A DNA stretch of 64,000 nt, from NCBI RefSeq assembly GCF_032854445.1, contig NC_088298.1, positions 4,710,160 to 4,774,159 on the forward strand. The letters are read 5' to 3'. The number at the start of each line of letters is the position of its first letter. Position 1 is the stretch's first letter. Origin of the DNA: Liolophura sinensis. Its lineage: Eukaryota; Mollusca; Polyplacophora; Chitonida; Chitonidae. This document shows, in pieces, positions 1 through 64,000 of this stretch. The position numbers were made by a program, and so were the translations under genes. A model generated the notes under the pieces. That model made no database searches and had not been told where the DNA came from. It saw only the letters and a list, made by a program, of their open reading frames with translations.

Positions 1-616
1 GAATATAAATATTACTCTCATGTAGTGTAACGATCACTCTCAAAGACTATAAATATTACTCTCATGCAGTGTAACTATCACTCTCAAAGACTATAAATAT
101 TACTCTCATGTAGTGTAACTATCACTCTCAAAGACTATAAATATTACTCTCATGTAGTGTAACGATCACTCTCAAAGAATATAAATATTACTCTCATGTA
201 GTGTAACTATCACTCTCAAAGACTATAAATATTACTCTCATGTAGTGTAACTATCACTCTCAAAGACTATAAATATTACTCTCATGCAGTGTAACGATCA
301 CTCTCAAAGAATATAAATATTACTCTCATGTAGTGTAACGATCACTCTCAAAGGATATAAATATTACTCTCGTAGTGTAACTATCACTCTCAAAGACTAT
401 AAATATTACTCTCATGTAGTGTAACTATCACTCTCAAAGAATATAAATATTACTCTCATGTAGTGTAACTATCACTCTCAAAGACTATAAATATTACTCT
501 CATGCAGTGTAACTATCACTCTCAAAGAATATAAATATTACTCTCATGTAGTGTAACTATCACTCTCAAAGAATATAAATATTACTCTCATGTAGTGTAA
601 CTATCACTCTCAAAGA
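1..616. repeat. 44-bp tandem satellite (cut by window edge)
   Basis: About 14 head-to-tail copies of a 44-bp AT-rich unit (ataaatattactctcatg ... tagtgtaac ... cactctcaaaga). Copies differ at only a few positions, for example cta/cga before tcactctc. The array runs off the left edge, so its full length is unknown. No coding potential is seen. Confidence 0.95.
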
Positions 617-800
617 AGGTAAATACTGCTTTCCAGGGATGTAATTAGTACTAAGGAATGCAATCAATATACTATCAAGGTACAGGTATGTCATCTGAAT
701 CTGAGGCATAACAGAAAGTTACAGTGAAACATTAACTCTGTAGTAAGGCAAGAAAATTAACAACAAAAGAAATTAATACATGCATGTTTCGTCTTTTCAT

Positions 801-1047
801 AATTAAAGGTGACATATTCAGATTTATCTGAGGTGGAGAATCATCCTTTCCTAATTAAAGGTGACATATTCAGATTTATCTGAGGTGGAGAATCATCCTT
901 TCCTAATTAAAGGTGACATATTCAGATTTATCTGAGGTGGAGAATCATCCTTTCCTAATTAAAGGTGACATATTCAGATTTATCTGAGGTAGAGAATCAT
1001 CCTTTCCTAATTAAAGGTGACATATTCAGATTTATCTGAGCTGGAGA
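801..1047. repeat. 52-bp tandem repeat, about 4.7 copies
   Basis: Near-identical 52-bp units beginning aattaaaggtgacatattc and ending gagaatcatcctttcct. The copies are almost free of substitutions, which suggests recent expansion. Confidence 0.95.
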
Positions 1048-1654
1048 ATATCAGTAAATTTGTCAATTCTTGTTTTAGGAAAGCACTGTTATGACCTTAA
1101 CCATCTTATAGGCTCTGATAATCAGCATTAGTCAGAATAACACGTACAACCAGGTTGATGTAATTCTTCAGCCTTTTCGCATGTTTACGAGGTGTTTATT
1201 TAAGCATATTCTGAAGGCAACACGACAATTCTTATATTATACTTCTTGTGAAGCCCTGAAATTGGACAATCTAACCAATGTAGTCTCCAAAATCAAATGT
1301 CTCCAAAATCAAATTAAAATGTGCATAAATTTCACTGAAAGTTGCTCTTTTATACGTGAAAAGGCTGAGAAATAAGGGTAGATTGCTTTACATATTTTCT
1401 GACATTTTACCAAAACTGGCCTATATCCACGAAAAAAGTGCACTGCATTTTTTCCGGTGGTTGTTAAACGGTTTACTGAAGAATTTTTCACTTACATGTA
1501 TACATATATATATACAGCCCCAGGTAAAACCACCAACCTTTAGCACGTTAACTAGTAAACTTTTCCACGTGTGACACATGTTAGTTATATTGGTGGATGG
1601 CAAGTGAAAAATGCTGAAGTCGCTAAAAAAGTTTAAATCAGCTAAAAATCTCTG

Positions 1655-1797
1655 AACCTCAGCCGGACCTCATCTGAACCTCAGCTGGACCTCAGCTGGA
1701 CCTCAGCCGGACCTCAGCTGAACCTCAGCCAGACCTCAGCTGGACCTCAGCTGGACCTCAGCTGGACCTCAGCCGAACCTCATCTGAACCTCAGCTG
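1655..1797. repeat. 11-bp minisatellite (ctcagctggac)
   Basis: Short-unit tandem repeat of ctcagctggac with variants ctcagccggac and ctcatctgaac, about 13 units. The bases just before it (about 1515-1610) resemble the 3' part of the SINE-like copy at 27957-28140 ('aaaaccaccaacctt'). Confidence 0.85.
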
Positions 1798-2095
1798 GCA
1801 TTTGGTTCAATACTGAGACTGCAGCTTTTATGCCTCGGCAAATCTCTCTGGACAGGAGATACTCTAAATCTTCAACCAATCTAACCACTAAAGTTTTTTT
1901 TTCTTTCCAGTGGAATTTACATCTATGCATACAATTAGTACATGTATGAAAATGATGATAAAAATGATTACTTGTGTCATTAAAAATGCAACCTTCATAA
2001 AACTGTGCAAATTATTTCTCTACACCCCACAGTTCCTTCAGAATGTTTCAAAATATTGGCTGCACAGGTGGTTGAAAAGGCTTGAAGAATTAGGA

Positions 2096-2158
2096 TAGAT
2101 AATAATAACAATAATAATAATAATAATAATAGTAATAATAATGATGATGATGATAACA
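2096..2158. repeat. AAT/GAT trinucleotide microsatellite
   Basis: Imperfect run of aataataat passing into gatgatgatgat. Simple-sequence DNA. Confidence 0.9.
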
Positions 2159-2595
2159 GATAATTCTAACAGATGGAGCAATCTGACTAGAGATAAGGAA
2201 GAAGGAAAAATATTCTGAGGGTTAATTAACACAGGTTGTTATTATGTCGGAATGCAGCCAGGATTTGCACTAATTATCTACCCTATTTGTTCTAATTTTT
2301 GGGACACCTGGTCTGCTCAATTTAGCCAATATATATATGTAATTGTAGCAGGAATATTAAGTTGCTTTTCTCTCACATAGTTAGACCATCTAATGAACAG
2401 CATATACATATCTTTACTTTTTCAAAAGGCTGGTAAAGAAATACAATATTCTACTTTCAACAATACCTATCCCAAAAATTATAAAAATTAGGGTATATAT
2501 GTGGTAAATGACCTGAAAGTTTGCACATGACAAAAACTGCACATTTTGCCAGATTCTGATAGACCAACTAATATTACATTATTAAGGTGTTTTGA

Positions 2596-2742
2596 TTTAT
2601 TTATTCATTTTATTGGTGTTTTACGCCATACTGAGGGAATATTTCACCTATACCACGTCAAGTAACATTGCGATGTGAGAAAACCTGCAAAGCCTGCAGG
2701 AAACCCACAATCATCCGCCAGTTGCAGAGAGATCTTCCCACA
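2596..2742 (-). mobile_element. tRNA-derived SINE (family 1), fragment
   Basis: The left end is the (ttta)n tail and the conserved 'ttggtgttttacgcca' tail motif, followed by the body ('gaaacccacaatcatccgcc'). The tRNA-like head is missing, so this is a 5'-truncated, diverged copy in minus orientation. Confidence 0.7.
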
Positions 2743-2818
2743 TAAGTAAGGTGCTTTGACATTTGCTTGGAAGATACCTGTACATGTAGTGTGTAGTATA
2801 ATATTTTACTGGAAAAAT

Positions 2819-3092
2819 GTATTTATTTATTTATTTATCTGATTGGTGTTTTACGCCATACTCAAGAATATTTCACTTATACGAAGGCGGCCAGCATTAT
2901 GGTGGGTGGAAACCGGGCACAGCCCGGGGGAAACCCACAACCATCTGCAGCTTGCTGGCAGAACTACCCACTTACAGCCAGAGAGGAAGCCAGCATGAGC
3001 TGGACTTGAACTCACAGCGACCGCATTGGTGAGAGGCTCCTGGGTCATTACGTTGCGCTAGCGCACTAACAGACTAAGCCATGGAGGCCCCC
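2819..3092 (-). mobile_element. tRNA-derived SINE (family 1), near full length
   Basis: Read on the minus strand it starts with the tRNA-like head (ggcctccatggcttagtctg, A-box-like), then a B-box-like 'gagttcaagtcca', a roughly 150-bp body and a tail ending in ttttacgcc and (ataa)n. The same element occurs at least 15 times in the window in both orientations, always with the same order of blocks, which defines the family without a database. Confidence 0.85.
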
Positions 3093-3179
3093 ACTGGAAA
3101 TATGTAACTTGACCAAATGTTATACTTCGAGACATTTATTTGCCTCTTAAATTGTGCTTTTATGGGGGTAAAATTTATT

Positions 3180-3345
3180 CTATTTATTTGATTGGTGTTT
3201 TATGCTGTACTCCAGAATATTTCACTTACCCAACGGCGGCCAGCATTATGGTGGGAGGAAACGGGGCGGAGCCCGGAGAAAACCCACGACCATCTGCAGG
3301 TTGCCGGAAGACCTTCCCACTTACAGCCGGAGAGGACGGTAAAAT
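3180..3345 (-). mobile_element. tRNA-derived SINE (family 1), 5'-truncated
   Basis: Tail and body of the same SINE ('ttgattggtgttttatgc', 'cggcggccagcattatggt', 'cttacagccggagagga') without the tRNA head. Confidence 0.8.
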
Positions 3346-4700
3346 TTAAGGTCATTTACTACATTACATATGTAACCCACCACAGCAAATTTTCACAGAC
3401 AGTTACAAAATGGGTACTTCTGTTCTGCTGTAAAATGGCAGCATGTACTTGCTGTGAACAACCAGACTAATGGAAGTTTCCCTAATTGGTCTAACACTGG
3501 GATAAACAGAGGCTATGGTTCCAAAAGTCAATGGTTCAAAACCCAAGAAAGTTGTCCATAACTTTGACATTAACAATGGCATTACAAGTAAAAGGGAAGA
3601 TAACAATTCTGATGATGTAATAAAACTTTTTTCTTGATTTGAATGCTTTGAGAACAAAATGAAGTTGGTTTACAACATCTGATCACAACACACTTAAAGT
3701 GAAAAATTCCTAGAGTATGGCACTTTAAACACGTGTGACTTTTTTTGTCAAGTTTGATCACATTTTAGAAAACTTAAATGTTGGCGGCGAAAGTATCACT
3801 TTTAGGCCTTTTTGAGTTTCTGAAAGTTGATATGCATACATCAAACTTGATATGAAATAGTCAGGTGTATTTATAAAATGAAGAGTACTTTAACTCTTCG
3901 ACCTATTCAACTTGCTCTGCATCCAATATTCTAAAACATTCTGAGAGAACAACAGGGTGTACAGAAATAATTTTCACAGGCTATGAAGTTTGCATATTTA
4001 ATAACACAAGCAAATCATTCTTGTGTCATTTTCATAATAAGTTTGTGCATAAATTCCACCGATAAAAATTGCTTCAGTGGTTGAAAAAGGTTGAAGTTTT
4101 ATAGTATGTATTATATTATCATAACATGTCAGTATTTTTTGCTTTAATACTACTACACCAGTTTTCCAGCTGTAAAATATGTTCACTGTAATCTGTACAT
4201 GTATGTGTCGCCAAGCCTACGTGTGTACCCGTGAAAGTCTGTTGCTTTACCTGGTGGTACAGGGCAGCTGTCGATAGCTCCCTCAATATAGCGCAACACA
4301 CTTTCCTAACACTAGTTTGCATGCACGCTGCTTTCATGAGTTTCTTACTGAAAGATTCTGTACAGTGAAAACCGGTCTGACCCTTTATGAATTGTGCCAT
4401 GACACTTTTCGTGAGCCCTGTGTCGTGCACGCTTTTCAACTCACAACAGCTTATCAATATATCCACCCACACTGCACGGACTGTGTGCCTTTGACTCTGT
4501 TGACACATCATGTTAATTACATCCGCTTACCTTGCCGTGTGACTTGTAGAAATCCTAACAACCATATGGTCAACTTTAGTTTTGGGTGTAAATCTTGTTG
4601 CTCTTCTACACATCGGCTTATCACTTCCTTTGTGTTAGTTATGTATTTTTTCAAATATATTACTTCTTTATGTGTACCTTACACCTATAATTAACATTCA
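3346..4700. other. No gene recognised
   Basis: AT-rich unique sequence. Short open frames such as minus 4119-4511 and plus 4317-4694 overlap each other and show no family motif. The last few hundred bases may be the 5' part of the LINE that follows. Confidence 0.6.
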
Positions 4701-7412
4701 TCCTGGATTTTTGATGTGGAATAATTGTACAGAATCATTCACATACTACTCAACTAAATATGGATAATGACACAGACTCTTCTATGTCTGTTCCACCTCA
4801 CAATTCATTCTCCCACCTGCCATTCCATGATGTTTCCTCCATAACACCTACTTCATCATCAATTGCCAGGTCTACCGTCCCAACATATAATCTTGATATT
4901 ATTGACCAGATGTGCTTCAATCCAATTGAACTGAATGACTATGATACATCTAAAGCACATATTGATGACAACGAACAAGAAATTTCCTATTGGGGTAATT
5001 TAGACTCTCACCTGTCCAACTATTACAGCGTTAAAAGTTTAACTCAACACCTTATTACATTCACAATCAATTTTCAACCTTTCATTTTAAATGTCCGTAG
5101 CTTAGCTAAAAATTTTGACGAAATTTGATATCCATACTCTTAACCTTTGAGTCTTTGGATTTTCGGAAAGTTGGCTTAGCCCTTTAACAGAATGCTTATA
5201 TTCCAATTCCATGCCAGGCTACACTTTATAATCTGCCTCCCGAGATAAACAGAAGGGAGGAGGTGCTGCACTCTATGTCAACAGCTTTTTCCACTCTTGC
5301 AAACTACGCAATGAAGATGAAGATTGTGGATATTTGTGGAGATCGCTGCTGCGTCAGATGTCTTATGTTGCTGGAATTATTTATCACTCTCCAGGTAAAA
5401 ACGTGTGTCTTTTTAATGAAAAACTACACACAGTCCTTCATAATATACCCTCAAACAAAAAATGTATCATCTTAGGTGACTTCAACATAGACTTATTCAA
5501 CTGTGTTAGCCATTTGCCATCATCACATTTTTTGAACTAATGAAGTGCCATTACCCTTTCCCTTCCATTACAAAACCTATGTGAGTATGTTCTCGCTCTG
5601 CTACCTTTATAGATAACATCTCTACAAACTTGCAAGCTCAGCATAATTTCTCCGGTACATTTTTAACAAATATATCTCACTTATATTCAATATCTTCTTC
5701 ATTAATGCTTTTTCGAAAGAAAGATCAACTTACTCTCTTCAAAAAAAAGACTCCAGAACAAGTCAATCCGTTTAAAGAAAATGTTTAAAATATAGACTGG
5801 CATGCACTCTATCATCGGATAGTGTTAATGAGGCTTTATCCTGTTTTACTGGGAAATTATTCATTGCGTACGACACATGCTTTCCTGTTGTGACCATAGA
5901 CAGCCAATCGAAACATACTCACACACCTTGGGTCACACAAGGTATTTTTAAGTCTGCATTCGAGAAGAACAAACTTCATCACCAGTATCTGAAATCTACC
6001 GATATACCAACTCACATCAAATATAGGAAGTACAGGAATAAACTCAACAACTTGATCCGTTTTTCAAGAAAGGATTACTTTGAAAAAAAAACTTTATGAT
6101 CAAAATCACAAAATCAAAGGAACTTGGAAAGTATTGAATGATCTAATGGGATGAGGTAAATGCACGAACATGCCTAAATGTTTTAATATTGATGGGTTAT
6201 CTGTTTCAGATAAACGTGTCATTTCCAATAGATTTAATGACTTTTTTCTACTATTGCTTCCAGTCTTGATGTTAAGATACCCCAAAGCTCTAAACATTTT
6301 TCAGATTTTCTAGGTGAGCCTGTAGAAGAAAACTTTCAATTTTCTTCTATCTCGCCTAGTCTTGTTGAAACCACTGTAAAGTCTAAAGTCACCAGCTCCA
6401 GGCTCAGATGGCATGAGCATGTCTGATCTCAAACTTGTTGCAAAAAGATATTTCAGCTCTGCTTGCACATATATTTAATTTGTCCCTTATGTTGGGATGT
6501 ATGCCGTCCTCGTTGAAATCTGAAAAAATTACTTCCATCTTTAAATGTGGTGACGCCAATGCCATCACAAACTACCATCCTATCTCAGTACTACCTAGCC
6601 TGCGCAAAATAATGGGAAAAAAAAAACACTGCTCATTTTGTATTACTGTCTGATATTCCCTTATCTTTCCGATGCAAATGTTTTAGGGGGCAACACATAC
6701 GGGTCATCTCCATCCCTTAGTAATTCTTCAGAAACGGACCATCCGCCTTATCGCTTTATCTCAAAAGCTTCATAATGCGGCTCCAATACATAAGAACCTC
6801 AAAATCCTCCCACTTACACGGATACTCATCCTTACTACACGCACATAAATTCAGTCACCAAACACTCTCTCTTCCTCACAAATTTAGTCAGCTGTTCAAA
6901 AGACAATCTGACAGTCACAATTATCCAATCAGATCCTATTCTTTCTATCCCCATGTACCTTTTCTAACTTCAAATCTATCCACACATTTTATCAGATCAT
7001 CAGCCCCAAGGGAGTGGAATAGACTTCCTCAAAACCCTGAAGTAATGAATTTCACGTCTTTATTCCAATCCAGGTTAAAAAAATTTTTAATTAAAAATAT
7101 TTGATCCACATAATATAATCTACGAGACAGAAGGTGCAACACAAAATATTCTTCACACTATTGTACTTAAGTTAGATGTTTACAGTGTTCCATTTCTATG
7201 TGAGTTCTTTTCTATGTAACTTTGCTTTTGTTAATACAATTATTCACTAATTATCGCTCCTCACCAAGCATGTGTCATTATTCTTTGATAATAACAGAAC
7301 AAGTCCCTCAGACTTTACTCCCGCCATTTATGAGAAATCTCATTATACATATATTTACCTATGGTGAATGAAAATTCAATTCAATTTAATTCAATTCAAT
7401 ATGACTTCAACT
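4700..7412 (+). mobile_element. Degenerate CR1/L2-type non-LTR retrotransposon (LINE), broken
   Basis: Pieces of one LINE protein appear in order but in shifting frames. At 5074-5126 is the start of the endonuclease domain ('NVRSLAKNFDEI'). At about 5460-5510 is the endonuclease motif 'GDFNIDLF'. At 5890-6099 is the linker ('YRKYRNKLNNLIR'). At 6435-6640 are early reverse-transcriptase blocks ('LSLMLGCMPSSLK', 'NYHPISVLPS'). At 6775-7104 is the C-terminal tail ('REWNRLPQNPE'). The catalytic centre of the reverse transcriptase, expected between about 6640 and 6700, is deleted. The 3' end near 7365-7412 is an attcaattcaattt repeat, as known for CR1/L2-like elements. Many frameshifts and stops show it is dead. 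Clade assignment is from memory of the family and would need alignment. Confidence 0.85.
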
Positions 7413-7694
7413 CGATGTCCAATACCATTTTATTCATGTGATCCATACAATTGCCAGCCTGCACTTAAACCATCATTAAACATATCTTTGATATGACCTA
7501 ATGACCAAATGCCTAAAAAAAGACTCGAAAGTTTTTATACAAATTTTGATAAAAAGTTTTTTTTTTACCCGCAAAGTTAATTTCTTTAAAACCTCTTTCT
7601 GACAATTCAAGGAAATCAATGACCATGTTTCATGACTAGGCATAACCAGGCATGTATTGGAGAAACTGGGATTAGTGACTGAAATCATCTCAGG

Positions 7695-8755
7695 GAAATG
7701 GGTTTTGATGACAAAGCATTTCAGAACACTGGGTTTTGGTAACAAAGCATCTCAGAGCACTGGGTTTGGAGGACAAAGCATCTCAGAGCACTGGGTTTTG
7801 ATGACAAAACATCTCAGAACACTGGGTTTTGGTAACAAAGCATTTCAGAACACTGGGTTTGGAGGACAAAGCATCTCAGAGCACTGGGTTTTGATGACAA
7901 AGCATTTCAGAACACTGGGTTTTGGTAACAAAGCATCATAGAGCACTGGGTTTGGAGGACAAAGCATCTCAGAGCACTGGGTTTTGATGACAAAGCATTT
8001 CAGAACACTGGGTTTTGGTAACAAAGCATCATAGAGCACTGGGTTTGGAGGACAAAGCATCTCAAAGCACTGGGTTTTGTGGACAAAGCATCTCAGAGCT
8101 CAGGGTTTTGATGACAAAGCATCTCAGAGCACTGGGTTTTGATGACAAAGCATCTCAGAGCACTGGGTTTTGATGACAAAGCATCACAGAGCACTAGCTT
8201 TTGATGACAAAGCATTTCAGAACACTGGGTTTTGGTAACAAAGCATCTCAGAGCACTGGGTTTGGAGGACAAAGCATCTCAGAGCTCAGGGTTTTGATGA
8301 CAAAGCATCTCAAAGCACTGGGTTTTGAGGACAAAGCATCTCAGAACTCAGGGTTTTGATGACAAAGCATCTCAGAGCACTGGGTTTTGAGGACAAAACA
8401 TCTCAGAGCTCAGGGTTTTGATGACAAAGCATCTCAGAGCACTGGGTTTTGATGACAAAGCATCTCAGAGCACTGGGTTTTGATGACAAAGCATCACAGA
8501 GCACTGAGTTTTGATGACAAAGCATCTCAAAGCACAGGGTTTTGATGACAAAGCACCTCAGAGAACTGGGTTTTGACAACTCAAAGCATCTCAGAGCAAC
8601 TGGGTTTTGGCAACTCAAAATGATCTTTGAGCAACAGGGTTTTGGTGACCCAAAGCATCTCAGAGCAACTGAGTTTTGGCAACTGAAAGAATCTCAGAGC
8701 AACTGGGTTTTGTCATCTCAAGGCATTTCAGAGAAACTGGGTTTTGCGAGCATTC
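7695..8755. repeat. 31-bp minisatellite, about 34 units
   Basis: Units of about 31 bp built on 'gacaaagcatctcagagc' plus 'actgggttttgat'. Several variants alternate (ggttttggtaaca, ggtttggaggaca), and the right end (8540 onward) drifts to 'caactcaaagcatctcagagcaa'. Short open frames on both strands are by-products of the periodicity. The array lies left of the large minus-strand exon, so it is probably in that gene's next intron. Confidence 0.95.
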
Positions 8756-8966
8756 GATGGTTTAGTACATTTATGCGTGGCTTGCAATCACTTTAGAATC
8801 CTTTTTCACACTATACATGTAGACAGTACAGACATGTACAAATCTGATATTTACCGCAGATACACAATAATTACATAGTAAATGCAGAAAATAGGATTTG
8901 ATTGGTCACCTGCTTCCCAAGATATCGTATGACAACATTATCATTCAAATAACTCCCATGACTTAC

Positions 8967-11475
8967 CTATCTGCATTCGTGACCTCCTCTTAGGGTTCTT
9001 TTCAGGGAGAACAGGACTCAAGCCAAACACCTCCTGTAGGGACATGTGGATGGGTTCATCATCGCGATACAGATCGTCCGTGTCCACATTGCCACAGCAC
9101 ATCATCTCCGCAGCCCCTTCACGGGGCAATGACTCAGCACTTTTGGCATTAGTTTGATTGGCCTCAGGTTCTGCCACCTGACTGGCAGAGGCTGAATTCT
9201 GGCAGCTTTCATTGATTGCATTCCACAGCACACAGTCAGTGATTTTGTCGCTGGTGTCAGAGTTTGTTGTGGTGACATTGGGCCCTGTCATGCTTGAAGC
9301 AACACCGGACTTGGTCATGCTTGAGATGCTTGAAGCAGAATTTGGGTCGATGGGAGCTGATCTTTGTAAAACAGAATGGGGCACACCAGAATCCTGAGAA
9401 ACATTAGTGTTCGTAAAGGCCACACAATGACCAATTACAGATCTTGGTAGGACAGCGTGAGCACCAGATGAAGGCGAACTATCTGATGACATTGGCAAAG
9501 GCACACTGGCACTGTCTGGATCAGAGATTTTGCTGCTTTCTTGTACTGCACTTTTCTCACATGCACCGCATGATCCTGAATCAGAAGGAATTGTGGGTGG
9601 AGAACTTTCTACAGGCATCACCACATGTTGCTTTTCACCACTACCACCATTAACAACATGAACATTAGCGGTATTACCTGGGACAGAGCAGGAAGTTGAC
9701 ATATCAGCTCTTTGTGACACAGCCTTTACTGAATCAACAGTGTCAGCAGAGCCAGCCTGACCCAACACACCAACATTTTTAGAATTTCCTCCTCCATTAC
9801 AAACTGATGAGTCACTGTCAGATTTTGAGCTGGGCAACACGCCAGGCCCATCCACTTCCTCTCTCAGTTTGACAGCCCCAAAAGAAACTTCCACAACAGT
9901 TTTATCGCTTCGTCTGCTGACCGCACGCAGCTTTCTGGACAGGTTCGAGCCACTACAGTTACCTGTCACACCCACCTTGGACAAAGTACCACCAGAGCTT
10001 GTGCTCTCTACAGGCAGACTTCCCTTAACATCAGAAGTACTACTGCACTTAGATTTATCCAACTGGCAGGTGTTATTTCCTGGTACACCCCTATCTTTTG
10101 ATGCATCATGAGCTGTTTTATCCTCTCCCCCATCACACCCATGGCTCAGGGCCCCGTTTGATCCACTTACTGTTACACTTGACGCTGCCTTTTCTGCAAT
10201 AACCCGATCACAAATCTTGTTTCTGTTGTCACCAAGCTTGTCGATGTCATTATGTTCTGTCCCTAAGCTTTCCATCCCCACCAGATCAGATGTGGAGTAT
10301 TTTCTATCAGGCAGTGGGGGAGGAATGCTTGTGCTACTGACTAACCCAAGTTGCTCCTGGGGAGCGGGAACCAAAGAATTCACGCTGTCATCCATGTACA
10401 GAGAATAACACCTCTCAGGTAATGGTGGTGGCATGGTAGAGTCTCTATCACTGGGAGCAGAGCCAGACAGTTGACTGACAGCTTCACTGTCTCCCCTATC
10501 ACTCACAACATTGTCTGGCTCACTTTGAGATTTTTTCACAGATTTTTTTCGTATAGGTATTTGAGCATTTGCATAAATATCATCCTCACTGATGTGTGAG
10601 ACATTCACATCAGGTGCCCCGTGAACTGTGTGAAAACTTCGAACCATTTGTGTGCCAACTTTGACATCACCATCCCTACATGGGACAGACTCAGGGCATT
10701 CACCTTCACTCTCCAAGTTCGGGCTCTGCGTCCCCTGCTCTGGACTGCCCAACCCACTGTCTAAGCTTGTCTTTGACATTTGACCTCGAATGTTTCCTGC
10801 ATCTTCGCCTCTTTGGAAATCAGTCTTGACAGCTATGCCACCATTTTCAAATGAATTCCCAGCCAGGGCGTTTTCTGCCTTTTTGTCCTTTATTTGTTTC
10901 TGAATGTTATCCAAAGTTTCGTATCCTGGCTCTTCCATGATCTCCGGAATTTCTCCGTCTGATAACGGGGAATTGTTTGCGATGAAGACATCATCCAGAT
11001 CTACAGCATGTTCTTCTGACAAGATGAATGCATTGCTGCCAAGTTCTTCTTGGCTGGAAGAAAATATTTTGGGGGAAAGCCCATTCTCTAGTGTGCTCTT
11101 TTGTGATTCTGCGCGCACGCGCACAATGGAGCTTTCATTTGGATTTGATCCCTCCAATGAGCATGCTAGATTGTGCCCCATTTCACTGTATGATATAGGA
11201 TCCATTACTTGCCCTTCGCTGAACGCCCTCGAGGAGCGTGGCACATACTGTTCAGTCGAAACAATCCCATCCGACTCGCCTACACTGTAGCTTTTCTTGC
11301 TGCTGATTCGCAGCCTCCGTTTCAGTCTGGCAAAAAATCCTTCATGTCTAACTTTTGGTGTTTTTGGGGATCGCGGCAAGCTCTGGGATCGTGCCGATTT
11401 GGACATTTTGTTTGGTGATGTTTGCAGTCTTCTCCCAAGCTTACTGAAGCAGCTCTTGCTCTGGAAACAATCCAT
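8967..11475 (-). CDS. Large first coding exon of a Ser-rich adaptor-like protein (gene continues left of 8967)
   Basis: Minus-strand exon 8967-11518 with 836 complete codons. The start is taken as the ATG at 11475 (MDCFQSKSC), because an in-frame TGA lies just upstream within the exon. The exon opens after a T-rich tract and AG at 11519-11520 and ends at AG|GTAAGT (GT at 8966-8965), phase 1, so the reading beyond 8967 is intron. The first 43 nt are 5' UTR and open with an ATG that makes a short overlapping upstream ORF. Visible parts: a very basic N-terminus (residues about 12-62, with GFFARLKRRLRIS), a Ser/Gly/Asp-rich disordered body, tyrosine sites PGYETL (about 184) and DIYANA (about 300), DSGLGS (239-244), and two SH3-ligand-like motifs PPPLPERCYS and PPPLPDRKYS (about 349 and 385). 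No folded domain is in this exon. The basic KRRL stretch, proline motifs and long disordered exon recall SOCS6/SOCS7 N-termini, but this is weak; the function is not recognised. Downstream exons were not found within 1-8966. Confidence 0.8.
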
Positions 11476-11518
11476 TGAATCTTGCACTTCTCAGCAAAAT
11501 GTGCAGAGTACCCGTCAT

Positions 11519-12092
11519 CTAAAAAAAAACAGAAAAGAAATAAGCTTGTCAAAATGTGAAGCATCTAAATATTTTGTTTTTTTTTAATGAAATAAAATTC
11601 TAAAAAACATACATGTAAGTGATGTAGCATTTGGAAAATTACATGTATATTGGCTATAAAGAGCAGACCAAGTGTCTTAAAAAAAAGAGTATTTACCCTG
11701 AGTTGGCTACAGTCCACAATCAATGCTTCGCGGTCAGAAAGGGTGAATGTAATCCCCTGCTAAGTTTACATATATTTTCTTTTGCTCCTTTGGGCCCCCT
11801 TTTTTCTTTTTTTCAGCTTGTTAAGTAGTATCATTTTATAGCAGATGCTTCAAAGTTTCAATCAAGGTATAAATTGGTGTGTTTTTCTGAGAATAGTGGC
11901 CAAGAAGTGAAAAGTCCTGTTTCCCTGGCCTCTGTCTGGATGGGTTTGACCCCTCTTAGCTGTTTATCGGTCAACCCCTATCATAAATTTGACTTGAGTT
12001 ATGTCAGAGGATGAGGAGCCAGGAGCTTTCAGGGCTTGCAGATTTAGGGACAGTGCCGTGACGCCCAAACGTTTACATGAAAGTAAATGGAA
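11519..12092. other. Probable intron upstream of the large minus-strand exon
   Basis: On the minus strand the T-rich tract and AG at 11519-11530 form the 3' splice site of the large exon, so this AT-rich stretch should be intronic. The upstream exon(s) with the rest of the 5' UTR were not identified. No other signal is seen. Confidence 0.5.
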
Positions 12093-12283
12093 AATTAATT
12101 ATGGCCTGTCGTCAGTAGACTCCTCATTCTCTGCCATCCTAGCAGCATGATACAAAGTTAATTACGGCCTGTCGTCAGTAGACTCCTCATTCTCTGCCAT
12201 CCTAGCAGCATGATACAAAGTTAATTATGGCCTGTCGTCAGTAGACTCCTCATTCTCTGCCATCCTAGCGGCATGATACAAAG
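12093..12283. repeat. 63-bp tandem triplication
   Basis: Three nearly identical copies of a 63-bp unit (gcctgtcgtcagtagactcc ... tagcagcatgatacaaag). One base (tat/tac before ggcc) separates the copies. Confidence 0.95.
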
Positions 12284-12318
12284 CGAATATGTATAACACT
12301 GAACTGTCTAAACCATAT

Positions 12319-13009
12319 CAGAGCTCCCCACACACAACACTACATCATGTCTAACTGTACAATCATTGATTCAGAGCTCCCCACGCACAACACTACATCA
12401 TGTCTAACTGTACAATCATTGATTCAGAGCTCCCCACGCACAACACTACATCATGTCTAACTGTATAACCATTGATTCAGAGCTCCCCACGCACAACACT
12501 ACATCATGTCTAACTGTATAACCATTGATTCAGAGCTCCCCACGCACAACACTACATCATGTCTAACTGTACAATCATTGATTCAGAGCTCCCCACGCAC
12601 AACACTACATCATGTCTAACTGTATAATCATTGATTCAGAGCTCCCCACGCACAACACTACATCATGTCTAACTGTATAATCATTGATTCAGAGCTCCCC
12701 ACGCACAACACTACATCATGTCTAACTGTATAATCATTGATTCAGAGCTCCCCACGCACAACACTACGTCATGTCTAACTGTATAATCATTGATTCAGAG
12801 CTCCCCACGCACAACACTACATCATGTCTAACTGTATAATCATTGATTCAGAGCTCCCCACGCACAACACTACATCATGTCTAAGGGTATAATCATTGAT
12901 TCAGAGCTCCCCACGCACAACACTACATCATGTCTAACTGTATAATCATTGATTCAGAGCTCCCCACGCACAACACTACATCATGTCTAACTGTATAATC
13001 ATTGATTCA
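12319..13009. repeat. 53-bp minisatellite, 13 units
   Basis: Thirteen copies of a 53-bp unit (cagagctccccacgcacaac ... catgtctaactgta ... aatcattgatt). Copies are almost identical, with a few private changes (tacgtcatg, ctaagggta). Recent amplification is inferred from this uniformity. Confidence 0.97.
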
Positions 13010-14116
13010 ACATCTTTAAATGTGTTCTTGTAAACTAATTACTGAGGAGATGTTAGGCCATAATCTGTCATTCATTCATTCTATTCCATATGAACATTAG
13101 CTAGGGCATCCTTAAACTTGTACTAACATGTACATATGTAAGTTAACAATAAAGAATAAACATAAACACATGTAATCCTCAGATGTAGATGTTTGCACCA
13201 TATTACATTGCTGCGAAACCAGAGGAAAAACTCTAATGGTGTAAAGGTTTTATTTTCGTCAGTTTTTACCACAATCAAAATAAATTCATTATTAATTCCC
13301 TCTGATTGGCTTTGCAGGAATTCAACAGAATTTAGTCCAAATCTATAACACCGAACACTTGCTCCAAGTAAAGTTTCCATGTTCTAGGATTATCTTAAGA
13401 TATTTTTAACAATGATCTGAAACAATGTACATTTTATTAATTTAAATGTGACTGTTTTTACAGGAACCTCAGCAGATTCCTGTATTTTTGAATTACGAGA
13501 GTCGTAACAAGAATCTGACTCCGGACTTCCCGTCAAGGTTATTACCCTGTAGAACTCACTACCATTTCTATGTACTTAAAATCAATAATTAATATACAAT
13601 CAAAATCCCCTCCAATCCACAAGCCTAAATAACCAATTACTTCAAACAGCATTAGATGTTCTTGACCTTATTTTAGTATAAACCACTCCAAAATGCTGAT
13701 CCGCTGAACACCAACTTCAATGGGTGACTCGAGGACGAGCCAAATGACAGTAGAACACATCGTTTTGTTATTTAAAAGTAAAGGTGAAATGTCAGGATTT
13801 CCTTCACTGATAAAAGTGATATCTCAATGGCTGGAGTTAGATATCACTTTTGTTATTACACACCGTGATGCCTATGACGTCACACAGAAACATCTCCTTT
13901 TATGACGTTCCAATCTGAGCTAAGCAGAATGACGCCATAATACAAGTTCAGTCAACTTTAACATTTCTTACATCATACAACATCATACAACATCATACAA
14001 CATGTCATGTGTGACGTCTAGCTATATACACAAGCCTCTGAAGGCCTACAGCCTAAAAAAATTGCTGAAACTTGTTCCAATACACAAAATCACGATGTTG
14101 TCAAAATATAAATAAT
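13010..14116. other. No gene; one small hairpin
   Basis: AT-rich sequence without convincing coding signal. At 13812-13824 and 13839-13851 lies a perfect 13-bp inverted repeat (aaaagtgatatct / agatatcactttt) with a 14-nt loop, possibly the core of a small fold-back element. A short 10-bp repeat (catacaacat) occurs near 13975-14002. Confidence 0.5.
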
Positions 14117-14275
14117 AAATAGAATATATTGCACAGTGAAGGTTGAATATCATAAATATTTTTCAAGTGAGAGGTGAAAATGATAACCCACAAGATGCGA
14201 AGGTTATGATTTTCACCTCTCACTAAATACATGTATTTATGACATTCAACCTTCACCGTGCAATATCCTCTATTT
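14117..14275. mobile_element. Fold-back element (long hairpin, MITE-like)
   Basis: Two arms of about 72 bp, 14117-14188 and 14202-14275, are near-perfect reverse complements (gcacagtgaaggttgaat against attcaaccttcaccgtgc; gtgagaggtgaaaat against attttcacctctcac) around a loop of about 13 nt (acaagatgcgaa). Arms this long and even are typical of small non-autonomous DNA transposons; an RNA hairpin is also possible. There is no coding content. Confidence 0.85.
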
Positions 14276-14504
14276 CTTCTGTGATCTTGCAGTGCGTGTG
14301 TACTTCATGTATGTTTTTTGAGCACACACACACGAATAATTATGATGTAATACAGGAAAGAACAAACGAGTTCACAGCTTTGGACCGTCTTGATACAGAT
14401 GGGAAGAGACTTCCCCATTGGACTCGGTCAACATGTACAGACATGTACAAATACTAACTTCACACAATAAAGTTGTACCAGTACAAAAAACAACAAAAAC
14501 TGTT

Positions 14505-14645
14505 TATTTATTTTTTATTTATTTATTTATTGAATTCTCTAACACCATACTCTGGAAATGCTCACTTACATGCCATGGCGGCAATCAGTATTATATGTGG
14601 ACGAAACCAGAGTGCCCCGCAAAACAAACAATCAAATAAATCAGT
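14505..14645 (-). mobile_element. SINE family 1, diverged fragment
   Basis: A (ttta)n tail, then 'caccatactctggaaatgctcactta' and 'ggcggcaatcagtattat'. Poorly conserved and without the tRNA head. Confidence 0.55.
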
Positions 14646-14705
14646 CAAATAAATATTCAGGTACTATGATTTATATGTACAATACCACTGCAAAAATTTA
14701 TTAAT

Positions 14706-14830
14706 TATTTATTTATTTATTTGATTGTGGTGTTTTATGCCGTACTGAAGACTATTTCACTTATACGATGGTGGCCAGCATTATGGTGGGAAGAAACCAG
14801 GAGAAATACATGTAACCCATGACCATCAGC
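14706..14830 (-). mobile_element. SINE family 1, 5'-truncated
   Basis: A (ttta)n tail, 'gtgttttatgccgtactgaag', 'cggtggccagcattatggtg' type body, then lost after 'acccatgaccatcag'. Confidence 0.75.
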
Positions 14831-14919
14831 CTCATTATAAAGAGCTAATCAAATTAATACCTGCAAGGCTACTTACCTGAGAATTGCTAGGTAGACAATG
14901 AAGTTTATACATGTACAGC

Positions 14920-15065
14920 TACAGTGGCCACCGTTATGGTGGGAGGAAACCCGGCAGAGCCCAGGGGAAACCATGACCACCCGCAGCTTGTTGGCAGACC
15001 CTCTCAATGTACCAGTACACTGTAGGTAGGATGCTCCTGACTCGCTGTGCCACACATCTGATATA
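14920..15065 (-). mobile_element. SINE family 1, internal fragment
   Basis: Body blocks only ('gttatggtgggaggaaaccc', 'cagcttgttggcagaccct'). Neither tail nor head is intact. It may be the remainder of the copy just to its left, split by a 70-bp insertion. Confidence 0.6.
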
Positions 15066-15175
15066 ACACATACCACCATGATGACATGGACTTGGGGATT
15101 TTTACAATGATGTGCATGTATAATGATTTGTCTCATATCAACAGGAAGTTCAAATGATCATGGCAATTAAATGTC

Positions 15176-15615
15176 AATTAAAGAGCAAACAATAATCCAA
15201 TTACCTGACATGACTTTAGCACAGTTTAGCAAAGGCTCCAATATTATAAAGTTAAATTAAAGGTTCAGTTTGAAGAGCAAACGGTATGCAAATTACTGAG
15301 GATTTCTGGCATGACCTTGACACACTTTGGTCAAGGTTACAAAGTATGCGTATACATTATACACATGTATACTATAATATAGTTAATTTAAAGTTTCAGT
15401 TTGAAGAGCAATCAATATGCAAATTACTCACGACTTCTGGCATGACCTTGACATAGTTTAGTCAAGGTTACAAAGTACATGTGTGTATGTGTATACATTA
15501 TAATCATGTATACTATTACAAAGGCTTTAACACTATCAGTTAAATTAATGATTCAGTTTGAAGAGCAAACAACATGCAAATTACCCATAATTTCTGGCAT
15601 GACCTTGACACAGTC
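15176..15615. repeat. Tandem repeat of about 125-bp units, about 3.5 copies, diverged
   Basis: Blocks 'gtttgaagagcaaac', 'atgcaaattact', 'tctggcatgaccttgacac' and 'ggtcaaggttacaaagta' recur in the same order four times with clear divergence and length change. Older than the neighbouring minisatellites. Confidence 0.8.
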
Positions 15616-15618
15616 TGG

Positions 15619-16350
15619 TCACCAGTATACCCCTGCTAACCCACACAACAGTATACCCCTGTTAAACCACACGCCAGTATACCCCCATTAAACCACACAC
15701 CAGTATACCCTGTTAAACCACACACCAGTATACCCCTGTTAAACCACACACCAGTATGCCCCTGTGAAACCACACACCAGAATGCCCCTGTTAAACCACA
15801 CACCAGTATGTCCCTGTTAAACCACACATCAGTATGTCCCTGTGAAACCACACACCAGTATGCCCCTGTGAAACCACACACCAGTATATCCCTGTTAAAC
15901 TACACACCAGTATGCCCCTGTGAAACCACACACCAGGATGCCCCTCTTAAACGACACACCAGTATGCCCCTGTAAAACCACACACCAGTACGCCTCTGTG
16001 AAACCACACACCAGTATGTCTCTGCTAAACCACACACCAGTATGCCCCTGCTAAACCACACACCAGTATACCCCTGTTAAACCACACACCAGTATATCCC
16101 CATTAAACCACACACCAGTATGCCCCTGTGAAACCACACACCAGGATGCCCCTGTTAAACCACACACCAGTATGCCCCTGTGAAACCACACACCAGTATG
16201 CCTCTGTGAAACCACACACCAGTATGCCTCTGTTAAACCACACACCAGTATGTCCCTGTGAAACCACACACCAGTATGTCCCTGTGAAACCACACACCAG
16301 TATGCCCCTGTGAAACCACACACCAGTATGCCTCTGTTAAACCCCACACC
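15619..16350. repeat. 26-bp minisatellite, about 28 units
   Basis: Unit aaccacacaccagtatgccc plus ctgtta, with gtga/ttaa and ata/atg variants. As 26 is not a multiple of 3, reading cycles through three frames every 78 bp, which produces the Cys/Trp-rich minus-strand open frames. These are not taken as genes. Confidence 0.95.
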
Positions 16351-17085
16351 AGAACATATACAACTATCCCTTTATGAACTAATACTAGTATGCCATGAGG
16401 TAGCAGCTAAAATAACACCCTGCCACAAACAGGGGTAGCTCAAATGCTGTCATTCATGTACTAAACTCTACACAATCAGAATCATTATAATTTTGACCTG
16501 TAGACGAATTCACCTGTACACAGGGCTCAGTTAGATTTCAACAATTTCTCATCAAGCAAAGGATACTTTAAACGCTTCCTTTGCCCTAATATGCACATTA
16601 TTAATTTAACATGGTTAATGAAATTATTAAACAGAATTCCATCACTTTCAAAAATACTTACTAGCCATCACCTACAGGTATATACTATATATGTATGCCA
16701 AATGATGAGAGAAAAAGTCTAGATATGCAGATGCGAACAAACTGAAACACATTGACAAGGAAGGTCAACAAAATTATGTCCTCATCCCAGTTCTATGAAG
16801 AACATAAATAGATATGTGTACATAAAACGATTACTGGCGTCAGTTACAGGAAACTGCCTTTCACCATGTTCAGTTAAACTGTTAAGTTATGTACATGTAG
16901 TCAATACATGTAAATCAAAGGGAAGTTTTACCTCGTTTCTTAAAGCCTTTAATACCCAACAATTACATACAGTATGACCCGTGAATATTATAAAACGTAG
17001 GCAGACATAAAATGCTGCAAGCAAATCAGTTCTTTTAAACAGGGAAGTTTCTGTTACAAAAAAAATTTGGAAGAGTATATTTTTT
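16351..17085. other. No gene recognised
   Basis: AT-rich sequence with only short chance frames and no repeat of note. Confidence 0.5.
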
Positions 17086-17175
17086 TATTTATCTATTTAT
17101 TTGATTGGTGTTTTACAGCGTACTGAACAAAATTTAACTTCCACAACGGCAGCCAGCATTACGGTGGGAGGGGTA
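17086..17175 (-). mobile_element. SINE family 1, tail fragment
   Basis: 'ttgattggtgttttacagcg', 'acggcagccagcattacggt', ended abruptly at 'gggagggg'. Confidence 0.7.
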
Positions 17176-17740
17176 TAAGTATGAGGCTGACCCATGCTAA
17201 TTTAGCAGGACATTAAAACTTGGGTCAGTTTTATTATATTTTACACCTGACTCTAACTGATTGGTTTAAAATTAAACCTATATTTATCATTGAATGTAAT
17301 CGACACTGCAAGGATCAAGTATAATCCCTAGTCACATGATCTGAGATAATCCTGTTTACAGATTAAGAGGATTAACTCAGACGGCCATACTATATCACAA
17401 GCATCTCAAACATTTAATATTCGTGATTTTTACCTTTTATCACAATAATCACCTACCTGATCGCCAATGGCCTTCACCTGAAGTCAGTTGGAAATCCCTT
17501 GTACAGTTTCTGCTATTGACAGAATTCACCCTGAGAGAGTGTAAACACAAGCACCATATGTGTATATGTGGACACAGGGGTATAAATGTATACAACACCC
17601 TTGTCCCTCTGTTCAGCCTTATAACTTGCCCTGGCAAACCAGGAAGTATACTTACATGTAATATACATAAAACTTTGGGTGTCTGTAAGTCCTGTTGTCA
17701 ACTTGACATGATAACTTCTGTCTCTCCATGTAGGTATAAG

Positions 17741-20700
17741 GGTAGGTGGGCAACGTTCTGTCACAGACATGGGTACTAGGGTAGGTGGCTACGTTCTGTC
17801 ACAGACATGGGCATTGGGGTAGGTGGGCAACGTTCTGTCACAGACACGGGTACCAGGATAGGTGGGCAACATTCTGTCACAGACATGGGTACTAGGGTAG
17901 GTGGCTACGTTCTGTCACAGACACGGGCATTGGGGTAGGTGGGCAACGTTCTGTCACAGACACGGGTACTTGAGTAGGTGGCTACGTTCTGTCACAGACA
18001 CGGGCATTGGGGTAGGTGGGCAACATTCTGTCACAGACATGGGTACTTGAGTAGGTGGCTACGTTCTGTCACAGACACGGGCATTGGGGTAGGTGGGCAA
18101 CGTTCTGTCACAGACACGGGTACCAGGATAGGTGGGCAACATTCTGTCACAGACATGGGTACTAGGGTAGGTGGCTACGTTCTGTCACAGACACGGGCAT
18201 TGGGGTAGGTGGGCAACGTTCTGTCACAGACACGGGCATTGGGGCAGGTGGGTCAATGTTCTGTCACAGACACGGCCATTGGGGTAGGTGGCCAATGGTG
18301 TGTCACAGACACGGGCATTGGGGCAGGTGGGTCAATGTTCTGTCACAGACACAAGTACTGAGGTAGGTGGGTCAATGTTCTGTCACAAACACAGGTACTT
18401 GGTTGGGTGGGTCAATGTTCTGTCACAGCCACAGGTACTGGGGTAGGTGGGTCAATGTCCTGTCACAGCCACAAGTATTGGGGTAGGTGGGTCAATGTCC
18501 TGTCACAGCCACAGGTAGGTGGGTCAATGTTCTGTCACAGACACAAGCATTGGGGCAGGTGGGTCAATGGTCTGTCAAAGACACAGGTTCTGGGGTAGGT
18601 GGGTCAATGTCGTGTCACAGACACAGGTACTAAGGTAGGTGGGTCAATGTCCTGTCACAGACATAGGTACTGGGGTAGGTGGGTCAATGTTCTGTCACAG
18701 ACACAGGTAGGTGGGTCAATGTTCTGTCACGGACACAGGTACTGAGGTAGGTGGGTGAATGGTCTGTCACAGACACAAGCATTGGGACAGGTGGCATTGG
18801 GGTAGGTGGGTCAATGTTCTGTCACAGACACAGGTACTGGGGCAGGTGGGTCAATGTTCTGTCACAAACACGGGCATTGGGGTAAGTGGGTCAATGTTCT
18901 GTCACAGACACAGGTACTGGGGTAGGTGGGTCAATGTTCTGTCACAGCCACAAGTATTGGGGTAGGTGGGTCAATGTCCTGTCACAGCCACAGGTAGGTG
19001 GGTCAATGTTCTGTCACAGACACAAGCATTGGGGCAGGTGGGTCAATGGTCTGTCAAAGACACAGGTACTGGGGTAGGTGGGTCAATGTTCTGTCACAGA
19101 CACAGGTACTGGGGCAGGTGGGTCAATGTTCTGTCACAAACACGGGCATTGGGGTAAGTGGGTCAATGTTCTGTCACAGACACAGGTACTGGGGTAGGTG
19201 GGTCAATGTTCTGTCACAGACACAGGTACTGGGCTAGGTGGGTCAATGTTCTGTCACAGACACAGGTAATGGGGTAGGTGGGTCAATGTTCTGTCACAGA
19301 CACAGATACTGGGGTAGGTGGGCAACATTCTGTGACAGACACAGGTACTGGGGCAGGTGGGTCAATGTTCTGTCACAGACACAGGTAATGGGGTAGGTGG
19401 GTCAATGTTCTGTCACAGACACAGGTACTGGGGTAGGTGGGCAACATTCTGTGACAGACACAGATACTGGGGAAGGTGAGTCAAAGGTCTGTGACAGACA
19501 CAGGTACTGGGGTAGGTGGGTCAATGTTCTGTCACAGACACGGGTACAGGGGTAGGTGGGTCAATGTTCTGTCACAGACACAGGTACTGGTGCAGGTGGG
19601 TCAATGTTCTGTCACAGACACAGATACTGGGGCAGGTGGGTCAATGTTCTGTCACAGACATGGGCATTGGGGTAGGTGGGTCAATGTTCTGTCACAGGCA
19701 CAGGCACTGGGGCAGGAGGGTGAATGGTCTGTCACAGACACAAGCATTGGGGCAGGTGGGTCAATGGTTTGTCAAAGACACAGGTACTGGGGTAGGTGGG
19801 TCAATGTTCTGTCACAGACACAGGTAGAGGGGTAGGTGGGTCAATGGTCTGTCACAGACACAAGCATTGGGGCAGGTGGGTCAATGGTCTGTCAAAGACA
19901 CAAGCATTGGGGCAGGTGGGTCAATGGTCTGTCAAAGACACAGGAACAGGGGTAGGTGGGTCAATGGTCTGTCACAGACACAAGCATTGGGGCAGGTGGG
20001 TCAATGGTCTGTCAAAGACACAGGTACTGGGGTAGGCGGGTCAATGGTCTGCCACAGACACAAGCATTGGGGCAGGTGGGTCAATGGTCTGTCAAAGGCA
20101 CGGATACTTGGGTAGGCGGGTCAATGTTCTGTCACAGACACAGGTATTGGGGTAGGTGGGTCAATGTTCTGTCACAGACACAAGCATTGGGGCAGGTGGG
20201 TCAATGGTCTGTCACAGACACAAGCATTGGGACAGGTGGGTCAATGGCCTGTCAAAGACACAGGTACTGGGGTAGGTGGGCCAATGTTCTGTCACAGACA
20301 CAAACATTGGGGCAGGTGGGTCAATGGTCTGTCACAGACACAAGCATAGGGGCAGGTGGGTCAATGGTCTGTCACAGACACAAGCATAGGGGCAGGTGGG
20401 TCAATGGTCTGTCAAAGACACAGGTAATGGGGTAGGTGGGTCAATGTTCAATCACAGACACAAGCATTGGGGCAGGTGGGTCAATGGTCTGTCACAGACA
20501 CAGGTACTTGGGTGGGTGGGTGGGTCAATGTTCTGTCACAGCCACAGGTACTGGCGTAGGTGGGTCAATGTCCTGTCACAGACACAGGTATTGGGGTAGA
20601 TGGGTCAATGTTCTGTCACAGACACAAGCATTGGGGCAGGTGGGTCAATGGTCTGTCACAGACACAAGCATTGGGGCAGGTGGGTCAATGGCCTGTCAAA

Positions 20701-20924
20701 GACACAGTTACTGGGGTAGGTGGGTCAATGGTCTGTCACAGACACAAACATTGGGGCAGGTGGGTCAATGGTCTGTCACAGACACAAGCATAGGGGCAGG
20801 TGGGTCAATGGTCTGTCAAAAACACAGGTACTGGGGTAGGTGGGTCAATGTTCAATCACAGACACAAGCATCGGGGCAGGTGGGTCAATGGTCTGTCACA
20901 GACACAGGTATTGGGGTAGGTGGT
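17741..20924. repeat. 40-bp minisatellite, about 80 units (3.2 kb)
   Basis: Unit ggggtaggtgggtcaatgtt plus ctgtcacagacacaggtact. The left 500 bp is a sub-family (gggcaacgttctg alternating with ggctacgttctg). The middle is mostly 'acaggtactggggtagg'. The right third alternates 'acaagcattggggcagg' with 'tctgtcaaagacacagg'. A block near 18472 recurs near 18951, about 12 units later. Open frames in this stretch (up to 163 codons) are by-products. Confidence 0.97.
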
Positions 20925-20927
20925 TAG

Positions 20928-21060
20928 GTACAACGTACGGCTGGGGAGGAAGCCAGCACAATCGAGCTAGGTCTGAACTCACAGCGACCACATTGGTTAG
21001 AGGCTTCTGGGTGACTGTGTAACGCTGGCATGTTTAACATCTCAGCTACGGAGGCACCTC
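20928..21060 (-). mobile_element. SINE family 1, head-containing fragment
   Basis: Directly follows the 40-bp array: 'acgtacggctggggaggaag', 'gaactcacagcgaccacatt', 'ggaggca' as the tRNA-like head. The tail half is missing, possibly displaced by the array. Confidence 0.75.
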
Positions 21061-21999
21061 ATAGAATTTGAATACCAGGTACATGTACATACCTCAGAAT
21101 GATGTATAGTGTTTGCCCAACGTCTTTGATTGCTATAAAGATGGCATCCTTCTTCCAAAACCAATGCACCTTAACTTTTTCAACAATGCTCACGCAACAG
21201 GGTACAGACACTAACTTCTTGTATATATTATATTATAGTGCATAATCAATAACAACACTGCAGATAGACTCGCTGTGCAAAATACAGGAAAGTCCAATGG
21301 TAATTAATAAATCAGTCTGCATTCACGGAAGTACATGTACAATGTACATGAATATGTGCATATCTTAAAAGGCAGAATTAGTGCTCTCATTACTAACTGT
21401 AGACCTACATGTATATATGGTGCAATGAGAACATCTGTGTGTAGTATCTGCGTGCTCATGACAAAGAGCTGACACAGGCGTTGGCGTCCTGTATGGCGTC
21501 CACATAATGATACATGCATAAAAAAACAAAAGGTTACACTCTCTATAAAATGTGGATTTAGAGTTCACTGTGCATTATTATACACATTTCATTTCACTTC
21601 ATGGATGGTTAACACATATTACATCCCAGAAACAGAATTACAATGTACATGTACATGAATTTTTGTTGCTGCCTCACTAAAATATTAGCAGCAGGCATCA
21701 GAAATGATCCACCGACAAACCATGCATTACAGACACATGTAAGGCCAATGGCTGAACCTGAGCCTTTGCTTTCTTGAGTGAATTAGTTTTAAATTACATG
21801 TGCACAGCTGCATTTTTACTGAAAACAAACATGCAATCTACATATTCTTTGTACGTACCATACTATGATTTGCATCACAAGTGTCAAGCTATATGTGTAC
21901 TCAATAAGGCTGATAATAAAAATCGAGCCCAAAAAAAATTGAGTATAAAAATTTATGTCTACAGTGTATTTATCATTTATGTGCCAATAGTCATTATAT
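21061..21999. other. No gene recognised
   Basis: AT-rich, with several acatgtacatgt runs. Open frames are short and overlap on opposite strands. Confidence 0.5.
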
Positions 22000-22095
22000 T
22001 TGTTTGATTGTAGTTTGACGTCATACTCAAGAATACATGCACAGGTATTTCACTTTTACAACGGCGTCTTGGGAGAAACCCATGACCATCTGTTA
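22000..22095 (-). mobile_element. SINE family 1, tail fragment
   Basis: 'ttgattgtagtttgacgtca', 'tcaagaata', 'tttcacttttacaacggcg', 'gagaaacccatgaccatctg'. Diverged and head-less. Confidence 0.6.
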
Positions 22096-22861
22096 TACAC
22101 AACGATGTATAAACCCCAGCATTCCCACATGTACCTGTACTGAACGTACATGTATGAAAGCTGAAGGCATCCATCATGTAGGATGTGCCTGCACATGTAC
22201 ACAATGACGACAATATAACCCTGCTAACTGATATCGGAATTTCCACATTTGGGAGATTCAGTAGGTGCCAATCTGTAAGGTAACACTCCTGGGAATCCCT
22301 CCTACCTGGTTATAATCATAACAGAAGATCAGGTGTTGCTTAATACCTGTAAGTGTCTAGTTCCAGGAATATATGTATTATATACATACACACACATTAT
22401 CCATCAGGCGATTGTGTTCTCTTAAAGAAATACCCCTGATTTATCCTTTTTCCCTGTGACATGCCTGCATCAATTTTTCAAGAAATTATAGGAAATAATA
22501 CTTTATTAAAGTGTGACTGGTGTTTACAATAGTATGAGGATGAAGAAGGTCACTGAATCCAGTTCAATTCTTGACGATGTATATGTATACAGCCCATATG
22601 TTTCAAATACATGTACTTGTGGTTTTGATGGTGTTGACAAGATCTTCCAGGCCTTTTCGTTTTTTTTTTTTAGGTTCACTTTCTCATAAATTTTTCTGAA
22701 CACATGTACATGTAGCCATTGTTATATGAATCCGGTACTCTAAATATAGCTCCAGCAGCCTACCATAAACCTAAACATCTCCTGAGACTATCAGGCAAGA
22801 ATAAAGGGCAATAACCACTATTTAAACTACAGTCCTGTGATGTTACCATAAAAATAAATAT

Positions 22862-23226
22862 GTGAGTGAGTGAGTGCTTGGGGTTTAACGTCGTACTCAA
22901 CAATTTTTCAGTCATATGACGACGAAGGAATCATTAGGGTGCATGTACGTGTAATGTGCCTTCTTGTTGCAGGACGGATTTCCACCGCTCTTTTATTTAG
23001 TGCTGCTTCACTGAGACGACTTACCGAAGGCAAGTGCGCCGGCCCGCCCGAGCCATTACACTGATACGGGTCAACCAGTCGTTGCACTATCCCCTTCATG
23101 CTGAACGCCAAGCGAAGAAGTTACAACTTCCTCTTTTAAAGTCTTACGTGTGACTCGATCAAGGATTGATCCTGGATCTACCGGTCCCGAAGCGGACGCT
23201 CTACCAACTGTGCTATCTGGGCCGGT
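22862..23226 (-). mobile_element. tRNA-derived SINE, family 2, full length
   Basis: Read on the minus strand it begins with a clear tRNA-like head: ccggcccagatagcacagtt, with A box TAGCACAGTTGG and 'agagcgtccgc', and B-box-like GGATCAATCC. It then runs through a body ('gaagttgtaacttcttcgc') to a tail ending in (cactcact)n at 22862. It is unrelated in sequence to family 1. A second, truncated copy is at 55112. Confidence 0.85.
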
Positions 23227-25707
23227 AGTAAATATGTGGTTTTCGTACTTCATGTGATCATTTCAAATGTGGCTTACATATTTTAACTGATCATTGCTTT
23301 TAGATGGTTTTTGAAAAGGGTTGCCTGTCTTAGATCTTGTCAACATCACATTAAAAACGATACAGATTCCTTATTCAAACACACTATGGCTGAAACACTG
23401 CCCATGTGGCGAAGCCAAATAAATCATTCACTCGGTCATTTCTGATCATGTCCATTTCTCACACTTTTCTTGCTCACCCATAACTATGTCTTACCTTGAA
23501 TTCTGCAGACAGGTACATAAAATGTTTAGGGCACTCTGACATTGTGCAGATAATCCTGATTTCTGAATCACAAGCTCTCTGCAGCACTTTCTCCACAAAG
23601 ACAGGTCACTACAAGTTTAATAACAAGATTTTGCTAAAGACAAGGCATCAAAAATCACCAAGGCTTAATCCTTAAAATTGGAGAAACATAAAAATTACAC
23701 ATAGGTAAATCTCAGATGAAAAGAACCTGAATAGTCAACTGTAAATATTGTGCTCAAATCTTTTTGTTTTTGGTGTTCATTCAAAATGAAAAAGACTTTT
23801 GAAAAGAATGTTTCTATGGTATGTGGAACAAACCTCTTAGTAAACACTGTCTCTGCATGATAATGTTCTAAATGAGAATGCAACACAGGTTCAATAAATA
23901 TAGTTGCGATCTTTTTTTCAGCTAACAAATGTGTGCAACTTGAAGTTTATCTCTTCAATATATTCATACAGTTATCATAATTCAGATTAAATGCATGTGT
24001 TTGATATAAATAACAAATTTATATTCCAATAAATAAAGTACATACGTATGACATCTTCATTTACAACATTATTATGCAACATTGATATATACCAAGAGGT
24101 AGTTACAAATACCCACCATACAGAAGTATTTTGAAATACCCTTTCCTCCTGATAGAGAACAGTAAAAAAATATATTTAAAGACTGTATTTACAACTAAGT
24201 TTTCACCCTCATTCACCAGAAAAAAATTTGCATTTTAGTTTAAAATATGTGAGATATGTCTTGCTGAACCTTTTACAGTTGAGCAGATGAGGAAAGTACA
24301 GCATCCAAAATTACTATCATTTCATAATTAAAAATCATGAGGTACACCACCATCTTCAGTTCACCCATGTTACCTTGGATTACCTTCATTTCAGTTTAAA
24401 ATTCAAAAAACTGAGACAAACATATAGAGTCCACCTAGACTGTATCTACATGTACCTTACTCAGTTTGAGTTACTGCAATGAGCACATACCTTAGTTGGC
24501 AGAGAAGACCATGCGCAGACAAAATGGTTGTGCACTTAAGGTATATGTAGCTAGGCAGATATTATATGTCACGACAGAGTTAGGTACTATTTATGTCTCT
24601 CTTCCTTCGTGTCTCTGAATTAACAGTAATGCAAACATGGCCTAATCCACCTACTGGTGCATAGGACAAGTGGGGTAGGTTGGTCTGGTGTCCACAGCAG
24701 CGGTACTGGCATAAACAGATTATGTAAAGAGATACCACAGTTAATATAAAACTAGGCTATGCAGAGCCCAGTGAATGTTTGAGGGACCTGGTATATGCTA
24801 CAATTCAGACCTGTACAATACACAGGCTTATACTTTGTGCATCTACAGTGTATACACACAGTTGAGTAAACATTGGTGTCATGCAAGAATAAAGCTAAAC
24901 AGGGGACCAGTCCATCTAAACCATACCAGGAAACTTCAGCAGAAGCTGACTGAAAGCTGTCTGCCTGTGGGTACAACAACGGATGTCGAGACTGAAAAAT
25001 GGCTCAGTGGAGTTCGTGAATTACCTCGGCTGAGAGAGATCCTTAAGTTTGCAAAAATTAAAACCAGCAGAATTAACATGCAGGCCTTGTCAATGTCGCA
25101 CTAAACCTAGATTAAGAGAGTGCCACATTTGCATTTATACAGAAAGCAAAAAGCACCTGGCAAGGTCACCCCAAGGTAGACATGTAAATACACCAATCTG
25201 ATACACAAGTCATAAAAAAGAAAGCCTCAGTTCAGTGAGGCGAATTTATAACACCGTTTGATCAAGTAATTGACAAGGTTTACCTCCAATGTCAAAAGAG
25301 CATCACATTTACAGGGGCATGAAATATGACCTTGTGTTATGAAGTGCATGTCAGTATTATTCAATGGGGAGGTGGCAGATTTTTTTAATCCCGAAAAGTG
25401 GTGCAAGTGTGCAACAGGACTTGGAGTCATTGTTCTGTCCAGAATGGATTGTAGTGTAACGTCTACAATGCTATGATGTATCAGTTCCTATTGTAACGTT
25501 GTATCGTATTTCATGCGTGATGAGTTGGAAAAACAGGTCCCCATTACCACTTAGCCTACCTATACCTTGCATGATGCCTTTGGCAAAAGGAAGAAAATAT
25601 GGTTCAGGCAAAATCAGACAAAAAAAAAAAACTTGTTGAGTGTACATAAGTTACACCTAAACTCTGTCATGTCTATTTAGATATGAAAAATGAATCCATG
25701 CAAGGCA
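23227..25707. other. No gene recognised (2.5 kb)
   Basis: AT-rich sequence with only short, mutually overlapping frames (such as minus 23695-23928 and plus 24775-25104), no splice-bounded open stretch and no tandem array. It may be intergenic or intronic. Confidence 0.5.
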
Positions 25708-25945
25708 CAGGGCCCCCGTGGCCTAGTGGGTTAGTGCAGCGCAATGACCCCGAAGCCTCTCACCAATACGGTCACACCAATGCAGTAGAGTTCAAGCCCA
25801 GCACATGCTGGCTTCCTCTCCAGCCATATATGGGAACGTCTGCCAGGTTGTGGGTTTCCCCTGGGTTCTGCCCGGTTTCCTCCCACCTTAATAATGGTGG
25901 GAGGAATACTTCACTGATCAAATATATAAATAAATGACTCCATGC
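25708..25945 (+). mobile_element. SINE family 1, near full length, plus orientation
   Basis: tRNA-like head 'ggcccccgtggcctagtggg' at the left, B-box-like 'gagttcaagccca', body 'atgctggcttcctctccagc', and tail atataaataaatga. An internal part of the tail module is deleted (no ttttacgcc motif). Confidence 0.8.
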
Positions 25946-26103
25946 ATGAATAAGGTGTCATTCTAGTGTCGAAAAACGCACTACAGAATCTACCATATTG
26001 TATGCACTTGTATGTTCACATACTGATACAGCACATCATGACAAAACATGTTTCTCACTTTCTACGGAAAAAAAAAATTTAGGACAACTTGACATCAACC
26101 TAA

Positions 26104-26668
26104 AGTGTTGAAAAGAAAACTTAAATATCAATCAAATACCAGTGAAAAGAGTATGCATTTCCTTGCAGGTGCATGCCATAAAAAAATTGTACCTCAAGCT
26201 GATAAATTATAAATAAAGTCAGCACCAAAATCCACTGTGGGTGACTCCATTTTGCCTAAGAACTAGTCCTGAAGGCTTCTGTCTTAGGAGGAGAATTGCC
26301 GTCGGAAACCGCCGAAGTGCAGTTGGTACATTTCTGGTAGAACTCTTCTTCCCAGAAGGTAGCAAACAGTACAGTTCGTTTTCTGCTTGACAATCAGGAA
26401 AGGGGGTTCCGAGTTTACACGAACAAGCCAGCAGTTTTAACGACTCTCAATGGCTGAGAATCAACACACCCCCAGCATAAATTACAGGGTGTTAAAGATG
26501 GAGGATGCGATGGACACAGCGATTTATGCCAGCTTTGCCGTTATCAGGCTTTACGTGTATGGCGAGGAAAAATCGCAAAATTATGCAGCTGGCACCGCCA
26601 GATAGAAAAAAATGTGCTCTTTTCAGCCTATAGTGTCATGTTTTTAAGTTTTCTTCTCCTTTAACACT
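26104..26668. mobile_element. MITE-like element with terminal inverted repeats, copy 1
   Basis: Ends match as inverted repeats: agtgttgaaaagaaaactta at the left against the reverse complement of the right end, agtgttaaaggagaagaaaa and cttaaa. The interior has no coding frame. The same element, inverted and shorter, lies at 53522-53945: shared blocks include 'ttccttgcaggtgcatgcca', 'tgataaattataaata', 'cgagtttacacgaacaagcc' and 'cagcctatagtgtcatg'. The 26-kb copy has about 150 bp more in the middle. Confidence 0.75.
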
Positions 26669-27005
26669 TGACTGATGTTAAATGCTTGACTGATGTTAAA
26701 CACTTGACTGATAATATATGCTGGGTTGATGGTAAACGGTTGGTTGATGTTTAACGTGTGATTGATGTTAAACGCTTGGTTGATGTTTAACACTTGACCG
26801 ATGTTAAACGATTGATGTTAAACACCTAAATGATGTTAAATGTTTGATTGATGTTTAACGCCTGACTGGTGTTAAACACTTGATTGATGTTAAACATTTG
26901 ATTGATGTTAAACACTTGAATGATGTTAAACACCTAAATGATGTTAAATGTTTGATTGATGTTTAACATTTTGTTGATGTTTGACGCTTGATTCATGTTT
27001 AATTT
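26660..27005. repeat. 18-19 bp minisatellite (cttgactgatgttaaacac)
   Basis: About 18 imperfect units of cttgattgatgttaaacac. The first units overlap the right end of the MITE-like element (tttaacacttgactgatg), so the array appears to start at the element's border. Confidence 0.9.
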
Positions 27006-27054
27006 AATGCTGGACTGATGCTTCCCGCCATGCTCAAGAAGTTTTCTCTCAGGC

Positions 27055-27573
27055 TTATGGGAGAAGTAAACCACTAATCATCAGCAGGTACTTGGGAAGA
27101 GTAAACCACTGACCATCGGCAGGTACTTGGGAGAAGTAAACCACTAACCATCAGTAGGTACTTGGGAAGAGTAAACCACTGACCATCGGCAGGTACTTGG
27201 GAGAAGTAAACCACTAATCATCAGCAGGTACTTGGGAAGAGTAAACCACTAACCATCGGCAGGTACTTGGGAGAAGTAAACCACTAATCATCAGCAGGTA
27301 CTTGGGAAGAGTAAACCACTGACCATCGGCAGGTACCTGGGAGTAAACCACTGACCATCGGCAGGTACCTGGGAGAAGTAAACCACTGACCATCAGCAGG
27401 TACTTGGGAGAAGTAAACCACTGACCATCGACAGGTACTTGGGAGAAGTAAACCACTGACCATTGGCTGGTACGGGAGGAGTAAACCACTAACCATCAGC
27501 AGGTACTTGGGAGAAGTAAACCACTGACCATCGGCAGGTACTTGGGAGGAGTAAACCGCTGACCATCGGCAGG
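27055..27573. repeat. 35-bp minisatellite with SINE-like flank, about 15 units
   Basis: Unit gtacttgggagaagtaaacc plus actgaccatcggcag. The sequence leading in ('gatgcttcccgccatgctca', 'agaagttttctctc') and the unit itself (ggaggaaacc...ccatccgcaggt in the SINE) look like a diverged SINE family 1 or 3 tail, so the array probably grew from part of a SINE. Long minus-strand frames (91-104 codons) are by-products. Confidence 0.9.
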
Positions 27574-27956
27574 CACTTGACAAAGCTCTAGACTTCAAGC
27601 TGCAGCTTGAAGCACAATCTCATTGGTCAAGTTGCATCAAGTTGGTGCCTTAACCATCTGAGTCAACAAGACTTCACGCGAATAAATGTGAGGATAAAAA
27701 AACATGTTTGCATCGCAAACTGATATGTTTACCCTAATTCTTCTCATTTTAAAGACAGATTTTAGCAGTTCTGATAGGAAAGAATTACATTTGTTTCCCA
27801 GATTTTGGGAAAAGTAAAGATATGAATATACTGTTCATTAGATGGATGAATCATGTGAAAAAAAGCAAACTAAATATTCCCGCTATAATTACATTCATAT
27901 TGGCTACCAAGAACAGACCAGGTGACCCAAAAATTAGAAGATTAGAGTATCGTTAC

Positions 27957-28140
27957 TTATGTATTTGACTGTTGTTTAATGATATACAGTGCTCAAGAAT
28001 TTCCTCCACAGTGGTGGTCACATTTAAGGGTGGAGGAAATCTGAGTGAAAACCACCAACCTTTGGCAAGTTACGGATCAACTTTCTCACATCTGACAGAT
28101 GTAACATGCACACCATGCTGATGAAAGACAAGCGGCCAAA
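27957..28140 (-). mobile_element. SINE-like element (family 3), 5'-truncated
   Basis: Tail similar to family 1 ('atttgactgttgtttaatg', 'tcaagaatttcc'), but the body is different: 'gtgaaaaccaccaaccttt', 'ctttctcacatctgacag'. The same body occurs at 31733-32070 and in part at 1515-1610. Confidence 0.6.
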
Positions 28141-28244
28141 TGTTAAACTGTGCAAAAAGGAAATGTGAGTATCCTTGACTGCTTACTCTCACCAAATCCT
28201 CCTGAAAACTGAGAGGTGGGCAATCTACAAACCCAAAGTATACT

Positions 28245-28390
28245 ATTTATTTATCTGATTGATAGTTTATGCTGTACTAAAGAAAATTTCACTTACACAT
28301 TGTAACGACGGCAGCCAGTATTATGGTGGAACAATAACGGACAGAGCCCGGGAGAAACCCACAACCATCCACAGGTTTCTGCCAGACCCA
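28245..28390 (-). mobile_element. SINE family 1, 5'-truncated
   Basis: (ttta)n tail, 'gatagtttatgctgtactaa', 'acggcagccagtattatggt', 'gagaaacccacaaccatcc'; no head. Confidence 0.7.
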
Positions 28391-31300
28391 AATTCAACGC
28401 ATATACATGTACATACATGTACACAGAAACACTGGATTGGTAAAGTATCTCGCATACAATGTACATGTGCCATATGCAAACAACATCAAATTAAATTCAT
28501 CAGGATTTTCTCTGGGGCAATCAAAGCAGGAAATATCGTATGTTCCTCATTACAGTATGATATCTCATAATTAAGCCCATACCTACCCTTGAGTGCTGAA
28601 TAATACAACAAATTATAACTGGATATTTTGCATATCATTTAAATAATCTACAAGTCATGTAGTCATGTCAGAATTTTTTCCAACCAGGTAATATGGTTTC
28701 AAAACATCAGATTTTCAGTTAGCCTGTTGTGAAGCGAAGGGTATCAGTGATGTCACAACATCAACTTTAGCTTGAAATAGTTCTCTGTACATTTGGCAAT
28801 TGCATTCAGAGTTTTAGATGAATGTGTTTTGGATGATGAAATCTAGCAGTTCATAGGTGTTACGTGGCATAAATTGCATCACTTGTCCTCATAGAAAGGC
28901 CATCTTCAATTCCACAATTTCGAGTACATTTTGCTATGTTGAAAAAAATCTGTAAAAACAGATCGATCTTTTTTTATTTTTGGACAGTGGTTAATGGTCT
29001 TCCATCTAGGATACACTTCATGTTGGTGTTTAATTTGCTTTCAAATGGCAGAGAGTTACATGTAATAGATGCGACACTGTGGGCATAAGTTGTCTCCCTT
29101 TCACCTACTACTTTACATCATTGTCACCAAGAGCAAATTTTGTAAAGAAATCTTGAACAATGCGGCATGGTGATGAGGCAGGAAGTGATGTCAGCAAACA
29201 CAAATAATCCGTCTCAATATTTTTCTGTAATAATACTTTATACACATGCACTCTCTTTATCCAGAGTTTGTACAACATGATTCTAACCAACTCCTAAAAC
29301 AATTTTATTGATAATGCTGATTAAATACTTCTGTGGACAGACACAAGTGATGAGGCTAGCCCTAAACAAGCCTACGTGTGTCTCACAGACTCCAAAGGTC
29401 AAGCTTGTCCATTGGTGGCAGTGATGTAAAGCGAAAGGTGGTGAGCAATGCATGTGCTGTAAGGAGTATGACCATGGTCTACAAATCACAGCACAGTCTA
29501 CAGACACCAGTACACGGAGTCCATATTACCTACAAATATCACCAGCCATCAGAACCTGTGTTGTATTGGTGAATACTAGCTGGTTTTTTTTCAAGCAAGA
29601 TAATTTTTTACCATCAAAATCAGCTGAACAATTAGTTTGGCCATTTTGGTCATGCGTACATGTATATTACATGCTTGGAATCCTAATTTCCCTTAAACGC
29701 AGCTGATCAAAAAAAATTCTTATCCCTTATTTTAACAGTTACATGTAAAAAAATTAAAAACACGATGATCAAACAGTTCTGCAATATATTTTCTCCTCAT
29801 GCTAAATGAATAGCATCTGCAATGTGTGCATGATACTGATTTCTGTTCCGCACCCTACGGTTTAACACCATACCGTCTCGGGCAATATTGTTATCCATGA
29901 CCATCCCAAATGTTCGATCCTGAATTTCCGTCAAGTGCAAATGACATACTAAACCATGATCCGACAACCTCACCGTAGTCCCAAGTAATCTGGTTGGAAA
30001 AGCCTAGTTCTGGAGTGGGTTTACTTTCATTCTGACGAACACAGCTGCAAGAGTTACGAAGTGAAACAGCCTCAGATATGTCAGATTTACAGTCATTAAG
30101 GAACATTTATCTCTGCTCACATGAGCATTATAACTTTCCAAGCATACAACGATGTGAACAGAATGTTCCCATAAATTAATAAACCTGATCTAAGATTGGC
30201 CTCACTAAACATAGTCCATGCTAATAACACAACCTGACAAAAAAATTACACTTTCAGGGTCCACCCAATATTGCAGCCTCTTTGTCTTAGTCACGCGATC
30301 AATGTGGCCACTCAATTATGGGTGATAATCACTGGACTTGACCATACATCTGTCAGGATTTGGGCAATAAAGGTCATCACCTCAAGGTCATTCTTGTCAA
30401 AGCAGTATGGGGAAGGCGGCTCACTAACTGCTATCATATGGGCTGAGGGTTAAGAAATGTGATGATTTTTCATGAACAGATGTGACTGCCATGAACTAGT
30501 GACCCTTTTGGTTTGATGAGTATCACAACAGGTTAGTTAATTACACAAAACCACACGGCTAAAGTGGATTTATGCTAGGGAACCTTTCATTGATTATGTG
30601 GATGTACACAGCAGTAAATGTCACTCACCGTACATCCGTCTGTTTCACAATGAAACTCTAGCAACCGTGTTGCTTGAAATGAGAGTTACCCTCTCCACAA
30701 CTAAGAAACGCCAAACCAACTTCCCCACTGATGGCCTTCAAAGTTCTAGTCAGAATGACTTTACTGTTTACATGGTAACATACTACTCCAAGAAAATTAA
30801 ACGTAAGGATGTCACTGTAATGACATCAAAATATCGGAGCGAACTAAGATGAAGTCGAGTAGTAGTAATGCTAGTAGGACAACCTCATAATTCCAGACTG
30901 AACTGTGGAACAGTTTTCAACCATTTTAAACAAATGTATTTAATAGACATTATCTATTCTGAATCATGATATGCCCCCCGGCTCTCACCTTGAATATGTA
31001 TTTCTCCTTTCATCCACCGTCTTGAAAAGCTGTTTCAGCTGTCAAATCGATAGAAGTCCGTAACGTGTTGTTGTTGTCAAGAATCATTTGACATTTCCCA
31101 GGTTACCTGATCATGTGCGTCGTGAGATTCTAATACAGCCTACAGCTAAAAACAATGCAACCTGACTACCTTACTTGGACTCCTCGGGCCGAAAAGTACA
31201 GACAAAGTGACCAGGCTTGTGTTCATGCATTTGACACATCTAAAAACCGGACGTTTTTATCAAGTCAAAAAAATCACACCGCAATCAGCATCAGAAAATA

Positions 31301-31732
31301 CCTCTTCCGGTTACAGAATATGCTTAAATACGAGTGTGACTCGTATCTTTCTCCTACGACAGAAGGTTTCTGTAGAACAGAAAGGTCATCCTTTGAAATG
31401 AGCATGAAAGAATCTTTTGTACCTGTGGTATATAATTTGCATTTCCTGGTCGTGTCGGGCTACTTATGGAAAGAAATTTCTCAGGTGACAAGTCGGCTTA
31501 AATACAACGCACCTGTTAATTCACTTCCTTATGTACGAACTCCTAGAATGTACCATGAATGTGACTGTGTATATCCAGTGACGCATAAAGTGAAAGGGTT
31601 GAGGGATATTTGTTATATCAGAATTACCCACGTTCGACTTTCACAAATTCCATTACACAGAATCTGCAGAAATGTGTTCTCATGGTAGGCCTAATTCAGA
31701 AGAAATAAAGTACTTCAATCCGTCATTTGTGG
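28391..31732. other. No gene recognised (3.3 kb)
   Basis: Mostly AT-rich. It contains one longer plus-strand frame (31155-31688, 177 codons) without recognisable motifs or repeat structure. That frame includes a small perfect palindrome (atacgagt / actcgtat at 31328-31346). The frame is not supported as a gene. 5' UTR exons of the large minus-strand gene could lie here but cannot be seen. Confidence 0.45.
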
Positions 31733-32070
31733 ATTTATTTATATATTTAACTGATTTTAATTCTCATGCCATACCCAAAAATTTTCACTTATACGACGGT
31801 GGTCAGTTTAATAGGTGGAGGAAACAGGAGTGTCTGAAATAAACCACTGATCAAAAGGTCAGTTTTACTGACAAACTCTCCTGCATGTGACAGATGGTTT
31901 CAGATTGGTGGAAGACTAGGTACATGTGCGTCATCATCCGTTCATTGTCACCAAGGCTCCAGAAAAAATAAAAGCAGGGAAATCTACAAATTTCTTATCA
32001 AATGCCAGGTTTAAACCTGCGACTCGTAGCGACTGAAGAATGAATGTCTTTAAGTACTAGACCAGAGCGT
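31733..32070 (-). mobile_element. tRNA-derived SINE, family 3, near full length
   Basis: Left end is a (ttta)n tail and a diverged form of the family 1 tail ('cttatacgacggtggtcag'). The body shares 'aaaccactgatcaaaaggtc' and 'actctcctgcatgtgacag' with 27957. The right end, read on the minus strand, has a B-box-like GGTTTAAACC (32006 region) as in a tRNA. Family 1 and 3 seem to share a tail but differ in the body. Confidence 0.55.
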
Positions 32071-32912
32071 TATCATTTGTACACAATCCTGATCCTTGTG
32101 AGAACCTTGTCAGTTTAGGCTGGCCATAATGTAACCTCTTCAGTATGCTGCCAGCCTAACTGCTACACTAAGTGTCTCATAAGCCTTCTGACATATCAGC
32201 GTAGCAATATCTGGATTTGAACCATGAATGCGAAGGTAGAAATAGTCCAAACAATGCAGGTCAAATCTAATCAAATAATTCACAGCCTACTGTGACCACA
32301 TTTATTAACACACATTTTGTACCAAACTATTCTTTGTAACAGGCCAATACATGTCACATTTAATGTGCTGCACCATTGTAACACCATGCTGAAGACCCCC
32401 GTCATGACACCACACTCAGTCTGAGTTGGCATATACTGATAATACACAGGTACTTGGCCTATTCCTTGACGTCAGATTTTTTTTTTTAATTGTAGTGGAC
32501 AAACATGAAGCCAAAGGCCAATTGGACTTATCTTTCTTTGTACGACTGTTTGGTTGGGCTTTAATATTGCTTCAACATCGTACTCTATTTCTGTCACTTC
32601 TGTCACATTTAGATGCTGCCTCAATGGTACACTGTGACAAAGATATCCAGCACGACACTGTACTCAGTTATAGAGTACTGTGTCACTTTTCAACATCATA
32701 TTTTGGTTCTGTCCCATCGAGAGAATGTCTTCTGGTAACTGGCAAGTCTTAAAGTATGGCGCTGACTCACTGCAACAACCAACATGACACCCAACAGTCC
32801 ATAATGACACGACATCAACCAGTGCTTCCCATTATGTTCAATATCATGCCAGATAATCATCATGAAATGCATATCTTATAGCTTTTTACTTTTAGAACAG
32901 AAATGATTTTTT

Positions 32913-33010
32913 TTTTTTTTTGATTGGTGTTTTACGCCGTACTCAAGAATATTTCACTTATATGACGGCAGCCAGCATTATGGTATGTGGAAACCGGGCA
33001 GAGGAAACAG
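32913..33010 (-). mobile_element. SINE family 1, tail fragment
   Basis: T-run, 'gattggtgttttacgccgta', 'tatgacggcagccagcatta', then stops after 'gaaaccgggcagagg'. Confidence 0.8.
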
Positions 33011-33648
33011 AAATGAAGAGAAAGAGATGACAAACTTGAGTTCAAATTGAGGTCAACAAACTCTGCACTACATACACACCAGTAACAAAACCTGCATAAC
33101 TTTCCAAATTTATGCTATCATTCATCCAATTCAAGATGAATCTGAACATACAAATGTCTTATTTGACATTAAGCAGAATTTCGGGTGGTTGATGAGGAAT
33201 CATGCTCAGTAGATCTACCTCTTAGAATGAAAAGCCTTTTAAAAGGTTAGTAAGTCAGTCAGCAAATACCATTTCCAAATACAAAATTGAAGCCGAGTTC
33301 AGACTAGGTAAGGTTACAACACTTTGGGGGTTCTTAGCTAGCCCAAAAAAGGGAACCCTTAAGGATATTAAAAATTACCACTAAATTGGTGCCAGAGTTT
33401 GCTCCCTCCACTGATCCACAATTCATAATTTCAGAATATACCATGCGGTACAACTGACGCAGTAAAGATTGGCATCCATCAGTCTTTCACAGTTTCAAAT
33501 GAAGAGACAAATTCATTACCATGAAAATGACTAAATATTTCCCTAAAATCACACATTTATAAACTTAAAAATCTAAATGCATTTCATGTCATCTTTTACT
33601 AAGGGTACTTAAATCACTGCCCGCTAAGCCAGTTAGCTCTTCCAGGTT
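33011..33648. other. 3' flank of the methyltransferase gene
   Basis: AT-rich. On the minus strand an AATAAA hexamer (33648-33653) overlaps the stop codon of the methyltransferase gene; no better poly(A) signal is seen close by. Confidence 0.5.
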
Positions 33649-34085
33649 TTATTTCTCATGAACATAAGCAAAAATTGCCTGATGTTCGAATCCCAATTTG
33701 TTTTTCACATACTTCATGGAAACATCTTCAAAACCCACATTTTCTAAACACCACATGTAGTGCATGGGATCAGTAATAGCATTCTTTGTCAGTAATCCTC
33801 TTTTCTTTGCTTGTTTTAGTCGTTTCAGACTCAGTGTCGTCACCATCATGGAGTTTGGCTTCATCACGCGATAAAGCTCTGCGGCTCCGTCGATCATGTC
33901 ACGCCAGAAATAATAACAGTTTACGTGGTACACACGATCAAACTTGTCGTGGTTGAACGGAAGTTTTTCAACTCTCGATAGCAACAGCTCTAGTTTCTTG
34001 TTGTGTATTTCCATGTATAACAATTCAGCCGTTTCAGTAAACATTCTTTCAGAGATGTCCACTCCGTATATTTTCCCCGGTCCGT
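33649..34085 (-). CDS. Methyltransferase exon 3 (terminal)
   Basis: Begins after ttttattttcag (AG at 34087-34086) and continues codon 72 (GAC) from exon 2. Encodes GPGKIYGVDIS to the stop TAA at 33649-33651: the C-terminal two thirds of the Rossmann-fold domain. Confidence 0.92.
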
Positions 34086-37000
34086 CTGAAAATAAAAAAA
34101 CAAAACAAAAGAAACAGAATGCTGTGTAAATTATTGCCTCAGTTTGACTTGGGGCTGTATAACCTTGTATTATCTGACAGGCATATATCACCACTAAGTG
34201 CCTTGTATTTTCTGACAAGTATACTTTGCCACTAAATAATTTGTATTTTCTGACAGACAACCTTCACCACTAAGTACCTTGTATTTTCTGTTGGACAAAC
34301 TTCACCCCTAAGTACCTTGTATTTTCTGACAGGCATACTTCACCACTAAGTACCTTGTATTTTCTGACAAGCATACTTCACCACTAAGTACCTTGTATTT
34401 TCTGACCAGCATACTTCACCACTACATGCCTTGCATTTTCTGTTGGACAAACTTCACCACTAAGTGCCTTGTATTTTCTGACAAGCATACTTCACCACTA
34501 AGAACCTTGTACTCTCTGACCGGCATACTTCACCACTAAGTACCTTGTATTTTCTGACCAGCATACTTCACCACTAAGTGCCTTGTATATTCCTAAAGGC
34601 ATACTTCACCACTAAGTACCTTGTATTTTCTGACCGGCATACTTCATCACTAAGTACCTTGTATTTTCTGACAAGCATACTTCACCACTAAGAACCTTGT
34701 ACTCTCTGACCGGCATACTTCACCACTAAGTACCTTGTATTTTCTGACCAGCATACTTCACCACTAAGTGCCTTGTATATTCCTAAAGGCATACTTCACC
34801 ACTAAGTACCTTGTATTTTCTGACAGGCATACTTCACCACTAAGTACCTTGTATTTTCTGACAAGCATACTTCATCACTAAGTACCTTGTATTTTCTGAC
34901 AGGCATACTTCACCACTAAGTACCTTGTATTTTCTGACAGGCATACTTCACCACTAAGAACCTTGTATTTTCTGACCAGCATACTTCACCACTAAGGACC
35001 TCATATTTTCTGACAGGCATACTTCACCACTAAGTACCTTGTATTTTCTGACCAGCATACTTCACCACTAAGTAACTTGTATTTTCTGACAGGCATACTT
35101 CACCACTAAGTACCTTGTATTTTCTGACAGGCATACTTCACCACTAAATAATTTGTATTTTCTGACAGGCATACTTCACCACTAAATACCTTGTATTTTC
35201 TGACCAGCATACTTCACCACTAAGTACCTTGTATTTTCTGACAGGCATACTTCACCACTAAGCACCTTGTATTTTCTGACAGGCATACTTCACCACTAAA
35301 TAATTTGTATTATCTGACAGGTATACTTAGTGGTGAAGTATGCTGGTCAGCATACTTCACCACTAAGTGCCTTATTTTTTCTGACAGGCATACTTCATCA
35401 CTAAATACCTTGAATTTTCTGACAGGTAAACTTCACCACTCAGTACCTTGTACTTTCTGTAAGTCATACTTCACTAACCACCTTGTATTTTGTAAAAGGC
35501 ATACTTCACCATTAAATAATTTGTATTTTACAACATGCATATTTCCCCATTTCTGACAGGCATACTTCACCACTAAGTACCTTGTATTTTCCTAAAGGCA
35601 TACTTCACCACTAAATAATTTGTATTTTCTGACAGGCATACTTCACCACTAAGTAACTTGTATTTTCTGACCAGCATACTTCACCACTAAGTACCTTGTA
35701 TTTTCTGACAGGAATATTTCCCCACTAAGTACCTTGTATTTTCTGACGGGCATACTTCACCACTAAATAATTTGTATTTTCTGACAGGCATACTTCACCA
35801 CTAAGTACCTTGTATTTTCTGACCAGCATACTTCACCACTAAATAATTTGTATTTTCTGACAGGCATACTTCACCACTAAGTACCTTGTATTTTCTGACC
35901 AGCATACTTCACCACTAAGTACCTTGTATTTTCTGACCAGCATACTTCAACACTAAGTGCCTTGTATTGTCTGACAGGCATACTTCACCACTAAAAAATT
36001 TGTGTTTTCTGACAGGCATACTTCACCACTAAGTAACTTGTATTTTCTGACCAGAATACTTCACCACTAAGTGCCTTATTTTTTCTGACAGGCATACTTC
36101 AATACTGAATATCTTGTACTTTCTGACATGCACGATTTGTCACCAAGAACCATGGATTTTCTGACAAGCATACTTCACCATTACGGATCTTGAATTTTCT
36201 GACAGGCAAATTTCACCACTGAGTACCTTGTATTTTCTGACAGGCATACTTCACCACTAAATACTTCTGGCATGCATGCTTTACTATTAAGTAATTTGTG
36301 TTTCCTGACAAGCATACTTCACCACTAAGTCCTTTGTATTTTCTGACAGGTAAACTTCACCACTCAGTACCTTGTACTTTCTGTAAGTCATACTTCACTA
36401 ACCACCTTGTATTTTGTAAAAGGCATACTTCACCATTAAATAATTTGTATTTTACAACATGCATATTTCCCCATTAAGTACGTTGTACTTTCTGACAGGC
36501 TTACTTCACCACTAAGTACCTTGTATTTTCCTAAAGGTATACTTCACCACTAAGTACCTTGTATTTTCTGACAGGCATACTTCACCACTAATTGCCTTGT
36601 ATTTTCTAAAAGGCAAATTTCTCCAGTAAGTACCTTGTATTTTCCTAAAGGCATACTTCACCACTAAGTGCTTTGTACTTTCTGACAGGCATACTTCACC
36701 TCTAATTGCCTTGTATTTTCTAACAGGCAAATTTTTCCAGTAAGTACCTTGTATTTTCCTAAAGGCATACTTCACCACTAAGTGCTTTGTATTTTCTGAC
36801 AAGCATACTTCACCACTAAGTCCTTTGTATTTTCTGACAGGTAAACTTCACCACTCAGTACCTTGTACTTTCTGTAAGTCATACTTCACTAACCACCTTG
36901 TATTTTGTAAAAGGCATACTTCACCATTAAATAATTTGTATTTTACAACATGCATATTTCCCCATTAAGTACGTTGTACTTTCTGACAGGCATACTTCAC

Positions 37001-38584
37001 CACTAAGTACCTTGTATTTTCTGACAGGCATACTTCACCACTAATTGCCTTGTATTTTCTAAAAGGCAAATTTCTCCAGTAAGTACCTTGTATTTTCCTA
37101 AAGGCATACTTCACCACTAAGTGCTTTGTATTTTCTGACAGGCATACTTCACCTCTAATTGCCTTGTATTTTCTAAAAGGCAAATTTCTCCAGTAAGTAC
37201 CTTGTATTTTCCTAAAGGCATACTTCACCACTAAGTGCTTTGTATTTTCTGACAGGCATACTTCACCACTAAGTACCTTGTATTTCTAAAAGGCAAATTT
37301 CTCCAGTAAGTACCTTGTATTTTCCTAAAGGCATACTTCACCATTAAATAATTTGTATTTTACAACATGCATATTTCCCCACTAAGTACGCTGTACTTTC
37401 TGACAGGCATTCTTCACCACTAAGTACCTTGTATTTTCCTAAAGGTATACTTCACCACTAAGTACCTTGTATTTTCTGACAGGCATACTTCACCACTAAT
37501 TGCCTTGTATTTTCTAAAAGGCAAATTTCTCCAGTAAGTACCTTGTATTTTCCTAAAGGCATACTTCACCACTAAGTGCTTTGTATTTTCTGACAGGCAT
37601 ACTTCACCTCTAATTGCCTTGTATTTTCTAAAAGGCAAATTCTCCAGTAAGTACCTTGTATTTTCCTAAAGGCATACTTCACCACTAAGTGCTTTGTATT
37701 TTCTGACAGGCATACATGTACTTCACCGGTAAGTGCCTTGTAACTTTTAAGTACCTTGTATTTTCTGGCAGGCACACTTAAGTCCTTCTCCGGTTCCAAA
37801 GCCAACCTCCAGTACATTATGATGAGGCTGGATGTTACACAAGTCCACAGCACTCTGCGACAGCGGTTTGTTCACCTTCTTGAATAGATACTAAAACAAA
37901 CATACACAAAGCACGTAAATTTTCATTCTGCTGCGTTGATTGGAATGCCTGGCTGATAAAGGCACCACACTTCGTGGGTACCTGGCAATCTCCATGAACC
38001 ACAGCCAAATGAGTAGGAATGAGGACACTCCCTGGCTAAGGGTCTATGTTCACAGATTTCAACACTTTATACTAGTATGTCCGATCCTGCAAAAACCCTC
38101 CTCCAATTCCCAAAATACACTATTGTAAATATCTGCTTATATATTTCATTTACATGGCTAAATAAGTCTTGTACCGTTTCATAGGTAAAAATGCCATTTT
38201 CTCTAATTTGATATAAGTAACATAAAAATATGAGTCCAAATCTTCAAACCTTTTCGCAGGATTCAAATATTCCCTAAACTAGGCCCTGGACCTAGTTTCA
38301 CAAAAATGTTGTACATGTACGATAATCGCGCATATAGGACAATGAGACGATAACAGCGACGTACGAAATATCGTACGACAAATATACGATTACAAAATGT
38401 CACACGCCACTTGTGATACTGGCCTCTGACCTACATTTGATTTTAATAAAACATAAATTTACACAGGACACAGGAGAGTTAAAGGTAATCTATTAAATCA
38501 TATTACCTTGACATACCAGCCGATGGGTCCCCCTTTAGGGTGGGCTAACTGAGCAGAGATACTGTCTGCAAGCCTCTGCCACAT
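33649..38584 (-). CDS. Class I SAM-dependent methyltransferase, 216 aa, three exons
   Basis: Exons in coding order on the minus strand: 38584-38507, 37890-37755 and 34085-33649. Junction phases fit exactly (phase 0, then phase 1) and all splice sites are GT-AG. The joined protein starts MWQRLADSIS and ends FAYVHEK. Motif I, the SAM-binding glycine loop, is VLEVGFGTGEGL at residues 52-63. The acidic post-I motif is IYGVDIS (77-83), and the motif IV region is FDRVYHVNCYYFW (120-132). Length and order fit the Methyltransf_11-type family, often named 'uncharacterized methyltransferase YdaC-like'. It should transfer a methyl group from S-adenosylmethionine; the substrate is unknown. There is no signal peptide or membrane segment, so it is probably cytosolic. 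The gene is divergent from the Shisa-like gene. Intron 1 is 616 bp; intron 2 (34086-37754) is almost wholly a 38-bp minisatellite derived from the exon 2 donor region. Confidence 0.92.
34163..37753 (-). repeat. 38-bp minisatellite made from the exon 2 splice-donor junction, about 90 units
   Basis: On the minus strand a unit reads aagtatgcctgtcagaaaat, acaag, gtacttagtggtg. Its first 25 nt match the last 25 nt of methyltransferase exon 2 (37779-37755; two differences) and the next bases match the intron start GTACTTA. The array therefore repeats an exon end plus 5' splice site through 98% of intron 2. Variants form longer blocks: 'ctttctgtaagtcatacttc' and its neighbours recur near 35455, 36380 and 36870. 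One unit is inverted at 35325-35368. Confidence 0.97.
37755..37890 (-). CDS. Methyltransferase exon 2
   Basis: 136 bp, starting after gtttgttttag with YLFKKVNKPLSQ and ending KCACQKIQ plus one base at ACAAG|GTACTT. Carries SAM-binding motif I. Its last 25 nt are the founder of the intron minisatellite. Confidence 0.92.
38507..38584 (-). CDS. Methyltransferase exon 1 (start codon)
   Basis: 26 codons, MWQRLADSISAQLAHPKGGP and on to YVK, ending AAG|GTAATA in phase 0. The ATG at 38584 is the first codon of the block that joins in frame to exon 2. The 5' UTR is not defined. Confidence 0.85.
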
Positions 38585-38640
38585 TATGTCTGCTCTGGAC
38601 TAGCGTCTCTACGCTGGTAGTTCTAGGCTGTGCATAAATG

Positions 38641-38715
38641 TTGTCCGTGTTGACATTATGTTGTCCGTGTTGACATTATGTTGTCTGTATTCACATTATG
38701 TTGTCCGTGTTGACA
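38641..38715. repeat. 20-bp tandem repeat, 3.7 copies
   Basis: Unit ttgtccgtgttgacattatg, just upstream of the methyltransferase start codon and so within its possible promoter or 5' UTR. Confidence 0.9.
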
Positions 38716-40833
38716 AACAGTATCATAATACCAATCGATGGAAGTCTTGGGTATGGACTCTCTAAAATAGAACAACATGGTAATTTATATAATCTGATAT
38801 GCAACAGCATGGAACTTACCGGTATATTAACAAAGAGTCATTTATATCATGAAAAAGATGACTGCATATATATTACCAGTTTGGTTAAAAAGTTCTACAT
38901 ATCTTACTCCATGCCACTGGCTTACAATAAGAATGGGTTAATTGGTGTATACACTTGGTATATTCTGAATAATACATGCGTTCTGTGGATAATTATTTTG
39001 ATTTTGATGGGTTGGTAATTGTGCTGCTGTGTAAAGATAGAATCAAATACAGATATGCACACCTTCTGACAAATGTCACATCAGGAGACCCTTAACAATT
39101 CTACACGTGATTACCGTCATCTAAGACAAGTATAACACGTTATATTAGACCCTATATATGGGTCTATATTGGAATATTTGGAAAAATCGATCTTTTTTTC
39201 CACCTCCTTGCAGATAGCACCGCTGAGTTATAAACGAAGACGTCCAGCTAACTCACACCGTCCCTCAGACTGGCCTTTATTTATTACCTTATTTATTTAT
39301 TTATCTGATTAGTGTTTTACGCCGTACTCATGAATATTTCACTTGTACGACAGCGGTCAAGGAGACCAACTCAAACCGTTTAGGCCGGCTTTTGGGCCAA
39401 GCTCTTAGTCTAAAGCACCGACGGCAACAACAACAACACGTCCATGCTTCTCCGCTAAGATATTGGTCGGATGACATCAGCAGCGTACAAACCAGCACAA
39501 AGATGCACGCACAATTATCTATAGGGTGCAACAGATCACTTATTACCCTATTTCGGATCAGGAATTGTTTGAAAAATCTAGGAAACTGCAGTTGTCTTCA
39601 CAGCCCTCGTCACGTGCATGATCAAACTCCTCACAGTAGTGAACACTATTTGTCATACCCAGCGGCTACGAAACGCCATGGTTTCACGCGCCTAGGCATT
39701 CCGCAACGTCATCCAAACTGCGATAAAAGTGATTGTTGCCTGGGAAATATAGCTAAATATGGACACCATGTGCACAGAGTCGATATAATTAATGTCTGCG
39801 TGATGTGTTCACGCCGGTGCCGATTGACCTTTGACCAATCAGATCGCAAGCTCAATTCTTGTCTGTTCTGGTGTGCTTCTAAAGCCGCTTTCACACAAGA
39901 AAGTTAATTACTTTACTTCAAAGTGTTACACCTGAATCAAACAACATCGAAGAGATATTTTTATAGCGCAAGGGTTATTTCCGTATGTAGGCCAAGGAAG
40001 ATAACATGTGTTGCCTCCCGTTACATTTCTCTCACTTACAGTGAAGTTCTTCAGATCCATGTCGGTAAATCTATGCTAAAATGGCTGGGTCTAAGAGCCT
40101 TATTAACTAAATCAATAAATTGTGTTCCTGTCAGGGACAACAAGGGCATATTTTAGAGAAACTGTTTAAAGAAGAAACCTAATAAAGACAGCCTTCAACC
40201 CCTTCGCCCACCATCATTCTCTCTTCTCGCTGATGTTACTAAATTACTACCTGTACTCGTCAGTTATGCCGGCCCTACATATAGACATCATCATAATTAG
40301 AAAGTAATAGGCCTACATTTCAATGGATGAACTTTCAGTCATTTTAAGCGAGTAAATATATAACTGGACTGCATATACACATGTATGTACCTGCCTGCAC
40401 CTGAACATACCTGGTTCAAGCCAAAAAAAAAAAAAAAAAAAAAACCCAGCAAATTAACACAATTCTCAGGTGTTAAACTATAGAGAATGACCAGGTCCTG
40501 CCAATAATACAAAAGACACCTCCCAAGTTCGCAAAATTACAAAGCACGCCGTAGCTGGACGTGCACCAGCTAGTTGACATTGACAGTTTAAAAGTGAAAA
40601 TGGGCAATACAATTACACGTCTGGCTACAGTGTTTAGATTAATTATTTATTCTCACGTTTGCTTTTCTTTGAAATGTAGAGCTATAGCTTCCCAGTCACT
40701 TCATATATAAGGCCATATCTCAGTTCACCGTTAATGTGTATTATTTACGTACTCCACAAGGTTGTATACTCACAGAAACGCTGAAGCTTATCTGATATAA
40801 CCTGCACGGGTGTCCTTCGTTAATTCTGACGTG
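38716..40833. other. Divergent intergenic region between methyltransferase and Shisa-like genes
   Basis: Holds a SINE tail (39290-39365), a 21-bp A-run near 40424 and a palindrome-rich patch near 38310-38400 (cgtacgaaatatcgtacg). A plus-strand frame at 39392-39907 (171 codons) begins inside SINE-flanking sequence and has no recognisable motif. Both genes' promoters should lie here. Confidence 0.5.
39288..39365 (-). mobile_element. SINE family 1, tail fragment
   Basis: (ttta)n, 'ctgattagtgttttacgccg', 'tcatgaatatttcacttgta', 'cgacagcggtcaaggag'. Confidence 0.75.
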
Positions 40834-40841
40834 TATAAATA
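40834..40841 (+). promoter_or_regulatory. TATA box of the Shisa-like gene (candidate)
   Basis: TATAAATA directly after a CRE-like 'tctgacgtg', about 150 bp before the ATG at 40986. This would place the start of transcription near 40865 with a 5' UTR of about 120 nt. Position and context support it; no start site is shown by sequence alone. Confidence 0.5.
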
Positions 40842-40985
40842 AGAGCCTAAACCTCACCTGGTAGTGGTGCATGGTTAGTACCTGGCTATTAGCGCAGGTC
40901 TACAGTGCAAGGTGTATTCACCCACTGATGCTGAAAAGTTTGTCTATGTTATCGTATACTTTGCGTTTGTCGTAAACCCGTGCAC

Positions 40986-41052
40986 ATGGTTTCTGCGTGG
41001 ATTTTCGTTGCTGCGACATCAGCCGTGTGTTTATGCCTCGATACTGTGACAG
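40986..41052 (+). CDS. Shisa-like exon 1: signal peptide
   Basis: 22 codons plus one base, almost wholly a hydrophobic signal sequence (WIFVAATSAVCLCL), ending ACAG|GTAGGC. Confidence 0.75.
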
Positions 41053-41840
41053 GTAGGCCCTAAGCCAAGAGCGTAAATTTATTCATGATTGTTTTGAAGT
41101 GTAATGCCGTTCACAAGAATTTGTCATTTTTTCCATGGCGCTAGGGTTTACGTCGGAAGGAAACTTGAGCATATAGATACTAACCTTTCTACAATTGACG
41201 CACCTAAAACTTTTCTTCTGGGCGTAAATGTATATAGCCTACTCAATTTACTTATGTTAAATATAATTTACAAACGTTTGTTGCTTTTTTTTTTTTTTTT
41301 TGCCTTTTACCAAGTGCTTTTGTTTCATATTTATGTTGTTTCACAACTATCTATTTTACATGTATAGGCCTAGATTTTTACGTTGTAGCTAACAACTTTT
41401 CATTCGTATGATGACAGGTTATCCATCATATAGATATAAATACATGTATATAATGAACAGTATACTATACTGTACAATCATCCTAAATACTTCACATCAC
41501 AACCCTATGTCATTTAATTCCATTAATTCTATTTTATTTATTTGTTTATGTATGTATGTATTTATTTATCTATTTATTTATTTTTTGCATCCTTGACAGC
41601 TTTGACCGGAAGTCCCAGGATGGCACGTGACGGGCGATCTCCATACAGTGCCATGTCACAAACTCGGCGATCTCGTTATTACTACTCCATTACCTCAAGG
41701 CAGTATTATTATTACCACGAACAGTAAGTCTGGCATTTAGGGATAAACCAATATTTATGAAGGGATGAGGGGTGCAAATTGAAATTTGTCACCAAAGAAA
41801 ACATACACACGCACACACGCACACACACACACACGCACAC

Positions 41841-41906
<66 letters not shown>

Positions 41907-44900
41907 ACACACGCACACACAAATAAAATTATACCCCTGTAGTCATCATGGTATCATCTTATTGGACACAAAAACTGCCCTATACACCAAAGTGTGATTT
42001 GAAGAACACGAAAACAAGACAGGTATCCATGCATCTGTCATAATTATATTGATAAAATATTATTTCATTTTATTGATGTTTATTGAGTTATCCCATCAAC
42101 TCTTTTTCATGGTGAGCAAAAAATGTATTCCTGTATTAAAAAAATCATGTAGAAAAAATGCATACATTTATTCTGTTTAGAAAGGAGAAAAATGTGGCGG
42201 TCGATTAAAGGCAAAGAAAACACTAACGCGAAGAATATGTATATATTCCAGACGAAGGACCATTAAACAGTGCCCACAAATACAGCTTGATGCCTTTTTT
42301 TAGATATAATTTTCCAACCTGGAAAATGCATTTCCCAATTAACACTCATATGCACCTACACTTCATCATCCCACTTAACACACACATGCACCTACACTTC
42401 ATCATCGTACTTAACACACATACGCACCTACACTTCATCATCCCATTTAACACACATAGGCATCTACACTTCATCATCCCACTTAACACACATACACACT
42501 TACACTTCATCATTCTACTTAACACACATACACACCTACACTTATTATTGGACACAAAACACTTATCATTCCACTTAACACACATACACACCTACACTTC
42601 ATCATCCCACTTAACACACATACACACTTACACTTCATCATTCCACATACTCACCTACACTTCATCATCACGTGCACCTACACTTCATCATCCCACTTAA
42701 CACACATACGCACCTACACTTCATCATCCCACTTAACACACACATGCACCTACATTTCATCATCCCGCTTAACACACATACGCACTTACACTTCATCATC
42801 CACTTTACACACATTCACACTTTCACTTCATCATTCCACTTAACACACACATGCACCTACACTTCATTATCCCACTTAACACACATGCACCTACACTTCA
42901 TCATCCCAATGAACACACATACACATCTACACTTCATCATCCCACTTAGCACATATTCACACCTACGCTTCATTATCTCACTTAACACGCATACACACCT
43001 ACGCTTCATCATCCCACTTAACACACATACACACCTACGCTTCATCATCCCACTTAACACACATACACACCTACGCTTCATCATCCCACTTAACACACAC
43101 ACACCTACGCTTCATCATCCCACTTAACACACATACACACCTACATTTCATCATCCCACTTAACACACATACGCACCTACACTTCATCATCCACTTTACA
43201 CACATACACACTTTCACTTCATCATTCCACTTAACACACACATGCACCTACACTTCATTATCCCACTTAACACACATGCACCTACACTTCATCATCCCAA
43301 TGAACACACATACACATCTACACTTCATCATCCCACTTAACACATATTCACACCTACGCTTCATTATCTCACTTAACACGCATACACACCTACGCTTCAT
43401 CATCCCACTTAACACACATACACACCTACGCTTCATCATCCCACTTAACACACATACACACCTACACTTCATCATCTCACTTAACACACATACACACCTA
43501 CACTTCATCATCCCACTTAACACACATACACACCTACACTTCATCACCCAAATGCATATACTTATTATAAATCTATAGAATGGTTTTTATCTGATAAACA
43601 CTTTATTTAAGTGTTTCCTTTACACTCCAAAAATTAATCTGTTAATTTTAATATTAAGTATGTTGCCTGAGTGATGCTAAAATGTATTCTGTTATATTCA
43701 ACATAACATCCTGAGTTTAATAGAATCTTTATGTTGAATTTATAGAATACGTTTTTTATTCTTAACAGAATATTCTGCTGCAGTAACATAATACACTGTA
43801 GCATCACTAACACACAACAGACTTCCTGTTAAAATGAACAGATCAGTTTTTGAGTGTAACTGGCGACGAGTCGAGGGGACGTCGACCGCTTGTGTCGTCA
43901 TCAAGAACCCACAAGCCGGAGATCGAATATGCGTCTTGCAGATCTTCAGTGTAACATTGTCACACATATTATTGGAAAGCATACTCGTCTTTCAACAAGA
44001 TTCATTTGAGATATTTTTTTTAGCCCAGAGTTTAACCCGGAGACGGCCTGGGCATAGAGCCTACACTGATTTGAGACTAATAACTTCATGTATTTCAGCA
44101 GAGATTTAATCGTGATATATTTTTAGCCCACAGTTATAATTTAACCCCCGAGGTTTTATAGGTGTAGGGCTTGGGCCGTTTTGAAGTTAATGTCTTCACA
44201 TGTAACAACAGAGATTCATACCCCGTTAAACGTAATGTGTATACCCCGTTTGAGATTGGTAAGTTGCGGTATATCTATCCACTCCAGATATTCGGCACTA
44301 CAGAGATCGGCGATCGGCACAGCGCGCTACAGCAGAGTTTACTCTGACGTCAGCAAATACATCTCGCCCTATTACAAACAGTACTTCTCTTTCATCCGAA
44401 CTCCAGCCTTCGACAAATACAAAGGAAGAATTCATCGAGGTAGGTACGACGGAGACGTAACAGGGACATGACGGGTTTTCTACTTCTGTTTTCGCGTGGT
44501 ACAAGCAGTCAAATTATTGACTGGTTATTTCTGGGACCGACTTAGTTATCCGACTTAGTTATCCGAGATAATCATCCATTGACAGTGTCACATACATGTG
44601 TTTCCACAAAAGCGCTGAGCAAAATGTAGTCCGATTGGCTGATTATTTCGGGGCCAAAGATCTTTTTCTCGGTATTTTCCTTTATTTTTTTTTTGTCTCC
44701 TTGAAAAAAAAACAACAAACAACTCCAATCTCAACTCTATTTCTGTGAGTTTTCCTTTTTTTCGGGGGGGGGGGGGGCTTAAAAAAGGAGAAAAACTCCG
44801 ACTGCAAAAGTGAAAAAGATAAAAAACGAGCAGTTAAAAAAAAGAAAGAAAACCAAAATGTCCCTTTTACGGGTCCATATTGTCGTCTTGTGTTCAAAAG

Positions 44901-47900
44901 TATTTTTTGGCAAAACATCGGTCTTGCAGTGCAAATCTATAATTGAATGTTTGCTTTTATTTTAGAATTAGAGCCCAAATAATTATACTTTTCACAAAAT
45001 ATCAGCATCCACTGTGCAAGTATTACCGTTCAAAATCGGTAAGTTCATAAAATTTATAAAGCAGGTCGTATTGTGACTGTTCAGACTTTATAACCATTTC
45101 TACACTGTAAATAGGACAGTCTGATATTTACCGAAAGGCAATAATCGGAGCTAGTCTTGGTAAATGCAGGAACTTTGATTTGATTAGTGAATATGGACGG
45201 ACTTTTGCCCAAAATCTCATTGGGACTGCAGAATCAATCCGTATTTGCACAGTGTATAACTGGATTGGACTAAAACACTTGTCTCACCTCATTTGCATGG
45301 TGTCGTGGTTTCGAATCCAGCTCTCGATGGTGCGGCTGTTTTATTAAAATCAGGAGTTTTGTCAGGTATCTGGCAAATGCCGGTATTTTTCTTCGGATTT
45401 TTGGGTTATTCGATCCAAAAATCTGATCGCCGTCTTATATACTAAGTAAAATAGCCTGGGAGTAGCTTACCAATCTAATAAATAAAGAAAGAAATATATA
45501 AATAAATGAATAAATAAAATGAGAGATACCCAATAGGACTCATGTTGGTTTCTACTGCTAATATTGCTCACCAGGTTAGGAGAACTTCTTGGTTGTCAAC
45601 TGATGATATTTTATTTATTTATTTATTTATTTGTTTGTTTATTTTTCCTCCGTGGCTCAGTTGGTCAGCGCGCTAGCGCAGCGTAATGACCCAGGAGTCT
45701 CTCACCAATGCGGTCGCTGTGAGTTCAAGTCCAGACCATGCTGTATTCCTCTCCGGCCGTACGTGGGAAGGTCTGACAGCAACCTGCGGATGGTCGTGGA
45801 TATCCCGCCCGGGCTGTGCCCGGTTTCCACCCACCATAATGCTTGCCACCGTCGTATAAGTGAAATATTCTTGAATTCGGCGTAAAACACCAATCAAATA
45901 AATAAATAAATAAATAAATAAATATTTATTTTTCTTTCATGTAAGAAATTTCTATATGCCGCAATTTCGAGGCGAATGAGAATGGTAGTTACCTCGGTAT
46001 TTACACCTGTCCGTTGCCCTTTGAACCTAAAGAGTATGCCTACTGCTGCGGAGATTCAAATGCAGAATATTGTTGCCGATTTCAAGACAGGTAAGTTCTG
46101 ATCATAATTAAATCGATCGATTGATTGAATATCAATCGTTATATGGTTGATATGTCACGTCATACACTCAAGTTTGGTTTCGGTGCACTAAAAAATATTA
46201 AGCTGTTAATTTCAACAGAAAGCCTGTTCTCTGAGGGATGCTAGAATGTATTCTGCTATCTCAGGAGATTGTTCAGTCTGTTAAATATAACACAAATATT
46301 CTATTAATTCAACATGAAGACTCCATTACAATAACAGGATATTTTGTTATAATAACAGAATATATTCTAGCATCACTCAGACAACAGACTTTCAGTGAAA
46401 ATGAACTAAATGTTTTATAAGTGTGAATGGGTTTATGGGTATAGAGGAAACTGTATGAAGCTTTAAGAGAAAAAAAAAACGTTGCCTGCCTGTCGCCTAC
46501 AGGTATTGGCTCGAACTGTGGGCGTCATGCATTTGCCATCAGTATAAGTGAACTGAAACAAACTTTCTTTGGCTATTCTATCGATCGTGTAGGGATGCAT
46601 CGTCCGGATGAAGTTATCAGTTTATATACAGTAATATGTGCATAATCGTAGAAACTTTCCAATATGTAACTCCAATATTTATTCAGTATTTGACTGCATT
46701 GCGGAATCCGGAGTACCCGGAGAAGCTCACCCGGCTTCGCATGATACCTGACAAACTTTCTGACTTAAAACCACGACCAAACAAACGAGAGTTGGATTTG
46801 AACTTGCGACCATGCGAGTAGGGGCTGCGGGCAAGAGCAACCCATGCAGCAAAGTGACCCAACTTGTAACAATGTAGAAAGTTGCCGAAATAGTATAGCA
46901 TGTTTTGTATATAGTATAATATGGTATGGTTTTTTTTTCTTCCTTAGACAGACAAATGTGATTGGTGCAGCCTTTCTGAGCATCTTCCTCGTTTGTCCAA
47001 TCGGATTCCTTGTCTTCGCTCTACAGCGATGGTGTCAAAAGGAGGCGCGTTTCCAGCGTTCTATAAGGAAGCGATGGAGAGGTGTGTAGACCGCACTGTT
47101 TGCTGGTAAAAATGTAACGTAGCTTTGCATTGGTCTAATTTTAAATAACCATTTCACAGATCTTCAGTTATATGACCAGTCGTTTTTATAACGTTCTCGT
47201 GCAAGCAAAACGTGAGAAAACGCGAGATTTTGCGTTTATACAGAGAACATTTAACTCAAATTATAATGATAAAAACTTAAATTATAATGCTAAAAACGTA
47301 TAATCTCAAAGAAACAGACAGGGAAATAGCACATATTTTAAACAAAATCATTAACTTAACCTTATCTATGTCGAGGACAATAACTGAATCAGACATGTCG
47401 AATGACGAAACGTTCACTTTTCTTCATTCTTGTAACTTCTTGGTAGAGAGAGATTATAGTTTCGACTGGATGTTTATGTTGTATGTCTTACTTTGAAAGT
47501 CACCAGAACATGCAAAGAACAATGTGATCTCTGAATTTTGTTCCTGTGTTGCTTCAGTATCAGGTACTAAAACAATAATGAGGTTCAATCTGTAATATCT
47601 ATACTCGAATAATGCCATGTTTAAAGATAGGCAACGAGCCCTAAAATGCCATAAAACGTCACTGGAACGTCACATTGTTGTTACACTTAAGTAACGTACC
47701 GGTACAACGAGCCCTACCATGCTATAAACCGTCACTGGAACGTCACGTTGTTGTACTTAGGTAACGCACAACTAGCCCTACCATGCTATAAAACGTCACT
47801 GGAATGTCACATTGTTGTTATACTTAGGTAACGTACAACGAGCCCTACCATGCTATAAAACGTCACTGGAATGTCACATTGTTGTCGTACTTACGTAACT

Positions 47901-50900
47901 TGGGAACAGCTGAATAATTCTGTTCGGTGAAAGGAAAGCTGGCTAGTTTTGAACACTTCTCCAGACAAATTTAGATGCCATGTTTTCAACTTGTTCTGTA
48001 TATACGCTTGACCTTCAGATGCCATCGAGAAGGTCATTGACAGCGAGCGTAAGGAACAAGAAAAGGCTGTGGTGAGGAATTCCGTATGTAAGTATATTAA
48101 TATATTGATGGCATAATGATTTTTCTTATATTTTCTGTTTTTATTTTATACCATATAATCGGAAACTTTTTTTTATACACGATCAGCAATATACAGTTTT
48201 CGTTGTCAGGCAGAGAACTAGCATACCTTTAAGCCAAGTTTAAAGGATCAGCTTTCGAATATGCGATACTTCTTTGGCCTGTACGGCCACGGTGGCTTTA
48301 AGTGACGCACTCTGTTGCCTAGTGAACATTCACTATCATTCTCTGTTCGCGCAACTGTTTTCTCTTCGTAAATTTTGCGTTTCAGATACTTGCACCGGTG
48401 TTGGTGACCTATGCTAGGTATTTTGTTTATTATTTATGTACTTTGGGTTTATGTGTGTAATTAAAAATAAGCCAGGTGTAAGAGACAAACACTCTGTCGA
48501 GATCTAGGTTCGAACTTGCCATCTTATTGATCAGGGGCTGCGAAGAAGCCAACGTTTTAGCGAATCAGCCAGTGTAGGCAACGTGCAATATTTTAATAAA
48601 TATATATCGGCTTGATATAAAAAGTAAATATAAATAGAGTTGAGCGCTGAACACGAACTTAGTGTAAGAAGAGAAGATATTAGACAGTTGAGGTTCTTGC
48701 TGACTCAGACCTGTAATGAAAATGTTGCATGACTTCCACGTAACACTCTATCTATGAGACTGCCATCTACAGAGAGGGGAACTGTTTTAACACACGTTCT
48801 CCTGTCCGAAGATGACGTATTCAGGAGTCAAGGATCGAACCCATATCAAGCAATCAGTTGGAAATGGTACTAGTTTTGTACCGTGGAAATCTCACAACGT
48901 TTACGTGCCACAATGCTCAAGACTTGATATCAGAGGGACAATGTACAAAGACGGTGCTCAAAATATTTAATAATAATAACAAATTTTTTTTAAAAAATGA
49001 ACATTCCCGTGGTCTGTTTTACGAAGCTGCAGCGACATGTACCCTATACCCTATTCAACGTCACTAATATCTGTCCAAATTTTATAAGAATTAGGGTAAC
49101 ATATCGTGCGACAATTATATAACGGGCGTCTTGCCTATAGTCGACAGCACGATCAACTGCTTGTCAAAACGAGATTTACCGCATACGTCTTCGATAGTAC
49201 CATAAATTTAAGCGCATTAAAAGTTGGGCGTAGTATCACTTGTAAGAGGTGATACCGGTTTAGTGTTATCTTAAAATCTGTGTATACTAAACTAAATAAA
49301 TAAATCAATTAATCTTGCACGCTTTAATTATAACTCGCCACATGTAACATGGTGATGTTTTAAAGTTCACCTGTCTCGAATGCGTTTTGATGATGCCAAA
49401 TAATTGAAAATATTGCTTTTATGTACCCTAAACAGTTGATGCAGACGCCATGTCCATATTCACCGGAAGTGTACCGTCACTTCCGTCCATCTGTTCCTCT
49501 ACCGTCTCCCTTCGCCAATGGGACATACTGACAGAAGATCAGACTGACCAGTCGGAGGTGTCCACAACGGCTGGACAAACTGAGGCGGACCAATTAAAAA
49601 TCCTCAATACACTGAAACCAGAAATAGCCACCCAATCAGAAGTATCGAAGACTTCCTTCAAGTACACTGTTGACCAATCAGATGTCTCCATGGTTCCATC
49701 AGTGAAAGAGATTAACAATCCTTTAGCAGTGACGCAATCAAGAACATGTAAGTATATACTAGTTACATTTTCAGTCAAGACGGTTTCCTCCCGCCATAAT
49801 GCTGACCACCGTCGTATAAGTGAAATATTCTTGAGTAGGGCGTAAAACACCAATCAGATAAATACATATGTAGTCAAAAAGAACGCCTGCATGGTGTAAA
49901 GTGTTCATATGGCCTTAACTATATAGGGGAATATTTTCTTTGATTTCGTTTTTACTACATGAACATTATAATGATAGACGTACAGCATAGAGCGTAAGAC
50001 CAGAGCAGCGACGACGGTGCGATAGACGTACAGCCTAGAGCAGAAGACCAGAGCAGCGAAGACAGTGTAACAGAAGTACAGCATAGAGAGTAATACCAGA
50101 GCAGCGACGACAGTGTGATAGGCATGCAGCATAGAGAGTAAGACCAGAACAGCGACGACGGTGCGATAGACGTACAGCCTAGAGCAGAAGACCAGAGCAG
50201 CGAAGGCAGTGTAACAGAAGTACAGCATAGAGAGTAATACCAGAGCAGCGACGACAGTGTGATAGGCATGCAGCATAGAGAGTAAGACCAGAACAGCGAC
50301 GACGGTGCGATAGACGTACAGCCTAGAGCGGAAGACCAGAGCAGCGAAGACAGTGTAACAGAAGTACAGCATAGAGAGTAATACCAGAGCAGCGACGACA
50401 GTGTGATAGACGTAGAGCATAGAGCGTAAGACCAGAATATCGACGACGGTGCGATAGACGTACAGCATAGAGCGTAAGACCAGAGCAGCGACGACGGTGC
50501 GATAGACGTACAGCCTAGAGCAGAAGACCAGAGCAGCGAAGACAGTGTAACAGAAGTACAGCATAGAGCGTAATACCAGAGCAGCGACGATAGTGTGATA
50601 GGCATGCAGCATAGAGCGTAAGACCAGAGCAGCGATGACAGTGTGATAGACGTAGAGCATAGAGAGTAAGACCAGAGCAGCGACGACACTGTGATAGACG
50701 TAGAGCATAGAGAGTAAGACCAGAGCAGCGACGACGGCGCGATAGACGTACAGCATAGAGCGTAAGACCAGAGCAGCGATGACAGTGTGATAGACGTAGA
50801 GCATAGAGAGTAAGACCAGAATATCGACGACGGTGCGATAGACGTACAGCATAGAGCGTAAGACCAGAGCATCGACGACGGTGCGATAGACGTACAGCCT

Positions 50901-53407
50901 AGAGCGTAAGACCAGAGCAGCGACGATAGTGTGATAGACGTACAGCCTAGAGCGGAAGACCAGAGCAGCGACGACGGCGCGATAGACGTACAGCCTAGAG
51001 CGGAAGACCAGAGCAGCGAAGACAGTGTAACAGAAGTACAGCATAGAGCGGAAGACCAGAGCAGCGACGACGGTGCGATAGACGTACAGCCTAGAGCGGA
51101 AGACCAGAGCAGCGACGACGGTGCGATAGACGTACAGCCTAGAGCAGAAGACCAGAGCAGCGAAGACAGTGTAACAGAAGTACAGCATAGAGAGTAATAC
51201 CAGAGCAGCGACGATAGTGTGATAGGCATGCAGCATAGAGCGTAAGACCAGAGCAGCGATGACAGTGTGATAGACGTAGAGCATAGAGAGTAAGACCAGG
51301 GCAGCGACGACAGTATAATAGACTTACAGCATAGAGCGGAAGACCAGAGCAGCGACGACAGTATGATAGACATACAGCATAGAGATTAAAACCAGAGCAG
51401 GGACGACGGTTATGAATGATGGCAAATGGTCACACGTAACCGGTGAAATACGGCCTTTTGTCAATTTACCTCAGTCAGAGTTTTATTCTAACTGTTCTTG
51501 TAAATGCATAAATAGTAGAAATTTACACGCCCCCAGCACAATGTGCAGAATAATTAAGCAGAATAAGGTAAAAAAGGTGTGCAGTGATGTTAATTGCCAC
51601 TTATTAGACGTCACTTGTCTAGAATTACTAAAAATGCGGTGTTGTCATTACATTTAACATGCAATCACATTAAAACAATGCAAAGGGACATGTGCTCGGG
51701 GATGCTTAGTCCACCAGCAGGGTCAAGGCCTCGGGGATGCTTAGTCCACCAGCAGGGACAAGGCCTCGGGGATGCTTAGTCCACCAGCAGGGACAAGGCC
51801 TCGGGGATGCTTAGTCCACCAGCAGGGACAAGGCCTCGGGGATGCTTAGTCCACCGCCAGGAACAAGGCCTCGGAGATACTTAGTCCACCAGCAGGGATA
51901 AGGCCTCGGGGATGCTTAGTCCACCAGCAGGGATAAGGCCTCGGGGATGCTTAGTCCACCAGCAGGAACAAGGCCTCGGGGATGCTTAGTCCACCAGCAG
52001 AATTCTGGTGTTATGAACTGTCGCATTCAAAGCGTGACTGAGATGCCTATGTTTGCATTTGACGTGGAAACCGAGATTGAAATTTTAATTGGACGTCATG
52101 CGTAGAATAAACACTGTCTTTCCTGCATCAATGGACACCAATGACCGTTTCTCTCTTTAATACATATTACCAGCTTTATTTAATACGTATATACATTATT
52201 GTTTTACATATTCCTTTGGGAACTATGCTAAGAGTTTTAAGGTTGTTGCTTTTTTGGTAAATGGGTCTTGCGATTATCAACTTGGAACTTTCCTTTTATG
52301 TTTACGAGTTGTATACAAAAATCGAACTTGACTCTTAGATTACTTCAAACTTGTTCTCGCGTCCAGCCGGAACGGCTTTTGTGAAGACTAGGGTGCTGTT
52401 GACGTGTAAACGATGTCACTACTCACGTCGATTCATTCATGCTTCCCTGAATGAGGCTGATCAGATATGGAGGAGATCCTTTTCAGATGTAGTCCACGTT
52501 AAAAAATCATGTGACACAAGCACATGCGCATTCAACCCTTACGATGTTCATCTGTCTTAAACGCGTCCGAAAAAGAAAAAAAAAACTCTCTGTCATCAGA
52601 ACCCGAGTGGTCTAGTGTTTTAATCATCCGCATACGGAACCGTCATGTTGTTTGATGGAAGTGTAAGTAGAGAGCTTTTCAAAATAAACAAATAAATCAC
52701 TTTATGAAATGTATACATCGCGAACAGTTGAGCGCAGAAAACCCATGGACGACAGTGTCACTTGACAGAGACTAGAATGAAGAACGTCTTACTTACACTG
52801 CTTTTCTTTGTATGTAAATTGAACATCTCTCAATTCATTTTAATCAATGAAAAACCAGTCAAAGCACGTGACCGGGGGAAACATGACCTCAAAAGGTGCG
52901 TGGAGATCAACATGTAAATAGCACCCTAGTCTTCACAAATCCCTTCCCGAAAACTGGTTCTCTCTGCTGCGTCAAGTTATCAACTTTCCCACCCACAGCT
53001 CAGGCCCGAATTTCTTTTTTGTTGACTAACATGTCAAATATTTAAAGTCGCGCCGTGTATTAAACTAGGCCTCACCAATGTTTTGTTGGATTCAGCTGAA
53101 ACTTGTTGAACACACGAATCAATATAATAAAATATATGTCCTTCCCAACATGAATTTTTATATTTTTTCAGTTTCGCCAATTTCTCAAGACTCTGCATCT
53201 CTAGGAAGCAATCATTTTCGGCCATGTTCGTCTTCAGTGCAGCCATTGGAAATCTTGAATTTGATTGGTCAGGAAGGTGCTGTTGAATGCCGGGGATTGT
53301 CAAGGGTGACGATTCACCTTCCGGAGGCGTGGCCTGACCATGGTGAAGGTCAACAGGAGGGATCACGTTTGGCTCAGGCTTCCAACTGGACAGAGGGCTG
53401 GTTTTAG
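40986..53407 (+). CDS. Shisa/CYYR1-like single-pass membrane protein, 412 aa, eight exons
   Basis: Exons: 40986-41052, 41600-41723, 44288-44439, 45946-46090, 46948-47081, 48019-48087, 49436-49747, 53172-53407. All junctions are GT-AG, phases match at every join (1, 2, 1, 2, 1, 1, 1) and the total is 1239 nt ending in TAG. Protein: signal peptide (1 to about 23, MVSAWIFVAATSAVCLCL); a Tyr/Arg-rich ectodomain (about 24-114, with YYYSITSRQYYYY); a six-cysteine module C119-x16-C136-x11-CC(148,149)-x7-CC(157,158) with CPLPFEPKEYAYCCGD; a membrane segment about 167-188; and a cytoplasmic tail of about 220 residues rich in Ser, Thr, Gln. The cysteine pattern next to one membrane helix is that of the Shisa/CYYR1/WBP1/VOPP1 superfamily. 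Shisa proteins act in ER or plasma membrane as partners of receptors; the partner here is unknown. No PPxY motif was seen in the tail. The Tyr-rich spacer is unusual for the family. Confidence 0.85.
41600..41723 (+). CDS. Shisa-like exon 2: Arg/Tyr-rich ectodomain
   Basis: Begins after gcatccttgacag, ends CGAACA|GTAAGT. Encodes LTGSPRMARDGRSPYSAMS, then a run of Tyr residues. Confidence 0.8.
41803..41921. repeat. CA/CG-interrupted dinucleotide microsatellite
   Basis: (CA)n with scattered acgc units, in intron 2 of the Shisa-like gene. It can form Z-DNA by its alternating purine-pyrimidine order. Confidence 0.97.
42337..43547. repeat. 36-bp minisatellite, about 33 units, with a 391-bp internal duplication
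   Basis: Unit cacttaacacacatacacac plus ctacacttcatcatcc, in intron 2 of the Shisa-like gene. Rare variants (catccactttacac at 42801 and 43192; cttaacacatattcacac at about 42946 and 43337) recur 391 bp apart, showing a second-level duplication of about 11 units. Because 36 is a multiple of 3, long frames stay open on both strands. Confidence 0.96.
43621..43858. mobile_element. Palindromic MITE (family P), copy 1
   Basis: Ends are inverted repeats (tacactccaaaaattaatct against tacactcaaaaactgatctg reversed) and the arms extend inward (gatgctaaaatgtattctgt against acagaata...atacactgtagcatc). Flanked by TA, as in Tc1/mariner-type MITEs. Lies in intron 2 of the Shisa-like gene. Confidence 0.8.
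44288..44439 (+). CDS. Shisa-like exon 3: Tyr-rich ectodomain
   Basis: Starts after tatccactccag in phase 2, ends CGAG|GTAGGT in phase 1. Encodes YSALQRSAIGTARYSRV, then YISPYYKQYFSF. Omitting it would break the frame between exons 2 and 4, which supports it as a real exon. Confidence 0.82.
44440..45637. other. Intron 3 of the Shisa-like gene, left part
   Basis: No coding signal. Contains a G homopolymer of about 14 (44764-44778) beside A/T-rich low-complexity DNA, a likely source of sequencing or length errors. Confidence 0.6.
45648..45924 (+). mobile_element. SINE family 1, full length, with 10-bp target duplication, at a splice acceptor
   Basis: tRNA-like head ctccgtggctcagttggtca (A box) and B-box-like 'gagttcaagtcca', complete body, tail 'gcgtaaaacaccaatc' and (aata)n. 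Flanked by identical 10-bp direct repeats tttatttttc at 45638-45647 and 45925-45934. The right repeat sits 11 bp before the first base of exon 4 of the Shisa-like gene. Confidence 0.9.
45946..46090 (+). CDS. Shisa-like exon 4: six-cysteine domain
   Basis: Starts after tttctttcatgtaag and ends AGACAG|GTAAGT. Encodes all six cysteines of the module, CRNFEANENG, CPLPFEPKEYAYCCGD and YCCRFQD. The acceptor is weak and lies 11 bp from a SINE insertion. Confidence 0.88.
46184..46426. mobile_element. Palindromic MITE (family P), copy 2
   Basis: Same family as 43621: 'gctgttaatttcaacagaaa', 'gatgctagaatgtattctg' at left and the mirrored 'cagaatatattctagcatca', 'ctcagacaacagactttcag' at right. In intron 4 of the Shisa-like gene. 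Confidence 0.75.
46785..46865 (-). mobile_element. tRNA-like SINE head (possible fragment)
   Basis: On the minus strand 'cgcaagttcaaatccaac' fits a tRNA B box and is preceded by 'cccgcagcccctactcgc'. A similar block is at 48478-48563 ('tcgcagcccctgatc', 'gttcgaacc'). Only these short matches support it. Confidence 0.35.
46948..47081 (+). CDS. Shisa-like exon 5: transmembrane helix
   Basis: After a T-rich tract and ccttag, encodes NVIGAAFLSIFLVCPIGFLV, then a basic stop-transfer region (KEARFQRSIRKRWR). Ends GAGAG|GTGTGT. Confidence 0.88.
47630..47900. repeat. 65-bp tandem repeat, about 4 copies
   Basis: Unit includes 'cgagccctaccatgctataa' and 'cgtcactggaatgtcacatt'. In intron 5 of the Shisa-like gene. 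Confidence 0.92.
48019..48087 (+). CDS. Shisa-like exon 6: charged juxtamembrane segment
   Basis: 69 bp between cttgaccttcag and GTAT|GTAAGT, encoding DAIEKVIDSERKEQEKAVVR. Short, strongly charged and probably helical. Phase 1 at both ends. Confidence 0.82.
48478..48563 (-). mobile_element. tRNA-like SINE head (possible)
   Basis: On the minus strand 'ctggctgattcgctaaaacg' resembles an A-box region and 'gcaagttcgaacctag' contains a perfect B-box core. The rest of the element is not clear. In intron 6. Confidence 0.4.
49436..49747 (+). CDS. Shisa-like exon 7: cytoplasmic tail
   Basis: 104 codons between ccctaaacag and AACAT|GTAAGT. Encodes a Ser/Thr/Gln/Asp-rich tail with a loose repeated motif: DQTDQSEVS, TQSEVSKTS, DQSDVSMVPS, spaced about 25-30 residues, suggesting old internal duplication. 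Confidence 0.85.
49783..49865 (+). mobile_element. SINE family 1, 5'-truncated
   Basis: Only the last 80 bp: 'ggtttcctcccgccataatg', 'gtcgtataagtgaaatattc', 'gcgtaaaacaccaatcagat'. Begins 36 bp after the exon 7 donor. Confidence 0.88.
49973..51408. repeat. 48-bp minisatellite, about 30 units, open in several frames
   Basis: Unit agcgacgacggtgcgataga, cgtacagcctagagcagaag, accagagc, in intron 7 of the Shisa-like gene. Because 48 = 16 codons, each frame repeats every 16 residues. Two minus-strand frames stay open for 459 and 472 codons; the plus frame reads AIDVQPRAEDQSSDDG but meets stops (agtaatac variant). Not taken as genes, as they lie in an intron and lack start context, splice sites or family similarity. 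Confidence 0.96.
51694..52000. repeat. 35-bp minisatellite, about 9 units
   Basis: Unit ggggatgcttagtccaccag plus cagggacaaggcctc, with very few changes. In intron 7 of the Shisa-like gene. Confidence 0.95.
52378..52939. mobile_element. DNA-transposon-like element with 30-bp terminal inverted repeats
   Basis: Left end tttgtgaagactagggtgct plus gttgacgtgt (52378-52407) matches the reverse complement of 52910-52939 at 27 of 30 positions. The 500-bp interior has no coding frame of note. Non-autonomous, in intron 7 of the Shisa-like gene. Confidence 0.7.
53172..53407 (+). CDS. Shisa-like exon 8: C-terminus
   Basis: Follows tttttatattttttcag and joins exon 7 in phase 1. Encodes FSPISQDSASLGSN through NWTEGWF and TAG at 53405-53407. 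No poly(A) signal was seen before the MITE that begins at 53522. Confidence 0.82.
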
Positions 53408-53521
53408 GCGAAAGCATGGAGCTGTGACACCCGGTATTAGCAATATTATGACCATTTGTCTTCCACTACCTTTGGACTGGCAAAAATGCATGTAAACCGC
53501 TGTATGCCATGTGTTTACTGC

Positions 53522-53945
53522 CTTAGAGGAGAAAAAACTTCAAACCATGACACTATAGGCTGAAAAGAGCACATGTTTTTTTTCCTATCTGGTGGTGCCT
53601 GCTGCATAATGTTGCGATTTTTCCTCGCCATACACGTAAAGCCTGAAAACAGCAAAGCCGGCACAAATCGCTGAGTCCGTGGCGTCCTCCATCTTAAAAC
53701 ACCCTGTAATTTATGCTGGATGTGTGTTGCCTCTCAGCCAATAAGAGTCGTTAAAACTGCCGGCTTGTTCGTGTAAACTCGGAACCTACGCCAACATTCG
53801 CCCACAGCGGATTTTGGCACGGACTGTATTTATAATTTATCAACTTGAGGTACATATTAGAATTTTTTATGGCATGCACCTGCAAGGAAAAGCATACTCC
53901 TTTGAATGGTATTTGATTGATATTTAAATTTTCTTCGCCTTTAAA
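53522..53945. mobile_element. MITE-like element with terminal inverted repeats, copy 2 (inverted relative to 26104)
   Basis: Ends agaggagaaaaaacttcaaa and tttaaattttcttcgccttt are inverted repeats. The body is the reverse complement of 26104-26668 ('atgacactataggctgaaaa', 'ggcttgttcgtgtaaactcg', 'atggcatgcacctgcaagga'), lacking about 150 bp of its middle. Confidence 0.75.
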
Positions 53946-54427
53946 TATCGCGAATATAACTTATTCGAAATACATGTATTATATATATGTACCTTACATA
54001 TCAGACTGACACGAAGTGTAATTGTTTTGACACGCTCACGTATAATTTTCTCTCCGAACGATTTTATATCTATATGAACATAAATACTCACGGTCATAGA
54101 ACTTCTATCTGTATTTTATAACAAAATGGCCATAAACTGGTTTGATTTACTCGGTCTTGTTTGTGTTGTATAATAAGACAGAGTTCAAAATGAACTTACG
54201 CTATCTCCAGGAGTTTTTGCTCTTGTGTTGTTTTTTCAATTACTTTGCATTAATTCACAACACATACAACTGCTCGGTATGAGCATAATCTGTCAGTGTA
54301 ATGACCATAAAGATATGATGATTATTCCTTGAATATTTTGATTTATCGCATCGGCTAGTTCATTAGAATAGGACAAGTCTATATCACGATTGCCGATTTT
54401 TCGAATACCGTAAATAATATTTATTTA
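53946..54427. other. No gene recognised
   Basis: AT-rich unique sequence without splice-bounded frames or repeats. Confidence 0.5.
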
Positions 54428-54712
54428 TTTAGTTAATTAGTTGATTGGTGTTTTACGCCGTACTCAAGCATACTTATTCGATGGTGGTCAGCTTGATGGT
54501 GGGAGGAAACCGTCGCAGAGCCGAGCGGAGGGGGGGGGGGGGAATCCACGACCATCCGCAGGTTGCCGGTAGACCTTCCTTCGTACGACCGGGGAGGGAA
54601 CCAGAGAAGCTGGACTTGACATCACAACGACCTCACAATGAGGCCAGTGTTAAGAGGCCTCTGGGTTATTGTGCTGCGGTATCAAGCTAACCACTAGGCC
54701 AAATATAGGCCC
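54428..54712 (-). mobile_element. SINE family 1, full length, with a G-run
   Basis: Tail 'ttgattggtgttttacgccg', body, and head region 'gtgctgcggtatcaagctaa', 'ccactaggcc'. A run of 13 G at about 54529-54541 interrupts the body. Confidence 0.8.
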
Positions 54713-55111
54713 CAGTTGAATTCCACAAATCGATGCAAATCGCACCACGTGTACGCCACTTATATGTTCGGCAACACGTGCCATAACATAGTCAGCTATA
54801 TATATCTGGCAATCTACAGTGGTTTCCTTTCCGGTTTCCTCCGATATCACTCTTTCTCAATGAAACCAGCCACTCTTTATATATATTCGGACTTGTCGAC
54901 CACTAAACCTGATTTTAACATTTATATAGTGTTCTGTAAAGAAAAGGCGAGGTGACGTTTCTTCAATGATGTAAGGCCTAGACGGGAAGTCGACAGGATG
55001 TATAAAGGGTTTGGTGTTGCAAAATCAGCATTGTTGTGTTACTGTGTGTTATTGGACATTGAGGATAATTGAGAACTAAGCTAACAGACTATGTTGATGG
55101 GTGATGGTTGA

Positions 55112-55200
55112 GTGAGTGAGTGAGCGAGTGCTTGGGGTTTAACGTCGTACGTAACAATTATTCAGTCATATGACGACGAGGACCATGGGCGTGAGGCCAC
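55112..55200 (-). mobile_element. SINE family 2, 5'-truncated
   Basis: 'gtgagtgagtgagcgagtgc', 'ttggggtttaacgtcgtacg', 'tcagtcatatgacgacgagg', as at 22862; the tRNA head is missing. Confidence 0.8.
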
Positions 55201-55205
55201 GTAAC

Positions 55206-55343
55206 AAATACAATATTTTATGTTGAATTAACAGAATATCTGTGCAATATTTAAGAGAATAATCTGTAGCATAACAAGACTACATTGTATAGCATAACTC
55301 AGGCGACAGAATTTGTGTTAAATTTGCCAGATTATATTTTGGA
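55206..55343. mobile_element. Palindromic MITE (family P), half copy
   Basis: 'tatgttgaattaacagaata', 'ctgtagcataac', 'tcaggcgacagaatttgtgt' match the right half of the element at 43621; the left arm is missing. Confidence 0.55.
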
Positions 55344-55807
55344 GAGATAGACCGGAAGTACTTAGAGGCTCGCGCACTGAAGCACAATCAGTATTCCTAC
55401 TTTATTGCGCAGAATTGGACACCCTTTACACGGCCACACTAATCACAACTAAGTATCCATTTACTGACATGTTAACGTTTGGCCTCACAGCTCTGCTCCT
55501 AAATCTGCGAGCCCCGAAAGCTCCGGTCGTAATCATCCTAGTGCCCTGTGACAACTGCATATTCCTGATAGGGGTTGACCGTGAAAATTTTTCACAAAAG
55601 TAACCAACGGCTGATAGAGGTCAAAACCACTCAGTGAGACGCCAGCGAAACTTGACTTGTCACTACTTTTTCCCTGTGTGCATCCGCCTACGTTTCTTGA
55701 AAATACTTCAATTTATACTTGGAATGATACTCCGAAGCCTCTGCTTCAAAATGATAAATACGACAAGGATATCCTATATCCTTACATATACTAGTTTCTG
55801 TTATTAG
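55344..55807. other. No gene recognised
   Basis: Unique sequence; a 62-codon plus frame (55415-55603) shows no motif. Confidence 0.45.
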
Positions 55808-58222
55808 GTGCTAGCATTCTTGCAAACAGACAGACATTAGCTATGGCACACCCCATTATACTGGCATCCATTATTAGTGTACTACCATTCTTGCACACAG
55901 ACAGGCACGCGCACATTAGCTATAGCACACCCCATATATACTAGCATCCATTATTAGTGTACTACAATTCTTGTACACAGATAGACATTAGCTATAGCAC
56001 ACCCCGTGTATATACTGGCACCCATTATTAGTGTACTATCATTCTTGCACACAGACACGCACGCGCACATTAGCTATAGCACACCCCATATTTACTAGCA
56101 TCCATTATTAGTGTACTAGCATTTTTGCACACAGACGGGCACGCACACATTAGCTATAGCACACCCCATATATACTAGCATCCATTATTAGTGCACTAGC
56201 ATTAGTGCACACAGACAGGCACGGGCACATTAGCTATAGCACACCACTTATATACTAGCATCCATTATTAGTGTACTAGCATTTTTGCACACAGACGAGC
56301 ACGCGCACATTAGCTATAGCACGCCCCATATATACTGGCATCCATTATTAGTGTACCACCATTCTTGCACACAGACAGGCACGCGCACATTAGCTATAGC
56401 ACACCCCGTATATACTAGCACCCATTATTAGTGTACTAGCATTCTTGCACACAGACAGGCACGCACACATAAGCTATAGCACACCCCATATATACTAGCA
56501 TCCGTTATTAGTGTACTACAATTCTTGTACACAGATAGACATTAGCTATAGCACACCCCGTGTATATACTGGCACCCATTATTAGTGTACTAGCATTCTT
56601 GCACACAGACAGGCACGCGCACATTAGCTATAGCACACCCCATATATACTAGCATCCATTATTAGTGTACTAGCATTTTTGCACACAGACGAGCACGCGC
56701 ACATTAGCTATAGCACACCCCATATATACTAGCATCCATTATTAGTGCACTAGCATTAGTGCACACAGACAGGCACGCGCACATTAGCTATAGCACACCC
56801 CGTGTATATACTGGCACCCATTATTAGTGTACTATCATTCTTGCACACAGACACGCACGCGCACATTAGCTATAGCACACCCCATATATACTAGCATCCA
56901 TTATTAGTGCACTAGCATTAGTGCACACAGACAGGCACGGGCACATTAGCTATAGCACGCCCCATATATACTGGCATCCATTATTAGTGTACCACCATTC
57001 TTGCACACAGACAGGCACGGGCACATTAGCTATAGCACACCCCATATATACTAGCATCCATTATTAGAGTACTAGCATTTTTGCACACAGACGAGCACGC
57101 GCACATTAGCTATAGCACGCCCCATATATACTGGCATCCATTATTAGTGTACCACCATTCTTGCACACAGACAGGCACGCGCACATTAGCTATAGCACAC
57201 CCCGTATATACTAGCATCCATTATTAGTATACTAGCATTTTTGCACACAGACGAGCACGCGCACATTAGCTATAGCACGCCCCGTATATACTAGCATCCA
57301 TTATGATGTACTAGCATTTTTGCACACAGACAGGCACGCGTACATTAGCTATAGCACACCCCGTATATACTAGCACCCATTATTAGTGTACTAGCATTCT
57401 TGCACACAGACAGGCACGCGCACATAAGCTATAGCACACCCCATATATACTAGCATCCGTTATTAGTGTACTACAATTCTTGTACACAGATAGACATTAG
57501 CTATAGCACACCCCGTGTATATACTGGCACCCATTATTAGTGTACTAGCATTCTTGCACACAGACAGGCACGCGCACATTAGCTATAGCACACCCCATAT
57601 ATACTAGCATCCATTATTAGTGTACTAGCATTTTTGCACACAGACGAGCACGCGCACATTAGCTATAGCACACCCCGTATATACTAGCATCCATTATTAG
57701 TGTACTAGCATTAGTGCACACAGACGGGCACGCGCACATTAGCTATAGCACACCCCATATATACTAGCATCCATTATTAGTGCACTAGCATTAGTGCACA
57801 CAGACAGGCACGCGCACATTAGCTATAGCACACCCCATATATACTAGCATCCATTATTAGAGTACTAGCATTTTTGCACACAGACGAGCACGCGCACATT
57901 AGCTATAGCACGCCCCATATATACTGGCATCCATTATTAGTGTACCACCATTCTTGCACACAGACAGGCACGCGCACATTAGCTATAGCACACCCCGTAT
58001 ATACTAGCATCCATTATTAGTATACTAGCATTTTTGCACACAGACAGGCACGCGTACATTAGCTTTAGCACATCCCGTATATACTAGCATCCATTATTAT
58101 GTACTAGCATTCTTGCACACAGGCAGGCACGCGTACATAGGCTACAGCACACCCCATATATACTAGCATCCATTATTAGTGTACTAGCATTTTTGCACAC
58201 AGACAGGCACGCGCACATCCAG
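55808..58222. repeat. 80-bp satellite, about 30 units (2.4 kb)
   Basis: Unit gcacacagacaggcacgcgc, acattagctatagcacaccc, catatatactagcatccatt, attagtgtactagcattctt. One variant (gtgcactagcattagtgcac) is a perfect 8-bp inverted repeat with a 4-nt loop. Short units lacking about 10-15 bp (agatagacattagct) recur several times, which points to block duplication. Confidence 0.96.
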
Positions 58223-58952
58223 ATATAGCACACTTCGTACACAAGCTTTGTGGTACATCTATATCCCCTTTGCACATCCAGATATAGCACACTCCGTACA
58301 GTACATCAGCCCTAATGCGCACACCTTACACTATAAACTTTATTACTCACAGTCACAAATCACCGTGGTGGTTGATAGAGTGTTTATGGATAAACGGTTA
58401 AGATAGAGGTGAATAAACGGATATAGATAGATATACATGCGAGCCTTAAATTCAAGTGAGACCAAGCGTAGGATTTGCTGTATCCGGGTTTATGTCACTA
58501 TATATAGACACAGAGGGGCAATCACAACTGAACGTTCAAACATGTACGGATGTAAACCACATTGTGTCATATGCTTTGTCACGTGTATAGACAAGAGTGC
58601 CGAAGAAATCTATATACCTCCAGGATATGAGATTCTGCGGCAGTATAGCGCCGAAGTTTACAACGTCACTGTTTTTACCCTGGCCGGAGGTTGGTGTACT
58701 TCGTCTCTTGTTAAGCTGTCGTCGTACTTTGTGGTGTGGATGCTTTGACATAGCACAGATCTACGACATCAGTAGCAATGTCGGTCGAGTGAGACGCAGG
58801 ATCGTACAGGTAAAAAATTCTAGAACAGGTAGGCCTACACGTACTTAGAGTTACATATAACTGTGAAACAGAGCACGCGTTCACTCGTTGGCCTCAGTTT
58901 TCGTTCGGTAAACCCTTATAGTTTAGTGGGATCTTATTTCGCCTTAAAGGGG
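58223..58952. other. No gene recognised
   Basis: Diverged edge of the 80-bp satellite, then unique sequence. A plus-strand frame at 58437-58748 (103 codons) overlaps minus-strand frames and has no recognisable motif. Confidence 0.45.
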
Positions 58953-59195
58953 GCCTCCGTCGCTCAGTTGGTTAGCGCGCTAGCGCAGCGTAATGATCCA
59001 GGAGCCTCTCACCAATGCGATCGCTGTGAGTTCAATTCCAGCTCATGCTGGCTTCGTATCCGGCCGTACGTGGGAAGGTCTGCCAGCAGCCCCCGCCTCT
59101 GCCCGGTTTCCTCCCACCATAATGCTGGCCGCCGTCGTATAAGTAAAATATTGCTGAGTACCGCGTAAAACATCATTCAGATAAATAAATAAATA
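58953..59195 (+). mobile_element. SINE family 1, full length, plus orientation
   Basis: Head ggcctccgtcgctcagttgg, 'gcgcgctagcgcagcgtaat', B-box-like 'gagttcaattcca', body, then 'gcgtaaaacatcattcagat' and (aata)n. A short deletion removes part of the middle. Confidence 0.88.
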
Positions 59196-59601
59196 TTTCG
59201 CCTTAAACCCTCTTGTATTTCGTCGATTTCGGCTGGCTGGTTTGGTTGCGACTTTAAGTCAGGCGATTTGCCAGTTTCACCAAATCCGTCGTGAAGATCT
59301 ATCAGACTTCAGACTACAACAGTAGGGCCTACTATATCTTTGTTAAATAAAGTTTTACTGTTACTACAGTATGCAGCAGCGACTCTTTCTGACATATATA
59401 GGCTATGTAGCCCACTTTCCATCCCCTATATCTCCAGGTATAAGTGACACGTGTTATCCGGTTATTTATTTAACTGTTATTGCTTCATTTTCATTCTCAT
59501 TTCACAGACAGTGTATCAATTTATTTATTTATTTATTCATTTTGGAAATTGATTTCATGAATGTATATGTCACTGATATAATATAACGTTCAGGTTTGTT
59601 T

Positions 59602-59860
59602 ATTTATTTATTTGATTGGTGTTTTACGCCGTACTCAAGAATATTTCACTTATACGATGGCGGCAAGCATTATGGCAGGAAGAAACCCGGAAGAATCCAG
59701 GGTAAACCCACGACTATCCGGAGCTTGTTGGAAGACCCTCCCTGTTCAGCCGTAGAGTAAGCCAGCATGAGCTGGACATGGACTCGCAGCGACCGTTTGG
59801 TGAGAGGCTCCTGGGTCACTGCACTGCGGTGGCGTGCTAACTACCTCGGCACCGCATGAC
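59602..59860 (-). mobile_element. SINE family 1, near full length
   Basis: (ttta)n and 'ttgattggtgttttacgccg' at the left, body 'atgagctggacatggactcg', and head region 'actgcggtggcgtgctaact' at the right. Confidence 0.85.
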
Positions 59861-60353
59861 CTGCAGGGTTGCTCTTTAGTAGAACGTTTAGCCTCACACA
59901 GTGAGCCAGTATATCACATAGGTTACAAGCTATATGAATCTGGTTACATATATAGAGAAGAAATACATATAATTTATCTCCCCACAGATAACAGGGTATC
60001 CGTAGCTGAATGTGTGGCACACACTGATCAATACTGCTGAAAAGAGCAGTGCATTGTCTAATATACCTCATTGCATGGTGCCCTATAAAGCTGCGTACCG
60101 TAGGCGGTAAGAATGTCAATGATTAAGATATTATTGCTGTTTGTTTGTTGATGTTGAGTTGATATAACAGTGAGCTAGGATTGATTAATAAGTGATTAAT
60201 AATTCATACTGACGATATATTGTCAAAAGTAATGGCGATGACTGATGATGAGTATTATTTAGTATATAACGTTCTAAGATCTTGATTGCAATGATCAAGA
60301 GAATAATTAAGGATGATAACAGTCCAAGTGATAATGAGGTCAATGACAATATT

Positions 60354-60545
60354 TGTGATGATGATGATGATGTTGACGACGACGACGACGGCGACGATGA
60401 CCATGACGAGGACGACGACGATGATAATGGTGGTGGGGGTTTTGATGATGATGATGAACACGATGATAATGATGCTGACGATGAAGGTGAAGCGTTCGAT
60501 GACGACGACAATGGTGATGGTGATGGTGGTGGTGGAGATGTTTAT
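60354..60545. repeat. GAY-codon trinucleotide repeat
   Basis: Imperfect (gat/gac)n, giving a plus-strand frame 60282-60596 of 104 codons that is mostly Asp. Opposite-strand frames are Ser- or Ile/Val-rich. Composition alone explains all of them; an acidic protein segment cannot be excluded. Confidence 0.85.
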
Positions 60546-60599
60546 AATAATTCTGATGATAATCATCAGAGACGAGGTCCTGGGATCACAAAATGAACT

Positions 60600-61857
60600 T
60601 AGACGTAAGTCAAAATTATGGGTAAGTTGTTGTACAACAAATTCCAGCTGAAATAATGGAAATGAACATGTCAAATTTGATGATAGAAATTTTGACTTAA
60701 AGTGAAAGAAAGCTAAACTATGAAGTCAAGTTCATTATAGAGACAACCGAAAACTATGTTTAAAACTACTTTCATTTGTTTTGTAAGATTTTTTTGAGAG
60801 TGTTGAAAGGCATTCAAATATCTGGAAACTATGGTAGGCTTTATAAGCCATACTGACGGTATCTAGGAGCTCTGACGTCACATGACCTTTTTTCCAGGAA
60901 GAAATTTTTGGGAGCATTATTTCAGTAATCATTTACTCATAGGTGAAAAGAGTTATTCCAACATTCAGTGTCGTGATTAGAGGTGAATAAACTTCCAAAC
61001 CTCTGATATTATGATCCATAAAACCTACCTTAGAAGTCAAATGTTTGAGCGCCTTTAACTCTTTTCAAAAAATGGAATAAAGAAACATATGAAAGTATAC
61101 TCATGCTCAGTTTTATGTGGTCTACTCAGTGATGCTTACTTCGATTTTTAGACGTCTTTTCCAGTCTAAGATCGCTTCGTGATCACGGGGAGTTGTTCAA
61201 AAGTGTGCTAACGTTAAGCCAGGCTTAACACTCAGTACCAGTCTCTAATACAATTAGTCTGGTCTAACACCCGTCTTATGTTATTTACTTTGGAACAATC
61301 AGGCCCAATCGGTCGTGTTGATATTGAAGGAAATCGAGATATATAATGTGCAGACTAATTTTACTCAGCATGTATTGTCATTATTTTCAGGATTGGACGA
61401 TTTGACTTAAATAGAGGTATATTGAAGATCTCGTGATGTCAAAGGTCTGGGGATTCCAGCTGAAATGGCGTTAGTATGACCGGCCTCATATCTGTACCAC
61501 ATCGTTCAGAAAAAAAATCGCAAAAAAGAGAAAAAAATGTTCTTAAAAAGAATTGCTAACTAAATCACCGAAATAAAATGGGGGCTCAACGTTTAGCTGT
61601 TTACTTTATGATCAGTTTCAAGATTACGTCATTTTATGATGTTATGTAGGTGGCACTGCATAAAACGGTGAATCTGTCTTTTCACATACACTTAATACAC
61701 TACGACACGTACTGCCAGACAGGCCAGAAAAGTCTAGTTCGAGGTCGCCAGTAACAAGTCCCGGGTTCAAGCCCGAGTCGAGTAGTATGAAGCATGAAAG
61801 AGGCGGCTCATTTCAGGACTATTGTAAAATAAGCTAGGTTCCTTACTGTGTATATAG
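60600..61857. other. No gene recognised; one tRNA-like B box
   Basis: AT-rich. At about 61755-61775 'tcccgggttcaagcccgagt' is a perfect B-box-like hairpin, but no tRNA cloverleaf or A box is visible upstream; possibly a SINE relic. Confidence 0.45.
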
Positions 61858-62910
61858 TATAAGATGCTGGAGCCTTACCATCCATATATAGTCCGGGACG
61901 GTTGGAGCTTTGCTATCGACATGTAGTGCGTGACAGTGGAGCCTTAATATTGATATATAGTGCGTGACGGTGGAGCCTTACCATTGGTATATAGTGCTGG
62001 GCGATGGAGCCTTACTATTGATATATAGTGCGTGACGGTGGAGCCTTACCATTGGTATATAGTGCTGGGCGGTGGAGCCTTACTATTGATATATAGTGTG
62101 TGACGGTGGAGCCTTACTATTGATATATAGTGTGTGACGGTGGAGCCTCACTATTGAAATATAGTGCTTGACGGTGGAGCCTTACAATCGGTATATAGTA
62201 CGGGACGGTGGAGCCTTGATATTAATATATAGAGAGTGACTGTGGCGTCTTACTATTGATATATAGTGCGGGACAGTGGAGCCTTACTAGAGATATATAG
62301 TGCAGGATGATGGAGCCTTACTATTGACATAGTGCGGGACAGTGGAGCCTTACTATTGACTTACAGTGCTGGGCGGTGGAGCTTTACTATTGATATAGTG
62401 CGGGACGGTGGTGCCTTACTAATGTTATATGGTGCGGGACGGTGGCGCCTTGAATTGGTATATAGTGCGGGATGATGGCGTCTTACCATTGATATATAGT
62501 GCAGGACGATGGCGCCATACTATTTGTACATATTGCGGGGCGGTGGAGCCTTACTGTTGATATATACGAATAGCGCAGGACGGTGACACCTTACTATTAA
62601 TATACCGCGGGACGGGTGGAGCCTTACTATTGATATATAGTGCCTGACGGTGGCATCTTACTGTTGATATATAGTGCGGGACGGTCGCATCTTACTGTTG
62701 ATATATAGTGCGGGACGGGTGGAGCCTTACTATTGATACATAGTGCGGGACGGTCGCGCCTTACTATTGATATATTGTGTTCGACGGTCACGGGTGGCGT
62801 CTTACTATTGATATATAGTTCGGGACGGTGAAGCCTTATTATTGATGTAGCACCGGACGGTAGATCCTTACTGTTTATAGATAGTGCGGGACGGTGGAGC
62901 CTTACCATTG
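61858..62910. repeat. 36-bp minisatellite, about 30 diverged units
   Basis: Unit tatatagtgcgggacggtgg plus agccttactattgata. Much more diverged than the other arrays, with units from 31 to about 45 bp, so it is probably older. Confidence 0.93.
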
Positions 62911-63457
62911 GTGTAGGGCAAGGTCAGAGCGACCTCAACGTTACACTTGCGCAATTCGGGCAGTTGTGTCGAAGATTTGCCCCCGAACTGAACAGTGAAG
63001 GAGCACTGGTTGGGATATACTGTCACACAGACAGTTCCGGTTGTTGATGCAATTTTAATTTCTGCACTTTTAGTTTGGATACACCTAGTTAAAATGTATC
63101 AGAACTTTGTATGTTTTGAGTAGAACTGAAATCTTCTTTGCCAGTGTTACTTCCCACCCCTTGGTGTTTACCAGGGTAACAAAATGCGATGACTTCACTT
63201 CTACTAACCACGGCTAAAAAAACGGCAGTCATGCTAGATTCATTTTTTGTCGTAGAGAAAAGTGCAAGCTGCCTGTGATGGTATGGCATTGTACCACGCG
63301 AAAGTTAGGGGATATATATTTTTGAGTTTGAATTTGACAAATTTATTATATAAATGGTAAGGAAAATCAGTGAGCTCGTGTAACATTAAACATAAGGCCC
63401 ACAAGTAACATGATGTTCGCCATTCGTGCAGCCGCCACAGCATCTTTCTGGGAGTCC
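62911..63457. other. No gene recognised
   Basis: Unique sequence with short opposing frames and no repeat. Confidence 0.5.
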
Positions 63458-63618
63458 TGTTGCAGCCGGCCAGCAGTATGTTGTAACCGACGAGCGGTAT
63501 GTTGTAGCCGGCGAGCGGTATGTTGTAGCAGACGAGCGGTATGTTGTAGCCGGTGAGCGGTATGTTGTAGCCGGCTAGCGGAATGTTGCAGCCGCTAGCG
63601 GTTTGCTGCAGCCGGCGT
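63458..63618. repeat. 21-bp minisatellite, about 7-8 units
   Basis: Unit gtatgttgtagccggcgagc plus g, with variants gaccgacgag and gctagcg. Confidence 0.92.
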
Positions 63619-64000
63619 TACACCACTGCGTAACATGACCCACTAACTACAACCAGTACGCCTGCAAACAGACCCCAAAATAACACCATCGGCGGCAACA
63701 TGACGCACCTCGGAGGGGGTTTTATTTGCGACCTTTGGAACCGGTCCTTACTATTGATGTAATGCAGTGACAAACGCATATGGTAAAGGCCCATCATCCA
63801 GCTCTGTACAGAACAAAGGAAAAGCAATATACCACGTTAGATCGCGATAGCAAAATATCAGTTGTCGCAAGACTTCAACCACGTACAACCACATCCACGT
63901 TGCACCAGTGGTTAGATTATATAGATTTCTATCTAATTTTTTTCTTTTTCTTTTTAAGTATATCTTAACCATTTACTTCAATCTCCTTTGAAATGCAAAC
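63619..64000. other. No gene recognised (right edge)
   Basis: Unique sequence; the short frames on both strands overlap and carry no motif. Confidence 0.5.

Follow-up and report, generated by a model that had tools for sequence, protein, structure and literature searches.

The Methyltransferase Locus

In this study, we examined a window of chiton DNA, the whole analysed stretch of 64,000 nt, in which a SAM-dependent methyltransferase gene of three exons lies on the minus strand (Pfam Methyltransf_25, E 4.5e-13 in a domain search). The second intron of this gene is occupied by a tandem array whose repeat unit resembles the end of exon 2 together with the first bases of the intron. The features of the locus, in window coordinates and with a slash for the splice junction, are the following.

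38507..38584, minus strand: methyltransferase exon 1, coding portion from the ATG at 38584; 26 codons; placed by sequence reading and a protein match to the assembly.
37755..37890, minus strand: methyltransferase exon 2; 136 nt, 3′ end ...AAAATACAAG; placed by sequence reading and splice scores, the domain continuing into exon 3.
37755..37779, minus strand: exonic repeat copy in exon 2; 25 nt, probable founder, 23/25 against the array consensus.
34086..37754, minus strand: intron 2; 3,669 nt, its donor AAG/GTACTT weak (score -1.2) and its acceptor TTTTTTTATTTTCAG/ACGG strong (score 9.9).
34163..37754, minus strand: 38-bp minisatellite ("mirage") in intron 2; of 96 aligned units, 34 carry the exact donor and 55 a GT at that position.
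33649..34085, minus strand: methyltransferase exon 3; coding through the TAA stop; placed by domain match and structure alignments.

When joined, exons 1-3 give a methyltransferase protein without a stop. The joint between exons 2 and 3 is spanned by the domain match and by three printed alignments to solved structures, and because a single methyltransferase domain crosses this junction the continuity of the two exons is supported. When the assembly was searched with the protein, the gene's own three exons came up together with a single weak match (E 0.1), and there was no useful paralog of the methyltransferase among them.

An Array Matching an Exon-Intron Junction

A sequence-only reading of the window had described a 38-bp array filling 98% of intron 2, and both the proportion and the coordinates hold: the tandem units run from 37754 to 34163 and take up 3,592 of the 3,669 nt (97.9%). 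In a wraparound alignment the exonic copy is followed by 96 units in the intron, a few being incomplete, and the low-gap units share a mean pairwise identity of 83%. Block duplication is visible within the array, with units 2-8 resembling units 14-20, and these in turn units 26-32, at 37 or more of 38 positions and a lag of 12 units. At 35325-35368, also inside the array, two perfectly complementary 21-base arms stand two bases apart; they amount to one inverted piece of a unit, perhaps a fold-back replication scar.

The repeat unit spans the exon-intron boundary, with 25 exonic and 13 intronic bases. The end of exon 2 (37779-37755) followed by GTACTTA agrees with the array consensus in 30 of 32 bases (23/25 exonic, 7/7 intronic), which bears out the two differences counted earlier from the letters. 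The same reading had made its case depend on a similarity beyond chance, and such a similarity is found, the best other 32-mer in the window outside 34101-37800 reaching 21/32 on the plus strand and 22/32 on the minus strand when all 38 registers are tried. With up to two mismatches allowed, one 25-mer of the array occurs at 42 places in the 609-Mb assembly, all of them within intron 2. On account of this confinement of the 25-mer, a dispersed satellite as the origin of the array was rejected. Alignment of the units with the exon end had been proposed as a means of rooting the array; no compared unit comes closer to the exon copy than 30/32 (one assembly, single haplotype), as would be expected of a boundary copy left out of homogenization, and unit identity to the exon does not fall but rises slightly with distance (Spearman 0.24, P 0.02). 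Thus, the array keeps no clear record of its first step.

Splice Signals in Intron 2

Splice sites were scored with two matrices built from this genome, one on 44 Cpn60-family donors and one on 45 acceptors. At -1.2, the donor of exon 2 falls below all 44 Cpn60-family donors and is outscored by 166 of the 375 GTs in the intron. Two other motifs, GTG/GTGAAG (2.6) and GAA/GTATGC (1.2), are better donors than ACAAG/GTACTT and are present in about 60 copies each. The number of decoys had been put at about 90, with ACAAG/GTACTT in each unit, but this proved too generous: the exact motif is kept in just 34 of the 96 intronic units, and positions +1/+2 read GT in 55 units, GC in 20, TT in 15 and something else or a gap in the remaining 6. 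The neighboring signals are weak as well, the exon 1 donor at 38506 scoring 1.8 (4.5th percentile of the 44 donors) and the exon 2 acceptor 1.95 (6.7th percentile of the 45 acceptors). Given these three weak sites, sole use of the exon 2 donor is not assured.

On the acceptor side, the exon 3 site scores 9.9, and the next best of 350 intron AGs (real acceptor included) reaches 1.5, under the 5th percentile (1.6) of the 45 genome acceptors; the suggestion that a CAG in the unit could serve as an acceptor finds no backing in these values. In-frame read-through from exon 2 gives ...KIQGT*, so that the TAA expected within three codons is indeed there, and it lies ahead of every intronic decoy. Because the stop comes first, the length of the unit has no bearing on frame, and the earlier argument that decoy use would shift the frame, 38 not being a multiple of three, is moot.

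Origin of the Array

Structures of this kind are known from amphioxus. In the amphioxus reports, mirages are minisatellite-like tandem repeats across exon-intron boundaries, found in Adh3, in the globins BflGb6 and BflGb9 and in TnC, with a similar case in PGBD5; they occur on the 5′ or the 3′ side, many of their units carry splice signals, and the edge of the cluster escapes homogenization (PMC3087553, PMC3902484). The unit sizes given there, 10-72 and 150-160 bp, include that of the 38-bp chiton unit, which likewise spans the boundary and keeps splice signals in many, though not all, of its copies. The chiton array differs in its host, a mollusc, and in unit number: it has 96 units, whereas the BflGb6 haplotypes have 6 and 3 and PGBD5 carries a triplication. 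The array is not unique in this genome, nor is its kind novel: amphioxus mirages share the structure. No title among the matches listed in a literature search names a mollusc mirage or splice-site minisatellite (most subscription papers being outside its scope), and as far as those titles reach this is the first mirage in the phylum. A further parallel is the Rogers model, cited in PMC3087553, in which introns are gained when AG/GT proto-splice sites are duplicated. The duplicated chiton segment carries exon-intron signals too; however, an existing intron is filled and no new intron is seen.

We consider that the array is most likely a mirage derived from a 38-bp segment across the exon 2/intron 2 junction, amplified by neutral tandem duplication and tolerated via the intact exon-proximal site. 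The founding segment, with its 25 exonic and 13 intronic bases, would have straddled the junction; slippage or unequal exchange would have copied it into the intron, and the copies would then have amplified in blocks. In a duplication across a donor, the exon-side edge would keep the coding end and the donor, and the extra copies would all be intronic, leaving the array invisible to the protein provided that the first donor is used. With the extra copies confined in this way, arrays could grow at such a place much as they do elsewhere in introns. The mRNA would be expected to join the first donor to the strong acceptor at 34085. The growth steps, their neutrality and the choice of donor are what we infer from this arrangement. 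The direction from exon to array is strongly argued for on coding grounds: the exonic 25 nt (37779-37755) encode residues within the methyltransferase domain, which makes the exon the likely source of the repeat. The earlier proposal that the array grew from the splice junction by repeated duplication has good support, as the exonic stretch lies in the domain, the 25-mer is found only here and other genes of this genome show the same anatomy. Read from the sequence, it is plausible that the array is tolerated since the exon's own donor comes first, and alternative tails produced by reading into the array are possible.

Recurrence in the Same Genome

In 19 regularly placed 10-kb stretches plus the window (a twentieth stretch was all N), 66 minisatellite arrays cover 48,361 of 254,000 readable bases; the stretches were taken at 1-4 Mb of five contigs and may not be typical. 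The sampled loci (L006-L025) by themselves hold 30,683 minisatellite bases in 190,000 readable ones. In the published repeat table, simple repeats and similar elements account for 0.08% and unclassified repeats for 14.04%.

The Cpn60/TCP-1 family served as a sample chosen before looking. Of its 50 matches 47 were fetched, leaving out three rows at two loci and covering genes L033-L034 and L035-L036 in part, and these gave 44 donors and 45 acceptors. The junction positions are predictions from genomic sequence, made with homology or codon score plus a splice matrix and in part by hand; a junction counted as a mirage where its window recurred two or more further times within 1.5 kb. This applied to 3/44 donors and 0/45 acceptors; the figure for interior intron positions was 1.7% (copy-weighted).

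One exon of L026, a gene which we take to be CCT5, is followed by six further aligned copies of its terminal part; the unit is about 109 bp long, some 93 nt of it coding as judged by eye, and in three of the six copies the donor is as strong as the real one. In another Cpn60/TCP-1 gene (L029), one donor has five further copies, four with GT and one as strong as the real site, and a second donor has 11 further copies at a spacing of 66 to 105 bp, 10 of which retain the real donor 9-mer. Two other cases were not counted: the L027 donor, with a single copy in one test window (10+10), and the start of L029, where the array unit includes the first exon's acceptor but no more than about 5 exonic bases and failed the 20-nt test. 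On the L029 gene strand (6784-7260), translation continued from the exon through the 66-bp mirage units meets no stop for 144 codons and passes six decoys. If splicing used these first six decoys, the TCP-1 family protein would gain 22-residue repeats in frame.

Genes at the random loci provided 27 donors and 23 acceptors, raised to 29 and 25 by two exons of L009, a nucleolin-like gene, whose ends had escaped automatic placement and which were added by hand. Its donor case comprises 3 copies at 16/20 and 6 at 15/20, its acceptor case 3 copies, and all 7 aligned copies of the donor outscore the real site. This single gene has both acceptor-side and donor-side junction arrays (831-1282 and 5923-6307). 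The L009 exons 1271-1329, 5790-5930 and 7226-7359 are absent from the displayed codon-score list and were included because the gene and its arrays had already been seen, so that the combined count is biased upward by the exons included by hand. A further L009 donor (5522) was flagged and then dropped, being without a copy at 30 nt. Against a background of 1.93%, the mean of 1.7% (Cpn60) and 2.2% (random-locus), the two sets together yield 4/73 donors (P 0.053) and 5/143 junctions of either kind (P 0.14); with donor 5522 kept, the counts become 5/73 (P 0.014) and 6/143 (P 0.060), all P values being uncorrected.

The same junction-array anatomy is thus seen independently in Cpn60/TCP-1 and nucleolin-like genes. 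The excess of mirages over chance seeding is weak (P 0.04-0.19, depending on the subset). Mirages recur in this genome, but no special pull of splice sites emerges from the counts, and where arrays are so abundant, seeding by chance may be enough to explain them. A far-reaching version, which we regard as rather doubtful, would make mirages a standing genome-wide class: several percent of 5′ splice sites, those of housekeeping genes included, would have seeded arrays of decoy donors equal or nearly equal to the real one, minisatellites would be born preferentially at donors, and splicing would need an exon-proximal-donor rule that holds over a great number of natural tandem donors.

Alternative Explanations

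Rather doubtful as well is an active part for donor sites in the birth of arrays, with R-loops or nicks where the intron starts as one conceivable route; mirages would then be commoner at donors than elsewhere in introns. The Cpn60-family donors point this way (3/44 vs 1.7% of intron positions, copy-weighted, P 0.038 uncorrected), as do the combined donor counts given above, with or without the dropped site, and the presence of AGGTG in 11 of the 66 minisatellite units (4.1 expected) and of AGGTAC in 4 (1.2 expected). Yet the signal fades when Cpn60 acceptors, none of which has copies, are counted with the donors (3/89, P 0.19) and when all junctions are pooled (P 0.14, or 0.06 when site 5522 is kept); a single gene supplies two of the three Cpn60 donor cases, the L009 exons adjoining arrays were added after the arrays had been seen, and GGTAAG is not enriched in the units (0 vs 0.8 expected). 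A general enrichment of AGGT in minisatellite units was considered and rejected (18 vs 16.4 expected, rank 47 of 136 4-mers).

Use of the decoys to make alternative mRNAs, encoding a truncated methyltransferase here and extended proteins elsewhere, appears unlikely. The 34 exact donor copies, and a real donor beaten by 166 of 375 intron GTs, would give it room, as would the second L029 donor, with its 9-mer in 10 of 11 copies and its open read-through of 144 codons. According to the title of Turri et al. 1995, a minisatellite of an interferon-induced transcript, probably human 6-16, provides multiple splice donor sites. Nonetheless, every decoy product of the methyltransferase gene would meet the TAA after KIQGT and be truncated, and in the amphioxus mirages regular splicing is reported as undisturbed and cryptic use is called possible (PMC3087553, PMC3902484). 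With a weak donor here and better-scoring copies in the nucleolin-like case, the choice of donor is not readable from sequence.

Less likely still is a purge of the decoy donors by selection against mis-splicing. Among 54 distinct units, columns -1, +1 and +2 form the most variable contiguous triple, and by parsimony +3 and +4 are among the three most changed columns, both having changed 8 times where the mean is 3.2. However, the parsimony counts for -1, +1 and +2 are just 4, 4 and 5, the exonic column 9 changed 8 times, and GT is kept in 27/29 copies across four other donor arrays. Finally, that the array came first, from elsewhere, and had its edge recruited as the end of exon 2 is very improbable: similarity alone leaves the direction unfixed and the exon-adjacent units are no closer to the exon than others, but the exonic stretch sits within a methyltransferase domain that aligns across it, the repeat 25-mer is found nowhere else in the assembly, and the L026 unit includes an exon end within the chaperonin domain match, which is hard to explain as array-derived.

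A junction-derived mirage with neutral growth, our preferred reading, extends mirages from amphioxus to a mollusc, where they recur in conserved genes. Tandem arrays of equal donors offer a natural test of how the spliceosome chooses among equal sites, and since RNA-seq from five tissues (digestive gland, foot, gill, gonad and heart; PMC11068029) was made for the assembly the question of donor choice should be answerable now.

Other Minisatellites of the Window

The sequence CAGGTACT is also present in two other arrays of the window, at 17740-20923 and 27058-27579. On the minus strand at 49905-51385, a 48-bp array, the unit of which is a multiple of three, is traversed by open frames 472 and 476 codons long.
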